Source: Streptomyces sp. NBC_01803 (GTDB taxonomy: Bacteria > Actinomycetota > Actinomycetes > Streptomycetales > Streptomycetaceae). From it: a stretch of 64,000 nt of DNA. The translations under genes were made by a program, and so were the position numbers. Below the pieces are notes generated by a model. The model made no database searches. It was given only the letters and a program-made list of their open reading frames with translations, and was not told the DNA's origin. The stretch is taken from NCBI RefSeq assembly GCF_035917415.1, contig NZ_CP109073.1, positions 5,636,001 to 5,700,000 of the forward strand. The letters are read 5' to 3'. Within the stretch, counting starts at the first letter, position 1. Every line of letters begins with the position of its first letter. This document shows positions 1-64,000 of this stretch, piece after piece.

Positions 1-1
1 C

Positions 2-253
2 GACGAACTCGCGTCCCTGGTCGTCAGGCACCGCTTCCACGAGGGCCTGCACGGGCAGTTCATCCTCGCCCTGCACCGCTCCGAACAACGCGCGCGGGCC
101 CTGGAGGTCTTCCAGCAACTCCGCAAGGCCATGGCCTCCGAACTCGCCCTCGAACCCTCGCCGAGGCTCCAGCGCCTCCAGCGGGCAGTGCTTGTGGGCG
201 ACCCCACCCTGGACGCCAACCCGGCCGCCGCCTGGCTCCCGGCCTCACCCTGA
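2..253 (+). CDS. SARP/AfsR-type transcriptional regulator, C-terminal end (partial)
   Basis: The frame is open from the window edge and ends with TGA at 251-253, giving the last 83 residues. They look like the end of a bacterial transcriptional activation (BTAD) domain: paired amphipathic helices with RALEVFQQLRKAMASELALE and then EPSPRLQRLQRAVL, matching the family pattern of a short 'LG.EPSP.L..L...IL' helix. SARP proteins bind direct repeats near promoters of antibiotic clusters and activate them. The N-terminal DNA-binding domain lies outside the window, so the target cannot be judged. A strong hairpin follows, so it is probably the last gene of its transcript. Confidence 0.75.
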   Translation, partial: DELASLVVRHRFHEGLHGQFILALHRSEQRARALEVFQQLRKAMASELALEPSPRLQRLQRAVLVGDPTLDANPAAAWLPASP

Positions 254-268
254 TCCGCGGCGCCGCGC

Positions 269-313
269 CGCTCCGGCGGAGACGCCCCGCACGGCAACGT
301 CTCCGCCGGAGCG
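269..313 (+). terminator. Intrinsic-type hairpin after the SARP gene
   Basis: A perfect 16-bp inverted repeat (269-284 with 298-313) surrounds a 13-base loop, starting 15 bases after the SARP stop codon. There is no U-tract, which is normal in Streptomyces. Confidence 0.7.
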
Positions 314-548
314 CCGCAGCGCCGCCACCTTACGGACACAACTCCCGGGACGCTGATGGATCCTGACGGTCAGCAACCTCAAAAGAGTCTCAGAATGCGG
401 CTCCCTACCCGGTTTCCTCCTGCTTTCCCGGCCTCCGGCACGTAATCTGGAGACAGCTCTCCCGGGCTTCTCCCTTCGGCTTCGGCGGTGGAACGGCCGT
501 CGAAGGCCCTGGCTCCCAGGGCCGGTTGGAGAAGATGGGAGGAAGCGT

Positions 549-677
549 ATGGGTGGCCTCGAAACGGAGAAGCCCGAGCGCGCGCGGTGGACCGGACCTG
601 ACCGGTGGCTGGTCACTCTCGCGACGCTGGGCCTGGTCGTCGCGATCGTCACCTGCGTGGGGCAATTCGCCCGGTAG
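549..677 (+). CDS. Small single-pass membrane protein (42 aa)
   Basis: An ATG at 549 is preceded by GGGAGGAAG (about 536-545), a strong ribosome-binding site. The 42-residue product has a charged N-terminus (MGGLETEKPERARW) and then one hydrophobic helix (WLVTLATLGLVVAIVTCV) ending in GQFAR. It is predicted to be a single-pass membrane peptide with the short charged end probably inside. I do not recognise it. The good Shine-Dalgarno sequence and clean hydropathy support a real gene. It lies alone between the SARP terminator and the pls-like gene. Confidence 0.6.
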   Translation: MGGLETEKPERARWTGPDRWLVTLATLGLVVAIVTCVGQFAR

Positions 678-737
678 CGCCGGGAGAACGCGCACGTGAG
701 CCACGGACGCGGTCGGACGCTCGCTCGCTCAAAAGGA

Positions 738-772
738 GTGAGCCCGACCGAAGGAAGCGCGGCCGGGCTCAC
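738..772. terminator. Hairpin between the small membrane gene and the NRPS end
   Basis: The perfect 9-bp repeat GTGAGCCCG/CGGGCTCAC (738-746 and 764-772) has a 17-base spacer. It lies between converging genes and may terminate either. Confidence 0.5.
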
Positions 773-784
773 ACAGCTCCACGC

Positions 785-883
785 TCAGGGCCTGGTCCTG
801 GGTGGCTCCGGGATCAGGCCCTTCTGCGTGGCGCGGTCGAAGACGCGGTAAGTCTCCTGATGGGTGAAGTGTACTGCGGTCTC
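785..883 (-). pseudogene. Gene-tail fragment downstream of the Pls-like gene
   Basis: A short open stretch reads ETAVHFTHQETYRVFDRATQ and runs to TGA at 785-787, with a stop immediately upstream and no start codon. The codon use and protein-like sequence suggest the 3' end of a lost gene. The family is not recognised. Confidence 0.25.
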
Positions 884-907
884 TCAGCCTGTAGCAAGGT
901 AACGGAA

Positions 908-923
908 GTTCGCGGACGCGAAC
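908..923. promoter_or_regulatory. Palindromic operator-like site GTTCGCG-GA-CGCGAAC
   Basis: This is a perfect 7-bp inverted repeat with a 2-base spacer, the geometry of many TetR-type operators. Two more GTTCGCG copies follow at 934-940 and 947-953, overlapping the 3' end of the pls-like gene. No regulator gene is adjacent; it may be left from a deleted one. Confidence 0.35.
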
Positions 924-941
924 GAACAGCCGTGTTCGCGG

Positions 942-3900
942 CTACTGTTCGCGCCTGATCGGGTTGCCCTGCCAGCGCCCGCCCGCCGGGATCCGTTCCG
1001 CCGCCATCACCAGGGAGGCGGCGCCCACCGTGGTCGACGCGCCGATCCGGCTGCCGGGCAGCGCGATGCTGTGCGGGCCCAGCACGGCGCCGCCGTCGAG
1101 CCGCACCGGCTCCAGGCGCATCACCCGGTCGTGGAACAAGTGCGTCTGGAGCACGCAGCCCCGGTTCACGCTCACTCCCGCTCCCACACTGATCAGATCG
1201 GGCTCCGGGAGCCAGTGCGTCTCGCACCACACGCCGCGCCCGACCCGCGCGCCCACGCTGCGCAGCCACCACGACAGCACCGGGGTGCCGGTCGCCGGCC
1301 GCAGCAGCCAGGGCACGGCCAGCACCTCGACGAACGTGTCGTACAGTTCGTTGCGCCAGACGAACGCGCTCCACAGCGGGTGGCGGCCCGGCCGGAAGCG
1401 GCCCATCAGCAGCCACTTCGCCGCCGTCGTCAGCGCCGCCGCCACGATCCCCGCCGCGCACAGCACCGGCCCGCACAGCAGCACCGCCAGCCACGGCCCG
1501 CCGCCGTCCCAGGCGAACAACAGCGCGTACGTCACCGCCACCCGCAGCGCGCCGGCCAGCAGCAGCGGCACGGTCCGGCACAGCTCCACCCCGGCGCGCG
1601 CCGCCCGCAGCGAACGTGCGGGCGCGAACGTGCGGGAGGGGTCGTGCGGTTCGGGAACGCGCCGCAGCCGCATCGGCGGATTGCCCAGCCAGGACGAGCC
1701 GTCGGGGACCTCGGCCGGGGTGTCGGACAGCACGCCGATCAACGCGCCGTCGCCCACCGTCCGTTCGGGGCCGACGAGCCCGGAGTTGCCCACGAACGCC
1801 CGCTCGCCGATGCGGGCCACGCCGATCCGCAGCCACCCGCCGCGCAGTTCGTAGGGCGCGGCCACCACCTGGTCGGCGAGGAACGCCGCGTCGGCGACCC
1901 GGAGCATCCGGGGCAGCACCACCACCGTGGACAGCTCGACGGAACGGCCGATCCGGGCGCCGAGGAGCCGCAGCCACACCGGGGTGAACAGGCTGGCGTA
2001 CAGCGGGAACAGCGTCCGGCGCGCCATGTCGGTCAGGTCGTGGGTCAGCCACGCCGCCCAGCCGGTCAGGCTGTCCACCGGGTGCACGCCCGGCTCCAGC
2101 GCCCGCCCGGTCAGCCGGACGGCGGCGACCACCAGCACGGCGTGGCAGAGCATGCCGAGCACCACCACAGCCGGGGTGTAGACGAGCAGCCGGGAGGCCA
2201 GGCCCTCGGAGGTGGCGGCCAGGACGAGCACCACCACCGGCAGCACGGCCAGCCACAGCAGCAGCGCGCGCAGGGCGGGCGTCAGCAGCCGGGCCAGCGC
2301 CCATGCGTACGACCGGCCCCGCGGCACGGCCCGTTCGGCGGGCCAGTGCTCGGCCTCCCGCCGGACGGCCGGCGAGCCGCCCCAGCACTCCCCGTCCGGT
2401 ACCACCCCGTGCACGGAACTCCCGGGCAGCACCTCGGCGTTCGCACCGACACGGGCGCCGGGCAGCAGGGTGGCGCGCTCGCCCACCCGGGCTCCGGTGC
2501 CGATCCGCACCGCGCCGACCCGCAGGGCGGCGCCGTCCAGCCACCACCCGGCCACGTCGGCGTCCGGCTCGACCGCGCAGCTGTCGCCGAACGTGCCCAG
2601 CCCGGTGACCGGCGGCAGCGCGTGCAGGTGGACGCGGTGGCCGACCCGGCACCCCAGCAGCCGGGCGTACCAGACGACGAACAGGGTGCCGGTCGCCGGG
2701 CGCACGTTGACGGCCCGGATGAATCGTTCCGCCGTCCACAGCCGCAGATGCGCGCCGCCGCCGCGCCGGTACGTGCCCGGCCGCAGTCCCGCGCACAGCA
2801 GGCGTGCCCCCGCGCCGGCCAGGAGCACGCGGCCGGGCAGGGTGAAGAGCGCGAGGGAGGCCGGGGCCACCACCCACCAGGACAGGGTGGGCAGATCGAA
2901 GGCGTGCCCGTGGGCGGCCAGCACGTTCCCGGCCAGCGCGATCGCCACCACCCAGCGCAGCCCGGTCACCGCGTGCAGCAGCGGCTGGACGGCCGTCTGG
3001 ACCCAGCCGGCCGACCGTGGCGTGCGCGGGCCCTCGGCCCGCGTGGCCACCGTGGGGGAGGGCACCTCCAGGCGGGAGCGGAGCGCGGCCGGGGTGGGAT
3101 GCCGGTAGAGGTCCGCGACCGACACGTCGGGGCAGCGCTCGCGCAGCGCGGAGACCAGCCGGGCGGCGGCGAGGCTGGTGCCGCCGAGGTCGAAGAAATC
3201 GTCGTGGAGCCCGGCGTCGGTGCCCAGCAGACCGTTCCACAGCCCGAGCAGCCACCGGGTGGTCTCGTCGGCGTCCGGGGGCGGCGGGCCCGGGGCCGGG
3301 CCGCCCGACTCGGCGGGCGGCGGCCACGGCAGGGCCGCGCGGTCGACCTTGCCGGAGCCGCGCGCCGGGAACGTGTCCAGCACGACCAGCCGGGGCACCA
3401 GGGGCGCGGGCAGCCGTTCGCGCAGCAGCCGCAGTGAGCCCGCGCGGTCGAAGCGCGCCGGGTCGCCGTCGGCCGGGACCAGGTAGCCGACCAGCACGTC
3501 CAGCCCGCCCGGCGTGCGCCGGACCGCCGCCGCGGCCGTCGCCACGCCGGGAAGCGCGAGCAACGCGGCCTCGATCTCGCCCAGTTCGACGCGCCGACCG
3601 CCGATCTTCACCTGGTCGTCGGCGCGGCCGGAGAACTCCAGGCCCTCCCGGTCGGCGCGGACCAGGTCCCCGGTGCGGTAGGCCCGGGTCCAGCCCAGCG
3701 CGGGCAGCGGCCGGTACTGTTCCGCGTCCTTCCCGGCGTCCAGGTAACGGCCCAGCCCCACCCCGCCGATCACCAGCTCGCCGGTCTCCCCCCAGGCCAC
3801 GGGCTCGCCGCCGGCGCCGACCACGGCCAGCTCCCAGCCGTCCAGGGGCAGCCCGATGCGCACCGGCGCGCCGTCCAGCAGCCGCGCCGCGCAGGCCACC

Positions 3901-4841
3901 ACGGTCGCCTCGGTCGGGCCGTAGGTGTTCCACACCTCGCGCCCGTCGCGAGCGAACCGCCGCACCACGTCGGGCGGGCACGCCTCGCCGCCGAGGATCA
4001 GCAGCCGGACCCCGGCCAGCATCTCGCGCGACCACTGGGCGGCCAGGGTGGGCACCGTGGACACCACGGTGATCCGCCGCTCCAGCAGCCACGGTCCGAG
4101 CTCGGCGCCGCCGCGCACCCGTTCGCGGGGGGCGGGCACCAGGCAGGCGCCGTGCCGCCAGGCAAGCCACATCTCCTCGCAGGAGGCGTCGAACGCCACC
4201 GACAGGCCCGCCAGCACGCGGTCCCCGGGGCCGATCGGGGCGTCCGGCACGAAGAGCCGTGCCTCGGCGTCCACGAAGGCCGCCGCCGAACGGTGGCTCA
4301 CCGCCACGCCCTTGGGCCGGCCGGTGGAGCCGGAGGTGAAGATGATCCAGGCGTCGTCGCCGGTCTCCGGGCCACCGGGGCGCGCGCCCGGCGCGGTCCC
4401 CGGCCGGAGCGTGACCGCCTGCCCGGCGCCGATCACGGCGCACACGTCGGCCTCCCGCCAGACCAACTCGGCGCGCTCGTCGGGATCGTCGGCGTCGACC
4501 GGCACATACGCGGCTCCCGCCGCCAGCACGGCGAGAATCGCCAGATAGAGGCCGGCGGAACCGGACGGCACGCGGACGCCGACCCGGTCACCTCTGCCGA
4601 TTCCCATGTCCCGCAGTTCTCCGGCCAGTTCGGTGACGGCCGCGTCCCATTCCCGGTAGGTGAGCGCGATCTCGCCGTCGTCCACGGCGATCGCCGTCGG
4701 CCACGCGGCGACGGAATGCCGCAGAATGTCGAGCAGCGTGCGCGGCGGCGCGGCGGGACGCGACCGGTACACCGCGCTGTTTCCGGCCGACGAGGGAAAG
4801 TCCCGGTCTTTCTCAGTAGTTCGGATACGTGTGCTATCCAC
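942..4841 (-). CDS. Pls/PosA-family NRPS (poly-amino-acid synthetase, epsilon-polylysine synthetase-like)
   Basis: The 1299-aa protein has an adenylation domain (about 35-500: TSGSTGRPKG at 169, NTYGPTEATV at 305, YRTGDL at 389, GSGKVD with Lys498), a carrier domain (about 520-595, DLGGTS with Ser556), and then alternating membrane helices and three left-handed beta-helix acyltransferase-like blocks. The last block holds a HLFHDRVMRL segment typical of the C3 domain. This architecture and length match epsilon-poly-L-lysine synthetase Pls (1319 aa), which activates an amino acid, loads it on the carrier and polymerises it in the membrane. By-eye alignment to GrsA gives pocket residues D-A-E-S-I-G-T-V-V-K, close to the published lysine code DAESIGSVCK. 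The start is GTG at 4841 with GAAAGGG upstream. The product is inferred, not shown; a diamino acid other than lysine is possible. Confidence 0.85.
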   Translation of the reverse strand: MDSTRIRTTEKDRDFPSSAGNSAVYRSRPAAPPRTLLDILRHSVAAWPTAIAVDDGEIALTYREWDAAVTELAGELRDMGIGRGDRVGVRVPSGSAGLYLAILAVLAAGAAYVPVDADDPDERAELVWREADVCAVIGAGQAVTLRPGTAPGARPGGPETGDDAWIIFTSGSTGRPKGVAVSHRSAAAFVDAEARLFVPDAPIGPGDRVLAGLSVAFDASCEEMWLAWRHGACLVPAPRERVRGGAELGPWLLERRITVVSTVPTLAAQWSREMLAGVRLLILGGEACPPDVVRRFARDGREVWNTYGPTEATVVACAARLLDGAPVRIGLPLDGWELAVVGAGGEPVAWGETGELVIGGVGLGRYLDAGKDAEQYRPLPALGWTRAYRTGDLVRADREGLEFSGRADDQVKIGGRRVELGEIEAALLALPGVATAAAAVRRTPGGLDVLVGYLVPADGDPARFDRAGSLRLLRERLPAPLVPRLVVLDTFPARGSGKVDRAALPWPPPAESGGPAPGPPPPDADETTRWLLGLWNGLLGTDAGLHDDFFDLGGTSLAAARLVSALRERCPDVSVADLYRHPTPAALRSRLEVPSPTVATRAEGPRTPRSAGWVQTAVQPLLHAVTGLRWVVAIALAGNVLAAHGHAFDLPTLSWWVVAPASLALFTLPGRVLLAGAGARLLCAGLRPGTYRRGGGAHLRLWTAERFIRAVNVRPATGTLFVVWYARLLGCRVGHRVHLHALPPVTGLGTFGDSCAVEPDADVAGWWLDGAALRVGAVRIGTGARVGERATLLPGARVGANAEVLPGSSVHGVVPDGECWGGSPAVRREAEHWPAERAVPRGRSYAWALARLLTPALRALLLWLAVLPVVVLVLAATSEGLASRLLVYTPAVVVLGMLCHAVLVVAAVRLTGRALEPGVHPVDSLTGWAAWLTHDLTDMARRTLFPLYASLFTPVWLRLLGARIGRSVELSTVVVLPRMLRVADAAFLADQVVAAPYELRGGWLRIGVARIGERAFVGNSGLVGPERTVGDGALIGVLSDTPAEVPDGSSWLGNPPMRLRRVPEPHDPSRTFAPARSLRAARAGVELCRTVPLLLAGALRVAVTYALLFAWDGGGPWLAVLLCGPVLCAAGIVAAALTTAAKWLLMGRFRPGRHPLWSAFVWRNELYDTFVEVLAVPWLLRPATGTPVLSWWLRSVGARVGRGVWCETHWLPEPDLISVGAGVSVNRGCVLQTHLFHDRVMRLEPVRLDGGAVLGPHSIALPGSRIGASTTVGAASLVMAAERIPAGGRWQGNPIRREQ

Positions 4842-4864
4842 TCGCAGTACTCGCCCTTTCAGCG

Positions 4865-4897
4865 CGCAAATCGACCATGTGTGCGGATCGATTTGCG
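4865..4897 (-). promoter_or_regulatory. 10-bp inverted repeat in the leader of the Pls-like gene
   Basis: The perfect repeat CGCAAATCGA/TCGATTTGCG has a 13-base spacer and ends only 23 bases before the GTG start, directly ahead of the GAAAGGG ribosome-binding site. It could be a protein operator or an mRNA hairpin. A second small repeat (ACTCC/GGAGT, 4906-4920) lies just upstream of it. The rest of the stretch up to the terD terminator shows no gene. Confidence 0.45.
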
Positions 4898-5085
4898 AGT
4901 CTTTTACTCCTTGGCGGAGTCGGGCTAATTCAGGCAGTGGATTCTTTGAAATTCCTGAGAGGGCCCTTGGGTTTCGCTGAAAGTGCGGGGTGAAACACGG
5001 ATGGACGAATTCCCGTCGATTCGGTGAACATTTCTCGTCTCATATGAAATCTGTCCGCGCGGAGGCACGGTACCCGCACACGCGA

Positions 5086-5116
5086 AAGCCGGACACGTCC
5101 CTGACGTGTCCGGCTT
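5086..5116 (-). terminator. terD terminator
   Basis: A 13-bp stem (AAGCCGGACACGT paired with its complement) with a 5-base loop lies 28 bases beyond the terD stop. Confidence 0.8.
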
Positions 5117-5144
5117 CGAGGGCCGTTGAGCCGGTGCGCCGGCC

Positions 5145-5720
5145 TCAGACGTTGACGCCGTAGTCGGTGGCGATCCCCGCCAGGCCCGAGGCGTAACCCT
5201 GGCCCACCGCGCGGAACTTCCACTCCTCGCCGTGGCGATACACCTCGCCGAAGATCATCGCCGTCTCGGTCGCGGCGTCCTCGCTCAGGTCGTACCGGGC
5301 GATCTCCGCGCCGTTGGCCTGGTTGACGATGCGGATGAAGGCGTTGCGGATCTGGCCGAAGCTCTGGCCGCGGTTGGCGGCGTCGTAGATCGACACGGGG
5401 AAGACGATGGTGGAGATCTCGGCGGGCACGGTCGCCAGGTTCACCTTGATGATCTCGTCGTCGCCCTCACCCTCACCCGTCAGGTTGTCCCCGGTGTGCT
5501 CCACCGAACCGTCCGGACTGGTCAGGTTGTTGAAGAAGACGAAGTGCTGGTCCGAGGCGACCTTGCCGGAGCCGGTGCACAGCAGCGCGCTGGCGTCCAA
5601 GTCGTAGGCGGCACCCGTCGTCGTCCGCACATCCCAGCCCAGTCCGACCAGAATCGCCGTCAGGCCCGGCGCCTCCTTGGTCAGTGAGACGTTGCCGCCC
5701 TTGGAAAGGGAAACTCCCAT
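5145..5720 (-). CDS. terD: TerD family protein
   Basis: The 191-aa protein is a full-length TerD: it begins [20 protein letters not shown] and keeps [13 protein letters not shown], the acidic GEGEGDDE Ca2+-binding stretch (about 82-88), and [16 protein letters not shown] near the end. TerD-domain proteins are cytosolic calcium-binding proteins tied to tellurite resistance and envelope-stress responses. In streptomycetes several paralogues occur and influence differentiation. The ATG has GGGAGAAG upstream. It stands alone, with its own terminator and no other ter genes in view. Confidence 0.93.
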
Positions 5721-5821
5721 GCTTCTTCTCCCGCATGCGTTGGGTGTGCAGCGATCAGTCGGTGGCGCGAGAAAATCTACCGCACCCGGGAGAGCCGTGA
5801 CACGCCGAACCGGTCGGTAGC

Positions 5822-6214
5822 ATGTGGCGCCGCCGGGGTGGGCTCAAGCGCTGCCCCGGTCGCGGTCGGCCTGGACTCGCTGCTGACGGAGATCACGGAG
5901 CTCAACGACGGAGGCCAGCTCGGCCTGCCCCGAGGGGCTGTTCGCGGACTGCTCGGAAAGCTGCTGGCCGTGTGGCGGGCACGGGCGATCAAGGACGTAC
6001 CCCTCGGACGTCCGCGACACCGCCGAGGACGGCACGGATCACGCTGCTCGCGGCGTACCCCGCCCGGCCGGGTGACTGCGCACCGCGCGGACTGTCTCAT
6101 CACGGCCGGCAGTGCGCTCGATCGCGCTGAGGCCGGCATGGCTCTGGATGCCACCCCGAGCGTTCTCTCAGCCGGGATCGTGCGCCCCGCGGCTCAAGCG
6201 GGAACGGCCGCCCG
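5822..6214 (+). other. Decayed or non-coding stretch
   Basis: About 390 bases without a convincing gene. A plus-strand reading from about 5866 (SLLTEITELNDGGQLGLPRG, continuing to about 5995) looks protein-like, after which the likely frame shifts. It may be the remnant of a broken gene of unknown family. Confidence 0.25.
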
Positions 6215-6388
6215 GTGACCGACCTGGAGCCCTGCGTCGGCGCCTACGGACATTTCGTCGCCCTTCGGGTCGGCGACCTCTGCTACCGCCTCCACCTGGA
6301 CTTCCAGCACGAATGGACTGTCCATACGGCGGAGTTCACCGTCCTGGGGGGCGGGGACAGGGGTGGGGACGGGGCGCACGGCCACTGA
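6215..6388 (+). pseudogene. Remnant of a secreted metal-associated lipoprotein gene (internal deletion)
   Basis: A 57-residue reading has LEPCVGAYGHFVALRVGDL fused directly to LHLDFQHEWTVHTAEFTV. In intact actinobacterial proteins of this type, as I recall them, these two blocks (GAYGHLVALR.GDLAYLHVHP and YRLFLDFQHEGTVRTAEFTV) are separated by tens of residues holding a conserved HVHP segment, which is missing here. I infer an internal deletion plus loss of the signal peptide. It is probably non-functional. Confidence 0.45.
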
Positions 6389-6418
6389 TCGGGCCACCCG
6401 GCGGCCTGAAGGCCCACA

Positions 6419-6476
6419 CCGGACAGCCCGGCCCGGCACAGGCGGCGGAACCGCCGCGCCGGGCCGGGCTGTCCGG
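6419..6476 (-). terminator. Strong hairpin after the acyl-CoA ligase/lipase gene
   Basis: A perfect 19-bp stem (6419-6437 with 6458-6476) encloses a second small hairpin (GGCGG/CCGCC). It begins 14 bases beyond the stop codon at 6490. Confidence 0.85.
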
Positions 6477-6489
6477 ACCGCGCCGGGCG

Positions 6490-8862
6490 TCAGCGCGTGA
6501 CGTCGTCCAGCCAGGCCAGCAGGTCGGCGACGACCTCGTCCCGGTTGATCTCGTTGAACAGCTCGTGCCGGGCGCCCGGGTAGGTGCGGTAGGTCAGCCG
6601 GTTCAGGCCGGCCTTCCGGTACCGCTCGACGAGGAGGGCGCTGAGCGACAGGTGGGCGTTGAGCGGGTCCTGGTCGCCGACCAGGACGTACACGGGCAGG
6701 TCCGCCGGGATGCCGAGCGGCTCGGCGAGGCGGGAGGACGCGGCCGTGGACAGCTCGGCCATGGCCGTGTCGTCGAGGGTGAAGCCGCACCAGGGGTCGG
6801 CCAGGTAGGCGTCGACCTGCGCCTCGTCGCGGCTGAGCCAGTCCGCGTCCGTCCTGGCGGGCTGGAAGGGGGCGTTGAACGCGGCCATCACGTCGGGGCC
6901 GGCCTCGATCAGCCGCGCGAAGAGCCCATCCACGGCCGTGGTCCCGCACAGCACCACGACGTCGGCCAGGCCGGGGTGGTCCATCACGTACTGCTGGGCG
7001 GCGAACGAGCCGAGGCTGTGGCCGAGCAGCACCAGCGGCAGGCCGGGGTGGCGCTGCCTCGCCGTCGCGGACAGGGTGGCGAGGTCCTCGACGAGCTGGT
7101 TCCAGCCGTCGTCCCCGAGGACGCCGGGGCCGGCGTGCATGCTCAGCCCGTGGCCGCGGTGGTCGTCAGCGTAGACGGCGTAGCCGCGGGCGGCCAGCGC
7201 CTGGGCGAGGGGGGTGTAGCGGGCGGAGTGCTCGCCCATGCCGTGGGCGATCTGGACGACGGCGCGCGGCGGGCCGTCCGGCAGCCATTCGCGTACGTGG
7301 ATGGTGACGTCGTCGCTGGTGGTGAAGGTGAACACGGCGGTCCTTGACGGTTCGGACGGTGGTGGCTGGATGGCGCGCTTGAGGATCTTGCCGGTGGCTC
7401 CCTTGGGAAGAGCGGGGAGGAACCATACGCGTCGGGGGTATTTGTAGGCGGCGACGCGCTGCTGGACGAAGTCGCGTATCTCGTCGGCGTCGGCGCGGGT
7501 GCCGGGCTTGAGGGCGACGGCCGCGGCGACCTCCTCGCCGAGGCGGTCGTGGGGGACGCCGATGACCGCGGCCTCGGCGACGGCGGGGTGTTCGTAGAGC
7601 ACCTCCTCCAGCTCGCGCGGGTAGACGTTGTACCCGCCGCGGATGATGAGGTCCTTGGTGCGGTCGACGATATAGAGGTACCCGTCCTCGTCCTGGCGGG
7701 CAAGGTCGCCGGTGCGCAGCCAGCCGTCGGGCATCGTCTCGTGGGTCTCCTTGGAGCGGTTCCAGTAGCCGTGCATCAGGTTCGGGCCGCGGACGGCGAT
7801 CTCGCCGACCTCGCCGGTGCCGACGTCGGTGCCGGAGGCGTCGAGCAGCCGCACCGCGACGTCCCGGATGGGCGTGCCGATGGAGCCGGCCTTGCGCGGG
7901 CGGTCGGGGTGGTTGAAGGAGACCAGAGGTGACGCCTCCGAGAGGCCGTAGCCCTCCAGGATCACGCAGCCGAACGCCTTCTCGAAGCCGTGCAGGATCT
8001 CGACCGGGAGCGAGGCGCCGCCCGAGACGCACAGCCGCAGGCTGGAGACGTCGGCCCCGGCGGCCCCCGGGTGGTGGAGCAGGCCGGTGTACATGGTGGG
8101 CACGCCGTCGAAGACGGTCACCCGGTCCCGGGCGATGATCTCGAAGACGGCGCCGGGGTCGAAGCGGGGCATCAGGGTGAGGCAGGCGCCGCTGAGCACG
8201 GCGGAGTTCATGGCGCAGGTCTGCCCGAAGGTGTGGAAGAGCGGGAGCGCTCCGAGGATCACGTCGTCGGGGCCGAGGTGCTGGATGGTCGCGACGTTGA
8301 CCGCGCAGTTGTGGGCGAGCGCGCCGTGGGTGAGGGCGGCGCCCTTGGGTCGGCCCGTGGTGCCCGAGGTGTAGAGGATCACGGCGATGTCGCCGTCCCG
8401 GCGGTCCGCCTCGTAGCCGTCCCGGACGGGTGCCTCGTCCTCGGGTGCCTCGCCTTCGGGTGCCTCGAAGGCGCCGGGGACGACCTCGACCAGCTGGACG
8501 CCGGCCGCGGCGGCGCCCTTGGCGGCCTCGCCGGGGGCCTCGTGCCAGGCGTAGATGAGGGCGGCGCCCGAGTCCTGGAGGTGGTACGCGGTCTCCCGCT
8601 CCTTCAGCAGCGGGTTCAGCGGGACGACGACGCCGCCGGCCCGCAGCACGCCGTAGTAGAGGGCGACGAACTCGGGGACGTTGGGCAGCATCAGGCCCAC
8701 CCGGTCGCCGGCCGCCAGGCCCCTGCCGCGCAGCTCGGCCGCGACGCGGGCCGAGACGCGGTCGAGCCCGGCGTAGGTCAGTTCACGCTCGCCCAGGCGC
8801 ACGGCGGCGCGGTCCGGGAAACGGCGGGCCGCTTCGATCAGATTCCTCGCCAGATTGGTCAC
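6490..8862 (-). CDS. Acyl-CoA ligase fused to a monoacylglycerol-lipase-type alpha/beta hydrolase
   Basis: The 790-aa protein has two enzymes in one frame. Residues 1-500 are a fatty-acyl-CoA synthetase (YTSGTTGRPKG at 164, EGYGLSEASP, GWLRTGDLA, DRTKDLIIRGGYNVYP, and PKGATGKILKR with the catalytic Lys near 492). Residues 505-790 are a serine hydrolase of the monoglyceride-lipase group: HGMGEHSARY oxyanion region, nucleophile GHSLG (Ser616), Asp732 in GDQDPLNA and His766 in ARHELFNE. Such a protein could release a fatty acid from an ester and activate it to acyl-CoA in one complex. It is divergent from the Liv-type importer at 9234, with a shared regulatory region. The substrate is unknown. 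The fusion is real at sequence level, since no stop or frame change lies at the junction. Confidence 0.9.
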   Translation of the reverse strand: MTNLARNLIEAARRFPDRAAVRLGERELTYAGLDRVSARVAAELRGRGLAAGDRVGLMLPNVPEFVALYYGVLRAGGVVVPLNPLLKERETAYHLQDSGAALIYAWHEAPGEAAKGAAAAGVQLVEVVPGAFEAPEGEAPEDEAPVRDGYEADRRDGDIAVILYTSGTTGRPKGAALTHGALAHNCAVNVATIQHLGPDDVILGALPLFHTFGQTCAMNSAVLSGACLTLMPRFDPGAVFEIIARDRVTVFDGVPTMYTGLLHHPGAAGADVSSLRLCVSGGASLPVEILHGFEKAFGCVILEGYGLSEASPLVSFNHPDRPRKAGSIGTPIRDVAVRLLDASGTDVGTGEVGEIAVRGPNLMHGYWNRSKETHETMPDGWLRTGDLARQDEDGYLYIVDRTKDLIIRGGYNVYPRELEEVLYEHPAVAEAAVIGVPHDRLGEEVAAAVALKPGTRADADEIRDFVQQRVAAYKYPRRVWFLPALPKGATGKILKRAIQPPPSEPSRTAVFTFTTSDDVTIHVREWLPDGPPRAVVQIAHGMGEHSARYTPLAQALAARGYAVYADDHRGHGLSMHAGPGVLGDDGWNQLVEDLATLSATARQRHPGLPLVLLGHSLGSFAAQQYVMDHPGLADVVVLCGTTAVDGLFARLIEAGPDVMAAFNAPFQPARTDADWLSRDEAQVDAYLADPWCGFTLDDTAMAELSTAASSRLAEPLGIPADLPVYVLVGDQDPLNAHLSLSALLVERYRKAGLNRLTYRTYPGARHELFNEINRDEVVADLLAWLDDVTR

Positions 8863-9010
8863 GACGCATCTCCCGGGATATCAGCCATTGACATCCGCGC
8901 CATGGTGCGCCGCCGGACCGCGGGTCGGCCATGGCGCCACTCACAGGGTTCGCATCGGCGCTTTGTCCGGCGGAACAATCAGGTGCCCTTGGCCTGGGCC
9001 GATCAGGAGG

Positions 9011-9025
9011 GTAGACATTGTCGAA
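9011..9025. promoter_or_regulatory. Operator-like site, imperfect copy
   Basis: GTAGACA-T-TGTCGAA is a two-mismatch version of the perfect palindrome at 9144-9158. It lies nearer the divergent ligase gene and may serve its promoter. Confidence 0.4.
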
Positions 9026-9132
9026 CGGCGGTCACCCATACCGTTTGCCGGACAAGAGGTGAGTGCTCGCGTCGGCAGGCCGAAGGTCGTGGGTTGGCAG
9101 GTCAAGCGGGAGCGTCGGGGAGCGGGACGCGA

Positions 9133-9188
9133 GTCGACAGTGATTCGACAATGTCGAACGAATCTCTTGATTGCGGCCATCTGTCGAC
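9133..9188. promoter_or_regulatory. Nested operator cluster of TGTCGA half-sites
   Basis: A perfect palindrome TTCGACA-A-TGTCGAA (9144-9158) is bracketed by the inverted pair GTCGACAG (9133-9140) and CTGTCGAC (9181-9188). The right half-site falls between the -35 and -10 boxes of the importer promoter, so occupancy should block transcription. The PucR regulator at 14107-15306 is the nearest candidate ligand-responsive factor; that pairing is inferred. Confidence 0.6.
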
Positions 9189-9195
9189 CTAGAGT
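9167..9195 (+). promoter_or_regulatory. Vegetative promoter of the ABC importer operon
   Basis: TTGATT (9167-9172) and TAGAGT (9190-9195) are separated by exactly 17 bases, close to the principal-sigma consensus of actinomycetes. The predicted start near 9202 leaves a roughly 30-base leader before the ATG at 9234. Confidence 0.6.
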
Positions 9196-9233
9196 TCGGC
9201 AGCACTTCACCCCGTCCTTTGTGAGGAATCACC

Positions 9234-10478
9234 ATGCTCTTCAAGTCAGCAGCGGCGCTGACGGCCGCCGCGATGCTCGTGTCCACGGCCGCCTGTGCCT
9301 CGGACAGCGACTCCGGCGGCGACGGCGGCACGGTCACGGTCGGCGCGATCCTGTCCATGTCCGGGATCTACTCGACGCTCGGCCCGGCGCAGCGGAACGC
9401 CATGGCCCTGGGCGTCCAGACGCTCAACGAGACGGGCTTCACCGTCGCCGGCGAGCGGTACGACCTGCAGATCAGCTACGCCGACGACGAGTCCGACCCG
9501 GCCACCACCGGCGTGACCGCCCTGCGGGAGATGGCCCAGGCTCAGGAACTCCCGGTCATCGCCTACGGCTTGGGCTCGGCGACCTACGTGCCGCAGCTCG
9601 AACGCACGCCCGTCCCGATGATCAACATCCTGGACAGCTCATACCCCAGCATCCTCGACCTGGACGAGAACCTGTTCCTCACCCGCGGCGGCTCGCCGAC
9701 CTATGTGCCGGGCTGCCTCTACTACGCCAGGGAGGAACTCGGCGCCACCTCCGTTTCGGTCATCACCGCCTCGGGCGAGCCCTACGGCGAGGGCCTGACC
9801 CAGCTGGTCCAGGAGTCGGCCGGGCAGGAGGGCGTGGAGATCGTGGCCAGCAGTGAGTTCCCGGTGGGGGCGACCGATTACAGCAACGCGATCAGCGAGG
9901 CGGTGGCGGCGGACCCGGACGCGATCTACCTGAGCAGCGTGACGGCAGTGATCCTGCCGGTCCTCAAGCAGCTGCGGCAGTCCGGCTACGACGGCCCCGT
10001 CCTGCACAGCAGCGGCGTCAACCCCGAGCAGGCCGAGGAGATCCTCGGCAGCGGCTTCGACACGATCATGACGGACAACTACGACTGTGCCGGAACGCTG
10101 CCCACCACCTCGGCCAACCCCGCGACGAGCACGTTCGCCCAGGAATACCAGCTCGCCTACAACGAGTACCCGCAGGATCTGACCATGTGGGCCTACGACT
10201 TCCCCTTCATCGTCGCCGAGGCGATGACACGGGCCGGGACCACGACCGACCGGGAGGCGATCACCGAGGCGCTGCATGAGATCGAGGTGCCCGAGGGCAC
10301 CGTCAGCGGCTGGATAGCCGGTGACGACAGGCGGCTCTTCACCGACCGCGGCGCCCGCACGGCCTCGGAGGTCACCACCTGGTGCTCCGGTCAGCAGACC
10401 ATCGACAGCGCCCTCACCTTCGATGTCATCGACGGCGAGATCGTGTCGCCCGAACTCGCGGCGGACCCCTGCTCATGA
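9234..10478 (+). CDS. Liv-type ABC transporter substrate-binding lipoprotein
   Basis: The 414-aa protein has a lipoprotein signal (AAMLVSTAACAS, lipobox Cys near residue 22) and then a type I periplasmic-binding fold: VGAILSMSGIYSTLGPAQRN at the N-terminus, YADDESDPATTG, and a Cys pair in the C-terminal lobe. It captures a small ligand outside the membrane for the permeases downstream. The family is that of branched-chain amino acids, amides and aromatic acids; the neighbouring acyl-CoA ligase hints at an organic acid. The ATG is preceded by GAGGAATCACC. It is the first gene of a tightly overlapping five-gene operon. Confidence 0.92.
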   Translation: MLFKSAAALTAAAMLVSTAACASDSDSGGDGGTVTVGAILSMSGIYSTLGPAQRNAMALGVQTLNETGFTVAGERYDLQISYADDESDPATTGVTALREMAQAQELPVIAYGLGSATYVPQLERTPVPMINILDSSYPSILDLDENLFLTRGGSPTYVPGCLYYAREELGATSVSVITASGEPYGEGLTQLVQESAGQEGVEIVASSEFPVGATDYSNAISEAVAADPDAIYLSSVTAVILPVLKQLRQSGYDGPVLHSSGVNPEQAEEILGSGFDTIMTDNYDCAGTLPTTSANPATSTFAQEYQLAYNEYPQDLTMWAYDFPFIVAEAMTRAGTTTDREAITEALHEIEVPEGTVSGWIAGDDRRLFTDRGARTASEVTTWCSGQQTIDSALTFDVIDGEIVSPELAADPCS

Positions 10479-11335
10479 GTCAGGTTCTCGTCAACGGTGT
10501 CTTCCTCGGTTGCCTGTTCGCCGTCATCGCCGTCGGTCTCACCCTCGTCTACGGCGTGATGGAGGTGCCCAACTTCGCGCACGCCGGCGTCATCGTCCTG
10601 GCCGCCTACACCACCTGGTGGGCCAGTGACGCCGGAGCCCCGTTCGTCCTCGCCGCCCTGGCCGGGATCGCCTGCGGCGGCGTGGTCTCGGTGCTGGCCG
10701 AGGTGTTCGCCTACCGGTGGATCATCGACAACCCCGCCGCCGCGCCCGCCGTCGCCCTCGGGCTGCTGCTGATTCTCCAGAACACCGCGCTGCGGATGTA
10801 CGGCGGTGACGGCCGTTCGCTGGACACCCCCTACGACGACGCGCTCCTTGAGTTCGGCGGGGTGTCGCTGTCCGGCGTGAAGGTCGCGCTGATCGTGCTG
10901 GCGTTCCTGTCCCTGGCCGCCCTGCACCTGCTGCTGACCCGTACGTCGCTGGGCCGGGCGATGCGGGCGGTCGCCCAGGACCGGGAGGCGGCGGGCATGC
11001 TCGGCATTCCGATGCGTCGGCAGTTCACCCTCGCCTTCCTCATCGCGGGACTGCTGGCCGGCGTCGCGGCCGTCGCCTACGCGCCGACCTTCCAGGTCTC
11101 GCCCTACATGGCCGACGAAGTCCTGCTGAGCGCCTTCGTCGTCGTGGTCCTCGGGGGAATGGGCAGCGTGGGCGGCGCGGTGACCGGCGGGCTGGTCCTC
11201 GGCATCGCCGAGAGCCTCGGCTCCGCCTACATCAGCTCCGCCTACCAGAGCGCCTTCGGATTCCTCCTCCTCGTGATCGTCCTCGTCTGGCGCCCCGCGG
11301 GGCTCGCCGGCGCCCCAGCAAGAAGGGTGGCCTGA
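10475..11335 (+). CDS. Liv-type ABC permease (LivH-like)
   Basis: 286 aa, starting ATGAGTCAG at 10475 and overlapping the preceding stop by four bases. It has many hydrophobic helices and the LivH hallmarks VGLTLVYGVMEVPNFAHAG at the N-terminus, MRAVAQDREAAGMLGI in the cytoplasmic EAA-type loop, and VVLGGMGSVGGAVTGG near the end. It forms half of the membrane channel with the next gene product. Confidence 0.92.
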   Translation: MSQVLVNGVFLGCLFAVIAVGLTLVYGVMEVPNFAHAGVIVLAAYTTWWASDAGAPFVLAALAGIACGGVVSVLAEVFAYRWIIDNPAAAPAVALGLLLILQNTALRMYGGDGRSLDTPYDDALLEFGGVSLSGVKVALIVLAFLSLAALHLLLTRTSLGRAMRAVAQDREAAGMLGIPMRRQFTLAFLIAGLLAGVAAVAYAPTFQVSPYMADEVLLSAFVVVVLGGMGSVGGAVTGGLVLGIAESLGSAYISSAYQSAFGFLLLVIVLVWRPAGLAGAPARRVA

Positions 11336-11336
11336 C

Positions 11337-12329
11337 GTGCACACCTCCGCACCACTGAACGGACCGCCGCCCTGGTTGCGGCATGGGGGGGCGCTGGGCG
11401 GGATCGCCGCGCTGGGCCTGCTCGCCCACCAGATGCTGACCACGCTCGAAGGCGAGCAGGGCCAGGTCGCACTGCTCGCCGTGATGTGGACCATCGCCCT
11501 CACCGGCCTGAATCTGGTCCAGGGTCTTGGGGGTTACCCGAGCCTGGCGCACGCCGCGTTCTACGGCGGCGGCGCCTACCTCTCCGCGATCCTCCTCGAA
11601 GAGGGCCTGCCCATGACCGTGGCCGCACTCCTCGCGGTCACCGGAACCATGCTGGCCGGGCTGGTCGTCGCACTCGTCTTCAGCCGCACCCGCGGCCAGT
11701 ACTTCGCCATCGGCACCCTCTTCTTCACCGCCGTCACCACCCTCGTCTTCACCAACGCCACCGACTGGACCGGCGGCCCCAACGGCCGCCCCGTCGACCT
11801 CGGCTACACCCTGGAGGACACCGTCACCCTGATGGCCCTCTCCCTCGCCGTAGCCCTGGCCCTCTACTACGTCCTGGCCCGCAGCCGCCTCGGCGCCCGC
11901 CTGCGCGCCATCCGCGAGGACGAGGACCTCGCCCAGCACCTCGGCGTCCCCACCACCCGCGTCAAACTCCTCGCCTTCGTCCTCTCCGCCGGCTTCGGCG
12001 CCTGGGCCGGCGTCCTCTTCGCCCAGTACAACGGCGTCATCGCCCCCTCCCAGTTCACCTTCACCCAGAGCTTCCTCATGTTTGTCGCCATCGGACTCGC
12101 CGGAGCGGGACGCCTCCTGGCCCCCGTCGTCGGCAGCGCCGTCGTCCTCACCCTCACCCACCTCCTCGACCTGGGCCCCGGAGCCAGCCAGATCGTCCTC
12201 GGCGTCCTCTTCGTCGCCGTCACCCTCATCGTCCCCAACGGCATCCTCGGCGGACTCGCCACCCTCTGGCACCGCCTACACCCCGCCATCCGCACCGACG
12301 AGGTCCGGAAGGAGGCCGCCACCCCATGA
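11337..12329 (+). CDS. Liv-type ABC permease (LivM-like)
   Basis: 330 aa with a GTG start one base after the LivH stop. It is a multi-pass protein with LQGLGGYPSLAHAAFYGGGA in the first conserved block and LRAIREDEDLAQHLGV in the cytoplasmic loop contacted by the ATPases, then a final GAGRLLAPVVGSAVV block. It partners the LivH-like permease. The codon choice is very uniform here (long runs of NNC codons), as in the next genes. Confidence 0.92.
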   Translation: MHTSAPLNGPPPWLRHGGALGGIAALGLLAHQMLTTLEGEQGQVALLAVMWTIALTGLNLVQGLGGYPSLAHAAFYGGGAYLSAILLEEGLPMTVAALLAVTGTMLAGLVVALVFSRTRGQYFAIGTLFFTAVTTLVFTNATDWTGGPNGRPVDLGYTLEDTVTLMALSLAVALALYYVLARSRLGARLRAIREDEDLAQHLGVPTTRVKLLAFVLSAGFGAWAGVLFAQYNGVIAPSQFTFTQSFLMFVAIGLAGAGRLLAPVVGSAVVLTLTHLLDLGPGASQIVLGVLFVAVTLIVPNGILGGLATLWHRLHPAIRTDEVRKEAATP

Positions 12330-13051
12330 CCACACTGCTCACCGCCGAGGGACTCACCAAGAAATTCGGCGGCGTCGCCGCCGTCGACAACGTCTCCTTC
12401 ACCCTCGACCCAGGCACCATCCTCGGCCTCATCGGTCCCAACGGGTCCGGCAAGACGACACTGCTGAGCATCCTCGCCGGCACGCACGACCCGACGGCCG
12501 GGACCGTGAGCCTCGACGGGCGGATCGCGTCCGGGCGCGGAGCCCACCGGGCGGTCCGGGCCGGGATCGCCCGCACCTTCCAGACCACCCGCCTCTTCCC
12601 CACCTGGACCCTCCGCGACAGCCTCCGCCTCGCCCACGGCGAACGCAGCGGCCGGCAGCCGGGGGAGCACACCGCCTGGCCGGACGAGGAACTGGCCCAC
12701 ATCCTCGCCCTGGACGGCCTGCTGGACCGGCCCTGTGCCGGCCTCACCAGCGCCGCCCAGCGGCTGGCGATGATCGCCCTCGCCCTCGCCACCGGCCCCC
12801 GCGTCCTCCTCCTGGACGAACCCGCCGTCGGCATGGACCACAACGAAGCAGACGTCCTCGGCGAAGCCGTCCGCCGGGTCGCCGACGACCGGGGGGTGGG
12901 CGTCATCGTGGTCGATCACAACATGCGGTTCCTCATGCCCCTGGCCGACACCGTCCTGGTCATGGCCGCGGGCGCCGTCCTCGCCACCGGCACCCCCGAG
13001 GAAATCCGCACCGACAAAGCCGTCATCACCTCCTACCTCGGAGGAGCCTGA
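12326..13051 (+). CDS. Liv-type ABC ATPase (LivG-like), altered signature motif
   Basis: 241 aa, ATG overlapping the LivM stop. Walker A is GPNGSGKTT, Walker B VLLLDEPAVGMD, and the switch His is in VVDHNMRFLM. The ABC signature, normally LSFGQ or LSGGQ, reads LTSAAQRLAM, so the usual Gly-Gln core is not intact. The gene is otherwise full length. The partner ATPase has a canonical signature, so the heterodimer may have one degenerate and one normal ATP site. Confidence 0.9.
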   Translation: MTTLLTAEGLTKKFGGVAAVDNVSFTLDPGTILGLIGPNGSGKTTLLSILAGTHDPTAGTVSLDGRIASGRGAHRAVRAGIARTFQTTRLFPTWTLRDSLRLAHGERSGRQPGEHTAWPDEELAHILALDGLLDRPCAGLTSAAQRLAMIALALATGPRVLLLDEPAVGMDHNEADVLGEAVRRVADDRGVGVIVVDHNMRFLMPLADTVLVMAAGAVLATGTPEEIRTDKAVITSYLGGA

Positions 13052-13053
13052 AC

Positions 13054-13761
13054 ATGCTCACCATCCACCACCTCACCATCGCCTTCGGCCCCACCACCGC
13101 CGTCCGCGACCTCACCCTCCACGCCCGAACCGGCACCATCACCGGCATCCTCGGCGCCAACGGCGCCGGCAAGACCACCACTCTCCTCGGCATCCACCAC
13201 CGCGTCCCCCGCCACACCGGCCACATCACCCTCGACGGCCACGACGTCACCCAGCACGACACCACCGCCCTGGTGCGCGCCGGCATCGCGCTGTGCCCCG
13301 AGAACCGGCGGCTGTTCCCCAACATGACCATCGAGGACAACCTGCTGCTGGGGGCCTACGGGCAGGGACGCGCGACCCGCCGGGCACGCCTCGAACGCGC
13401 CTACGAGCGTTTCCCCTGGCTGCGCGAACGCCGCAACGAAGCCGCCGGACGCCTCAGCGGCGGCCAGCAGCAGACCGTCGCCATCGCCCGCGCCCTCATG
13501 TCCGAACCCCGCCTCATCCTCCTGGACGAACCCTCAAGCGGCCTCTCCCCCGTCGCCGTGGACGAGATCGGCCAAGTACTCCACGACATCGCCGCCGACG
13601 GCACCACCATGCTCCTGGTCGAACAGAACGTCCGCCTCGTCGAAAAACTCTGCACCACCGCCTACATCCTCGCCCACGGCCAGATCACCGCCCACGGCCC
13701 CGTCACCCAACTCCTCAGCACCGACACCGTGTCCAACGCCTACCTGGGGCCAGCGGGCTGA
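13054..13761 (+). CDS. Liv-type ABC ATPase (LivF-like)
   Basis: 235 aa, ATG three bases after the LivG stop with GGAGGAG upstream. Walker A is GANGAGKTT, the signature LSGGQQQT, Walker B LILLDEPSSGLSP, and the H-loop follows LLVEQN, the Gln/Asn variant usual for LivF. It is the last gene of the importer operon; a hairpin begins at its stop. Confidence 0.92.
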   Translation: MLTIHHLTIAFGPTTAVRDLTLHARTGTITGILGANGAGKTTTLLGIHHRVPRHTGHITLDGHDVTQHDTTALVRAGIALCPENRRLFPNMTIEDNLLLGAYGQGRATRRARLERAYERFPWLRERRNEAAGRLSGGQQQTVAIARALMSEPRLILLDEPSSGLSPVAVDEIGQVLHDIAADGTTMLLVEQNVRLVEKLCTTAYILAHGQITAHGPVTQLLSTDTVSNAYLGPAG

Positions 13762-13957
13762 CGAACCGGCCGGGCCCGGTGCCGGTTCGGGCGGCGGCGC
13801 CGGGGGTGGCGTAGACGGAGAAGCCCTGGCCGCTCTTCCGGCCGAGCCGGCCCGCGGCGACCATCCGGCGCGGCAGCGCGGGGGCCGCGTACGGGGGCTC
13901 CTTGAACTCCTCGTCCAGGGACTGGGCCACGGCCTGGGCGGTGTCGAGGCCGCCCAA
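13715..13957 (-). pseudogene. C-terminal fragment of a 3-hydroxyacyl-CoA dehydrogenase
   Basis: The minus-strand reading GGLDTAQAVAQSLDEEFKEP continues as RMVAAGRLGRKSGQGFSVYA, the C-terminal domain of 3-hydroxybutyryl-CoA/3-hydroxyacyl-CoA dehydrogenase (family pattern GLD...LLRRMVAAGRLGRKTGRGFY.Y). The NAD-binding domain is absent and the reading runs on past the normal end into the antisense of the LivF tail. It is joined head-to-head with an acyl-CoA dehydrogenase fragment. Clearly truncated. Confidence 0.7.
13762..13789 (+). terminator. Terminator of the Liv-type operon
   Basis: CGAACCGGC/GCCGGTTCG (9 bp, perfect) with a 10-base loop that is itself self-complementary (CGGGCCCG), starting at the base after the LivF stop. 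Confidence 0.65.
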
Positions 13958-14087
13958 CTCCTCGGCGGCTACAGATTTTACCCGCGCCTACCCACTCGAA
14001 CGCATGACGCGCGACGCCGAGAGCACCCAGATCGACGAAGGCACCAACCAAGTCCCACGCGTCGTCATGGCCCGCAACCTCTCCTGA
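13946..14087 (+). pseudogene. C-terminal fragment of an acyl-CoA dehydrogenase, frameshifted
   Basis: EAAQLLGGYRF is followed, one base out of frame, by TRAYPLERMTRDAESTQIDE and GTNQVPRVVMARNLS before TGA. Together they match the end of acyl-CoA dehydrogenases (family pattern GGYGFTR-YPVER..RDA...QIYEGTNQI.R.V.AR.L). One extra T in the run at 13974-13977 breaks the frame. Only about 46 of some 380 codons survive. Confidence 0.75.
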
Positions 14088-14106
14088 CCGAAGAGGGAAA
14101 GGGACG

Positions 14107-15306
14107 TCAGGCGGTGTCCTCGGGGAGCAGCCGCAGCGCGCGGAGCGCAACGCCGAGATCGGTCACCGCACCGGGGTCCTTCAGCGAGCGGCCGGTCAGC
14201 TCCTCCACCGAGCGCAGCCGGTACCGGACGGTGTTCGGGTGGCAGAAGAGCCGCCGGCCGACCTCGTCCGCGGAGCCGCCGGCGGCGTACCAGACCTCCA
14301 GGGTCTCCAGCAGCCGGTCCCGCTCGCGGTGCGGCAGCCGCAGGATCCCGTCCAGCACGGCCCCGGCCAGCCGCCGCGCCTCCTCGGGGGCCGCCGCCGC
14401 CAGCATGGCGACGGGGCTGTCGCTGAACTGGGCGAGGCCAGGCTTCCCGGCGGTAAGGCCGGTGAGCGCGAGGCGGGCGAACCGCAGGGCCCGCGGTGTG
14501 TCGCTCAGCGCGTCGTACCGCGGGCTGACGCCGAGGCGGGTGCCGTGCTCCCGGAGGACATCCAGGGCCGCGGCCTCGGCGTCGGGCGAGCGGACGGACA
14601 GCACGCCGATCTGCTGGTCGGGCAGGAGCCGCCAGGCGGACGGCACCTGGCCGGCCCGCAGCGCGGCCTCGACGCCGGGCAACGCCTCCTGGCCGGGCGC
14701 CGGGACGTCCGCCGCTGCGACGAGGTAGGGGCCGGTGCCGGGGAGGCCGAGCGTCCTGGCGGCCTCCCACTGGGTGACCCGGTCGGTGATGACGCCGGTG
14801 AACAGGGCCTCCACGAGGACGGAACGCTCCTGCTCGCGGCGGAGCGTCAGCTCGGCCGCGGTCTCCCGGTAGGCCATGGCCATCGAGTCGGAGTACTCGC
14901 CGACCAGCCGCCACACCTCGGCGGCCAGCGGCACCAGCGTTTCGCTGGACACGCCCCCGGTGCGGCGGGCCTCGACGACCAGCTCGGACCAGAGCAGCTC
15001 GAAGCCGGTCCGGAAGGCGTAGAGCACCTCGGGCAGCGGGATCCCCTGGAGGGCGCGCTCGCGGCCGGTCTTGCGGGCCGGGGCGAGATCCGGCGGCCGG
15101 TCGGGGGTCAGCAGGTGCCGGAGCGGCAGCTCGAGGTTCCGGCGGCAGGACTCCCGCAGGGAGTCGGCCGGCACCCGGTCCTCGTCGCGGTAGGACTCCA
15201 GCTCGACGCGGAGGTTCCGGGCCAGCCGGTCCCCCAGCTCGGGCGTCCGGCGCAGCAGCGCGGACACCACGGAGACGGTCTCGCTGCGCGACGCCGGGCG
15301 GTCCAT
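14107..15306 (-). CDS. PucR-family transcriptional regulator
   Basis: The 399-aa protein has a mixed N-terminal sensory region, a central GGDEF-like/CdaR segment, and a C-terminal PucR helix-turn-helix (residues about 335-390: LFCHPNTVRYRLRSVEELTG). PucR/CdaR regulators bind small catabolic ligands and usually activate degradation genes. It lies downstream of the importer and beside beta-oxidation gene scars, so it may control the ligase/importer pair. The start MDRPASRSE at 15306 has no close upstream gene. Confidence 0.88.
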   Translation of the reverse strand: MDRPASRSETVSVVSALLRRTPELGDRLARNLRVELESYRDEDRVPADSLRESCRRNLELPLRHLLTPDRPPDLAPARKTGRERALQGIPLPEVLYAFRTGFELLWSELVVEARRTGGVSSETLVPLAAEVWRLVGEYSDSMAMAYRETAAELTLRREQERSVLVEALFTGVITDRVTQWEAARTLGLPGTGPYLVAAADVPAPGQEALPGVEAALRAGQVPSAWRLLPDQQIGVLSVRSPDAEAAALDVLREHGTRLGVSPRYDALSDTPRALRFARLALTGLTAGKPGLAQFSDSPVAMLAAAAPEEARRLAGAVLDGILRLPHRERDRLLETLEVWYAAGGSADEVGRRLFCHPNTVRYRLRSVEELTGRSLKDPGAVTDLGVALRALRLLPEDTA

Positions 15307-15404
15307 GGCCGCAGCGTACCGCCGCGCGGCGCGGGGGCCGGGGCCCGGCCGCGGAAGCCATGGCGGGGCGGGGCGGGGGCGGGCGTCAGGAGGTGTTCGA
15401 GAAC

Positions 15405-15575
15405 GTGACCCGTCCGCAGTCGCGGGTGGCGCGAGATCGGTGGCGGGCCAGCCTGGCCGTGCCGCTGTCGGCGGTGATCCACCGCGAGGCCGCGGACGAC
15501 GGCAGCGCCACGTACGTCCAGTGGACCTCCCTCACGGACTACGCCGTCGTCGACGAGGCGAAGCAACAGCCGTAA
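15405..15575 (+). CDS. Small hypothetical protein (56 aa)
   Basis: A GTG at 15405 follows a perfect AGGAGGTG ribosome-binding site (15389-15396) by eight bases. The product begins VTRPQSRVARDRWRASLAVP and ends DEAKQQP. No signal peptide or membrane helix is seen and I do not recognise the family. A strong terminator follows 16 bases after the stop, which supports an expressed unit. It could also be the tail of a lost larger gene. Confidence 0.45.
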   Translation: MTRPQSRVARDRWRASLAVPLSAVIHREAADDGSATYVQWTSLTDYAVVDEAKQQP

Positions 15576-15591
15576 CGCACCGGCCCTTCAC

Positions 15592-15627
15592 CGCACGGCC
15601 CGCCGGCCCACGCCGGCGGGCCGTGCG
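15592..15627 (+). terminator. Strong hairpin
   Basis: A 16-bp perfect stem (15592-15607 with 15612-15627) around the loop CCAC. Confidence 0.8.
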
Positions 15628-16158
15628 CCTGCGGCCGGGGAACAAGAGCCGCCCATGCGGCTGAGCGCGACGCTCACGGCGGAGGGCACGGACAACCATC
15701 AGCGCGCTGTCGGTGCGCGGCCGTGGTGTGCCGCTGGGCAGGACCAGCAGCCGTTCCTGTCACAGGCTGTCGGGTCCCCCGCGAAAGCCGGAGATCAGCC
15801 TGGCCGGGGTTGCGCTCCTCGACGAAGCCGACAATCCTGCCGGGCGACTCCCCCGCCTCCTGGGGCACGGGGGGCGACAACGGGGGTATGCGCGGGGGCA
15901 GGTGGAGCGAATGGGGCTTCGAACTCGCGATGGCGGTGGGAGTTCCCCTGCTCGCGGTGGGGGCCGCGGCCGGGGGAAGCCCTCTGGTCGCCCACGGCCC
16001 GGCCGGGCGGCCGAGCACGCCGAGTTGGAGACCTGGAGCGGGTACGCCCCACCAGCGAGATCGCCATCTACGGCTGGAGTACTCACACGTGGGACCGCTC
16101 CCGGATTTCCATACTGAGCGTTGAACCGTCTTGTGCGGGGCGGCTGAGGGGAGACCGT
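15628..16158. other. Intergenic stretch, no confident gene
   Basis: About 530 bases upstream of the BlaI-like gene. A plus-strand reading from ATG 15888 contains a hydrophobic segment (AMAVGVPLLAVGAAAGG), but it lacks a clear ribosome-binding site and its tail looks random. It may be a remnant of a small membrane gene. Confidence 0.3.
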
Positions 16159-16569
16159 GTGAGGGACCAGGACCAGGACCAGGACGGGCGGCCCCGGCGC
16201 CGGGGCCGGGGCGAACTGGAGGCCCAGGTGCTCGCCGCGCTGCGGCGGGCGGAGCGGCCGGTCGCCGCCGCCTGGGTGCGGGAGTGGCTCGGTGGCGGCC
16301 TCGCCCACACCACCGTGGTGACGATCCTCTCCCGCCTGCACGCCAAGGGCGCCGTGACCCGGGAGCGGGCGGGCCGCGCCTTCGTCTGGACGCCCGCCGC
16401 GGACCGGGCCCGGCTCGCCGCGCGGCGGATGTGCCAGGTGCTGGAGGGGGAGCCGGACCGCGAGGCGGTGCTGGCCGGGTTCGCCGCCGCGCTGTCGTCC
16501 GCGGACGCGCGGCTGCTGCGCGGCCTCCTCGGCCCGGCGGCCCCCCGCGAGCCGCGCGGCGCCCGCTGA
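16159..16569 (+). CDS. BlaI/MecI/CopY-family transcriptional repressor
   Basis: 136 aa. The GTG at 16159 is preceded by GGGGAGA. The winged helix covers about residues 15-85: ELEAQVLAALRRAERPVAAA, AHTTVVTILSRLHAKGAVTR and RAFVWTP, typical of the penicillinase-repressor fold. The C-terminal dimerisation region includes FAAALSSADARLLRGLL. Family members repress beta-lactamase, copper or respiratory genes and are often inactivated by a membrane BlaR-type protease, which is not present nearby. The CNNM genes 220 bases downstream are possible targets, though nothing in the sequence proves it. Confidence 0.85.
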   Translation: MRDQDQDQDGRPRRRGRGELEAQVLAALRRAERPVAAAWVREWLGGGLAHTTVVTILSRLHAKGAVTRERAGRAFVWTPAADRARLAARRMCQVLEGEPDREAVLAGFAAALSSADARLLRGLLGPAAPREPRGAR

Positions 16570-16790
16570 CCGGGGTCCGCGGCGGGCGGGCCGTATCATC
16601 ATCGGCAGTGTCTTCGACATCCGTGTAGAAACAGGGGCCACCGGCTCCGCCGGCCCCCCGTCCGGGCCGGTCACCGGCTCAGAAGGAGCATCCGCCCCAC
16701 GATGGACGAGCCTCCCAGTCCACGTCCCCGTCGTGTAGCCGCCCGCGTCCCGCGCGAGTGCCCCGAGTCGGCCCGGACGGGGGTGCCCCG
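16570..16790. other. Leader region before the CNNM pair
   Basis: The stretch holds a GC hairpin (GGGGCC/GGCCCC, 16634-16657), likely the terminator of the BlaI-like gene, and then about 130 bases of leader before the GTG at 16791. I looked for a magnesium riboswitch (M-box) because CNNM proteins handle Mg2+ but found no recognisable core. Confidence 0.35.
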
Positions 16791-18158
16791 GTGACGGAAG
16801 TCGTGCTGCTGCTCGTCGCGTTGTCGCTGACGCTGGCCTGCGCGGTGTTCGTGGCCGCCGAGTTCTCGCTGACGACCGTGGAGCGCGGCGAGCTGGAACG
16901 GGCCGCCGCCGCGGGCGACAAGGGCGCCGCGGGAGCGCTGGAGGGCGTGCGCGCGCTGACGTTCCAGCTCTCCGGCGCGCAATTGGGCATCACGGTCACC
17001 TCGCTGGTGATCGGCATGCTGGCCGAGCCGTCGCTCGCCGGACTGCTGCGCGGGCCGCTGGAGGCGGCCGGGCTGACCGGCGGCGCGGCGTCCACGGCGG
17101 CCGTCGCCCTCGGCGTGGCGCTCTCCACGGTGGTGCTGATGGTGGTGGGCGAGCTGGTCCCGAAGAACTGGGCGATCTCCCGGCCGCTGGCCGTCGCCCG
17201 GGTGGTCGCCGGGCCGCAGCGAGGCTTCACCGCCGCGTTCGGCCCGTTCATCCGCCACCTCAACGGGACCGCCAACCGCCTGGTCCGGCGGCTGGGCCTG
17301 GAGCCGGCCGAGGAGCTGGCCTCCGCCCGCACCCCGCAGGAACTGGTCGCGCTGGCCCGGCACTCGGCGGCCGAGGGCGTCCTGCCGCAGGACTCGGCCG
17401 AGCTGTTCGTCCGCACCCTGCACCTGGGGGAGCTGACGGCGCAGAGCGTGATGACGCCGCGCGTGGACGTCCACGCGCTGGCCACCGTCGCCAGCGCCGC
17501 CGACGCGGCCAACCTGACGCTGGCCACCGGCCTCTCCCGGTTCCCCGTCTACCGCGACGGCCTGGACGACGTCGTGGGCGTCGTCCACATCAAGGCCATC
17601 CTCGCCCTCGGCGACCGGGTGCGGGCCATCACCCCCGTCTCCGACGTGATGGCCGAGCCGCTGCTGGTGCCCGACAGCGTGCCGGTGGACCGGCTGCTGG
17701 ACCGGCTGCGCGGTGGCGGCGGCGCGCTGGCCGTCGTCGTGGACGAGTACGGAGGCACCGCCGGGGTGGTCACCCTGGAGGACATCGTCGAGGAGGTCGT
17801 CGGAGAGGTCCGCGACGAGCACGACCCCGCCGAGGCGCCCGACCTGGCCCCGGCCGGACCCGGCGTCTGGGAGGCCGACGGCGGCGTCCGCGTCGACCGG
17901 CTCGCCACCATCGGCCTGACCGCGCCGGACGGCCCGTACGAGACCGTCGCCGGGCTGCTGGCCACCGCGCTCGCCCGGATACCCGCGGCCGGTGACACCG
18001 CCGAGACGGCGGGCTGGCGGCTGACCGTCCTGGCCACCGCCCACCACCGCGCGGTGCGCGTCCGGATCACCGCGCCCGGACCCGACGGCCAGGACACGCC
18101 CGACGCCCCCCAGGACCCCGACACCGCCGACCGCCCCCACCACCGGGACCGACCATGA
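16791..18158 (+). CDS. CNNM/CorC (HlyC)-family protein, full length
   Basis: 455 aa. A CNNM (DUF21) membrane domain (about 1-190, with GELVPKNWAI), two CBS domains (VMTPRVDVHALA..., FPVYRDGLDDVVGVVHIK) and the CorC_HlyC C-terminal domain (VVDEYGGTAGVVTLEDIVEE then the 330-430 region). These proteins affect Mg2+/Co2+ transport. The GTG start at 16791 has GGACGGGGG seven bases upstream. The gene overlaps the next CNNM gene by four bases, so the two probably act together. Confidence 0.92.
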   Translation: MTEVVLLLVALSLTLACAVFVAAEFSLTTVERGELERAAAAGDKGAAGALEGVRALTFQLSGAQLGITVTSLVIGMLAEPSLAGLLRGPLEAAGLTGGAASTAAVALGVALSTVVLMVVGELVPKNWAISRPLAVARVVAGPQRGFTAAFGPFIRHLNGTANRLVRRLGLEPAEELASARTPQELVALARHSAAEGVLPQDSAELFVRTLHLGELTAQSVMTPRVDVHALATVASAADAANLTLATGLSRFPVYRDGLDDVVGVVHIKAILALGDRVRAITPVSDVMAEPLLVPDSVPVDRLLDRLRGGGGALAVVVDEYGGTAGVVTLEDIVEEVVGEVRDEHDPAEAPDLAPAGPGVWEADGGVRVDRLATIGLTAPDGPYETVAGLLATALARIPAAGDTAETAGWRLTVLATAHHRAVRVRITAPGPDGQDTPDAPQDPDTADRPHHRDRP

Positions 18159-19171
18159 CGGCCTTCCAACTCGCCCTCGGCGCGCTGACCCTGGTCACCA
18201 ACGCCTTCTTCGTCGGCGCCGAGTTCGCCCTCATCTCGGTGCGCCGCGACCAGATCGAACCGCGCGCCGAGGCCGGTGAACGGCGGGCCCGCACCGTGCT
18301 GTGGGCCCTGCGCCACCTCTCGCCCATGATGGCCACCGCCCAACTCGGCATCACCGTCTCGTCCCTGGTGCTGGGCGCGGTCGCGGAGCCCGCCATCGCG
18401 CACCTGCTGGAGCCGGCCTTCGACGCCGTCGGCGTCCCCGGCGCGCTGGCGCACCCGATCGCCTTCGCCGTCGCGCTGTCCCTGGCCACCTATCTCCACA
18501 TGCTCATCGGGGAGATGGTCCCCAAGAACATCGCCCTGGCCGCCCCCGAGCGGACCGCCCTGGTGCTGGGCCCGGCGCTGGTGGCGGTGACCCGCGCGCT
18601 GCGGCCCGTCGTCTTCGGCATCAACGCCTTCGCCAACGTCCTGCTCCGGCTGCTGCGCGTGGAGCCCAAGGACGAGATCGCCTCCGTCTTCACCGATGAC
18701 GAACTCGCCCGTATCGTCAAGGACTCCAGCGACGCCGGGCTGCTGGAGGCCGCCGAGAGCGAGCGGTTGCGCGACGCCCTGGCGCTGGGCACCCGGACCG
18801 TCGCCGAGATCGTCGTCCCGGTCGGCCGCATGACCACTGTCGATCACCGGGTCACCCCCCGGCAGTTGGAGCGGGTCTCAGCCACCTCGGGCTACTCCCG
18901 CTTCCCCGTCACCGGACCCGGCACGACGGTGCTGGGCTTCCTGCACGTCAAGGACGCGCTCGGCGCGGCGGCCCGCGACCGGCCGTTCCCGCGCGAGGCC
19001 CTGCACCCGGTCATCCGCATCCGGCCGGAGACGCCGCTGGACGACGCGCTGACCGCCATGCGGGCGGGCAGCACCCACCTGGCCGCCGTCACCAGCGACA
19101 AGGGAACACTGCTCGGGTTCGTCACCATGGAGGACGTCCTCGGTGACCTGGTGGGCCCCGCGCCCCGCTGA
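18155..19171 (+). CDS. CNNM-family protein lacking the CorC C-terminal domain
   Basis: 338 aa, ATG overlapping the preceding stop. The DUF21 membrane domain (QLALGALTLVTNAFFVGAEF, GEMVPKNIAL) and a CBS pair (VSATSGYSRFPVTGPGTTVL, VTSDKGTLLGFVTMEDVLGD) are present, but the protein ends right after the second CBS domain. Paired CNNM genes of unequal length are common in actinobacteria and probably form a mixed dimer. Confidence 0.92.
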   Translation: MTAFQLALGALTLVTNAFFVGAEFALISVRRDQIEPRAEAGERRARTVLWALRHLSPMMATAQLGITVSSLVLGAVAEPAIAHLLEPAFDAVGVPGALAHPIAFAVALSLATYLHMLIGEMVPKNIALAAPERTALVLGPALVAVTRALRPVVFGINAFANVLLRLLRVEPKDEIASVFTDDELARIVKDSSDAGLLEAAESERLRDALALGTRTVAEIVVPVGRMTTVDHRVTPRQLERVSATSGYSRFPVTGPGTTVLGFLHVKDALGAAARDRPFPREALHPVIRIRPETPLDDALTAMRAGSTHLAAVTSDKGTLLGFVTMEDVLGDLVGPAPR

Positions 19172-19228
19172 CCGCCCGCCGCCGCCTCCCGCCCGCCGAC
19201 CGCTCGCTCGCCGCCGGCCGCCCGCCGG

Positions 19229-20014
19229 TCAGGGCGCGCGGGTGCGGGGCGCGGCCGGGCGCCCGGCGACGCGCAGCGTCAGCTCCCGCGCGGTCGCGAT
19301 CACCTGCCCGGCGATCCGTTCCCGTCCCGCCGCGTCCGCGTCGCCGTCCGCGAAGGTGACGGCCACCCCCGCCACCGGGCGTCCCGTGTGGTCGGTCACC
19401 GCCGCGGCGACCGAGGAGAAGCCCGCCGTGACCTCGCCGCTCTCCACCGCGTAGCCGCGCCGCCGCACCCCGACCAGATCGTGCCGCAGCGCCGTCATGG
19501 ACCGTGGCCCCGCCTCGGTGCGCCGCACGAACGCCGACGCGTCCGGGAACAGCGCCCGCACCTGGGCCCCGGGCAGCAGCGCCAGCACGGCGCGACCGCT
19601 GGCGGTCAGGTGCGCGGGCAGCCGGACGCCGGCCTCGGTGACCAGCGGCGCGCGGCCCGGGGCCCGTTCCTCGATGATGTACAGCACCTCGCGCCCGTGC
19701 GGCACGGCCAGGTGCGCGTTGTGCCCGGTGCGGTCCACCAGCGCCGCCAGCGGCGCGCGGGCCAGCCGTTCGAACGGCGCCTGCCGGGTGTAGCCGGAGC
19801 CCAGCTCGAAGGCGCTGACGCCCAGGCCGTACCGGCGCTCCTCGGGCAGGTGCACCACGAAGCCCGCGCCGATCAGCGTGTCCAGCAGGTGGTACGTCGT
19901 GGAGCGGGGCAGCCCCATGTCACGGCTGATCGCGGCGGCCGGCACCGGGGCGGCCTGCCGCGCGAGATATCGGAGCACGGCCAGCACCTGGGCCGCGGCC
20001 GGAACGGTCGCCAC
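19229..20014 (-). CDS. IclR-family regulator, divergent from hutH
   Basis: 261 aa from GTG at 20014. The N-terminal winged helix (AAQVLAVLRYLARQAAPVPA, AISRDMGLPRSTTYHLLDTL) is followed by an IclR effector domain (LERLARAPLA-type linker, LTASGRAVLALLP, GYAVESGEVTAGFSSVAAAV, VAGVAVTF). IclR proteins bind palindromes and respond to small metabolites. It sits head-to-head with hutH with 93 bases between them, and that gap holds a perfect 16-base palindrome. I infer it controls histidine utilisation. Confidence 0.9.
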   Translation of the reverse strand: MATVPAAAQVLAVLRYLARQAAPVPAAAISRDMGLPRSTTYHLLDTLIGAGFVVHLPEERRYGLGVSAFELGSGYTRQAPFERLARAPLAALVDRTGHNAHLAVPHGREVLYIIEERAPGRAPLVTEAGVRLPAHLTASGRAVLALLPGAQVRALFPDASAFVRRTEAGPRSMTALRHDLVGVRRRGYAVESGEVTAGFSSVAAAVTDHTGRPVAGVAVTFADGDADAAGRERIAGQVIATARELTLRVAGRPAAPRTRAP

Positions 20015-20037
20015 CCGGTGAGCGTAACCCGCCGCAT

Positions 20038-20053
20038 GTCTGGGATCCCAGAC
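20038..20053. promoter_or_regulatory. Perfect 16-base palindrome between the IclR gene and hutH
   Basis: GTCTGGGATCCCAGAC is fully self-complementary with no spacer and lies 23 bases from the regulator start and 54 from the hutH start. It is the best candidate operator for the IclR protein, controlling both directions. Confidence 0.6.
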
Positions 20054-20107
20054 GGAAAACGCCGCCGGGTGCTGGATCCCGCCCGCCGCCTGGGGCTTCA
20101 TGGAGCC

Positions 20108-21646
20108 ATGAACGAAGTTGTCGTCGGACCCGGACCGCTCACCCCCGCCGAGGTGGTCGCCGTCGCCCGGCACGGAGCCCGCGTCACGCTCTCCGCCGCG
20201 GCGCGGGACGAACTCGCCCGCAGCCGCGAGGTGATCGGGGCCCTCGCCGCCGACGCCCGGCCCCACTACGGCGTCTCCACCGGATTCGGCGCCCTCGCCA
20301 CCCGGCACATCCCGGCCGAGTCGCGCGCCCGGCTGCAGCGCGGCCTGATCCGGTCCCACGCCGCCGGCTCCGGCCCCGAGGTCGAACGCGAAGTCGTCCG
20401 CGCGCTGATGCTGCTGCGCCTGTCGACGCTGGCCACCGGCCGCACCGGCGTCCGGCCGGTGACCGCCCGCACCTACGCGGCGCTGCTCAACGCCGGCCTC
20501 ACCCCCGTGGTGCGCGAGTACGGCTCCCTGGGCTGCTCCGGCGACCTGGCGCCGCTCGCGCACTGCGCGCTCGCGGCCATGGGCGAGGGCGAGGTCCGCG
20601 ACGCCGGAGGCGTCCCGCGCCCGGCCGGGGAAGCCCTCGCCGACGCGGGGATCGAGCCGCTCGTCCTGCGGGAGAAGGAGGGGCTGGCCCTGATCAACGG
20701 CACCGACGGCATGCTCGGCATGCTGTTGCTGGCCTGCCACGACCTGCGGCTCCTGCTGCGCTGCGCCGACATCGCCGCAGCGATGAGCGTGGAGGCGCTG
20801 CTCGGCACCGACGCCGTGTTCGCCGCCGACCTCCAGGCGCTCCGGCCGCATCCGGGCCAGGCCGACAGCGCGGCCAACCTCCGTGCGCTGCTGGCCGGTT
20901 CGGGCATCATGGCCAGCCACCGCGGCCCCGCGTGCACCCGCGTCCAGGACGCCTACTCGCTGCGCTGTGCCCCTCAGGTGCACGGCGCGGCCCGCGACAC
21001 CCTCGCGCACGCCGAGCTGGTGGCCTCTCGCGAGCTGGCCGCCGCCATCGACAACCCGGTGGTCACCCCGGACGGCCGGGTCGAGAGCAACGGGAACTTC
21101 CACGGCGCCCCCCTCGCCCACGTCCTGGACTTCCTCGCCATCTCCACCGCCGACGTCGCCTCGATCGCCGAGCGCCGCACCGACCGGTTCCTCGACGTGG
21201 CGCGCAACCACGGGCTGAGCGCCTTCCTCGCCGACGACCCCGGCGTGGACTCGGGCCACATGATCGCCCAGTACACCCAGGCCGCCATCGTCGCCGAGCT
21301 GAAGCGGCTCGCGGTCCCGGCATCGGTCGACTCCATCCCCTCCAGCGCCCTCCAGGAGGACCACGTGTCCATGGGCTGGTCGGCCGCGCGCAAGCTGCGC
21401 CGCGCCGTCGACGGGCTCACCCGCGTGGTGGCGATCGAGCTGCTCACCGCCGCCCGGGGCCTGGACCTGCGCGCGCCCCTGGCGGCGGCACCGGCCACCG
21501 CCGCCGTCCGCGCCGGGCTGCGGCGGCGGGTTCCCGGCCCGGGACCCGACCGTTATCTCGCGCCCGAGATCGAGGCCGCCGTGGTCTACACGGCGTCCGG
21601 CGAGGCCCTCGCCGCCGCCGAGTCGGTCACCGGCCCGCTCCGCTGA
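20108..21646 (+). CDS. hutH: Histidine ammonia-lyase
   Basis: 512 aa. Converts L-histidine to urocanate and ammonia, the first step of histidine degradation, in the cytosol. The MIO cofactor is made from three residues in GSLGCSGDLAPLAH (Cys143-Ser144-Gly145); Cys replaces the more common Ala, while the Ser and Gly are kept. HYGVSTGFGALA (substrate Tyr loop), NGTDGM, and the SIPSSALQEDHVSMGW segment are conserved. ATG at 20108. It leads the hut operon and is followed by hutU after 54 bases. Confidence 0.95.
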   Translation: MNEVVVGPGPLTPAEVVAVARHGARVTLSAAARDELARSREVIGALAADARPHYGVSTGFGALATRHIPAESRARLQRGLIRSHAAGSGPEVEREVVRALMLLRLSTLATGRTGVRPVTARTYAALLNAGLTPVVREYGSLGCSGDLAPLAHCALAAMGEGEVRDAGGVPRPAGEALADAGIEPLVLREKEGLALINGTDGMLGMLLLACHDLRLLLRCADIAAAMSVEALLGTDAVFAADLQALRPHPGQADSAANLRALLAGSGIMASHRGPACTRVQDAYSLRCAPQVHGAARDTLAHAELVASRELAAAIDNPVVTPDGRVESNGNFHGAPLAHVLDFLAISTADVASIAERRTDRFLDVARNHGLSAFLADDPGVDSGHMIAQYTQAAIVAELKRLAVPASVDSIPSSALQEDHVSMGWSAARKLRRAVDGLTRVVAIELLTAARGLDLRAPLAAAPATAAVRAGLRRRVPGPGPDRYLAPEIEAAVVYTASGEALAAAESVTGPLR

Positions 21647-21700
21647 ACGCGCGTCCCACCGATTCCCCCCGATCCCCACCGACAGGACAGGACCCCACCC

Positions 21701-23359
21701 ATGCACGGTGCCCGCCCCGTCCGTGCCGCCCGCGGCCCGGACCTCACCGCCCGCGGCTGGCCCCAGGAGGCCGCGCTGCGGATGCTGCACAACAACCTCG
21801 ACCCGGAGGTCGCCGAGCACCCCGACGAGCTGGTGGTCTACGGCGGCTCTGGGAAGGCCGCCCGCGACTGGGCGTCGTTCGACGCCATGGTCCGCACGCT
21901 CCGGGATCTCAGGGCCGACGAGACCATGCTCGTGCAGTCGGGACGGCCGGTCGGCGTGATGACCACGCACGAGTGGGCGCCCCGGGTGCTGATCGCCAAC
22001 TCCCACCTGGTGGGGGAGTGGGCGACCTGGGAGGAGTTCCGGCGGCTGGAGGCTCTCGGTCTCACCATGTACGGGCAGATGACGGCCGGTTCGTGGATCT
22101 ACATCGGCACTCAGGGCATCCTCCAGGGCACTTATGAGACGTTCGCGGCGGTGGCGGCCAAGCGCTTCGGCGGCTCGCTCGCCGGGACCGTCACGCTCAC
22201 CGCCGGACTCGGCGGGATGGGCGGCGCCCAGCCGCTCGCCGTCACGATGAACGGCGGCGTCGCGCTGTGCGTCGACTGCGACCCCCGCGCGATCGAACGG
22301 CGTATCGCCCACGGCTACCTGGACATCCGCGCCGACACGCTGGAGCACGCGCTGCGGCTGACCGGCGAGGCCCGTGACGCCCGCCGGCCGCTGTCCGTCG
22401 GCCTGCTGGGCAACGCGGCGGACGCCGTGCCCCGCCTGCTGGCCCTGGGCGCGCCGATCGACGTCGTCACCGACCAGACCTCCGCCCACGACCCGCTGGC
22501 CTACCTGCCGCTCGGCGTCGACTTCGCCGACATGGCCGCCCTCGCCCGCGAGAAGCCGGCCGACTTCACCCGCCGGGCGCGGGAGTCGATGGCCCGGCAC
22601 GTCGAGGCGATGGTCGGCTTCCAGGACGCGGGCGCGGAAGTCTTCGACTACGGCAACTCCATCCGGGGCGAGGCCCGACTCGCGGGCTACGAGCGGGCGT
22701 TCGCGTTCCCCGGCTTCGTACCCGCCTACATCAGGCCGCTGTTCTGCGAGGGCAAGGGCCCCTTCCGCTGGGCCGCCCTGTCCGGCGACCCGGCCGACAT
22801 CGCCGCCACGGACCGCGCCGTCCTCGACCTCTTCCCGGACAACGAGCCGCTCGCCCGCTGGATCCGTCTCGCCGGCGAGCGGGTCCGCTTCCAGGGCCTC
22901 CCCGCCCGGATCTGCTGGCTGGGCTACGGCGAACGGGACCGGGCCGGGGAGCGGTTCAACGAGATGGTGGCGGACGGCACGCTCAAGGCGCCGGTCGTCA
23001 TCGGCCGCGACCACCTGGACTGCGGCTCGGTCGCCTCGCCCTACCGGGAGACCGAGGGCATGCGGGACGGCTCGGACGCGATCGCGGACTGGCCGCTGCT
23101 GAACGCGATGGTGAACGTGGCCTCCGGCGCGTCCTGGGTCTCCGTCCACCACGGCGGTGGCGTCGGCATCGGCCGCTCCCTGCACGCCGGGCAGGTGACG
23201 GTCGCGGACGGCACGCCACTGGCCGCCGAGAAGATCCGCCGGGTGCTCACCAACGACCCGGGCATGGGCGTGATCCGCCACGTCGACGCGGGCTACGACC
23301 GGGCCGAGGACATCGCGGCGGAGCGCGGCGTCCGCGTCCCCATGCGGGAGGAGGCGTGA
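21701..23359 (+). CDS. hutU: Urocanate hydratase
   Basis: 552 aa. Converts urocanate to imidazolonepropionate using tightly bound NAD+. The family signatures are clear: [11 protein letters not shown] at the start, [40 protein letters not shown] (NAD-binding), DQTSAHDPL, and [20 protein letters not shown] with the active-site Cys. It overlaps the next gene by four bases (GTGA). Confidence 0.96.
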
Positions 23360-24573
23360 CGGCGAGCGCCGGGGCGTTCACGGAGATGTGGCGCGAACTG
23401 CTGCCGGTCGGACGCGACTTCGGCTCCGGCGGGTACCGGCGGTTCGCCTGGACCGGCGCCGACGCCGACTGCCGCGCCTGGTTCCGCGCGGCGGCCGGGG
23501 CGCGCGGGCTGGCGTACGAGGTGGACCGCAACGGCAACCAGTGGGCGTGGCTGGGCGATCCGGCCGCCGGGGACGCCGTGGTCACCGGCTCCCACCTCGA
23601 CTCCGTCCCGGACGGCGGCGCCTTCGACGGGCCGCTCGGCGTCGTCTCGGCGTTCGCCGCCCTGGACGGGTTGCGGGCCCGCGCCGCCCGGCCGCGCCGC
23701 CCCCTCGCCGTGGTCAACTTCGCGGACGAGGAGGGCGCCCGCTTCGGCGTCGCCTGCGCCGGGTCCCGCCTGACGACTGGTCAACTCGCCCCGGAGCGGG
23801 CCCGGGAGCTGCGCGACGCGGACGGGATCTCCCTCGCGCGCGCCATGGAGCGCGCCGGGCACGACCCGGAGGCCCTCGGCCCCGACCCCGAACGGCTCGG
23901 CCGCGTCGGCGTGTTCGTCGAGCTGCACATCGAACAGGGCCGTCGGCTCGACCTGTCGGGCCACCCGGTCGGCGTCGCCTCCGCCATCTGGCCGCATGGC
24001 CGCTGGCGGTTCGACTTCCACGGCGAGGCCAACCACGCGGGCACCACCGGCCTGGAGGACCGCCGCGACCCGATGCTCACCTACGCCCACACGGTGCTCG
24101 CCGCGCGCAAACGCGCACGGCTCGCCGGGGCGCTGGCCACGTTCGGCAAGGTCGCCGTCGAGCCGGGCGGCGTCAACGCCATCGCCTCCCTGGTCCGGGG
24201 CTGGCTCGACTCCCGCGCCCCCGACGAGGCCACCCTGCGTGCCGTCGTCGCGGAGATCGAGCGGACGGCGGCCGAACGCGGCGCGCGCGACGGCGTCGAC
24301 GTCCGCGTCACCCGCGAGTCGTTCACCCCCGTCACCGAGTTCCACGGCGGTCTGCGGGACCGGGTCGCCGGGCTCCTCGGCGGCGCCCCCGTCCTGCCCA
24401 CCGGCGCCGGCCACGACGCGGGCGTACTCTCGGCCGCCGTGCCCGCCGCCATGCTGTTCGTGCGCAACCCCACGGGCGTGTCCCACTCACCCGCCGAATC
24501 GGCACGCGAGGACGACTGCCTGGCCGGGGTCACCGCCCTCACCGACACCCTGGAGGCCCTCGCATGCCGGTGA
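23356..24573 (+). CDS. M20-family N-carbamoyl/formyl-type amidohydrolase in the hut operon
   Basis: 405 aa of the allantoate amidohydrolase/N-carbamoylase group (M20/M28 zinc peptidases). Metal ligands: [18 protein letters not shown] (His, Asp), EEGARF (Glu pair), HIEQG (His) and HSPAE near the C-terminus (His); GHDAG closes the active site. In streptomycete hut operons this gene normally stands between hutU and hutF, where it may hydrolyse N-formyl- or N-formiminoglutamate. Database labels of allantoate hydrolase are probably by fold only. Starts GTG at 23356, overlapping hutU. Confidence 0.88.
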
Positions 24574-24871
24574 GCCCGCCCGGGGTCCGCGCTGACACCC
24601 ACATCCCCGCCGCCGGGACGGCGACGCGGTGGCCGCCCGCGCCGGCTCCGCTGCCGCCACGACCACGCGGAGCGGCCTCCTCTCCGCCGGCGCCGGTCCG
24701 CCGTCGGCGGCTTCGGTCGGACGGGGTCCGCCCACGGGGCCGGGGGCACCGGATGACCCGGCCGGAGCGGGCCGCCGGGGCCGGCGGAACGCCCGCCGCC
24801 GCCCGGGCACCCCGGATCGTCGTCGGTGCCCTCGGTCCGGTGCGCCCGCCCAGGGCCGGGGGAGCCACCCC
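24574..24871. other. 298-base gap where hutF would be expected
   Basis: In related operons formiminoglutamate deiminase (hutF, about 450 codons) sits between the M20 gene and hutI. Here only about 300 bases of very GC-rich sequence remain, with no recognisable amidohydrolase motif in any frame. A plus-strand frame starting ATG 24564 stays open but reads as Pro/Arg/Ala-rich low-complexity sequence. Confidence 0.5.
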
Positions 24872-24903
24872 GTGACCGGGCCGGAGCGGGCCGCCGGGGC
24901 CGG
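24761..24903 (+). repeat. 24-base direct repeat at the start of hutI
   Basis: The same 24 bases occur at 24761-24784 and 24880-24903. The first copy follows an ATGACCC and the second the hutI start GTGACCG, so the 5' end of hutI has been partly duplicated (both read [11 protein letters not shown]). This may mark how the intervening hutF was lost. Confidence 0.55.
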
Positions 24904-26086
24904 GGCCGGCGCGACGGTTGTCGTGAACATCGGGCGCCTCGTCACCAACGACCCCGGCCGGGGCTCCGGTGGACCGCTCGGCGTCATCGAGGACGCCGCC
25001 GTCGTCATGGACGCCGGCCGCGTCGTCTGGGTCGGGGCCACCCGCGCGGCGCCCGCCGCCGACATCCGCGTCGACGCCGCCGGACGGGCGGCCGTTCCCG
25101 GTTTCGTGGACTCCCACTCCCACCTGGTCTTCGCGGGCGACCGGACCGACGAGTTCAACGCCCGCATGTCGGGCCGTCCCTACCGCGCGGGCGGCATCCG
25201 CACCACCGTCGCCGCCACCCGGGCCGCCTCCGACGCCGACCTCCACGCCACGGTCGCCCGCCATGTGCGCGAGGCCCTGCTCCAGGGGACGACCACCATC
25301 GAGACCAAGTCCGGCTACGGCCTGACCGTGCGCGACGAGGCCCGCGCCCTGGCGATCGCCGCCGCCCACACGGACGAGACGACGTTCCTCGGCGCCCACA
25401 TCGTGGCCCCCGAGTACGCCGGTGATCCGGCCGGCTACGTCGCCCTCGTCACCGGACCCATGCTGGACGCCTGCGCCCCCCACGCCCGGTGGGTCGACGT
25501 CTTCGTCGAGCGCGGGGCGTTCGACGAGGACCAGGCGCGGGCCGTCCTCACGGCCGGCGCCGCGCGCGGCCTGACGCCCCGCGTCCACGCCAACCAGCTC
25601 ACCCACGGCCCCGGCGTCCGGCTCGCCGTCGAGCTCGGCGCCGCCTCCGCCGACCACTGCACCCACCTCACCGACGCCGACGTGGACGCGCTGGCCGACG
25701 CGGGTGGCGCGACCGTCGCGACCCTGCTGCCGGGAGCCGAGTTCTCCACCCGCGCCCGCTACCCCGACGCCCGCCGCCTCCTCGACGCGGGCGTCCCCGT
25801 CGCGCTGTCCACCGACTGCAACCCGGGGTCGTCGTTCACCAGCTCCATGCCGTTCTGCGTCGCGGTCGCGGTCCGCGAGATGGGGTTCACCCCCGACGAG
25901 GCGGTGCACGCGGCCACCGCGGGCGGCGCCCGCGCCCTGCGCCGCACAGACATCGGCCGACTGGTCCCGGGCGCCCGCGCCGACCTGGTGCTGCTCGACG
26001 CGCCCAGCCACGTCCACCTCGCCTACCGCCCCGGCGTCCCCCTGGTCCGCGACATCTGGCGGGCCGGCGAGCGGGTCGCACGCTGA
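24872..26086 (+). CDS. hutI: Imidazolonepropionase
   Basis: 404 aa from GTG at 24872. A zinc amidohydrolase that opens imidazolone-5-propionate to N-formimino-L-glutamate. [20 protein letters not shown] carries the first metal His pair; [42 protein letters not shown] and STDCNPGSS (metal Asp) are all present. It is the last hut gene here. The true start is slightly uncertain because the 5' end is duplicated upstream. Confidence 0.94.
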
Positions 26087-26126
26087 CGGCGGCCCCGAAG
26101 CGCCGCGCGCGGCGACCTCCGGCACC

Positions 26127-26588
26127 ATGAGGCGTATGGGCAGTATTCCGGACATATGGGGGCTGGTCGCGCCCCTCGGGCCGGGCCGGACCCCGGCCGT
26201 CCGGCTGTTCGCGCCACCCGGGGCGGCGCTCGCCACCGGGGCGGTGGACGTGCTCACGGGCATCGCGCTCGCCGGGCTCGTCGCCCTCGCCCTGGCGGCG
26301 GCCGTCGCCGGATCGCTGCTGGCCGTCCGCCTCGCCCGGCGGGCCTTCCTGGCCCGGCCCACCACCGGCCGGGAGGCGCTGCTCGGCCGCGAGGCCGTGG
26401 TGCGCCGCACCGGGAACGGCGCCGGTCAGGTGCTGCTGGAGGGGGCGTGGTGGACCGTGCGCGGCAGGGACGCCCCCGTCAGGGAGGGGCAGCGCGTCCG
26501 CGTGGTGGGCCAGGAGGGGCTTGATCTGGTTGTCGAGGACGCCGGCCCACGAACGGACCGTCGCGCCGCCGAGGAGGAACCCCCGTGA
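26127..26588 (+). CDS. Short NfeD-type membrane protein
   Basis: 153 aa. One or two hydrophobic segments (VLTGIALAGLVALALAAAVA) are followed by an NfeD-type OB-fold: GREALLGREAVVRRTGNGAG, then LEGAWWTVRG and VREGQRVRVVGQEGLDLVVE. The serine-protease domain of long NfeD proteins is missing, as in the short class. It overlaps the slipin gene by four bases; the NfeD/stomatin pair is a widespread membrane-microdomain unit. Start chosen at ATG 26127; ATG 26136 is equally possible. Confidence 0.8.
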   Translation: MRRMGSIPDIWGLVAPLGPGRTPAVRLFAPPGAALATGAVDVLTGIALAGLVALALAAAVAGSLLAVRLARRAFLARPTTGREALLGREAVVRRTGNGAGQVLLEGAWWTVRGRDAPVREGQRVRVVGQEGLDLVVEDAGPRTDRRAAEEEPP

Positions 26589-27421
26589 AAGCACTGCTCA
26601 TCACCGCGATCGTCGTCGCGGCCGTCCTGCTGCTGCTCACCCTGATGGCCGTCAAGGTCGTCCCCGAGTACGAACGAGGCGTGGTCTTCCGCCTCGGCCG
26701 GATCATCGGCGCCAGAGGCCCGGGACTGTTCCTCATCATCCCGATGGTCGACCGCATGGTCCGCGTCTCCCTGCGGACGGTCACCATGGACATCCCGCCG
26801 CAGGACGTCATCACCAAGGACAACGTGACGGTCCGCGTCAACGCCGTGACCTATTTCAACGTGGTCGACCCCAACCGCTCGGTGGTCGCCATCGAGAACC
26901 ACATCAAGGGCACCTCCCAGATCGCCCAGACCACGCTGCGCAGCATCCTCGGTCAAGTGGACCTGGATGAGCTGCTGATCAACCGGGACGAGATCAACCA
27001 GCGGCTTCAGCGGATCATCGACGACGTGACCAACCCGTGGGGCGTCAAGGTCACCCTGGTCGAGATCAAGGACGTCGAACTGCCCGAGACGATGCGCCGC
27101 GCCATGGCCCGCCAGGCCGAGGCCGAACGCGACCGGCGGGCCAAGGTCATCCACGCCAAGGGCGAGTTCGAGGCCGCCGAAACCCTGTCGGACGCCGCCG
27201 AACGCCTCGAACGGCACCCGGCCTCGATGCACCTGCGGATCCTGTCCACGATGACCGAGATCGCCAGCGAGCGGAACTCGACCCTGATCTTCCCGCTCCC
27301 GATGGAAATCCTCCGCCTGGTCGACAGCCTCACCCCCACCCACCCCGACCGCCCGCACCCCGACACCCGCCCACAGCCCCGGCCGGTGTCCCACGACGGA
27401 TCGAGACACGGCCGGGCGTAG
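26585..27421 (+). CDS. Slipin/stomatin-type SPFH protein
   Basis: 278 aa. An N-terminal membrane anchor (ITAIVVAAVLLLLTLMAV) leads into a SPFH domain: VPEYERGVVFRLGRIIGARG, VDMR-type core, ITKDNVTVRVNAVTYFNVVD, and TLRSILGQVDLDELLINRDE, then a coiled-coil stretch (MARQAEAERDRRAKVIHAKG). It scaffolds membrane microdomains and partners with NfeD proteins. The C-terminus ends in a Pro/His/Arg-rich tail. GTG start. Confidence 0.93.
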   Translation: MKALLITAIVVAAVLLLLTLMAVKVVPEYERGVVFRLGRIIGARGPGLFLIIPMVDRMVRVSLRTVTMDIPPQDVITKDNVTVRVNAVTYFNVVDPNRSVVAIENHIKGTSQIAQTTLRSILGQVDLDELLINRDEINQRLQRIIDDVTNPWGVKVTLVEIKDVELPETMRRAMARQAEAERDRRAKVIHAKGEFEAAETLSDAAERLERHPASMHLRILSTMTEIASERNSTLIFPLPMEILRLVDSLTPTHPDRPHPDTRPQPRPVSHDGSRHGRA

Positions 27422-27522
27422 CCGCGTCGAGGGCCGCACCCGACGCCGCGCCGGCCCGGTCGACTCCGCCCCCACGCCCGCCCACCGGCACGCGACCGGA
27501 GCCCTGACCTCTGCTCTCAGCC

Positions 27523-27833
27523 CTACGCGCGCCCTGCGCGGAGTTCCCGCGCCTGAGAGCTGAGTGTCTTGTGCACGACGCCGACCGAGACGCTGACACC
27601 AGCGGCGATTTCGCGAATCGTCTGTCGTGAGACGAACGCACGGCCGCCTGCGCCGATCCACTCCGCGGTGCTCTTCCGCCGTCCTCCGGTCGTCACTCGG
27701 AGGCTCACCCTCCTCGCAGGCCGACCCTGGCGCCAGAGAGCACCACGGCTGATGCTGCCTCCAGCCTTCCGCTCGTCAGTCGCTACTGGCCGTTCGATCC
27801 TCCTCACGGGCCTTTTCGGTTGCTCAGGCGACA

Positions 27834-27834
<1 letters not shown>
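27523..27834 (-). CDS. Small helix-turn-helix protein (103 aa)
   Basis: The ATG overlaps the stop of the monooxygenase upstream by one base (TGATG), so translation is probably coupled. The N-terminal half is basic; the C-terminal part VSRQTIREIAAGVSVSVGVV followed by HKTLSSQ is a clear helix-turn-helix. I do not recognise the family. It might be the regulator of the island or a remnant of a mobile-element gene. Confidence 0.5.
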
Positions 27835-29531
<1,697 letters not shown>

Positions 29532-29784
29532 CTACAAGCCCCAGCGTCACCCCGTCCAATCCTTTCCCGGCCACGTGATCACGACTCCGCACGGGCCTGT
29601 GCGGTCGCGGGGCGAACCCGGCGTGGCGGCCTGGAAGAAGGGCCGGCTGCGGCGCGGCTGCTCTGCGGGCAGTTCTTGTGCACCGGCCGGAACGGCGGGG
29701 TCTGCGCCCGTGTGGCGCTGGCGGGTCCACGGTGCGCGAACGTGCGTACACGTGCGTTCCTCGACCGCCGCGGTGATGCGCCAC

Positions 29785-29949
29785 TCATACGGCGTCGAGG
29801 CGTCCGCAGAGGGTTCTTGTCGCCCCGCGCGGAGCGAGGGTTGCCCTCGGGGCGCCCTGGCTCCGCGCGCGGGCGAGTTGGAAGATGGCATAGCTCAATC
29901 GCCCGTCGCGCGCCGCGTTCGGCAGCTCCGACGCGGTGGTGTCGGACAT
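29785..29949 (-). pseudogene. N-terminal stump of a MarR-type regulator
   Basis: ATG at 29949 with GGGAGCGACA upstream reads MSDTTASELPNAARDGRLSY followed by AIFQLARA, matching the first helix of MarR proteins, and then turns into unrelated sequence ending at 29785. The DNA-binding domain is absent. It lies 37 bases downstream of the oxidoreductase and was probably its regulator. The stretch 29500-29785 has no other convincing gene. Confidence 0.5.
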
Positions 29950-29986
29950 TGTCGCTCCCTGACCACAAGAGTTTGGGGGTGATCGG

Positions 29987-30901
29987 TTAGTTGACGGTGA
30001 GGACGATCTTGCCGCGGTTGTGGCCGGCATCGCTGGCCTGCTGCGCCTTGGCGGCTTCTGCCAGCGGGTAGGTGGCGCTGAGCGTGGTCACCAGTGTGCC
30101 GTCGGCGGCCTGCCGGGCCAGTTCGGCCAGCCGCGCGGCGGAGCGGCGCTGCGGGCCCTCCGCGAAGACGACGCCGAGTTCGCGGGCGCGGAAATCGGCG
30201 GTGGTGACGATCCGATCGGTGCCGCCGCGCAGGATGATGGAGTCCTCCAGTGCGCCCTTGCCCGCGGCGTCGAAGACAGCGTCCACCCCTTCGGGGGCGA
30301 GCTCGCGGACCCGCTGGACCAGGTTGTCCCCGTAGACCAGCGCGGTCGCGCCGAGCGCGGTGACGTACTCCTGGTTGGCGGCTCCGGCCGTGCCGATAAC
30401 GCGGGCGCCGCGTGCGACGGCGAGCTGGACGGCGATGGTGCCGAGCGCGCCGGACGCTCCGTGGATCAGCAGCGTCTCACCCGAGGTGACGCCGAGCAGG
30501 TCCAGCACGCGTTCGGCACCGTCGCTCGCCACCGGAAGGGCAGCGGCGTGTGTCCAGTCCAGGCCGGTCGGCTTGGGCGCGAGGACGGCCGCGGGTGCCA
30601 GGGCGTACTGGGCGTAGGAGCCGGTGTCGGACCAGCCCAGGACCTCGTCCCCCACCTTCAAGTGGTCGACGCCCTCGCCGACGGCGTCGACCACACCGGC
30701 GATCTCCCCGCCGGGGACGGCGGGCAGCGTGGTGGGGAAGATGGCCTCCATGACACCGGAGCGGATCTTGCCGTCCACCGGGTTGACGCCAACAGCCTGT
30801 ACACGCACACGGACCTGGCCGGAGCCGGGCTGAGGAATGTCGATCTCCGCCTCGTGCAGAACCTCGGTACCGCCGAACGCGTCAAAAACGATGGCCTTCA
30901 T
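29987..30901 (-). CDS. Zinc-less quinone oxidoreductase (MDR family)
   Basis: 304 aa. GroES-like N-terminal domain (MKAIVFDAFGGTEVLHEAEI, VNPVDGKIRSGVM), then a Rossmann domain with HGASGALGTIAVQLAVARGA binding NADPH. The catalytic zinc ligands are absent, as in the quinone oxidoreductase/zeta-crystallin group, which reduces quinones and other electrophiles. ATG 30901 with GAGGAG nine bases upstream. Its promoter lies between two TGGCYAGCCA palindromes, so it is probably repressed until an electrophile appears. Confidence 0.9.
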   Translation of the reverse strand: MKAIVFDAFGGTEVLHEAEIDIPQPGSGQVRVRVQAVGVNPVDGKIRSGVMEAIFPTTLPAVPGGEIAGVVDAVGEGVDHLKVGDEVLGWSDTGSYAQYALAPAAVLAPKPTGLDWTHAAALPVASDGAERVLDLLGVTSGETLLIHGASGALGTIAVQLAVARGARVIGTAGAANQEYVTALGATALVYGDNLVQRVRELAPEGVDAVFDAAGKGALEDSIILRGGTDRIVTTADFRARELGVVFAEGPQRRSAARLAELARQAADGTLVTTLSATYPLAEAAKAQQASDAGHNRGKIVLTVN

Positions 30902-30943
30902 CACGGTGGTCTCCTCAAGTGGAATGCCGCGCCGACCGTTCCG

Positions 30944-30985
30944 TGGCCAGCCACATAAAAGTAACATCGATTGCGTGGCTAGCCA
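30944..30985. promoter_or_regulatory. Twin operators flanking the oxidoreductase promoter
   Basis: TGGCCAGCCA (30944-30953) and the perfect palindrome TGGCTAGCCA (30976-30985) sit 32 bases apart, centre to centre, about three helical turns. The AT-rich stretch between them (TAACATCGAT) suits a -10 region on the minus strand. Spacing and symmetry suggest a dimeric repressor such as the now broken MarR protein. Confidence 0.55.
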
Positions 30986-31084
30986 AGTAATCGCTTCGAG
31001 GGGATCCCGGAGGCAACCCGCCTGTCTTCAAACGCTGGCGAGCTCAAGTGATCAACGCACCACCCACGGATGATCACGTGGTCG

Positions 31085-31369
31085 TGGAGGCACAGGTGCC
31101 GGTCGCGCTCGTAGCGGCGGATCACCTGACCGGTGGGACGGTCCAGCCAGGCCAGGCGGTTCAGGCCCGTGCCGGACGAGGACGCGGAGGACGGTGGAGG
31201 CGGGCAGGCCCAGGATGGGGCCGATGCGGGCCGGCCCGAGCTTGCGTGCCGTGCGCAGCTCGACCACCCGGGCCTCGACCGCCGCGGGAGTGCGGCGCGG
31301 GACGGTGCGCGGTCGGCTGGGCCGGTCGGCAAGGCCGGCCTGTCCCTCGTCCGCGTACCGGCGCTCGAG
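31085..31369 (-). pseudogene. IS481-family transposase remnant
   Basis: RRYADEGQAGLADRPSRP, ARKLGPARIGPILGLPASTV and, after a one-base insertion, GLNRLAWLDRPTGQVIRRYE match the helix-turn-helix and linker region of IS481 transposases. The DDE catalytic core is absent. It abuts a Tn3 transposase fragment at 31370. Confidence 0.7.
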
Positions 31370-31765
31370 TCAGGACGTCGTAGCCGGGGTTCACCACCGG
31401 GGTCAGGCCGATGTTGCACGCCTCGGACGACCAGCAGCGCGACCACCGAGGTGGACAGGTCCTTCATCCGGGTGGTGCCGTCCCCGAGGTGGATTGAAGG
31501 CGTCGAGGAAGCCGGTCCAGGCGTTCACCTCGAACAGCAGTCCGGCAGGTCGACTTCGGCAGCATCCGCTCGACCCTCTTGCGCAGCCAGGTCAGGGACT
31601 TCGGCTCGCCGAGCCACCGAGTTTGTCGACGTTCAGCTTCACCCGCCCGTCGTCCTGCACCTCAATGGAGACCTTCGCCGCCGGCCCAGCGAGCTCGCGC
31701 TCAGCAGGGGTCTCAAGAGCCGCATGACGAGAGATCGTCACGTACGGATCTGCGAGGGCTGAGGG
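31370..31765 (-). pseudogene. Tn3-family transposase remnant
   Basis: Read with frameshifts, the minus strand gives EVQDDGRVKLNVDKL, TWLRKRVERMLPK, VDLPDLLFEVNAWTGFLDAF, TTRMKDLSTSVVALLV and EACNIGLTPVVNPGYDVLTR, the internal segment of Tn3-type TnpA. At least two frameshifts are needed. The reading stops exactly where IS481-like sequence begins, so the IS481 copy or a deletion cut into it. Confidence 0.7.
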
Positions 31766-31844
31766 GTGAGAATCCCCTCGGCTGCTCGGCGGGAAGATCT
31801 GGCCCGCCCATGAACAGCCGGACGACGCGAGCACACAGAAGAAA

Positions 31845-31894
31845 GCCCCGTCCTATGCTGGCGAGTGACTAGCAAGTCGCGCATAGGACGGGGC
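31845..31894. promoter_or_regulatory. 13-bp inverted repeat directly upstream of the XRE gene
   Basis: GCCCCGTCCTATG (31845-31857) and its exact complement (31882-31894) enclose 24 bases that hold the smaller repeat GACT-AGCA-AGTC. The right arm ends six bases before the ATG at 31901. It could be an autoregulatory operator or a leader hairpin; it also separates the transposon debris from the intact genes. Confidence 0.5.
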
Positions 31895-31900
31895 ACTTCC

Positions 31901-33118
31901 ATGCATGACTCTCCCCTCCCCGGTGACCGCCTGCGAGAGTTCCGCCGCGCCCGCGGCATGACCCAGGAAGTGCTGGCCGAACGTGCCGGCCTGAGCCTCG
32001 GCGTCGTGAAGAAGATCGAGCGCGGCGGCTCGGCGCGGATCGAGACCTACCACGCGCTGGCCCGCGCCCTGAAGGTCCGCACGTCCGCCCTCTTCGAATC
32101 TGGCGGCCCCCACCAGCGGCGCCGGACCAACGACGACAACCTGACACTGATGCCGCTCCGGCAGGCCATCGCGCCCCCCGCCACGTTCGCCGGTCGCCTG
32201 GACACCATCGCCGCCGACGAACCCGACCTCGACCAGCTCCAGCGCGTCGCGACCGATGTCGCCCGCGCCTACCACCGCGACGACTACGACGAGGTCGCTG
32301 AGCTACTGCCGTCGCTGGTCCGCTCCTCCCACGTCGCTGCCGCCCACTTCAGTGGCGACCGCGAACACGACCGCGCGGTCCGACTGCGCGCGAACGTACT
32401 TCAGATGGCTGGCCGCTACCTCACCCAGGTCCGCGCCTACGACCTGGCGCATGTCGCGCTCAGAGACGCGGTCCGCGACGCTGACACGGTCGGGGACCGC
32501 GCGGTCGTGGCGGGTGCGGTTTACCAGCAAGGCTGGCTGCTGATGCGCCAGGGGCGGCTGGACGAGGCCGAGCAAATCAGTGCCATGACGGCCGAGGAGA
32601 TCGAGCCGCGTATCTCCCGGGCGTCGCCAGCGACTCTCGGCGTGTGGGGGAAGCTCCTGGTTCACGCCTCAGCCGCGGCGGCCAGGAACAACCGGCCGCG
32701 CGAGGCTCGGGAGTATCTGCGGCTGGCGAGGACGGCAGGTGCGGCGCTCGGCGGCAGCGGGGCCCTGGAGATGTCGTCCTGGGGCCGGTTCGACTGGCGG
32801 ACGGTCGCGTTCCAGGGAATCGAGAACCAGCTCGTCGCCGAGCGCCCGCGCCGGGTGCTGGCCCTGTCGGCGAGGATGCCGAAGGCGTCGCGGACGTTCA
32901 TGCGGCGGCATCTTCTGGACGTGGCGCAGGCCCACGCGATGCTGCGGCAACCGGATGAGGCAACCGCGATTCTGGCCGGGCTGCTGGATGAGACGCCGGA
33001 GTGGTTGCGGCACCAGCGGATGGCGGCGGACGCCTTCCAGACAGCACTAGGGTCGAGCAAGCGGCGTCGGCTGAGCCCGCAGCAGCGGCAGTTGGCGCGG
33101 TTCTTCGAGGTGACTTAA
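31901..33118 (+). CDS. XRE-family regulator with TPR-like C-terminal domain
   Basis: 405 aa from ATG 31901. An HTH_3 domain (about 10-65: LREFRRARGMTQEVLAERAG, LSLGVVKKIERG) is followed by a long all-helical region resembling tetratricopeptide repeats (LLMRQGRLDEAEQISAMTAE, RNNRPREAREYLRLARTAGA, AHAMLRQPDEATAILAGLLD). Such regulators often sense a peptide or partner protein with the repeats. The next two small genes lie on the same strand and may be its partners. An in-frame GTG 36 bases upstream is a less likely start because it falls inside the inverted repeat. Confidence 0.85.
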   Translation: MHDSPLPGDRLREFRRARGMTQEVLAERAGLSLGVVKKIERGGSARIETYHALARALKVRTSALFESGGPHQRRRTNDDNLTLMPLRQAIAPPATFAGRLDTIAADEPDLDQLQRVATDVARAYHRDDYDEVAELLPSLVRSSHVAAAHFSGDREHDRAVRLRANVLQMAGRYLTQVRAYDLAHVALRDAVRDADTVGDRAVVAGAVYQQGWLLMRQGRLDEAEQISAMTAEEIEPRISRASPATLGVWGKLLVHASAAAARNNRPREAREYLRLARTAGAALGGSGALEMSSWGRFDWRTVAFQGIENQLVAERPRRVLALSARMPKASRTFMRRHLLDVAQAHAMLRQPDEATAILAGLLDETPEWLRHQRMAADAFQTALGSSKRRRLSPQQRQLARFFEVT

Positions 33119-33212
33119 GGGTTACGAAGCGTAGTCCGCCCGCTCCGCACGGGAACGAACAGCCACGCTTCATGTCTGTAAGGCGTTGATCACCGGCCGT
33201 AGTTTCGGCTGT

Positions 33213-33620
33213 GTGATCCGCGCTCTTGCCGCTCCGTACCCCCACTGGATGCCGACCGTCGAGCAGGGGGTGCGGAGGCTGCCGTCCGGCCGTTGGTGGG
33301 AAGCGGTGCGGGTGCCCGCCTACCGGGCGCGGCACGTCCTCACCTGGCTCGGCTCCACCTCCGGCGCCGTGCTCCTCCACCAGGACGCCGAGCCCATCTA
33401 CACCTGGCTCATCCGGCTCGGCGCGGCCGACATGTGGGACCAGGCCACGCTCGGCGTGATGGTGCCGCGTCCCGGCACGGTCATCCGGGTCCCGCCCGCG
33501 ACGTGGTGCGGCGGGCCCGGCACCCGGTGGCTGGTGCCGACCGGCCCGACCGGCCTCACCTCCCCGGACCGCCTGCGGCGCGCGCTGGAACAGACCCCGC
33601 TCGGAGGCACCTATGCCTGA
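33213..33620 (+). CDS. Hypothetical protein downstream of the XRE regulator
   Basis: 135 aa from GTG 33213; the short distance to an upstream CGTAGTTT motif would suit a leaderless message. It is rich in Trp, Pro and Arg ([40 protein letters not shown]) without membrane segments. I do not recognise the fold. It overlaps the next gene by eight bases (ATGCCTGA), so both are translated together. Confidence 0.65.
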
Positions 33621-34205
33621 GCCGGAGCGCTCTGCCGCGCGTCTGCTCATCACCTGCGCCGACTGCCGCCAGCACTACCTGGATGGCGCACTCCACATCT
33701 GCCCACTGATACGGCCCGAGTCGCTGCCGCCCGAACTGGCCGGGCGCGACCTGGCCCAGCAGCTGACCGCCCGCCAGTGGGCCGGCGCCGACTGCGTGCA
33801 CTGTGCCCGCTGGCTCGGCGACCAGGTATCCGGGCAGCCCCGCGTCGTCGCCACGGTGCGCCGCTGCGAGCTCCGTGCGTGCGCGCCCAGATGCCCGCCG
33901 CGCCAACCCCACGTGCCGACCAGCCCCTGGACCCCGCGCCCGCCGGCGGCGCCACGCGGCCGAAGGCGGGCGACGCCCGACTCCCGCCAGGGAGCGCGCC
34001 AGACGAGCCGGCGACGCCGAGGCGACCCGCCCGGGTGCGTCAACGGCCGGAACCGGCGCCCCCGAAGCGCGCTGAACGCGGTTCGGATCCGGCCCCGGGC
34101 ACCACCCCGGCCCCGGGCACTCGGGTCGATGAGCGGATACGTCAGCCCATGCCGAAGCCGTCATGGGCTGACGGACCCCCTGTGCCGCTGTGCGACTTCG
34201 GCTGA
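33613..34205 (+). CDS. Cys-pair protein with Pro-rich tail, apparent frameshift
   Basis: ATG 33613 overlaps the preceding stop. The first 90 residues carry three Cys pairs ([28 protein letters not shown]) and look like a small zinc-binding protein. After about 33880 the best coding signal moves to another frame, beginning near ATG 33889 and reading [20 protein letters not shown] through to a stop at 34205 (VPLCDFG). Either one base was lost or gained, or a second short ORF starts there. Functional status unclear. Confidence 0.5.
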
Positions 34206-34239
34206 GCATGACGTCGCGCACTCACCCGGCCGGGGCAGA

Positions 34240-35070
34240 ATGGCGCTTGTGACGCCCCACGCCCTCCCCGAACCCGCCGATCTCCGTGCCGACTGCGCGA
34301 ACTGCTTCGCGCTCTGCTGCGTCGCGCTGCCCTTCGCCGCCTCGGCCGATTTCGCCGTCGACAAGGCCGCCGGGCAGCCGTGCGGGAACCTGCGCGCCGA
34401 CGACTTCCGCTGCGGCATCCACCCGCGCCTGCGCGGCGAGGGCTTCGCCGGCTGCACCGTCTTCGACTGCTTCGGCGCGGGCCAGAAGGTTTCCCGGCTC
34501 ACCTTCGGCGGCCGGGACTGGCGGCGGGACCCGAAGGCGGCACGCCGGATGTTCGAGGTCTTCCCCGTGATGCGCGGACTCCACGAGCTGCTCCGGTACC
34601 TCACCGAAGCCCTCGCCCTGCCCGGCGCCCGCCCCCTGCACGGCGATCTCCGCCGCGCGCTGCGCGCCACCGACCGCCTCACCCGCGCGGACGCCGAAGC
34701 GCTCGCCGCCGTGGACGTGGCGGCGGTGCGGCAGGACGTCAACGCCCTGCTGTCGCGCGCCAGCGAGCTGGTCCGGGAGAAGGTCCCGGGCCGCAGACGG
34801 AACCACCGGGGAGCCGACCTGATCGGTGCCCGCCTCGCCGGCGCGAACCTGCGCGGCGCGAACCTGCGCGGCGCCCGACTCGTCGCGGCCGACCTGCGGA
34901 AGGCCGACCTGCGTACCGCCGACGTGACCGGCGCGGATCTCCGCGACGCCGATCTGCGCGGCGCCGACCTCACAGGTGTCCTCTTCCTCACCCAGTCCCA
35001 GCTTGACGCGGCCCGGGGCGATGGCGCGACAAAGCTGCCCGGGACCCTCACCCGCCCGGCGCACTGGTAG
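34240..35070 (+). CDS. Pentapeptide-repeat protein with N-terminal Cys-rich domain
   Basis: 276 aa. The N-terminal part has a Cys cluster ([44 protein letters not shown]) that may bind metal; a helical linker follows; residues about 190-250 are pentapeptide repeats of the A(D/N)LxG type ([34 protein letters not shown]). Repeats of this kind form a right-handed beta-helix; some members mimic DNA, others are scaffolds. Too few repeats are present for a Qnr-type protein. Start at ATG 34240 or GTG 34249; CAGAAT just upstream of the GTG could be a -10 box for a leaderless message. Confidence 0.8.
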
Positions 35071-35091
35071 CCCGCGCGGGCGCCCGGCCGG

Positions 35092-35511
35092 TCAGCCGGC
35101 GGCGCGGGCGTCGATCTCGGCGATCAGCTCGCGGACGCGCTTCTCGATCTCGTCGCGGATGGGCCGCACGGCCTCGACGCCCTGGCCGGCCGGGTCGTCC
35201 AGCAGCCAGTCGCGGTAGGTCTTTCCGGGGAAGACGGGGCAGGCGTCGCCGCAGCCCATGGTGATGACGTAGTCGGACGCCTGAACGGCCTCGGTGGTGA
35301 GCACCTTGGGGTGCTCGGCGGTGATGTCGACGCCGACCTCTCGCATGGCCTCGACGGCGGCCGGGTTGATCCGGTCGGCGGGCAGGGAGCCGGCCGAGCG
35401 CACCTCGACGCGGTCGCCCGCGAGGTGGCCGAGGAAGCCGGCGGCCATCTGGGAGCGACCGGCGTTGTGGACGCAGACGAAGAGGACGGACGCGGCGGGG
35501 GTCGCGGACAT
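35092..35511 (-). CDS. arsC: Arsenate reductase (low-MW phosphatase type)
   Basis: 139 aa. The P-loop VCVHNAGRSQMAAG carries the nucleophilic Cys; NPAAVEAMREVGVDIT and YVITMGCGDACPVFPGKTYR hold the additional Cys residues used in the disulfide cascade; LLDDPAGQGVEAVRPIRDEI follows. It reduces As(V) to As(III) with thioredoxin or mycothiol. ATG 35511 is preferred over 35520 because GAAGG lies at proper distance only from the former. Divergent from arsR. Confidence 0.93.
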   Translation of the reverse strand: MSATPAASVLFVCVHNAGRSQMAAGFLGHLAGDRVEVRSAGSLPADRINPAAVEAMREVGVDITAEHPKVLTTEAVQASDYVITMGCGDACPVFPGKTYRDWLLDDPAGQGVEAVRPIRDEIEKRVRELIAEIDARAAG

Positions 35512-35604
35512 GTGGGTCATCCTTCGGTCTTCGGCGGTAGCGGGCGGTCGTGGGTGATGGTGGGCGGGGGCCGGGCCGGCAAGGGCTCCGGCCGGTGTGA
35601 AAGT

Positions 35605-35636
35605 ATCAGCTCATGCTGACTTCAGTCGATACTGAT
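35605..35636. promoter_or_regulatory. Operator-like repeats at the arsR start
   Basis: ATCAG (35605-35609) and CTGAT (35632-35636) form an inverted pair around the arsR start codon, with a near-repeat ATCAGC-TCAT-GCTGA inside. ArsR proteins usually bind such dyads in their own promoter. arsR lacks a clear ribosome-binding site, so its message may start near the ATG. Confidence 0.35.
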
Positions 35637-35921
35637 GTGATCCGGGCGCTGGCCGATCCGCTGCGGCTGAGGATCGTGGCCCTGCTGGCCCGGGAGACGC
35701 TGTGCACCACACACCTGGTGGCCGAGACCGGTGCCCGGCAGACCAACCTCTCCAACCACCTGCGCGTGCTGCGGGAGGCCGGGGTGGTGGAGACCGAACC
35801 CTGCGGCCGGTTCACCTACTACCGCCTCAGGCCCGAGGCGCTCGACGTCCTCACGGGCCGGCTCGCCGAGCTGGCCGCCACCGCCCGCGCGAACGCCGAG
35901 CGCAAGCGCGCCTGCCCCTGA
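35613..35921 (+). CDS. arsR: ArsR/SmtB-family repressor
   Basis: 102 aa winged helix: IRALADPLRLRIVALLARET, the Cys-containing ETLCTTHLV helix, GARQTNLSNHLRVLREAGVV recognition helix, and CGRFTYYRLRPEAL wing. Cys residues at about 31, 64 and the C-terminal CP may bind As(III). It lies head-to-head with arsC and ahead of the aquaglyceroporin. Confidence 0.92.
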   Translation: MLTSVDTDVIRALADPLRLRIVALLARETLCTTHLVAETGARQTNLSNHLRVLREAGVVETEPCGRFTYYRLRPEALDVLTGRLAELAATARANAERKRACP

Positions 35922-35961
35922 CCGTCCGTCGACCGTCCGTCCATCGCCCAGGAGTGCAAAG

Positions 35962-36780
35962 TTGACCGCTGCCGAGCTTCCGACCGCGCCCGCCCCTGAG
36001 TCCGCTGAGTCGGCCGGGCCGGTGTCCGCGCCCGGTGCCACCCCGCCGCGCGTCCCGCCGGCGCGCCGGGCCGCCGCCGAACTCGTCGGCACCGCCGCCC
36101 TGGTGGCGGTGGTCGTCGGCTCGGGCATCCAGGCCACCGAGCTGACCGAGGACGTCGGCGTCCAGCTGCTGGCCAACTCCCTGGCCACGGTCTTCGGCCT
36201 CGGCGTGCTCATCGTCCTGCTCGGACCGGTCTCCGGCGCGCACTTCAACCCGGTCGTCACCCTCGCCGAGTGGTGGACCGCCCGTCGCGGCGGCCCCGGC
36301 GTCACCGCCCGCGAAGCCGCGTTCTACCTACCCGCCCAGACGGCGGGGGCGATCGTCGGCGCGGTGCTGGCGAACGCCATGTTCGACCTGCCGGCCGTCG
36401 AGTGGTCCACGCACGAGCGTTCCGCCGGGCACCTGCTGCTGGGCGAGCTGGTGGCGACCGCCGGGCTGGTGCTGCTGATCTTCGGCCTGGCCCGCACCGG
36501 CCGTCTCGCGTTCGCCCCGCCCGCGGTGGCGTCCTATATCGGCGCGGCCTACTGGTTCACCTCCTCGACCTCCTTCGCGAACCCGGCCGTCACCGCTGGA
36601 CGCGCCTTCACCGACACGTTCGCGGGGATAGCGCCCGCCTCCCTGCCCGGCTTCGTCGGCGCGCAACTGGCGGGCGGTGTCGCGGGACTCGCCCTCGTCG
36701 CCCTGGTCTTCGGCGCTCCGGCGCCGCGCCGGTCGAGCATCGCGGACATCGCGGCGACGACGGAGGGCGCGACCCGGTAG
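35962..36780 (+). CDS. MIP-family aquaglyceroporin of the arsenic cluster
   Basis: 272 aa from TTG 35962 (AGGAG eight bases upstream). After a Pro/Ala-rich N-terminus come six membrane helices with the two pore motifs SGAHFNPVVT and SFANPAVTAG. With arsC it can form a simple detoxification route: As(V) is reduced inside and As(III) leaves down its gradient. The last dozen or so residues are read from the antisense of a decayed arsR copy, so the natural C-terminus appears to have been replaced. Confidence 0.88.
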   Translation: MTAAELPTAPAPESAESAGPVSAPGATPPRVPPARRAAAELVGTAALVAVVVGSGIQATELTEDVGVQLLANSLATVFGLGVLIVLLGPVSGAHFNPVVTLAEWWTARRGGPGVTAREAAFYLPAQTAGAIVGAVLANAMFDLPAVEWSTHERSAGHLLLGELVATAGLVLLIFGLARTGRLAFAPPAVASYIGAAYWFTSSTSFANPAVTAGRAFTDTFAGIAPASLPGFVGAQLAGGVAGLALVALVFGAPAPRRSSIADIAATTEGATR

Positions 36781-36880
36781 TACAGCCCCCAGGTGCCGCG
36801 CCGCTGCGAGGTCAGTGGCCCGGCCTCGCGCGGTTTCTTCGGGTGGTGGCTGACCGTGGGCTGCGCGACGCCCACGTCCG
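36737..36880 (-). pseudogene. Eroded second arsR copy
   Basis: The minus strand reads ADVGVAQPTVSHHPKKPREA, GPLTSQRRGTWGLYYRVAPS and VVAAMSAML. ArsR proteins have VGVAQPTVSHHLKKLREAGL and GTWVYYRV at these places; three Leu have become Pro and an extra residue has entered the wing. The 5' half is missing and the reading has no stop where ArsR should end. It overlaps the 3' end of the aquaglyceroporin. Confidence 0.65.
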
Positions 36881-36943
36881 CGATCTGGTGGTGGACGCCG
36901 GGCGCGCCGAGCAGCCGTTCACCGTGCACCTCGCGGGCGGCGG

Positions 36944-37327
36944 GTGGGTCGTCGTCCCGGCCGGGATCGACGCCGCCGGCACCTGGTCCCCGCCCAACCC
37001 GCCCTGGGCGCCGACGGCTGTCCGGCCGCCGGCGAGGAGGCCGCGGCGGGCCGGCTGACCTACCGCGTCCCCGACCTCGACGACCCGGCGTCCGCGCCCG
37101 TTACGCGGGGAAGCGCACCGCCGTTCACGCTCCGCCGGGCGCCGGGCCGGCCCGGCACCGCCGCCGAGCAGGCCACGCGCCGGACCTTCGCGATGTATCC
37201 GTGCTGGCTCGCCGTCGAACGCCGTTACGACGACACCGGGCTGGCCCGCCTCGGCCTGGCCTGCCCGCCGCGCCTCATCATCGGCCATGACGATGTCCTG
37301 GCCGACCGCCGGCACGGACCGCCGTAG
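36944..37327 (+). pseudogene. Uncertain open frame, probably a remnant
   Basis: The plus-strand frame ending at 37327 is protein-like in its second half ([33 protein letters not shown]) but lacks a convincing start and recognisable family. The 5' part is Arg/Pro-rich and looks out of frame. Confidence 0.25.
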
Positions 37328-37365
37328 CTCGGCCCGCCACCCGCCGGGGGCGGGAGAATGGCGGG

Positions 37366-39252
37366 ATGAACCACCCCGCACCCACGCCCCGGCCGATCGG
37401 CCAGACCTCGTGCGGCGGCGAGATGCGCACCCCGCTGCGCGACTTCCTGCGCACCGAGACCGGCAGCGCCGCCGTCCTGCTGGCCGCCGCGCTCGCCGCG
37501 CTCGTCTGGGCCAACCTCGGCCCGGACGGCTACGAGTCGTTCTGGCGCACTCACCTGTCCATCCGGCTCGGCTCCCACGGCGTGTCGCTGGAGCTGCGCG
37601 AATGGGTGAACAGCGGCCTGATGACGCTCTTCTTCTTCGTCGTCGGCCTGGAGGCGCGCCGCGAGTTCGACACGGGCGACCTGCGTGAACGCCGGCGTTT
37701 CACCCTGCCGCTGCTCGCCGGGATCAGCGGCATGCTGGTACCCGTCGCGATCTACCTCGCCCTCAACGCCGACGACGGCGCCGCGGGCGGCTGGGGCGCC
37801 GCCATGTCCACCGACACGGCGTTCGCGCTCGGCATGCTCGCCGTCTTCGGCTCCCGCCTGCCGGGCGGGCTGCGCGTCTTCATCCTCACCGTCGCCGTCG
37901 TGGACGACTTCGTGGCGCTCGGCGTCATCGCCGTCGCCTACAGCGAGCGGATCGAGCCGTCGGCGCTCCTCGCCGCCCTCGGCCTCTTCGGCGCGATCCT
38001 GCTCGTGCGCGCCGTGGGCGTGCGGCGCGGCGCGGTGTACGCGGTGCTCGCGGTGGCGGCCTGGGCGGCGCTGCTGGAATCGGGCGTGGACCCGGTCGTC
38101 ATCGGCCTCGCCATGGGCCTGCTGACCTACGCCTACCCGGCCGCGCGCACCGATCTGGAGCGGGCCAGCGGCCTGTTCCGGCTGTTCCGCGAGCAGCCGA
38201 CGCCCGAGCTGGAACGGTCCCTGCGGCTCGGCCTCGCCACCGCCATCTCCCCGAACGCGCGGCTCCTGGGGCTGTACCACCCCTGGAGCAGCTATGTGAT
38301 CGTCCCGCTGTTCGCCCTCGCCAACACGGGCATCACCGTCAGCGGAAGCGAGCTGTCGCGGGCGTTCGGCTCGCCGGTCACCCTGGGCATCCTCTTCGGC
38401 TTCCTGCTGGGCAAGCCCCTCGGCATCGTCGGCACCGCCTGGCTCACCACGCGGCTCAGCGGCGGCCGGCTGCGCCCGCCGGTCGGCTGGGGCGCCACCG
38501 TCGCCGGGGGCACCATCGCGGGCGTCGGCTTCACCGTCTCCCTGCTGATCGCCACCCTCGCCTTCGAGGGCGACCGGCTGGCGGAGGCGAAGATCGGCAT
38601 CCTCTCCGCCATGGTCTGCTCGTTCGCCGCCACCTGGGCGGTCTCGGCGGTGATCGGGCTCCTGCCCCGGCACTCGCGGACGCGGGCCCTGTTCGGCACG
38701 GCCGAGAGCGTCGTGGACCTGGCCGTCCCCGTCGACCCGGACCGCGACCACGTGCGCGGCTCCCTGGACGCGCCGGTGACGGTGGTCGAGTACGGGGACT
38801 TCGAATGCCCGTACTGCGGTCAGGCCGAGCCCGTGGTCAGGGAGCTGCTGGCCGACTTCGGGGACGTCCGCTACGTATGGCGGCACCTGCCGCTCAACGA
38901 CGTCCACCCCAACGCCCAGCTCGCCGCCGAGGCCGCCGAGGCGGCGGCCGAGCAGGGCGGCTTCTGGGCGATGCACGACCTGCTGCTCGACCATCAGGGC
39001 GCCCTGCGCGCCACCGATCTGCTGCGCTACGCGGCCGATATCGGCCTGGACACCGACCGCTTCCACCGGACGCTGCGGGAGCACGGGGGCGGCGGCCGGG
39101 TCGCCGAGCACGTGGAGTCGGCGGACCGCAGCGGCGTGTCGGGGACGCCGACGTTCTTCATCAACGGGCGCCGGCACCACGGCGCCTACGACATCGGCGG
39201 CCTCTCCGCCGCGGTGCGCGCCGCCCGCGAGCGGGCCGCGCTGGTGCGCTGA
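37366..39252 (+). CDS. nhaA: NhaA Na+/H+ antiporter fused to a DsbA-like thioredoxin domain
   Basis: 628 aa. Residues about 20-430 are a complete Nha[47 protein letters not shown], and [16 protein letters not shown] with the ion-binding Asp pair. Residues about 460-625 are a DsbA/thioredoxin-fold domain with the redox motif CPYC (Cys481, Cys484) in [14 protein letters not shown] and the cis-Pro in [12 protein letters not shown]. This two-domain form is known from actinobacteria. The redox domain probably lies on one membrane face and may couple thiol state to antiport; its substrate is not known. Confidence 0.93.
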
Positions 39253-39260
39253 GGCGCGGG

Positions 39261-39300
39261 GCGGGGTGCGGCGGGGCGCGGCGGGGCGCGGCGGGGCGCG
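39261..39300. repeat. Four tandem copies of a 10-base GC repeat
   Basis: GCGGGGTGCG is followed by three exact copies of GCGGGGCGCG, filling the space between two converging genes. Confidence 0.8.
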
Positions 39301-40521
<1,221 letters not shown>

Positions 40522-41505
40522 TCACAGCGCCGCGCGGGCCTTCAGCGGCTCCCACCACCGGCGGTTGTCCCGGTACCATGCCACGGTCCCGGCCAGCGCG
40601 GTGTCGAAGTCGACGCGCGGCCGGTACCCCAGCTCGTCGCGGATCTTGCTCCAGTCCATCGAGTACCGCCGGTCGTGGCCCTTGCGGTCCTCGACGTACT
40701 CCACGCGGTCCCAGCCGGCGCCGCACGCGGCCAGCAGCCGGCGGGTCAGCTCCTCGTTGGTCAGCTCGGTGCCGCCGCCGATGTTGTAGATCTCGCCGGG
40801 CCGGCCACCCGCGCGGACCAGCTCCAGGCCGCGCACGTGGTCGTCGATGTGCAGCCAGTCCCGGACGTTGAGCCCGTCGCCGTACAGCGGCACGCTCCGC
40901 CCGTCGAGCAGGTTGGTGATGAACAGCGGGATGACCTTCTCGGGGAAGTGGTGGTGCCCGAAGTTGTTGGAGCAGCGGGTCACCCGCACGTCCAGGCCGT
41001 GGGTGCGGTGGTAGGACAGGGCCAGCAGATCCGAGGACGCCTTGGACGCGGCATAAGGGGAGTTGGGGCGCACCGGGTCCGTCTCCCGCGACGAGCCGTC
41101 GGCCCGTGAGCCGTACACCTCGTCCGTGGAGATGTGCACGAACGTCGCGACGCCGCCGCGCAGCGCCGCCTCCAGCAGGTGCTGGGTGCCCAGGACGTTG
41201 GTCGTGACGAACTCCGTGGCGCCCAGGATGGAGCGGTCCACGTGCGACTCGGCGGCGAAGTGCACCACCTGGTCGTGCCCGGCGACGACCCGGCCGACCA
41301 CCTCGGCGTCCCGGATGTCGCCGTGCGCGAAGCGGAAGCCGGGGTGGCCGCGGACCGGATCGAGATTGGCCGGGTTTCCCGCGTACGTCAGGGCGTCCAG
41401 CACCGTGACAGCGACATCGCCCGGGCCGTCCGGGCCGAGCAGGGCGCGCACGTAGTGCGAGCCGACGAACCCGGCGCCGCCGGTGACCAGGACGCGGGTC
41501 GTCAT
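40522..41505 (-). CDS. rmlB: dTDP-glucose 4,6-dehydratase
   Basis: 327 aa SDR enzyme that converts dTDP-glucose to dTDP-4-keto-6-deoxyglucose, the entry to deoxysugars. VTGGAGFVGSHYVRALL binds NAD; ISTDEVYG holds the catalytic Thr-Asp-Glu; YAASKASSD the Tyr-Lys pair; FPEKVIPLFITNLLDG and YGDGLNVRDWLHIDDH bind the nucleotide. All key residues are intact. Its start overlaps the stop of the decayed rmlA by three bases. No sugar transferases lie nearby. Confidence 0.94.
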   Translation of the reverse strand: MTTRVLVTGGAGFVGSHYVRALLGPDGPGDVAVTVLDALTYAGNPANLDPVRGHPGFRFAHGDIRDAEVVGRVVAGHDQVVHFAAESHVDRSILGATEFVTTNVLGTQHLLEAALRGGVATFVHISTDEVYGSRADGSSRETDPVRPNSPYAASKASSDLLALSYHRTHGLDVRVTRCSNNFGHHHFPEKVIPLFITNLLDGRSVPLYGDGLNVRDWLHIDDHVRGLELVRAGGRPGEIYNIGGGTELTNEELTRRLLAACGAGWDRVEYVEDRKGHDRRYSMDWSKIRDELGYRPRVDFDTALAGTVAWYRDNRRWWEPLKARAAL

Positions 41506-42134
41506 GACGGGATCCGCGCCGTGCCGAAGTCGCCGAGCACCAGCCGGCGGGTGGCGTGCTCGCCCCGCCGGGGCGGCTGGATGGCGCGCACCGCCTCGTG
41601 GACGTCGGGGGCGCACCGACAGACCCCGACCAGCGCCGGGTCGCTCCTGGACCGCCGGGGCTCCTCGGTGAGGCGGACCACGCGCCCGGCGGCGTCCGGC
41701 CCGGCCCCACAGAAACAGGACGGGTCGGGCACCCGGGTGGGGAGGACCCGCGCGTCCGGCCGGGCGGCGCGGAATTCCTCCCCCCCGTCCGGGATCCCGC
41801 CGGTGATGGCATTGCCCCCGAGACACATCAGAAAGTCGTCTTCGGCGCGGAAGTCCCGCGCGATCAGCACCGCGTGGGTCAGGCTGAGCGGGGCCTCCTG
41901 CCGGAGAGAGGTGACCTCGATGCCGGATTCCGAGCCGTCGCCGACGGCTTTCCGCGCTTCTTCCGCCGTGTCCCCCACGATGATCGCGGCCTCGGTGATT
42001 CCGGCGGCGGCGATCGCTTCCAGCCCGCAGCAGAGCGGCGGCTTGTTGGCCACGGGGGCCGACTGCCGCGCCGAGGTGTGCGTGACGGGGCGCGGCCGGG
42101 TGCCCGATCCGCCCGAGCGTACGAGGGCTTTCAT
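41502..42134 (-). pseudogene. Eroded glucose-1-phosphate thymidylyltransferase (rmlA/strD type)
   Basis: The frame is open for 210 codons and starts MKALVRSGGSGTRPRPVTHT, clearly derived from MKALVLSGGSGTRLRPITHT of StrD-type enzymes. Key sites are lost: the signature loop Leu is Pro, and the metal-binding Asp of the LGDN motif is Gly (CLGGN). After HEAVRAIQPPRRGE the reading jumps to RRLVLGDFGTARIPS, the normal last residues (RLVLGDHSKVQIS-like), so some 130-145 codons of the beta-helix domain are deleted. Most substitutions are Leu to Pro, Tyr to Cys or Asp to Gly. Inactive as an enzyme. Confidence 0.8.
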
Positions 42135-42558
42135 GGGGCGCATTTTTCCCGAGGCGGACTCGGAATTCCACAGCGGAACCCCGCATCCCGTCCCCCGATA
42201 TGTCCCGCACACCCCTTTCCCGGGGCCGGCGGATCCCCGACCGGGTTCCCGCGCGCCGGCCCCTCCCGCGTGGTCCGGCGCGAGGGGGGAACGGCGCCGC
42301 GTGACCACGGTGTCCCGCCCCCCGCGCGCGACCGGCACCCGGACCGCGAGCGCCACGCTCAGCTTCGTCGTCCGCGTGCCCGGCGAGGACCTGGTCGCCG
42401 CGGTGACGCACCCCGACCCGCGCCATGGGCCGCGCCCGCGGCGCCCGCGCCCGGGTCCGGATCGCCGAGCGGCACCGGACCCACGTCCGGTCCCGACCGC
42501 GCGAACGCGAGGGCGCCGCCAGCCCGGCCCGGCGCCCGGCGGGTCAGCGCCCGGCGGG
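42135..42558. other. Intergenic stretch, no confident gene
   Basis: A plus-strand reading from GTG 42301 (VTTVSRPPRATGTRTASATL, then SFVVRVPGEDLVAAV) is coding-like for about 45 codons and then degenerates. A 15-base unit is repeated twice near 42533-42562. It may be a gene remnant. Confidence 0.3.
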
Positions 42559-43356
42559 TCAGCGCAGCCCGTGGCGGCGGGCCACCATCCGTTCCACGGC
42601 GGAGCGGGGGGCCAGCCGCCGCAGCGCGAAGACGACCGGGGCGTTGCTGCCGACCGCGTAGAGCGGCCTCGGGCGCGGCGCCTCGATCGCGCGCAGCACG
42701 GTGGCGGCCACCCGGGCGGCCGAAACGCCGTCGGCCTCATTGGCGTTGAGCGCCGACAGCATCCGGTGGTACGGGTCCGTGTGCGGCGAGCCCGCCGCCA
42801 GGTACTGGGTGCGCCGCTCGCTGATGCCGGTGCTGATGGAGCCCGGCTCGACGGTCGTGATCCCGACGCCGTAGGGGGCGACCTCCCGGCGGGCGGCGTT
42901 GGCGAAGCCCTTGATCGCCGCCTTGGACGCCACATAGGAGGAGCGGTAGGCGAGCGGGAAGCTGGCCAGCATCGAGCCGACCATCACCACCCGCCCGTAG
43001 CCCCGCTCCCGCATGCCGGGCAGCAGGAGCTGGGTGAGCCGGACCGCGCCGAAGACGTTGATGCGGAACAGCCGCACGACCGCGTCCATCGGCAGCTCCT
43101 CGAACGGGCCGCTCTGGCTCTCGCCCGCGTTGTTGATCAGGATGTCGACGGTGCCCGCCGCCGCCGCGCACGCCTCGACGCTCGCCTCGTCGGCGAGGTC
43201 CAGCGCCAGATACTCCACGCCGGGCACCGGGGCCTCGATCCGGGCCGGGTCGCGGCTGGTCCCCAGCACGCGGTACCCGCGTCCGGTCAGGGCCGTGGCC
43301 ACCGCCGCGCCGATGCCGGAGGACGCGCCCGTCACGAGCGCGGTGCGGCGGCTCAC
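42559..43356 (-). CDS. Short-chain dehydrogenase/reductase
   Basis: 265 aa classical SDR: TGASSGIGAAVATALTGRGY binds NAD(P); NNAGESQSG; the catalytic Ser in VMVGSMLASFPLA; YVASKAA gives the Tyr-Lys pair. The C-terminal half (VEPGSISTG, LYAVGSNAPVVFALRRLAPR) resembles enzymes acting on lipophilic alcohols. Last gene of the TetR/flavoprotein operon, overlapping the flavoprotein gene by four bases. Confidence 0.92.
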   Translation of the reverse strand: MSRRTALVTGASSGIGAAVATALTGRGYRVLGTSRDPARIEAPVPGVEYLALDLADEASVEACAAAAGTVDILINNAGESQSGPFEELPMDAVVRLFRINVFGAVRLTQLLLPGMRERGYGRVVMVGSMLASFPLAYRSSYVASKAAIKGFANAARREVAPYGVGITTVEPGSISTGISERRTQYLAAGSPHTDPYHRMLSALNANEADGVSAARVAATVLRAIEAPRPRPLYAVGSNAPVVFALRRLAPRSAVERMVARRHGLR

Positions 43357-45014
43357 GCCAGGCTCCGGGCCAGCGCGCGGCCGGCGGCACGGCCGGAGAA
43401 GACGCAGCCGCCGAGGAACGTGCCCTCCAGCGCGTTGTAACCGTGCACCCCGCCACCGCCGAAGCCGGCGGCCTCGCCGGCCGCGTACAGGCCGTCGAAC
43501 ACCTCGCCGTCCGGCCGCACCACCTGCGAGTCGAGCGTCGTCTCCAGACCGCCGAGCGTCTTGCGGGTCAGCACCCGCAGGCGCACGGCGATCAGCGGCC
43601 CGTGCGCCGGATCGAGGAGGCGGTGCGGCTTCGCCACCCGGGTGAGCCGGTCCGGCCAGTAGGAGCGGGCGTTGTTGACCGTCATCAGCTGTAGATCCTT
43701 CGAGTAGGCGTTGCCGACCTCGCGGTCACGGGCCACGACCTGCCGTTCGACCGCGGCGAGGTCGAGGGCCGGGCCGGGCACGATCGCGTTCATGCCGTCG
43801 ACCAGCTCGCGCAGCGTGCGCCGCACCACGAAGTCCTCACCGTGGTCGAGGAACGCCCGGACCGGCCCGGGCGCGCCCTTGCGCACCCGCGCCATCACGA
43901 GCTTCCAGTCCTTGCCGGTGATGTCCGGGTTCTGCTCCGAGCCGGACAGCGCGAACTCCTTCTCCACGATGGCCCGGGTGAGGAGGAACCAGGTGTGGTC
44001 GTGGCCGGTGCCCAGGATGTGCCGCAGGGTGCCGAGCGTGTCGTGGCCGGGGAACAGCGGCGCGGGCAGCCGTTTCCCGGTCGCGTCCAGCCACAGCGAC
44101 GACGGCCCGGGGATGATCCGGATCGCGTGATCGGGCCAGATCGGGTCCCAGTTCTTGATGCCCTCGGTGTAGTGCCACATGCGGTCCCGGTTGACGATCG
44201 AGGCGCCCGCGCTCTCGGCGATCCCCAGCATCCGCCCGTCGACGTACGCGGGCACTCCCGTGATCATCGACTCCGGCGCGGGGCCGAGCCGTTCGACCGG
44301 CCAGCTCTCCCGAACCAGCCGGTGGTCGCCGCCGATGCCGCCGGAGGTCACCACCACGGCCTGCGCGCGCAGCTCGAACCCGCCCGCCGCCGCCCGCGAC
44401 GACGCCACCCCGCGCGGCTCGGCGGACGGCACCAGCACCGTGCCGCGCACGCCCACCGCCGCGCCGTTCTCCACGATCACCTCGTCCACGCGATGCCGGT
44501 GGCGGAACGTCACCAGCCCGCGTCCGGCGGCGGCGAGCACCGGCTCGCGGAACACCCGCACCACCTCGGGCCCGGTGCCCCAGGTGAGGTGGAAGCGCGG
44601 CACCGAGTTGCCGTGCCCGGTCGCCGTGCCCGCCCCGCGCTCGGCCCAGCCGACCATCGGCGTCACCCGCAGGCCCAGGCCGTACAGATAGCTCCGCTTC
44701 TCGCCCGCCGCGAAGTCCACGTAGGCGTGCGCCCAGCGGCGGGGCCAGTGGTCCTCCCGGTCGCGGTCGAAGCCCGCCGAGCCGAGCCAGTCGGCCAGCG
44801 CGAGCTCGTGGGAGTCCTTGATGCCCATGCGCCGCTGCTCCGGGCTGTTCACGAAGAACAGACCGCCCAGCGACCAGAACGCCTGGCCGCCGAGGTTCGC
44901 CTCGTTCTCCTGGTCCACGACGATCACCCGCCGCCCCGCGCGGGTGAGTTCGTACGTCGCGGCCAGGCCGGCCAGGCCGGCCCCCACGACGATGACATCG
45001 GCGTGGTCCGTCAC
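43353..45014 (-). CDS. FAD-binding dehydrogenase (KstD/fumarate-reductase fold)
   Basis: 553 aa. N-terminal FAD motif VIVVGAGLAGLAATYELTRA with DQENEANLGGQAFWSLGGLF, a long substrate-capping domain, and the C-terminal AAGEAAGFGGGGVHGYNALE block that closes over FAD. The group includes 3-ketosteroid dehydrogenases and related oxidoreductases; the exact substrate cannot be told. Located between TetR and SDR genes with four-base overlaps on both sides. Confidence 0.9.
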   Translation of the reverse strand: MTDHADVIVVGAGLAGLAATYELTRAGRRVIVVDQENEANLGGQAFWSLGGLFFVNSPEQRRMGIKDSHELALADWLGSAGFDRDREDHWPRRWAHAYVDFAAGEKRSYLYGLGLRVTPMVGWAERGAGTATGHGNSVPRFHLTWGTGPEVVRVFREPVLAAAGRGLVTFRHRHRVDEVIVENGAAVGVRGTVLVPSAEPRGVASSRAAAGGFELRAQAVVVTSGGIGGDHRLVRESWPVERLGPAPESMITGVPAYVDGRMLGIAESAGASIVNRDRMWHYTEGIKNWDPIWPDHAIRIIPGPSSLWLDATGKRLPAPLFPGHDTLGTLRHILGTGHDHTWFLLTRAIVEKEFALSGSEQNPDITGKDWKLVMARVRKGAPGPVRAFLDHGEDFVVRRTLRELVDGMNAIVPGPALDLAAVERQVVARDREVGNAYSKDLQLMTVNNARSYWPDRLTRVAKPHRLLDPAHGPLIAVRLRVLTRKTLGGLETTLDSQVVRPDGEVFDGLYAAGEAAGFGGGGVHGYNALEGTFLGGCVFSGRAAGRALARSLA

Positions 45015-45649
45015 GGTGTCTCCTCGGTGATCGGTGTGCTGTAGGCGAGCAGGACGTGCCAGAACAGCTCCTCGCGGCGCCGCCGGGCCACGTCGCTGCC
45101 GGGCTCCAGCAGGACCTGGACGGCGGTGCCGTCGTGGACGGCGACGAGCGCCTGCCCGAGCGCGGTCTCGTCACCGACCCGGCGGCCGGAGCGGACGAGG
45201 GCCTGGACGACCAGGGGCAGCAGCGTGTCGAGAAGGGCCTGCTCCCGGGCCGCCATCACGCGGCGCAGCGGCGGATTGCGCAGCGCGTGCGCGGTGAACT
45301 CGGCCGTCACCCGGTACCAGGCGTCCTCCACGGGGATCGCGGCCAGCGCCGCCCGCAGCCCCTCCTCCGGCGCCGTCGTCGGCACCCGGGCCAGGGCGAC
45401 GCGCAGATCGGCGATCATGCGCGCGGAGCGCTGCTCCCACATGGCGAGGAACAGCTCGTCCAGCGAGGAGAAGTTGGAGTAGAAGGCGCCGCGGGTGAAG
45501 CCGGCGCGGTCGCAGACCCGCTCGACGGTGGAGCGCCCGAAGCCCTCCTCGGCGAACACCTCCAGCGCGGCGTCGAGCAGCCGCTGCCGGGTCCTGGCCC
45601 GCCGCGCGGTGACCCGCCCACCGCCCGGCGCCGTCGCGGATGCCGCCAT
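45011..45649 (-). CDS. TetR-family regulator of the flavoprotein/SDR operon
   Basis: 212 aa. HTH: RQRLLDAALEVFAEEGFGRS, TVERVCDRAGFTRGAFYSNF. The C-terminal ligand domain is helical (EFTAHALRNPPLRRVMAARE). ATG 45649 with AGAGGTG upstream. A perfect 16-base palindrome lies 18 bases upstream of the start, so it probably represses its own operon. Confidence 0.92.
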   Translation of the reverse strand: MAASATAPGGGRVTARRARTRQRLLDAALEVFAEEGFGRSTVERVCDRAGFTRGAFYSNFSSLDELFLAMWEQRSARMIADLRVALARVPTTAPEEGLRAALAAIPVEDAWYRVTAEFTAHALRNPPLRRVMAAREQALLDTLLPLVVQALVRSGRRVGDETALGQALVAVHDGTAVQVLLEPGSDVARRRREELFWHVLLAYSTPITEETP

Positions 45650-45666
45650 CGGCCATCACCTCTTTC

Positions 45667-45682
45667 GATACGTGAACGTATC
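45667..45682. promoter_or_regulatory. TetR operator palindrome
   Basis: GATACGT-GA-ACGTATC, a perfect 7-bp dyad with a 2-base spacer, just ahead of the TetR gene start. Confidence 0.7.
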
Positions 45683-45743
45683 CGATGCGCTCGTGCATCG
45701 ACAAGGATGTGCCGGGCGGCGAGCGTCGGTCAGCGACCTGGAG

Positions 45744-45944
45744 GTGCGGTGCACCGAGGAGAGCGTGCGCGCCCAGGCCGACGACGCCGAGGCGTCGGCC
45801 CGTGTCCTGTGGCTGCTGCGGACCGGCGGCCCGCTGGGGCTGCTCGCCGTGGCCCTGTCGCTCTACGCGCCGGCGGCCCGGCGCGTCATGAACGATCCGG
45901 GCCGGACCGCGCCCCGCGACCCGGCCCCGGTGGAGCCGGCCTGA
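45744..45944 (+). CDS. Small hypothetical membrane protein (66 aa)
   Basis: From GTG 45744: an acidic helix (CTEESVRAQADDAEASARVL) followed by a hydrophobic segment (LLRTGGPLGLLAVALSLYAP) and a polar tail. The start is uncertain because the GGAG-like site lies too close. It could share control with the divergent TetR gene. Confidence 0.4.
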   Translation: MRCTEESVRAQADDAEASARVLWLLRTGGPLGLLAVALSLYAPAARRVMNDPGRTAPRDPAPVEPA

Positions 45945-45998
45945 CGCGCGCGCGTGGTGCGGAGGCCCCGCGATCGGTCGTCCGCCCTCATCATGACC

Positions 45999-46865
45999 TC
46001 AGCCGACACAGTGGGCGGGCTGGCAGAAGGAGCCCAGCGCCTCGTCCCGGATCTCCCGCTGGGCCGCCTGGTCGCCGGGCGGGCCGTAGATCACCATGGC
46101 GTAGAGCGTGACGCCGTCGTCCGCGACGAAACGGTGATCGAGGACGTGGCGCGGCCCCTCCTCCTCGTCGGTGTAGGTGTACTCCAGGCTCGTCGGCGCC
46201 AGCGCGTCGTCGCTTCGTCCGTCGAAGCCGATCAGCTCGTAGTCATCGGCGCCGGAGGCATTCTGACGGGCGATCACCGCGGAGTCGTACGGGGTCGGCT
46301 CCTCCTCCAGACGGAAGATCTGCAGGGTGCGGGAGGCGTCCGGAGAGGTGTAGAAGACGCTGACGCCGTCGGAGGAGCGTTCCCAGTCGACGGGCACGAA
46401 CAGCGTGAAGCCCTCCTCGTCGGTGACTTCGCGATAGCCGGACGGCGGGGACGGGGTGGGTGCCTGGGTGGTCGGGGTGGGGGAGGGGGTGCCCGGCGTG
46501 GGTGCCGGGGTGGGCCCCGGGGTGGGCGCCGGAGTGGTCTCGGTCGCGGCCGGGCTCTCGCCGGCTTTGCCGGCGTCACCGCCGCTGTTCCCGTCACCGT
46601 CTCCGTCTCCGTCTCCGGCGAGGATGGCGACGACGACGACGGCGAGGGTGACGATCGCCGCGGCGAGGAACCCGAGAGCGAGCACCAGGGGGCCGCGTTT
46701 ACCGGGCGGCGACGGTGGTGGCGGTGGCGGCGGTGGGGCGGACGGTAGGTGCGCGGGCCAGGCGGAGGGCACCAGGGTGGGCGGCGGCTGCGGCTGCGGC
46801 TGCGGCGGTAGCGGCCCGCCCGGCCCGGACGGTCGACTCTCGTTGTCGGACTGCCAGTTCACCAT
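45999..46865 (-). CDS. Pro-rich single-pass membrane protein with extracellular domain
   Basis: 288 aa from ATG 46865 (GAGGGAA upstream). Residues 1-67 are a cytoplasmic Pro/Gln-rich tail with a run of Pro; one membrane helix follows (LVLALGFLAAAIVTLAVVVV); then an Asp-Gly repeat (GDGDGDGDG), a Thr/Pro spacer, and a C-terminal domain of about 140 residues beginning YREVTDEEGFTLFVPVDWER, with two Cys near the end (SFCQPAHC). This layout is typical of streptomycete surface proteins of unknown role, often near Ser/Thr kinases; none is nearby. Confidence 0.85.
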   Translation of the reverse strand: MVNWQSDNESRPSGPGGPLPPQPQPQPPPTLVPSAWPAHLPSAPPPPPPPPSPPGKRGPLVLALGFLAAAIVTLAVVVVAILAGDGDGDGDGNSGGDAGKAGESPAATETTPAPTPGPTPAPTPGTPSPTPTTQAPTPSPPSGYREVTDEEGFTLFVPVDWERSSDGVSVFYTSPDASRTLQIFRLEEEPTPYDSAVIARQNASGADDYELIGFDGRSDDALAPTSLEYTYTDEEEGPRHVLDHRFVADDGVTLYAMVIYGPPGDQAAQREIRDEALGSFCQPAHCVG

Positions 46866-47058
46866 GGTCTCGTTCCCTCCCTCGGCACCGCTCAGCGGTG
46901 CAGCGTATCGGCAGTCCGTGCCTCCCGGGGACCCGCCGGCCCAGATCACCAACGGGACCGGCTCGGGCATCCGGATCGACGAACGCGACGACGCGGATGG
47001 GCGCCTCGGGGCGGATGACCCGCTGATGATCGCCGTCGCGGAACGCTGGACGGGCGCG

Positions 47059-47088
47059 GACCAGGCCGGAGGGGACCAGGCCGGAGGG
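47059..47088 (+). repeat. 15-base tandem duplication
   Basis: GACCAGGCCGGAGGG occurs twice in direct succession, with a partial third unit after it. Confidence 0.75.
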
Positions 47089-47110
47089 GACGGCGGAGGT
47101 TCGGGAAGTC

Positions 47111-47350
47111 ATGGCGGCCGTGCGGGCGGCGGAGGCGGGGCTGGAGAAGTTCCTCGCGGATGACCGGGCCGGGTTCTGCGCGGGCCGTTCGGCGACGTAC
47201 CGGATGCCCGCGAAGCGGGACGCCGAGGAACGGCTGACGGCCGCTGGGGAGCGGCTTGCGGCGCTGTCGGGCGGGGCGGTGGATACCTCGTTCCCGCGGT
47301 TGGCCGGCCAAGTGCCGGACCGTCATCCCAGGCTGTGGTGCTGCCGCTGA
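47111..47350 (+). CDS. Hypothetical protein or gene remnant (79 aa)
   Basis: ATG 47111 with GGAGG 15 bases upstream; the product is charged and helical (RAAEAGLEKFLADDRAGFCA, RDAEERLTAAGERLAALSGG). Upstream sequence in another frame is also protein-like (DDPLMIAVAERWTGADQAGG), so this may be the end of a larger gene broken near the 15-base duplication. The stretch 46866-47058 has no other gene. Confidence 0.35.
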   Translation: MAAVRAAEAGLEKFLADDRAGFCAGRSATYRMPAKRDAEERLTAAGERLAALSGGAVDTSFPRLAGQVPDRHPRLWCCR

Positions 47351-47372
47351 CCAACCGGGGTATACGTCAGCC

Positions 47373-48074
47373 GTGACCCGCCACCCCTGGACCTTCGCCG
47401 AATATCAGCCCGTGGGGGTCGACCTCGCCAGCACTCAAGCTGTCGCTGCCTACGACCGCAACCAGGGCACGGACACCGGCGCCAAAGACGCTCTGCTCGA
47501 CCGCCTCGGCGTCACCGCCGCCACCCGTCTTGTCGACCTGGGTTGTGGCACTGGCGCCCTGGTGATCCGGGCCGCCGCACGCGGCGCCGAGGCGCACGGC
47601 GTGGACGTCTCCCCGCAGATGCTCGACCACGCCGCGGGGCGCGCCGAGGCCGCGGGTGTCCGCGCGCACTGGCATCGGGCCGGGTTCCTGGACTACGACC
47701 ACCCCGCCCAGCGGCTCGCCGATGTCGTCACCACCACCTCCGCGCTCCACCAGCTTCCCGACTTCTGGAAACAGCAAGCCCTGCTCCGCATGGCCGCGAT
47801 GCTCCGCCCCGGCGGCACGTTCTACCTGTGGGACGTCATCTACAGCTTCCGCGCGGCCGAGGCCGACCCCCATCTGGAGCGGTGGATCGAGACAGAGGGG
47901 CGGCGCCCGGGCGAGGGCTTTACCCGCGAGGATTTCGCCACCCATGTCCGCGAGGAGTTCTCCACCTACGACTGGGTTATCGAGGGCATGCTGCGCCGTG
48001 CCGGCCTGGAGATCACCGCCCGCGCCGTCCCGGCGCCGACCTATGCCGAGTACGTCTGCCGCCGCCCGGCTTGA
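47373..48074 (+). CDS. Class I SAM-dependent methyltransferase
   Basis: 233 aa. Motif I is LVDLGCGTGALVIRAAARGA, motif II the acidic GVDVSPQML, followed by VTTTSALHQL and MLRPGGTFYLWDVIY. The substrate is unknown. GTG 47373 lies eight bases after TATACGT, so the message is probably leaderless with that -10 box. Confidence 0.85.
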   Translation: MTRHPWTFAEYQPVGVDLASTQAVAAYDRNQGTDTGAKDALLDRLGVTAATRLVDLGCGTGALVIRAAARGAEAHGVDVSPQMLDHAAGRAEAAGVRAHWHRAGFLDYDHPAQRLADVVTTTSALHQLPDFWKQQALLRMAAMLRPGGTFYLWDVIYSFRAAEADPHLERWIETEGRRPGEGFTREDFATHVREEFSTYDWVIEGMLRRAGLEITARAVPAPTYAEYVCRRPA

Positions 48075-48099
48075 AGAGAGGTGGTCCGGGAGGGCGGGA

Positions 48100-48264
48100 T
48101 CAGTTCGCGGGCTTCTTCGTCCAGTTGGTGGCGGTGCCTTCGCGGGTGAGGCGCTTAGTCATGAGGGTGATTCAGGGCCCAGGTGAGGTGTGCTTCGGCG
48201 TGCTGGGGGAGGCGTTCGTCGTCTCTGACGTTGCGGCAGCGCCCACAAGCGCGCCCAAGACGGC
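48100..48264 (-). pseudogene. Transposase tail remnant (IS5-like)
   Basis: DDERLPQHAEAHLTWALNH and, after a one-base insertion, LMTKRLTREGTATNWTKKP read like the last part of an IS5-family transposase. A short TGATCC(C) tandem repeat lies just to the right (48268-48294). The family assignment is by memory of similar tails. Confidence 0.45.
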
Positions 48265-48396
48265 AGCTGATCCCTGATCCCTGATCCATTGATCCGCCTG
48301 CACGACCTGCCGCGCCGACTCCCGTGGGGGGACAACGACCCGAAGCCCGTGGGTGATCCCGGCGGGGCGCCCGGGCCACCGGGTGCGTGTGATCCC

Positions 48397-49824
48397 TCAG
48401 ACGATGCCGAAGAGGAGTGCGGCGCCGAGCACCACCAGGGAGGTCAGCGCGGCCCATTTGACGGCGTACCGGGTGTGGTCGCCGAACTCGACCTTGGCCA
48501 TGCCCACCAGCACGTACACCGCCGGGACCAGCGGGCTGGACATGTGCAGGGGCTGGCCGATGAGTGAGGCGCGGGCGATCTCCTCGGGCGGGACGCCGTG
48601 CGCCGCGCCGGCTTCGCTCAGGATCGGGACGATGCCGAAGTAGAAGCCGTCGTTGGACATGAAGTACGTGAAAGGGATGCTCAGCAGACCGGTGACCAGG
48701 CCCATGTGCGGGCCCAGACCGTCGGGGATGGCGTCGACCAGGCGGAGGGCCATGTTCTCGACCATGCCGGTGCCGGTGAGGACGCCGGTGAAGACGGCGG
48801 CGGCGAACACCATGCCGGCGACGTTGAGGACGTTCTCCGAGTGGGCGGCGATGCGGGCCTTCTGGTCCCGCATGTCCGGGAAGTTGATGCTGAGGGCGAT
48901 CGCGGCGCCGAGCAGGAACAGCACCGGGATGGGCAGCGTCTGCAGGATCATCAGGGTGAGCAGGGCGACGGTGAGGCCCGCGTTGACCCAGTAGAGCCGG
49001 GGGCGCAGGGTGGCTCGCTCCGGGTCCAGACCGGCGGGCTCCCCGGAGTCGTCCGCGGCGGATCCGCCGCCCGTGACCGGCTTCGCCTTCCCCGCGCCGC
49101 TCCCGGCACCGGCACCGGCCGCGACCCCCACCGTCGCCACGGTTTCCGCTTCCGCTTCCGCCCCGGCGCCGCCCCGCTCCGCCGGGTGGTCGAGTGTCAG
49201 CACACCCAGCCGCCTGCGCTCCCGCAGGCCGAGGACCCAGGCGAGGAGGAAGACGAAGAGGAGACCGGCTCCGAGAGCGGGGATCATCGGCACGAAGATG
49301 TCACCGGTGTCGAGATGGAGCGCCGTGGCGGCACGTGCGGTCGGGCCGCCCCAGGGGAGGGTGTTCATGACGCCGTTGGCGGTGGCGGCCACGGCGGTCA
49401 GGACCAGCAGGTTCATCCCGAGCCTGCGATACAGCGGCAGCATGGCCGACACCGTGATCATGAACGTGGTGGAGCCGTCGCCGTCCAGCGAGACGACCGA
49501 GGCGAGCAGGGCGGTGCCGAGCACGATCCGCATCGGGTCGGCCTTGCAGAACCGCAGGATGATCCGGACGATCGGGTCGAACAGCCCGACGTCGATCATC
49601 ACGCCGAAGTAGATGATCGCGAACATCAGCATCGCGGCGGTGGGTGCCAGCTGGCCGATGCCGTCGATGACGTAGTCCCCGAGGTGCGCGCCCTGCCCGA
49701 CGAGGACGCAGAACAGCGCCGGTATCAGGATGAGCGCCCCCAGCGGGGACATCTTCTTCGTCATGATCAGCGCCAGGAATGTCGCGATCATGGCGAAGCC
49801 GAGGAATGCGAGCATATCGGCCAC
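48397..49824 (-). CDS. CitMHS-type citrate-metal transporter
   Basis: 475 aa, about twelve membrane helices. MLAFLGFAMIATFLALIMTK at the start, SLDGDGSTTFMIT, GVMNTLPWGGPTARAATAL and FMSNDGFYFGIVPILSEAGA are CitMHS landmarks; the family carries citrate complexed with Mg2+ or Ca2+ in symport with protons. A long cytoplasmic Ala/Gly/Glu-rich insert lies in the middle (AERGGAGAEAEAETVATVG). GTG start. It follows the two-component genes on the same strand after 143 bases, matching their role. Confidence 0.93.
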   Translation of the reverse strand: MADMLAFLGFAMIATFLALIMTKKMSPLGALILIPALFCVLVGQGAHLGDYVIDGIGQLAPTAAMLMFAIIYFGVMIDVGLFDPIVRIILRFCKADPMRIVLGTALLASVVSLDGDGSTTFMITVSAMLPLYRRLGMNLLVLTAVAATANGVMNTLPWGGPTARAATALHLDTGDIFVPMIPALGAGLLFVFLLAWVLGLRERRRLGVLTLDHPAERGGAGAEAEAETVATVGVAAGAGAGSGAGKAKPVTGGGSAADDSGEPAGLDPERATLRPRLYWVNAGLTVALLTLMILQTLPIPVLFLLGAAIALSINFPDMRDQKARIAAHSENVLNVAGMVFAAAVFTGVLTGTGMVENMALRLVDAIPDGLGPHMGLVTGLLSIPFTYFMSNDGFYFGIVPILSEAGAAHGVPPEEIARASLIGQPLHMSSPLVPAVYVLVGMAKVEFGDHTRYAVKWAALTSLVVLGAALLFGIV

Positions 49825-49967
49825 CTAACGTTCGCCTTTGAACCACCACCGTGACGACGGCTCGATGACTGTAGGACCGGCCGATCTGGCGTCACAAGAC
49901 ATGAAGGCGTAGGAAATATGCGCAAAACCCCAGGCCAGAGTGGTGCCGTGGCTCCGGACCGCGACCG

Positions 49968-50660
49968 TCAGGGAGTCGGCACCCACGCGTATCGGTGCTC
50001 GGGCCGACCCGCTTCCCCGTACCTGAGGGTGAGGCGGAGGCGGCCGGCTCGCTCCAGGTACTTCAGATAGCGCTGGGCGGTGGAGCGGCTCAACCCCGTC
50101 CGTTCGGCGACCTCGTGCGCGGACAGCGGCTGCCCGGCCTCTTCCAGGACGCGGCGGACTCGATCCGCCGTCGGCGCGGAATGGCCCTTGGGCAGCACGG
50201 CGGGAACGGCCTCGGGCGTTCCGAAGGCGCCGAAGATGCGGTCCACCTGCTCCTGGCCGGCCTCTCCGCTCCCGCCGACCCCCGCGACAGTGCGGCGCAG
50301 CGCCGCGTATCCGTCGAGCTTGCCGCGGAGTCCGGCGAAGGTGAACGGCTTGACCAGGTACTGCAGCGCGCCGTACCGCATCGCGGCCTGGACGGTCGCC
50401 ACGTCGCGGGCCGCCGTCACCATGATCACATCGGCGTGGAGGCCGTGCTGCCGCATCCGCCGCACCAGGCCGAGGCCGGTCCCGTCCGGCAGGTAGTGGT
50501 CGAGCAGCACGAGATCGATGGGGCCGTTCTCCAGGACGGCCAGTGCCTCGGCGGCGGTGTGGGCGCGGGCGGCGACCCGGAACCCGGGCACCTTGTTCAC
50601 GTACGCCGCGTTGATCCGGGCGACGCGGTCGTCGTCCTCCACCACCAGGACGTCGATCAC
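49968..50660 (-). CDS. CitB/DcuR-type response regulator
   Basis: 230 aa. Receiver domain: VLVVEDDDRVARI (acidic pocket), phospho-acceptor Asp in VLLDHYLPDG, Thr in MVTAARD, Lys in YLVKPF. C-terminal HTH (LSAHEVAERTGLSRSTAQRY) of the CitB/MalR type. It overlaps the kinase gene by four bases and probably activates the adjacent CitMHS gene on sensing citrate. Confidence 0.92.
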   Translation of the reverse strand: MIDVLVVEDDDRVARINAAYVNKVPGFRVAARAHTAAEALAVLENGPIDLVLLDHYLPDGTGLGLVRRMRQHGLHADVIMVTAARDVATVQAAMRYGALQYLVKPFTFAGLRGKLDGYAALRRTVAGVGGSGEAGQEQVDRIFGAFGTPEAVPAVLPKGHSAPTADRVRRVLEEAGQPLSAHEVAERTGLSRSTAQRYLKYLERAGRLRLTLRYGEAGRPEHRYAWVPTP

Positions 50661-52324
50661 CGTGCCTCCTCCGCCGAGGTGAACCGCGCCCCGCCGACCG
50701 CTTCGTCGCGAAGCGCCTCGGGCAGGACGACCGTGAAGACCGCGCCGCCTCCCGTGCGCTCGGTCACCCGCACCGTACCGCCGTACCGCTCGGCGAGCCG
50801 CCGCACGAGGGCCAGGCCGAGGCCCCGGCTGCGGTGCGCCGGGGAGCGTTTGGTCGACCAGCCCTCGGCGAAGACCCGCTGCCGCATACCGGGCGGCACA
50901 CCCGGCCCGGTGTCGGAGACCCGCAGGACGGCGGTGGTTCCCTCGGCACGCAATTCGACCTCGACGAACGGACCGTCGACGAACGGACCGCCGACGACGG
51001 AGGGGTCTTCGCGGCGGTCCGCGACAGCGGCGTCCAGCGCGTTGTCGATCAGGTTGCCGAGCACGGTCACCACGTCACGCGGATCGATCGCCCGGTCGGG
51101 CAGCAGCGTCGCGTCGGAGATCCGCAGGGCCACGCCGCGTTCCGCCGCGACGGCCGACTTGCCGACCAGCAGCGCCGCCGCCAGGGGGTCACGCACGCGC
51201 TCCGCGACCTGCTCGGCCGAGGAACACCGGGCGTCGGCCAGCTCGGCGACGTAGTCCGCCGCCTCCTCGTACAGCTCCAGTTCGAGCAGCCCGAGCAGGG
51301 TGTGCAGCCGGTTCGCGTGCTCGTGATCCTTGGCGCGCAGCGCGTCGAGCAGCCCTTGGGTGGAGTCCAGCTCGCGGCCGAGCAGCTCCAGCTCGGTGCG
51401 GTCGCGCAACGTGGCCACCGCCCCGCCGTCGCCGGTCGGCATCCGGTTGGCGACCAGCACCCGGCCGCCGCTGACGGTCAGCAGGTCGGGCCCGGTGACC
51501 CGGCCGGCCAGCACATCGGTTGTCCGGCCCGGCGGCAGGACCTCGTCCAGGGCGCGCCCGACCGCGTTCGCGCCGAGACCGAGCAGCCGCCGCGCCTCGT
51601 CGTTGACGAGGCGGATATGGCCGCTCGCGTCGATCGCCACGACGCCCTCCCGGATGCCGTGCAGCATCGCCTCCCGTTCGTCGAGCAGCGCGGAGATGTC
51701 GGCGAACGTGAGTCCGCGCGTGCCGCGCCGCACCCGGCGCGAGACGCCGACCGCGGCGAGGGCTCCCACGGCGAGTGCCAGGCCCGCGTACCGCAGCAGG
51801 CCCGGGATCGAGCCGAGCAGCCGCTCGCGCACGCTGTCGTACGCGATGCCGACGGACACCGCGCCGACGATCCGCCCGCCGCTGTCGCGCAGCGGCACCT
51901 TGGCCCGGGCCGAGCGGCCCAGCGTCCCGCTGTCGACCTCCCGCACCTCTTCGCCGGAGAGGACGGGGCCCGGGTCGGTGGAGACCGGTTCGCCGATCCG
52001 GCGGGAATCGGTGTGCGACCAGCGAATGCCGTGGGTGTCCATGATCACGACGTACAGCGCCCCGGTGGCCTGCCGGATCCGCTCGGCGGTGGTCTGCACG
52101 GGTCCGTCCGGGCGGGGCTCGGTGGTGAGCAGATCCCGGGCCGTGTCCGGCTCGGCGGCGGTGGCCTGGGCGATGGACAACGCCCGGTGCGTCGCCTGGT
52201 CGTCGAGCTGGTCGCCGAGCGGGGCGAGAAAGAGGCCGGTGGCGAACACGGTGACCCCGGCGGTGATGGCCAGCTGCGTCAGCAGGACCTGTGCGGAGAC
52301 GCTGCGCGGCCACCGGATGCGCAT
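50657..52324 (-). CDS. CitA/DcuS-type sensor histidine kinase
   Basis: 555 aa. Two membrane helices (LLTQLAITAGVTVFATGLFL and LLRYAGLALAVGALAAVGV) flank an extracellular PAS-like sensor (VQTTAERIRQATGALYVVIM...). A cytoplasmic PAS domain, a phospho-His in AKDHEHANRLHTLLGLLELE, and HATPase boxes (NLIDNALDAAV, DTGPGVP, GLGLALV) follow. This class binds citrate or C4-dicarboxylates outside the cell. ATG 52324 with GGGAG upstream. Confidence 0.93.
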   Translation of the reverse strand: MRIRWPRSVSAQVLLTQLAITAGVTVFATGLFLAPLGDQLDDQATHRALSIAQATAAEPDTARDLLTTEPRPDGPVQTTAERIRQATGALYVVIMDTHGIRWSHTDSRRIGEPVSTDPGPVLSGEEVREVDSGTLGRSARAKVPLRDSGGRIVGAVSVGIAYDSVRERLLGSIPGLLRYAGLALAVGALAAVGVSRRVRRGTRGLTFADISALLDEREAMLHGIREGVVAIDASGHIRLVNDEARRLLGLGANAVGRALDEVLPPGRTTDVLAGRVTGPDLLTVSGGRVLVANRMPTGDGGAVATLRDRTELELLGRELDSTQGLLDALRAKDHEHANRLHTLLGLLELELYEEAADYVAELADARCSSAEQVAERVRDPLAAALLVGKSAVAAERGVALRISDATLLPDRAIDPRDVVTVLGNLIDNALDAAVADRREDPSVVGGPFVDGPFVEVELRAEGTTAVLRVSDTGPGVPPGMRQRVFAEGWSTKRSPAHRSRGLGLALVRRLAERYGGTVRVTERTGGGAVFTVVLPEALRDEAVGGARFTSAEEAR

Positions 52325-52991
52325 GTGGCCACTCCCGCCTGCTCCGACCCTCCGCGATCCCGCGGAGCGAGACCCATTCGTTACCCGGCCCCGCGCACGC
52401 ACTCTAATCGGCCGTGCCCGCCGCCGTCAGCCCTCCTCCACCGCTCGCCCATGCCTCGCCCGCGCGCACTCCCGGACGCGGTCGCCGGGATCGCGGTCCA
52501 CGCCGTCTCCGTCGGTCAGAGCACACGACAGTGGGGCGGGCCACCCGGCGAGGGGCCCGCGGCGGCGGGTTCTCCTCCCCACACGCATACGGATTCCCCG
52601 TGGGCGGCTCGGGCGAGGCTGCGGATCCGGCCCTGGCAGACAGCGCGGCGACAATGGCCCTGCGGTGCTCAGCGGGCATGACGCACGCCGTTTCCGCGGG
52701 GGAGAATAATGCCCCGACGCGCGTCAGGCATCGCCGTATTCTCATAGGCCCGGTGGGGAGAAAGAGGGGATTGGATAGTGGAGTGTCAGTCGAGACGAGA
52801 ACATCCTCATAACGGGGGGATATTTCACTCATGAATCTTGCTGGGATTCAGCGGTTTGGGAGACACTGGTCATCGATTTGCGGGCCCTGGTGAGCCAGCC
52901 AACAGTATTTCGGATAAGTTCCCGACCGTGTGCAGCGGATGGTTCGTGTGCCTGTTTCGCGGGCGTCCCGGTAGCGAGTAGCGGAGGAGCG

Positions 52992-53099
52992 ATGGGGCCG
53001 ACGGCGGATGTGGTGGCACGGTGTCCGCATGCCCCACGTGCGGGGCCGCCTCCGGCCGGCCATCACCCAGCCGACCCTCAGCGACGCCGAAGGCGCTGA
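52992..53099 (+). CDS. Possible 35-aa peptide
   Basis: ATG with GCGGAGGAGC directly upstream (strong ribosome-binding site). Reads MGPTADVVARCPHAPRAGPP and ends in a run of five Arg. Family unknown. An overlapping plus frame (GTG 53021) reads SACPTCGAASG, so a frameshifted zinc-ribbon start is an alternative reading. Confidence 0.25.
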   Translation: MGPTADVVARCPHAPRAGPPPAGHHPADPQRRRRR

Positions 53100-53185
53100 C
53101 TCGCGCCGCGCATGGTGTTCGGCGGGCGGCCCCATCCGGCGTGAACGCACCTGTTCTGAAGCATTTCCACTTCCTTGGGACGGCC

Positions 53186-53296
53186 ATGATCCGGATCTTC
53201 CGCCGGATTCATGTACCTCGGCACGCCTGGGGGCGGAGGCTGGCGACTCTGTCCCTGCACCGCCCGATCATGCTGGACGCAGGCGTCGGCGTGTGA
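53186..53296 (+). CDS. Possible 36-aa basic peptide
   Basis: ATG 53186 reads MIRIFRRIHVPRHAWGRRLA and then TLSLHRPIMLDAGVGV before TGA. The N-terminal half is strongly basic. No good ribosome-binding site is seen. It lies 145 bases upstream of the dioxygenase start. Confidence 0.25.
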   Translation: MIRIFRRIHVPRHAWGRRLATLSLHRPIMLDAGVGV

Positions 53297-53441
53297 CATA
53301 GAAACCGGTGCGGGTGGCGCCTCTGAAGGCGTCAGGTGTATGGCGTCACGAAGCGGTAGTTCTCACCCACACGGTGGCCGGAAGAAGCCATCGACTGAGT
53401 TCCGACAGGCATGTTCGCAGGAGGCCAGGGGGGAGACAGCG

Positions 53442-54230
53442 GTGCCCGATGATGAGTTCGACCCGGCTCGACTGGTGACCAAAGATGTCGCGCGGAAGCT
53501 CTCCGAGGAGGGGTGGGTCTTTGTACCGGGGGAACGGATCGCCCTTGCGGGGGAAGCCTCAGCGTTCCAGGCCGAATCCCACAGTACTTGGGAGGGTCTT
53601 CCTGCCGACCCCTACACGTCTGCGGGGACGGGCCGGTACCGGCGCTACAGCAGGTGGGTCTGGGAAGGAACCTCGCGAGCGAGCGGCCTCGGCGGCACTC
53701 TTCTCGCGGCCCGTCACCTGCCGTACCACCAAGCACCCGAAATCAACCCACTCGTGGGTGGTGTGCACCGCACCTTCCCGCCCCTGCCGGAATCGGTGCG
53801 CGACAGCGCTCTGCTGAGGACCCTGCTGCGCTTCGATCTGGCGGCAGCCGGGGCAGGGCCGGGCCGCTGGGAGGTGGATGTGCACATGGTGCGCATCGTG
53901 CCGGGGCCTGGTGGGCTGGGACAGCCGGCTCCGGAAGGAGTGCACAAAGACGGCCTGGATGTCGTCGCGATTCACCTTGTCGAGCTTCGGGGACTGGAGG
54001 GAGGGGTGAGCAGCGTATTCGACGACTTCGGACAAGAACGCGGGCGCGTGCGGCTGGAGAGCTGCCTGGACTCGCTGTTGGTGGATGACCGTCGGCTGAC
54101 GCACTTCACCACGCCAGTCGTTCGGTCGGCCCGGGGCGCTGACGGCAGCCCGGTCCAGGCATGGCGTGATGTGCTCCTGGTGGGTCTGCGCCGCTCGGAG
54201 AACGGGGAGCGCCCGGCGCGTCGTTCGTAA
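53442..54230 (+). CDS. 2OG-Fe(II) dioxygenase (amino-acid hydroxylase-like, 2OG-Fe_Oxy_2 type)
   Basis: 262 aa from GTG 53442, with GGGGGGAGA six bases upstream. An N-terminal helical part (LVTKDVARKLSEEGWVFVPG) is followed by a jelly-roll core with iron ligands in EGVHKDGLDVVAIHLVELRG (His168, Asp170) and THFTTPV (His221), and GGVSSVFDD between them. This matches the family of free L-isoleucine 4-hydroxylase, so an amino acid or a peptide side chain is the likely substrate. It is co-directional with the repeat protein and kinase downstream, separated by a hairpin. Its codon use is less GC-extreme than the flanks. Confidence 0.75.
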   Translation: MPDDEFDPARLVTKDVARKLSEEGWVFVPGERIALAGEASAFQAESHSTWEGLPADPYTSAGTGRYRRYSRWVWEGTSRASGLGGTLLAARHLPYHQAPEINPLVGGVHRTFPPLPESVRDSALLRTLLRFDLAAAGAGPGRWEVDVHMVRIVPGPGGLGQPAPEGVHKDGLDVVAIHLVELRGLEGGVSSVFDDFGQERGRVRLESCLDSLLVDDRRLTHFTTPVVRSARGADGSPVQAWRDVLLVGLRRSENGERPARRS

Positions 54231-54245
54231 TCGGGTAGCCACACC

Positions 54246-54278
54246 TGGGCGAGCCCGCGCGGGGCCCGGACTCGCCCA
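54246..54278 (+). terminator. Hairpin between the dioxygenase and the repeat-protein gene
   Basis: TGGGCGAG/CTCGCCCA (8 bp) encloses a second small palindrome (CCCGCGCGGG), starting 16 bases after the stop. It suggests that the next genes have their own promoter in 54279-54452; TAGCGT near 54331 may be a -10 box. Confidence 0.5.
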
Positions 54279-54452
54279 CCATACTTATTACCTTTCCGGG
54301 CAGGCGAGTTGGGCCAGACGTGCTAGCGTGGGCACCTTCCGAAGCGGCTTACCGTCCCGAGTATGTGATTCGAGCTTGCCGGGAAGATCCGGGGACCACG
54401 GGATGCGGTGGAGGTTCGCTGGAACGTCTACAGAATCACGGAACCCGATGAC

Positions 54453-55709
54453 ATGACCAATGACAACGTGAATTTTCGTGAGTCAATGGGTGGGGATTCA
54501 GGCGATTCGGCACGTGACGGTGCGAACGCCCAGCGCTTCTTCGACGATCTCGGCCGTCGGCAGGCCGCAAGAGATGCCCAGGACCGTTCGACGTTGATCG
54601 ACTGTCTTAACGAAGGTCTCCGGTTAGCACATGAGCATCACCTGGGACTCGGGTGGCTCGTGGATGCGGCCTACGCCTATGTCGGGGATCACGTCTGGGA
54701 GGGCACGCTTTGCCCTCGGGTGCCAGGCGTCAAGGTGGATTCCGCCGTACCGATCACAACGGCTGGCCAGGCCCTGGCCATCGCACTTGTCGCCGTGGTC
54801 GAACGTCAGCATAGGCATCGCGGTGGCACGGAGGCCGTCCTGCGGCGCTGTTTGGACGTCGCGTTGCTGGACGGTGAGGCTCGGGACTTGGTGGCTTACT
54901 TCCACGCTGAGACGACCCGGGACCTGGGGCGGGTCACCGAGTCGGAAGGCGAACTACGGGAACTCGTGGTCCGGGGGGCGAGGCTCGCCGACACAGCCAG
55001 GAAGGGCCTGATCCATCTGCAGCGAAGGGCCGGCCGCTTCCGCGACATCAACGCCGATCTGACCGGCGTGGTCCCAGCGCCCGTCTGGTCCCGGCTCGCT
55101 GGAGACCTCTGGTGGACCCAGGCGTGCTTCGAGCGCGCTGATGAGTGCTATGTGGCTGCGCGTGACCAAGCATGGTCATGCGGAGCGGTGGGCGAAGCCG
55201 CCCTTTCCGAAGCATGCCGTGGTTTCGCCGCCGGATTTGGGGAGCCGGGCACGGCGGAGCGGGTCATCGAGTCCGCTCGGGATTTGCTCAGTGCGGTGGA
55301 CATCACCTGGGCCGGACTTCAGGTCGCCCTCGGCGAGCTCCTCACGACCGCGGGTGCCGATGGCGACTTCCACGCCAAGTGCGACGAGATCGCCGTCAGG
55401 GCACGCTCCGCCGGGCTCAGCTCCAGCGCTGCCTATGCGGAGCTCGCCCGCGGCTTCCACTGCTCGGTTCGGCGTGACCGCGCCGGGATCGCTGTCGCTC
55501 GGGACGCTCTGCGTCAGCATGCGAGAAGCGGACAATTCGGCTACCTTCTTGAGATCGTTCGCTTCTGCTCCACAGGGGACGGTGGAGAAGACGGTGAAGA
55601 AGACCTTGCCGTTGCTTCCGACTGGATCGACGGCGTGGAAATTACCGCGGCTCGCTGGCGTGACACGGTCGAGCGGCGGCGTACATACCTGAACCGTGAT
55701 CATGCCTGA
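54453..55709 (+). CDS. Helical-repeat protein, paralogue of the STAND NTPase C-terminal half
   Basis: 418 aa, no NTPase domain. Helical pairs resemble TPR-type repeats. Nearly every block recurs in the C-terminal half of the STAND protein at 57616-60267: EGLRLA/QGLRLA, GRFRDI/GRFPDV, GDLWWTQ/GDLWWTQ, GEAALSEACRGFAAGF/GEAALSQACLAFAAAF, AGLSSSAAYA/GGLSSSIAYA, FGYLLE/FAYLLE, DWIDGVE/QWIDGRE. It is therefore a stand-alone version of that sensor or effector half. The start is uncertain (ATG 54453 chosen; in-frame GTG 54408 and ATG 54486 possible). It is followed after 23 bases by the kinase gene. Confidence 0.75.
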   Translation: MTNDNVNFRESMGGDSGDSARDGANAQRFFDDLGRRQAARDAQDRSTLIDCLNEGLRLAHEHHLGLGWLVDAAYAYVGDHVWEGTLCPRVPGVKVDSAVPITTAGQALAIALVAVVERQHRHRGGTEAVLRRCLDVALLDGEARDLVAYFHAETTRDLGRVTESEGELRELVVRGARLADTARKGLIHLQRRAGRFRDINADLTGVVPAPVWSRLAGDLWWTQACFERADECYVAARDQAWSCGAVGEAALSEACRGFAAGFGEPGTAERVIESARDLLSAVDITWAGLQVALGELLTTAGADGDFHAKCDEIAVRARSAGLSSSAAYAELARGFHCSVRRDRAGIAVARDALRQHARSGQFGYLLEIVRFCSTGDGGEDGEEDLAVASDWIDGVEITAARWRDTVERRRTYLNRDHA

Positions 55710-55732
55710 GGGACAACCAGGAACCCATTAAT

Positions 55733-56662
55733 ATGGCCCATTACACCAAGCTCGATGTCTCCACGATCCAACGTCTGTGCGCCGCTTTCGGACTGGTCGT
55801 CCACCACGCCGAGAGCCTGGACGGAGGAATGGCCAATTCGAGCTACCTGACCCGGGGACCTCAGGGACTTCACGTTCTGACGGTGCTCGACAATCACGAT
55901 CCTGATTCCGCACGGAACTTGGGAAACCTCTTGCGCCACCTGAACGGCGAGGGCGTGTCGACACCAGCCCCACTCATTACCTCCGACGGTGCGATCATCG
56001 CTGTCCACGAGAGGCGTCCGGTGATGGTCAGGCCCTATGTGGCGGGTAGGTGCCACAAGGTGCTACCGGGACGTCTCCTTCCCGCAGTCGGCGCCGCGCT
56101 CGCCGTCGTGCATGGCATGCCTGTGGACGGTGTCCCCGCTGTTCCCTTCCAGGGCCGACGACTGCCCGTCGAGGCGCGTCTCCACTGGGGGACCTTCCGC
56201 GACCGCGGCTTCGCCGCCTGGTTGTCGGCCACGTGGCCGGAGGTCGACCCCACCAGGTGGGGAGGCACCAAGGCTGTCCTTGTGCACGGCGACCTGTTCG
56301 CTGACAACATCGTGGTCGCTGGTGAGGAACTGGTCATCCTTGACTGGGAGACTGCCTCCGTGGACGATCCCCTCATCGATCTGGGTATGTGCGTTGTCGG
56401 GCTCTGCCACGTCGAAGGACGATTCCGCCCCGATCGCGCACGGCTCCTCTTCCGCGGCTACCGGGCAGCCGCTGGGAGGCCGAAGTATGGTTCCGGCGAC
56501 TTGTATCGAGCCGCCGTCTACGCCGCAGTGGTCATCGCACATCACCGATATGTGCGGCACCACGTCACGCATCCCGACCCGGCTTATCAGCATCTCTACC
56601 GTGAAATGCCACCATTCGTCGAGCAAATGCGCGCGGAGTGGATGCCCTCCCTTTCCGTCTGA
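55733..56662 (+). CDS. APH/homoserine-kinase-like phosphotransferase A
   Basis: 309 aa. Kinase-like fold of the aminoglycoside phosphotransferase group: nucleotide loop DGGMANSSYL (29-39), beta-strand HVLTVLDNHD (47-56), catalytic loop VHGDLFADN (His185, Asp187, Asn192) and metal Asp204 in ILDWETASVDDP. The Thr in VLTVLD where many APHs have Lys is as in homoserine kinase type II, so a small hydroxy-amino-acid substrate is plausible. All catalytic residues are present. It converges on the paralogous kinase B with 22 bases between the stop codons. Confidence 0.8.
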   Translation: MAHYTKLDVSTIQRLCAAFGLVVHHAESLDGGMANSSYLTRGPQGLHVLTVLDNHDPDSARNLGNLLRHLNGEGVSTPAPLITSDGAIIAVHERRPVMVRPYVAGRCHKVLPGRLLPAVGAALAVVHGMPVDGVPAVPFQGRRLPVEARLHWGTFRDRGFAAWLSATWPEVDPTRWGGTKAVLVHGDLFADNIVVAGEELVILDWETASVDDPLIDLGMCVVGLCHVEGRFRPDRARLLFRGYRAAAGRPKYGSGDLYRAAVYAAVVIAHHRYVRHHVTHPDPAYQHLYREMPPFVEQMRAEWMPSLSV

Positions 56663-56684
56663 TGGGCGGCGCGGACCAGATGCC

Positions 56685-57605
56685 TCAGACTGTGAACGAC
56701 AGCTGCTCGGCCACGTCGGCGATGTCCATCATCTCCCTGAACATCTGGGCCTTCGCCATATCGGGGAACCGAACATTGTGCCGGTGGTAACGATGAAAGG
56801 CGATGATCAGTGCGGCATGTTGTACCGCTCGGGGTAGTTGTCGCAGGTCCCCGTCCTCCAGGTCACCGGCCTCGCGGTATCCGACGATGAACTCCCCCGC
56901 TCGCTCCTGTGACAGTGCTTCCCCCACCCGGGCATGCCCGACCAGGGCCATGCCGATGTCCAGGAGAGGGTCATCGACCGTCGCGGTCTCCCAGTCGAGA
57001 ATCGCCAGGCTGCCGTCAGGGCGCACGACGATGTTGTCGGCATGGAAGTCGCCGTGCACGAAGCAGTGCCTTCGCCGCGTGCCGTCCATGCGGGGAGACC
57101 GCTTCAGGTGGCGTCTCAGCCACTGGGCGAAATCCTGGTCGGGGAAGGTGTCGATCGCTCGAAGGTGAGCGTCGGACAGTCGACGGGTTCCGATCGGAAG
57201 GCGAAGGCCGTCGCTTCGCGTCCGATGCAACTGGGCAAGCAGCCGCCCCGCCGGCCGGAGAAGTGCGACGGGCAGTTCCTCGAGGGTCCTGCCCGGCAAC
57301 CAGCGTTTGAGGACAGTCGGCCGACCGTGCATGTCGGTCACCCGGGTGCCGGCGAGGGACGGAACGACTTCGCTGGTCGGCACGCTTCGCCGCCAGAGTT
57401 CCGTATTCAGTCCTGCCAGCCGCTCGGCACCAGCGAGATCATGATTGTCCAGCACAGTCAGCACATACTTCCCCTGTGCCGCCGTCGCCAGGAAGCTGGA
57501 ATTGGCCATTCCCCCCTCGAGCGGAGCGAGGTGGAGCTCGTCGAGGCCGTATCGTCCGGCGATCAGCGGCTGGTCGACGTCGGCGAGCGTCGTGTAGGAG
57601 GCCAT
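56685..57605 (-). CDS. APH/homoserine-kinase-like phosphotransferase B
   Basis: 306 aa, paralogue of kinase A in near-perfect register: EGGMANSSFL (30-39), YVLTVLDNHD (47-56), VHGDFHADN (His184, Asp186, Asn191), ILDWETATVDDPLLD (Asp204). Both proteins also share a C-terminal H-R-Y segment (FHRYHRHNV here, HHRYVRHHV in A). ATG 57605 matches the start of kinase A (MASYTTL vs MAHYTKL). It begins ten bases after the STAND stop, so both are surely one operon. Active by motif; substrate unknown. Confidence 0.8.
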   Translation of the reverse strand: MASYTTLADVDQPLIAGRYGLDELHLAPLEGGMANSSFLATAAQGKYVLTVLDNHDLAGAERLAGLNTELWRRSVPTSEVVPSLAGTRVTDMHGRPTVLKRWLPGRTLEELPVALLRPAGRLLAQLHRTRSDGLRLPIGTRRLSDAHLRAIDTFPDQDFAQWLRRHLKRSPRMDGTRRRHCFVHGDFHADNIVVRPDGSLAILDWETATVDDPLLDIGMALVGHARVGEALSQERAGEFIVGYREAGDLEDGDLRQLPRAVQHAALIIAFHRYHRHNVRFPDMAKAQMFREMMDIADVAEQLSFTV

Positions 57606-57615
57606 GACCGCATTA

Positions 57616-60267
57616 TCACCGCGTCGGAGTGATATGCCGACGGCGTCCGATGACAAGTCCTGACCATCGGTCAGCGGTTCGTTCCCGGCCATCGATCCAC
57701 TGGGCCCGATGCAGGTGATGGGGGGGCTCCGACCCCGTCATGAAGTAGGACAGCTCGAGTAGGTAGGCGAACTCCGCGCCGCGTACGCATCGCTGCAACT
57801 GGGAACGCGCTGTCGCGATCAGGGACACCTCTCCAGTGATTACCGCGTGAAAGCAGAGGGCGAACCGGGCATACGCGATGGATGACGATAAACCGCCGAC
57901 CTCGGCCTCTCTCACCACCGCCTCCGCGCGGTCCTGCACGTCACCATCATTCCCGGCGTCACGCAGCAGCTCCGCGATGCTCACCTGCACGGTTGCCCAG
58001 CGGATGTCTGCTTGACCGAGCATCGACCGCGCTCTGTCGATCTGCTCCTGAGCTCGTTGCCGATCCTGGAAGGCAGCGGCGAATGCCAGGCATGCCTGGC
58101 TAAGGGCCGCTTCACCATAGAGCCGCTGCTCCTCGGCCTCGTCACGGCCTGCGGCATAGGCGGCGCAGGAGGCGGCGATGTCGCCCTGAGTCCACCACAG
58201 GTCGCCCAATACTCTCTGTTTTCTCCCATCGGGACCCAGGCGGTTGGCGGCGTCCAGTACGTCGGGAAACCGGCCGAGGCGTCGGCTGAGATGAGCCAGC
58301 CCACGGGCGGCCCGCCCGGCCAGCCGGGCGTTGGCTTGGACGACATGCCGCATCCCGGCGGCCGATGCGTCCAAGTGCCCGAGATCGCGAGCGCACTCCG
58401 CCAGGTGATACCTGGCGAGCTCGTCCGCAGCCGCGGGAAGCAGGCCCGACTCGATAACTGTCTCCAGAACCTCGGCGGTTCGCTGCCGGTGGACATGTTG
58501 ACGGCTGGCAACGGTGTGCAGGACGACGGCCAGGGCTTCGGGGGGACTACCGATCCGTGTCGGGTTGAAGTCCAGATCGATCGGTTCCCATACGGAGTCC
58601 TCGATATAGGAGAAGGCGGCGGCCGTCAGCCAGTCCGGGTCCAACCGGAAGTCCCGGGCCAACCGTAAGCCTTGACGTAGGCAGGCCATGAGCACCTTGC
58701 GATCGCCGCACGGCTCGGCCCGAGCCAACTCCCGGCCCAGTGCGTCAAACGCGCGCTGCGCTGCGCGCCTCCAGTCAGCCGCACTCCAGCGGTCCTCACT
58801 GTCGGCATCGGTGTCACGGATCGCATCCCGCAGGAGATCATGCAGATGATATGGCCACGGAGCGGAGGGGTCCTGGTCGATGAAAGGGCGCTCGACCAAG
58901 TGCAGTGCGGGAGTGTCCCGGTCGTAGCCGGCGACTGCCGTCGCGAGTTCCACGGAGAACGAGTCCAGCAGGCTCACTCCCCGCAGCAACTGGCGTTCCT
59001 CAGAGGACAGATCGCGGAAGGTACGGGCGACCAGTGCCGGAAAGTCGAGGTTGAACTCCTCGGGGCTCGGGTGCCGATCCCGCTGCTGGTACAGATCAAG
59101 GAAGCGCATGACGGCCAGATCCAGGTACAGCGGCAAGCCCCTGGAATGCGAGATCACCTGTTGCCTGGTCGAGTGGCCCATCAGAGGCTCTCCGTCCTGC
59201 GTCAGCCGACGGCACAGATATTCATCGCAGTCCTGGGCCGACAGATAGCCGACCCGGTGCTGCCGAGGATCCTGTGTCGCCCCGGGCACCAGGAACGGCC
59301 AGGCACGTGGCCCTGTCCAGTCCAGTTGTCCCTCCAGACGCCCCTCGTCCCACTGCAGTCGGTTCCGTCCGGTGATCACGAACAGGGCGTTGGGCATCAG
59401 CCAGACAACCCGCTGAATCAGACGTTCCAACTCTCGATGGGCGCGGCTGCCCACGTCCTCGAACGTATCCAGTAACACGACGGGCAGCGCGGCCTGTTCA
59501 GCCGGTAATTGGGCGAGGTCCCAAGCGAGCAGGTGAGCGTAATAGCTGAGCGTCTCCAGGTCCGGCTCGGCCTCCAGCAGGTCCGGCAGTCTGCGGCATC
59601 GCGCCAGCGCGCGTACTTGCTGACGGTGTTCTCGAAGCGCCCGCACAATGGTCCGCAGCCCCCGGCCCACAACGTTGCCGACCGTCCCGGGCAGCAGAAA
59701 CGCCTGCGCGAGGTCGGCGAGGGCGGACTCCATCTGCGCCGACAGGCTCATCGAGTCCGACAGACGCCCGAGGAACCTGCTTCCGTGCAGATACTCATCG
59801 AGCGTCTGGCCGGGATGGTTCGCCTCCCACCAACGGCGCAGGGCCAAGTCGAACGCCGGCATCGGCCGTCCCAGTCGTGCGACGGTCAACCGCAACGCGA
59901 GCATCAGCGTCTCGAAGTCCGTTCCGGCCTGTCGGGACAGGTCGATCCGTACCGGCAACAGGCGCGCGGGGAGATCGAGAAGCGGCGGCCAGTGATTCGG
60001 TCCCCCCTCGCCTCCCGCAAGCTTCTCCGCGGCGTTGTGCGACAGGCTTGTCTTGCCGATGCCACCGACACCGTAGAACATCAGAACGTTACGGCGCGGC
60101 TCCTCGAAGTCCTCGACGTCGAATCCCGGGTCGCTCATCCCCGCCACACAGGCCGTTACGCTACGGGCGATGGCCTCCCACTCGTCCTCTCTGTCGGAGA
60201 ACACTTCCTCGGCCGACAGATCGGGACTGTTGGAACGGAACAGCGTGCGCAGATCGCGCCGCGTCAT
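57616..60267 (-). CDS. STAND-type P-loop NTPase with C-terminal helical repeats
   Basis: 883 aa from ATG 60267 (GGGGGG tract upstream). Residues about 20-500: EVFSDREDEWEAI docking helix, Walker A GVGGIGKTS (66-74), Walker B in LPVVLLDTFEDVG (near 270), a VITGRNRLQWDE sensor-like strand, SRGLPLYLDLAVMRFLDLYQ in the GxP region of STAND ATPases, then a winged-helix-like part. Residues about 520-883 are helical repeats paralogous to the protein at 54453. STAND proteins stay monomeric until a ligand binds and then oligomerise; many act in immunity against phage or in regulation. The partner here is a kinase rather than a fused nuclease or TIR domain. Confidence 0.82.
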   Translation of the reverse strand: MTRRDLRTLFRSNSPDLSAEEVFSDREDEWEAIARSVTACVAGMSDPGFDVEDFEEPRRNVLMFYGVGGIGKTSLSHNAAEKLAGGEGGPNHWPPLLDLPARLLPVRIDLSRQAGTDFETLMLALRLTVARLGRPMPAFDLALRRWWEANHPGQTLDEYLHGSRFLGRLSDSMSLSAQMESALADLAQAFLLPGTVGNVVGRGLRTIVRALREHRQQVRALARCRRLPDLLEAEPDLETLSYYAHLLAWDLAQLPAEQAALPVVLLDTFEDVGSRAHRELERLIQRVVWLMPNALFVITGRNRLQWDEGRLEGQLDWTGPRAWPFLVPGATQDPRQHRVGYLSAQDCDEYLCRRLTQDGEPLMGHSTRQQVISHSRGLPLYLDLAVMRFLDLYQQRDRHPSPEEFNLDFPALVARTFRDLSSEERQLLRGVSLLDSFSVELATAVAGYDRDTPALHLVERPFIDQDPSAPWPYHLHDLLRDAIRDTDADSEDRWSAADWRRAAQRAFDALGRELARAEPCGDRKVLMACLRQGLRLARDFRLDPDWLTAAAFSYIEDSVWEPIDLDFNPTRIGSPPEALAVVLHTVASRQHVHRQRTAEVLETVIESGLLPAAADELARYHLAECARDLGHLDASAAGMRHVVQANARLAGRAARGLAHLSRRLGRFPDVLDAANRLGPDGRKQRVLGDLWWTQGDIAASCAAYAAGRDEAEEQRLYGEAALSQACLAFAAAFQDRQRAQEQIDRARSMLGQADIRWATVQVSIAELLRDAGNDGDVQDRAEAVVREAEVGGLSSSIAYARFALCFHAVITGEVSLIATARSQLQRCVRGAEFAYLLELSYFMTGSEPPHHLHRAQWIDGRERTADRWSGLVIGRRRHITPTR

Positions 60268-60489
60268 GAACCCCCCACGGATATTCGTCTGTGCTGGCCC
60301 GATTCCCCTGCGTGTACCAGTCTTCGGCATGCTCTGAGGGCGGCGCAACACACACTCCGGCCATTCGACCCCGTTCCGGTGTGAACGTCAGCGACAAGGA
60401 CAACGGCGGAGCTCGGCCCGCCCTTCGCGGTCCGGGCTTCTCCTTCTCCACCTGGATCCGCGCTGACAGGGCTGCCCCGGACCCGGTGC

Positions 60490-61590
60490 TCATGGACCCG
60501 GGGGGCCGCCGCGGATGGCGTCGAGGATGTCGAAAGCGCGGCGAGCCTGGCGGCCGAAGACCACAGTGAACACGACCAGGCCCAGGCCGGTGATCGCGTA
60601 CGGCTCGGCCGCGCCGGGCAGGCCCAGGAACGTCACGCTCACGGCGGCGGCGGTGACCAACACCCCGGCGCTGATCATCCGGAGCACGGTGCGGTCGGGC
60701 ACCGGGTCGATTCCCGTGAGCCGGTCGGCGTCGAGGAGGGCGCCGGTCCGGCCCTCGGCGTAGCGCTCGGCCATGGTCAGCAGCATCTCGGCCAACTCGC
60801 GCAGTCCCTGTCGGGGGTCGGTGTCCAGCATGCCCTCCGCCTTCCGCAGGGCGCCGATCACCTGGCGTTCGTGGGCCCTGAGAGCGCCGTGCCGGTGTGA
60901 GCGTCGAGGGACCGTGCCACGTGCCCGGTGCGCGCCGCGCAGGCCGACGGCGAGTGCGTTGACACGCAGGCCGACGGCCTTCACCCGCTCCGCGAAGCGC
61001 TCGCCGCCCGCCTCATGGGCCCGGGCGCACGCGGATATGGTGTGCGCGATCTCCATCACCAGCGCGTACCGGCGGGCATCCTTGAAGAGCGAGGGCGTCG
61101 GGGGGAGTTCCGTGAGCCCGGCGACGACGGCCCAGGGACTCAGCAGCGCCACCCCCACCGCTCCTGCTCCCCACAGGGCGAGGACGGCCCGGGGAGGCGA
61201 CAACTCGGGGTCGTCCTCGGCCGACGCTCGGTCCGGGTCCTTGAGGAAGGTGACGAGCTCCTCGACGTAGTCACGGGTGTCCACGAAGAACACCAGGACG
61301 ACGGCCAGGACGGCCAGCAGCACCAGGTTGACGAGCGAGGCCGCGAGGGTGGCGCGTGCGGCGATCTGCAGGGAACGGCGGCGGCGGAGCGCCACGCGCA
61401 CACGCCCGGGGACCGGCCGCCGGATGCCCAGGGCCGCCAGGTCGAGCCGGAGCCGGGTGATCAGCCTGTCCTCGCGCTGGCTGGGATCGATGCGGGTCGC
61501 CAGAGCGCGCGCCCGGTCTTCCAGACGGCCCCCCAGGGCGGCCCCCCGCGCTCGGAGAGCACCCCAGGTGGCCCGCAGGCCCGTCGACAC
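60490..61590 (-). CDS. Hypothetical membrane protein
   Basis: 366 aa. A basic N-terminus (about 80 residues with many Arg) precedes helices at about 80-105 (LAASLVNLVLLAVLAVVLVF), 140-160 (AVLALWGAGAVGVALLSPWA) and near the C-terminus (VLVTAAAVSVTFLGL, ITGLGLVVFTVVFGRQA), with a soluble helical domain between them. Family not recognised. Same strand as the STAND gene and 222 bases upstream of it; no evidence links the two. GTG start at 61590. Confidence 0.7.
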   Translation of the reverse strand: MSTGLRATWGALRARGAALGGRLEDRARALATRIDPSQREDRLITRLRLDLAALGIRRPVPGRVRVALRRRRSLQIAARATLAASLVNLVLLAVLAVVLVFFVDTRDYVEELVTFLKDPDRASAEDDPELSPPRAVLALWGAGAVGVALLSPWAVVAGLTELPPTPSLFKDARRYALVMEIAHTISACARAHEAGGERFAERVKAVGLRVNALAVGLRGAHRARGTVPRRSHRHGALRAHERQVIGALRKAEGMLDTDPRQGLRELAEMLLTMAERYAEGRTGALLDADRLTGIDPVPDRTVLRMISAGVLVTAAAVSVTFLGLPGAAEPYAITGLGLVVFTVVFGRQARRAFDILDAIRGGPPGP

Positions 61591-61827
61591 CTGTCAGTAC
61601 CCCCAATCCCCAAGCTGATTCTCGCACTTGACCGGCGGGTGCGGACCGCCGAGGAGTGAGCCCGGGGCGCCGGGGGCGCGTGCCGGGGGTATGACCGGGC
61701 GAGCCGCCCGGAGCTGTGCTCAGCGCGTCGTCGAGCTGCCGGAGGGATGATGAGCCCGATGTCAGTGAGCCGGGATAAGGTCCCCGTTCGGGATCCCGCA
61801 CATGAAGATCCGCGAAGGGAGATCTGC

Positions 61828-62280
61828 ATGAGCAGCACCGAAAACGACACGTACGAGGGATTCACGGCCGAGGAGCGGGCCGCGATGAAGGACCACGCCC
61901 AAGAGCTGAGGACGGCAGCGCGCCGCAGCTCGCGCGCGGACAAGGCGGCGGAGGCGGAGCGGGACGTGCTCGCGAAGATCGCCCAGATGCAGGACTCGGA
62001 CCGGATCATGGCCGAGCGCGTCCACGCCGTCATCACAGCCAGCGCCCCGGTCCTCGCGCCGAAGCTCTGGTATGGGATGCCCGCCTACGCGCGGGACGGC
62101 AAGGTCGTCTGCTTCTTCCAGAGCGCGGGGAAGTTCAAGGCGCGCTACGCGACGCTCGGGTTCAGCGACCAGGCGAAGCTGGACGAGGGCACGATGTGGG
62201 CGGCCGGTTTCGCCCTGACCGAGGTGACGGCCGAGGTGGAGGCCCGGATCGGTGCGCTCGTGAAGCAGGCAGTGAGCTGA
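61828..62280 (+). CDS. DUF1801 (YdhG-like) protein
   Basis: 150 aa from ATG 61828 with GAAGGGAG upstream. An N-terminal charged helix (GFTAEERAAMKDHAQELRTA) precedes the DUF1801 core: LAPKLWYGMPAYARDGKVVC, FFQSAGKFKARYATLGFSD, and a final helix. Related proteins were proposed as iron chaperones (frataxin-like fold), but the role here is not established. Confidence 0.88.
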   Translation: MSSTENDTYEGFTAEERAAMKDHAQELRTAARRSSRADKAAEAERDVLAKIAQMQDSDRIMAERVHAVITASAPVLAPKLWYGMPAYARDGKVVCFFQSAGKFKARYATLGFSDQAKLDEGTMWAAGFALTEVTAEVEARIGALVKQAVS

Positions 62281-62733
62281 GGCGCGCGCCCGGTGAACGG
62301 GCCGGGCCCGCGGCACCGGTACGTGCTCGGCGGCCCGGCGCTCGTTCTGGCCGGGCGCACCGGGGGAGCGGCGACCGTCGCGCGCGTCCCGCACGCGATG
62401 GCCGAACTCGTCCGTGCCCGCGTCCTTGTGATCAGTGCCCTCAACGAATCGCACGCGGCCTTCCAACGGAATGCCCCGCAGAAGGGTAGGAAAGGGCCCG
62501 GAGAGGTGCCCCTCGACCGCTTGCCACCGGTTGGGCGGGGAACCCGGAAGTTCCGAGTCCGTTTTTCCTCTGCCGACCTGCTCGGAGGTGTGCGCGACCA
62601 TGACGACACGTACCCAGGGAATCGATCCCGATCCCTCCTGGGATGAGCGTGGCGATACCCCGAAACCCGCTGTGAGCTGGGCCGGGCTACAGCGCTGCTA
62701 TGAGTCCTGGCCGGCTCGCGCCCAGATGTGTGG
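62281..62733. other. Intergenic stretch, no confident gene
   Basis: A plus frame from GTG 62293 (RHRYVLGGPALVLAGRTGGA ... NESHAAFQRNAPQKG) has coding-like codon use for about 75 codons but no ribosome-binding site or known family. It may be a gene remnant; the rest looks non-coding. Confidence 0.3.
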
Positions 62734-62750
62734 CGTATCATTTAAATACG
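62734..62750. promoter_or_regulatory. MarR operator-like dyad
   Basis: CGTAT-N7-ATACG around an ATTTAAAT core lies eight bases upstream of the MarR start. The AT-rich core can also serve as the -10 region. Confidence 0.5.
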
Positions 62751-62758
62751 TGTCATGT

Positions 62759-63310
62759 ATGGGAAGGGCAGTCGATGCGGAACAGGCAGAAGCGATGACG
62801 CCCGTCGAAGAGGCCCGCTACCTCATCCTCGCGGCGCAGCGTGAGGGCAATCGTCAGCTGGCCCGGGCGCTGCGGCCGTTGGAGGTGACTCCGTCCCAGG
62901 CAGAGGTGCTCAGCCTGCTGGCCGGCCGGCAGCCGCTGACCTTGAGCGGGCTGGGGGAGTTGCTGGTGTGCGAGTCGGGTACGAACCCGAGCCGCCTCGT
63001 CGACCGCCTGGTGCGCGCCGGCCTGGTCCTGCGCGCCGAGGACCCGCAGGACCGGCGGCATGTCGAGCTCACACTCACCTCCGCCGGCCGGCGCACCGCG
63101 GCGAGGATCGCCGATATCGAGAAGGACGTCTACCGGTCGATCGACGCCGCCGCCACCGGACACGACATCGAGGCCGTGAACGCGTTCCTGCGCGCACTCG
63201 TCGCGGGTCAGCCTTCCGGCCAGGCCGTGGCCCGCCGAGTCGAGTCGGTCCCCGCGCCGGAGACGCGGCGGGCGAGCCGCTCGAGCCGCAGCTCGGCCAC
63301 TTCCCGGTAG
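62759..63310 (+). CDS. MarR-family regulator
   Basis: 183 aa from ATG 62759 (ATG 62795 is an alternative). Winged helix: ARALRPLEVTPSQAEVLSLL, LTLSGLGELLVCESGTNPSR recognition region, LVDRLVRAGLVLRAEDPQDR wing, then the dimer helices. A dyad ahead of the start suggests autoregulation. Its last 34 codons overlap, on the opposite strand, the end of the SRPBCC gene; the Arg/Ser-rich tail of the MarR protein is a product of that overlap. Confidence 0.88.
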   Translation: MGRAVDAEQAEAMTPVEEARYLILAAQREGNRQLARALRPLEVTPSQAEVLSLLAGRQPLTLSGLGELLVCESGTNPSRLVDRLVRAGLVLRAEDPQDRRHVELTLTSAGRRTAARIADIEKDVYRSIDAAATGHDIEAVNAFLRALVAGQPSGQAVARRVESVPAPETRRASRSSRSSATSR

Positions 63311-63675
63311 GCGGGCTCCAGGAGGGAGGCGAGCGGGCCGCGATGGGTGAAGTCGTGGCTGACCACCACCCCCTGCCTTCCGGGCTGGAGCTGCCAGGTG
63401 CCGTCCTCCGCGAAGCCGGGCATCCGCCAGCGCATGGCGACGCGCCGGGGGCCCGTCTCGTCGTAGGTGAGGTGACCGGGCAACCCTCGGAGGGTGATCG
63501 TGTACGTGGCCCCCGGCCTGGCCGCGGACGGGCCGCGCACGCGGCGAATCGCCGGGTTCCAGGCCGGCAGCGCCAGCGGATCGAGCAGGGTGTCCAGCAC
63601 TCGGTGGACCGGGACGTCGATGACGCGGCTGGCGTGCCGGGTATGCCCCATGAGGAAATCGTCAGTGCGCGTCAT
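63208..63675 (-). CDS. SRPBCC-family protein
   Basis: 155 aa. HASRVIDVPVHRVLDTLLDP and LPAWNPAIRRVRG form the N-terminal strand-helix of the START/SRPBCC fold; VVVSHDFTHRGPLASLLEPA and YREVAELRLERLARRV form the long C-terminal helix. Such proteins bind hydrophobic ligands. Its start overlaps the stop of the metallo-hydrolase gene by 14 bases, so they are co-transcribed. Confidence 0.82.
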   Translation of the reverse strand: MTRTDDFLMGHTRHASRVIDVPVHRVLDTLLDPLALPAWNPAIRRVRGPSAARPGATYTITLRGLPGHLTYDETGPRRVAMRWRMPGFAEDGTWQLQPGRQGVVVSHDFTHRGPLASLLEPAYREVAELRLERLARRVSGAGTDSTRRATAWPEG

Positions 63676-64000
63676 GCGCGTTCCTCTCCTCCGCGAGTGC
63701 GGCTGCCAGGCTCGGCGCCGCGCCCGGGTCGTGTGCCGCCAGTACGACGAGACCCGGCAGCCTGGCGCGCAGGGCGTTCACCTTGTGCACGGCCTCGGAC
63801 ATCTGCCTCTTGTCCCCAACACCGGGAAGTTTGCCGGCCGAGAGCAGCTCGGCGTCGTAGGTCAGATCGCCGACCAGCAGCAGGGGTGCCCGGCCGGGGC
63901 GTCGTACGAGCAGCGACAGGGACCCCGGTGTGTGGCCGGGCGTGGGCAGCAGGACGAGACTGCCGTCACCGTAGAGGTCGTGCCCGTCGGTGAAGGGCAT
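63662..64000 (-). CDS. Metallo-beta-lactamase-fold hydrolase, C-terminal part (runs off the window)
   Basis: 113 residues seen; the frame is open at the window edge. LPTPGHTPGSLSLLV has the second zinc His, VGDLTYD the bridging Asp, and VVLAAHDPGA the last His. This is the pattern of lactonase- and glyoxalase-II-like enzymes, including N-acyl-homoserine lactonases. The N-terminal HxHxDH motif lies outside the window. Confidence 0.85.
   Translation of the reverse strand: MPFTDGHDLYGDGSLVLLPTPGHTPGSLSLLVRRPGRAPLLLVGDLTYDAELLSAGKLPGVGDKRQMSEAVHKVNALRARLPGLVVLAAHDPGAAPSLAAALAEERNAHDAH

Follow-up and report, generated by a model that had tools for sequence, protein, structure and literature searches.

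Antiphage sensors of the Avs type combine an NTPase with a C-terminal repeat sensor. The STAND protein encoded by the locus of Streptomyces sp. NBC_01803 described here resembles the AVAST (Avs) and bNACHT STAND sensors in this arrangement and is patchily distributed, but its chain carries no known effector domain and its partner is encoded by a separate kinase gene; instead of an Avs model match with an effector in the same protein, PADLOC gave only a weak match to DolB (E 0.011). In the part of their description that is cited here, NTP-dependent ternary conflict systems are likewise centred on an NTPase, many are actinobacterial, and a few have APH kinase effectors that possibly modify low-molecular-weight substrates (Kaur et al. 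2020, PMC7159879). Set against that part, the cassette shares the NTPase and the APH kinase but is organized around a two-gene STAND-kinase core, and its five proteins gave no match to vWA, MoxR, or VMAP in Pfam, NCBIfam, or PADLOC. Among the papers listed by a search that did not extend to subscription papers and preprints, no title or abstract opening described a STAND-kinase or STAND-zeta system.

The window analyzed is a stretch of 64,000 nucleotides of contig NZ_CP109073.1, in which the cassette (Table 1) marks the minimum in G+C content (0.65-0.66). Inspection of open reading frames and strands confirmed the mirror layout of the preliminary description: DIOX, REP, and KINA on the plus strand face STAND and KINB on the minus strand tail to tail, with the dioxygenase at the upstream end of the plus arm and the stops of the convergent kinase genes separated by the short gap listed. 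KINB follows STAND after 10 bases on the same strand. The search queries 53409-, 54450-, and -57611 began 11, 1, and 2 codons before the starts of DIOX, REP, and KINB, respectively, while the comparison of the cassette with its counterpart L006 (identity, dN/dS) used the starts of Table 1.

Table 1. Genes of the cassette and their positions in the window
Feature	Positions	Strand	Remarks
DIOX, 2OG-Fe(II) dioxygenase	53442..54230	+	PF10014; nearest named model HilB; HxD...H...R motifs kept
REP, stand-alone helical-repeat (TPR-like) sensor half of STAND, without NTPase	54453..55709	+	418 aa
KINA, APH-fold kinase, homoserine-kinase-like	55733..56662	+	Catalytic HGDLFADN and LDWE intact
Gap between convergent kinase genes	56663..56684		22 bases
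KINB, APH-fold kinase, STAND-linked partner	56685..57605	-	306 aa; model pLDDT 93; nearest solved fold 2ppq
STAND NTPase: NBD with Walker A/B, winged-helix part, C-terminal TPR sensor	57616..60267	-	883 aa

STAND and KINB are a conserved pair. The linkage on which the idea of a single system had been made to depend is seen from both sides. Among 38 genome-contig loci, all seven non-fragmentary ones with a STAND of at least 57% identity have KINB directly downstream, one of them in decayed form (L032, in which STAND and kinase are decayed, was counted as linked); no kinase was found at the remaining loci. In a sample of 392 genomes, seven others carry the kinase and six of these have STAND directly upstream, one of the six apparently being the same contig as one of the seven loci above. 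The kinase of genome G230 stands without a STAND, and the strain's own genome holds another STAND with neither kinase. In a phylum-wide sample of 396 genomes, own genome included, the kinase occurs in one and STAND in two. Among the matches listed, 42 of 119 kinase clusters share their longest-contig size with one of 118 STANDs (0.2 by chance). In a tree of 44 STAND proteins, from which six of the 38 loci (L034, L037, and L039-L042) were left out as too fragmentary, kinase linkage maps to a single clade of 15 rows by one change (SH-aLRT 100), two of the 15 being assigned as linked from equal-sized contigs alone.

The architecture of the protein, a P-loop NBD with Walker A/B followed by a winged helix and a C-terminal repeat sensor, places it in the STAND NTPase class. 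Family profiles match weakly, with Pfam NB-ARC below its cut-off; Walker A (GxGGxGK) and Walker B (DTFE) do not vary across 39 aligned sequences, in which about 60 residues precede Walker A. Family profiles, alignment, and structure model revealed no effector domain of known type within the chain. The only Foldseek match of the model with E ≤ 0.001 is the STAND-TPR structure 6mfv (E 2.9e-7, TM 0.36/0.47), and MalT 8bob matches weakly (E 3e-3). The TPR half superposes best on the RRNPP peptide receptors Rap, AimR, and NprR, a likeness in fold only; here it is joined to a STAND NTPase. The locus might be concerned not with defence but with signalling that governs how Streptomyces develops or makes antibiotics: the TPR half would sense a peptide or metabolite of the cell itself and the kinase would make a signal or shift a metabolite pool. 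We consider this possible, though rather unlikely. Regulators of the XRE/DUF397 type are also frequent near STAND-KINB loci, which fits a regulatory role.

The kinases are paralogous, as had been proposed (KINA against KINB 40% identity, E 5e-54), and both are APH-fold phosphotransferases: PF01636 scores of 79.6 and 95.1 bits (E 4e-22 and 7e-27) lie above the cut-off of 23.2, the HGDxxxDN and DWE motifs are present, and H186, G187, D188, D192, N193, and D206 are invariant in an alignment of 41 sequences. Homoserine kinase type II (ThrB/PRK05231; 2ppq) is the profile nearest to both, and KINB resembles it in fold, in a near full-length profile match, and in catalytic motifs. The cassette kinases nevertheless fall far under the cut-offs of this family (271 and 255.9 bits for PRK05231 and TIGR00938, against 96.2 and 65.7 for KINB and 89.2 and 43 for KINA), and an HRYxRH-like helix motif is nearly invariant within the KINB family. 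In a fold search with KINB, homoserine kinase 2ppq came first, the amicoumacin kinase AmiN second, and a spectinomycin kinase sixth, while a sequence query with KINB alone gave ACAD11 and macrolide kinases as the best solved relatives and homoserine kinase as the seventh. The antibiotic kinases among these matches would suit a resistance enzyme controlled by a STAND sensor, an explanation that is very improbable given the first place of homoserine kinase by both fold and family profile. Control by a STAND protein that lacks a DNA-binding domain would also be unusual for resistance, and the zeta toxins encoded beside the sister clade of this STAND are not known to be resistance enzymes.

In that sister clade, no KINB-type kinase was found at any of 29 loci, its absence at L012 not being proven because the contig ends 59 bases past the STAND gene. 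Instead, a gene for a zeta toxin (PF06414), the kinase of epsilon-zeta toxin-antitoxin systems, lies on the same strand 0.4-3.2 kb upstream of STAND at 24 of these loci; two related STAND clades are therefore accompanied by two unrelated small-molecule kinases. No zeta gene was detected in the window, the kinases of which are APH-fold, or at the 12 kinase-linked loci (only 2 kb upstream being available at L079). STAND-zeta loci are often on plasmids, and zeta lies upstream of STAND in all 26 plasmid records present in both match listings, a count that leaves out partial-cover rows (22 of 60 listed STANDs and 15 of 60 listed zetas) and includes eight STAND rows from another listing. An apparent zeta-STAND fusion in S. 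longwoodensis was set aside, as most of its STAND portion lacks annotation and both portions look like remnants. The zeta neighbour hints at a sensor-triggered kinase switch. Together with its frequent plasmid location, it would also suit a toxin-antitoxin-like pair, in which KINB would inhibit growth and be restrained by STAND or REP, as zeta would be in the sister clade. This is hardly probable at all: the kinase that persists without a STAND speaks against a strong toxin, and the small opposite-strand gene usually present at zeta loci could itself be the antitoxin, leaving STAND free. This small gene is also what, in most cases, stands between zeta and STAND, which are not operonic.

The similarity of REP to the C-terminal half of STAND was confirmed (residues 503-880, 40% identity, E 4e-71). 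Because REP branches inside the kinase-linked STAND lineage and KINA is sister to 28 KINBs, the trees support the proposed inverted duplication, as an old duplication of the STAND-KINB pair in which one copy lost its NTPase half. Both products are under purifying selection (dN/dS 0.18 for REP and 0.22 for KINA). Stand-alone REP occurs in four further database proteins of 348-438 aa, two of which sit on contigs equal in size to those of STAND and KINB matches; owing to this retention, in L006 as well, and to its dN/dS, REP was rejected as a decayed STAND. The five-gene geometry recurs at L006, in Streptomyces CBMA152 (49-64% identity, dN/dS 0.18-0.41), and thus is not due to chance. As one standard system, however, the five genes did not hold up: of 12 other STAND-KINB loci, ten have the pair alone, which rules out an obligate five-gene system, L006 has the full cassette with the dioxygenase, and L035 cannot be judged for the mirror arm, as its contig stops 976 bases past STAND.

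DIOX belongs to PF10014 (157.5 bits, cut-off 23.1, E 4e-46), and its HxD...H and Arg motifs are present in both cassettes; its nearest named model, below the cut-off, is HilB, a 3(1)-hydroxy-L-isoleucine 4-dioxygenase. Relatives of at most 41% identity occur in 90 of 391 other genomes of the genus, and none of 29 fetched loci has a KIN or REP gene within 1.5 kb, so that linkage of DIOX to these genes outside the cassette was dismissed. Its family is common in the genus, and its recruitment to the cassette is optional. A dioxygenase nearest to an amino-acid hydroxylase, beside homoserine-kinase-like enzymes, would suit a small biosynthetic or detoxification pathway, in which DIOX would hydroxylate an amino acid, KINA and KINB would transfer phosphate to the hydroxyl in the manner of homoserine kinase, and STAND and REP would regulate; it might yield a natural product or an antimetabolite resembling phosphohomoserine. 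NRPS clusters with urease-like genes do contain two kinases with 33% and 27% identity to KINB, in one case together with a 2OG oxygenase. Such a pathway is unlikely all the same, since the conserved core is STAND-KINB, with the dioxygenase at only one of the 12 other loci and the kinases at none of the 29 other DIOX loci within the flank covered.

The neighbourhoods were compared for known defence genes, as suggested earlier. Hallmark genes lie near at least three of the 12 loci, a minimum because 25 of 141 matching PADLOC families were considered: a type I methylase with OLD/AriA- and GajB-like genes, PglX, or DrmA/DrmB. Compared with none of 12 control regions, taken at hand-picked positions in four genomes only, the excess is not significant when counted as loci. 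The eight neighbour proteins followed up were chosen by eye, and the control regions matched ten PADLOC families, none judged a hallmark (mad3, mad8, C3a186, DEDDh, subtilase, and others). Carriage by phages or viruses was rejected, as searches of the phage and viral contig collections gave no match. A role in defence appears plausible.

The linkage, clade structure, domain architecture, intact catalytic motifs, and purifying selection observed would tentatively be explained best, at slightly less than even confidence, by a conflict module of sensor and phosphotransferase, mobile and patchy in distribution, whose STAND would switch on a homoserine-kinase-like enzyme. Sensing of a trigger by the C-terminal TPR half would, with NTP, lead to assembly of STAND, which is predicted to act through the KINB encoded just downstream. 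KINB, presumably an active enzyme, would phosphorylate a small hydroxyl-bearing metabolite and thereby most likely halt growth or stop an invader. As the old duplicate of the pair, the mirror arm would have retained a sensor and a kinase and gained the dioxygenase: REP could be a second sensor, or an adaptor or decoy either bound to the assembled STAND or holding KINA, while the substrate of KINA may be produced or modified by DIOX. Counted against this conflict module were the solitary G230 kinase, the second STAND of the strain, the ACAD11 and macrolide kinase relatives of KINB, the missing viral matches, the non-operonic zeta, the defence-neighbour count, and the XRE/DUF397 neighbours.

A bolder version, which we hold to be somewhat unlikely, is a new class of immune system in which an effector-less STAND commands a separate small-molecule kinase, the type of which was swapped between sister clades, with the REP-KINA-DIOX arm as a second channel that possibly yields a phosphorylated hydroxy-amino-acid antimetabolite. 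What a sensor half does without its NTPase can be tested on the mirror cassette, and the sister clades provide a natural comparison of one sensor family with two unrelated kinases. If true, STAND sensors driving separate metabolite kinases would constitute a metabolic output for NLR-like bacterial immunity, and a testable role would be given to the "ATP/GTP-binding protein" that many Streptomyces plasmids encode and that has so far lacked an explanation.

The window occupies positions 5,636,001 to 5,700,000 of a single-contig genome of 5.85 Mb and carries a five-gene cassette consisting of two facing arms: a dioxygenase (DIOX), a repeat protein without an NTPase (REP) and an APH-fold kinase (KINA) on one strand, and a STAND NTPase with a second such kinase (KINB) on the other. 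The stops of the convergent KINA and KINB genes are separated by 22 bases, REP and KINA by 23 bases, and the end of STAND and the start of KINB by 10 bases.

Cassette genes in the window and comparison of their products with those of locus L006 (Streptomyces CBMA152); dN/dS was obtained by a simple count method and, as dS is 1.1-1.5, the values are rough
Gene	Position	Strand	Identity to L006	dN/dS
DIOX	53442-54230	+	62%	0.25
REP	54453-55709	+	64%	0.18
KINA	55733-56662	+	62%	0.22
KINB	56685-57605	-	49%	0.41
STAND	57616-60267	-	61%	0.25

The two arms had been described as mirror-image paralogs, and this was borne out: STAND residues 503-880 align with REP at 40% identity, and KINA and KINB are likewise 40% identical. 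In a tree of 44 STAND proteins, from which six fragmentary loci were excluded, the kinase-linked STANDs (n=15) form a single clade requiring one change (SH-aLRT 100). In a tree of the C-terminal halves, the kinase-linked lineage comprises 21 rows with a support of 100, and the 6 REP rows form one clade within it. The kinase tree, flagged by the program for long outgroup branches, has KINA (2 rows) as the sister group of the 28 KINBs. The trees therefore support the inverted duplication proposed in the preliminary description, in which a STAND-kinase pair was duplicated long ago and the NTPase half of one copy was lost. An alternative topology uniting REP and the STAND subclade to which the window belongs was not rejected (p-AU 0.596). 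The G+C content of the window is lowest at the cassette (0.65-0.66), coding scores are low there, with DIOX and KINA missed at the first threshold, and the cassette was probably acquired. As judged from the dN/dS figures, the mirror arm is under about the same constraint as STAND; KINB is the fastest changing of the five proteins.

STAND relatives were located at 38 genome-contig loci, and in 7 of these KINB lies directly 3' of STAND. These seven, one of them decayed (L032), hold the nearest non-fragmentary STAND relatives (57-69% identity), and only L006 among them has the complete mirror cassette with DIOX. With the own genome counted, the kinase occurs in 2/197 genomes of the order, where 14/197 have a STAND or REP relative, and in 8/392 genomes of the genus; in six of the seven other kinase-bearing genus genomes, STAND is directly 5' of the kinase. 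Among the matches listed from the protein database, 42 of 119 kinase clusters share the exact length of their longest contig with a STAND, against 0.2 coincidences expected from jittered lengths. Besides the window, 12 distinct STAND-KINB loci were counted, as genome G438 apparently holds the same contig as L005. A KINB-type kinase without a STAND match at the locus was seen in G230 (L080, 9912-10841); a gene 1 kb 5' of it resembles, by eye, an XRE-type regulator.

No match to KINA, KINB or DIOX was found at E 1e-4 in the 29 STAND loci outside the kinase-linked set. In 24 of these sister loci (L072, L073 and 22 further), a zeta-toxin kinase gene is located 0.4-3.2 kb 5' of STAND on the same strand, usually with an opposite-strand gene of about 90 codons in between; such an upstream zeta gene is absent from the window and all 12 kinase-linked loci. 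Pfam confirmed PF06414 in 4/4 zeta proteins tested, with two stretches in each of two proteins of about 600 residues. The remaining five sister STANDs, forming one clade, have neither this kinase nor zeta. The 29 loci include the second STAND of the own genome (L004, 9210-12835), which is 53% identical, has neither kinase nor zeta, and is followed 56 bases 3' by an HNH_2 gene.

Of 72,556 plasmid records, 100 contain a STAND relative, and 97 of these come from Streptomyces; five of six STAND-bearing records examined are linear. In a comparison of 46 STAND and 45 zeta records drawn from larger sets, zeta is located 5' of STAND, in the same orientation and no more than 6 kb away, in 26/26 plasmids with both among the matches listed. 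The conserved order of zeta, small opposite-strand gene and STAND is common on Streptomyces plasmids such as the linear SAP1, where the STAND is usually annotated as "ATP/GTP-binding protein". On S. longwoodensis plasmids (L130, L131), adjoining zeta and STAND remnants are apparently decayed. KINB has no close relative among the plasmid records, where the best match over the full length is 33% identical. Homoserine-kinase-like genes on two Streptomyces plasmids (L112, L113) lie in NRPS clusters that also hold urease-like subunits and another phosphotransferase; the L113 cluster additionally has a 2OG oxygenase.

Neighbors of the 12 STAND-KINB loci (111 proteins, up to five per side, those above 1300 residues excluded; L035 and L079 truncated where their contigs end) were set against 117 proteins from 12 regions at hand-picked positions in four genomes. 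Hallmark defence genes occur near at least 3 of 12 loci versus 0 of 12 controls, a difference that is not significant when loci are counted. They are a type I methylase, OLD/AriA-like and GajB-like proteins (L008), PglX (L035), and DrmA and DrmB (L079). In L008 (3208-21288), a likely defence island, the methylase gene borders STAND-KINB on one side, and the opposite side carries OLD/AriA-like, GajB-like and Ser/Thr-kinase genes. HTH_31 regulators account for 7/111 neighbors versus 2/117 controls and DUF5753 proteins for 8/111 neighbors, so a regulatory role is possible as well.

The literature matches listed contained no account of this STAND-kinase arrangement; the closest parallel found is a few APH kinase effectors within ternary conflict systems (PMC7159879). 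A biosynthetic role of the dioxygenase and kinase genes is still a live alternative, because kinases 33% and 27% identical sit within NRPS clusters. The pairing of DIOX with a kinase, together with family chemistry, suggests a hydroxylated amino acid as the substrate of KINA; by the same chemistry, its phosphorylation could yield a phosphohomoserine-like antimetabolite. As the kinase type differs between the sister clades, the data suggest that STAND serves as sensor and switch, possibly in protection against phages or plasmids, and the kinase as a separate, putative effector.
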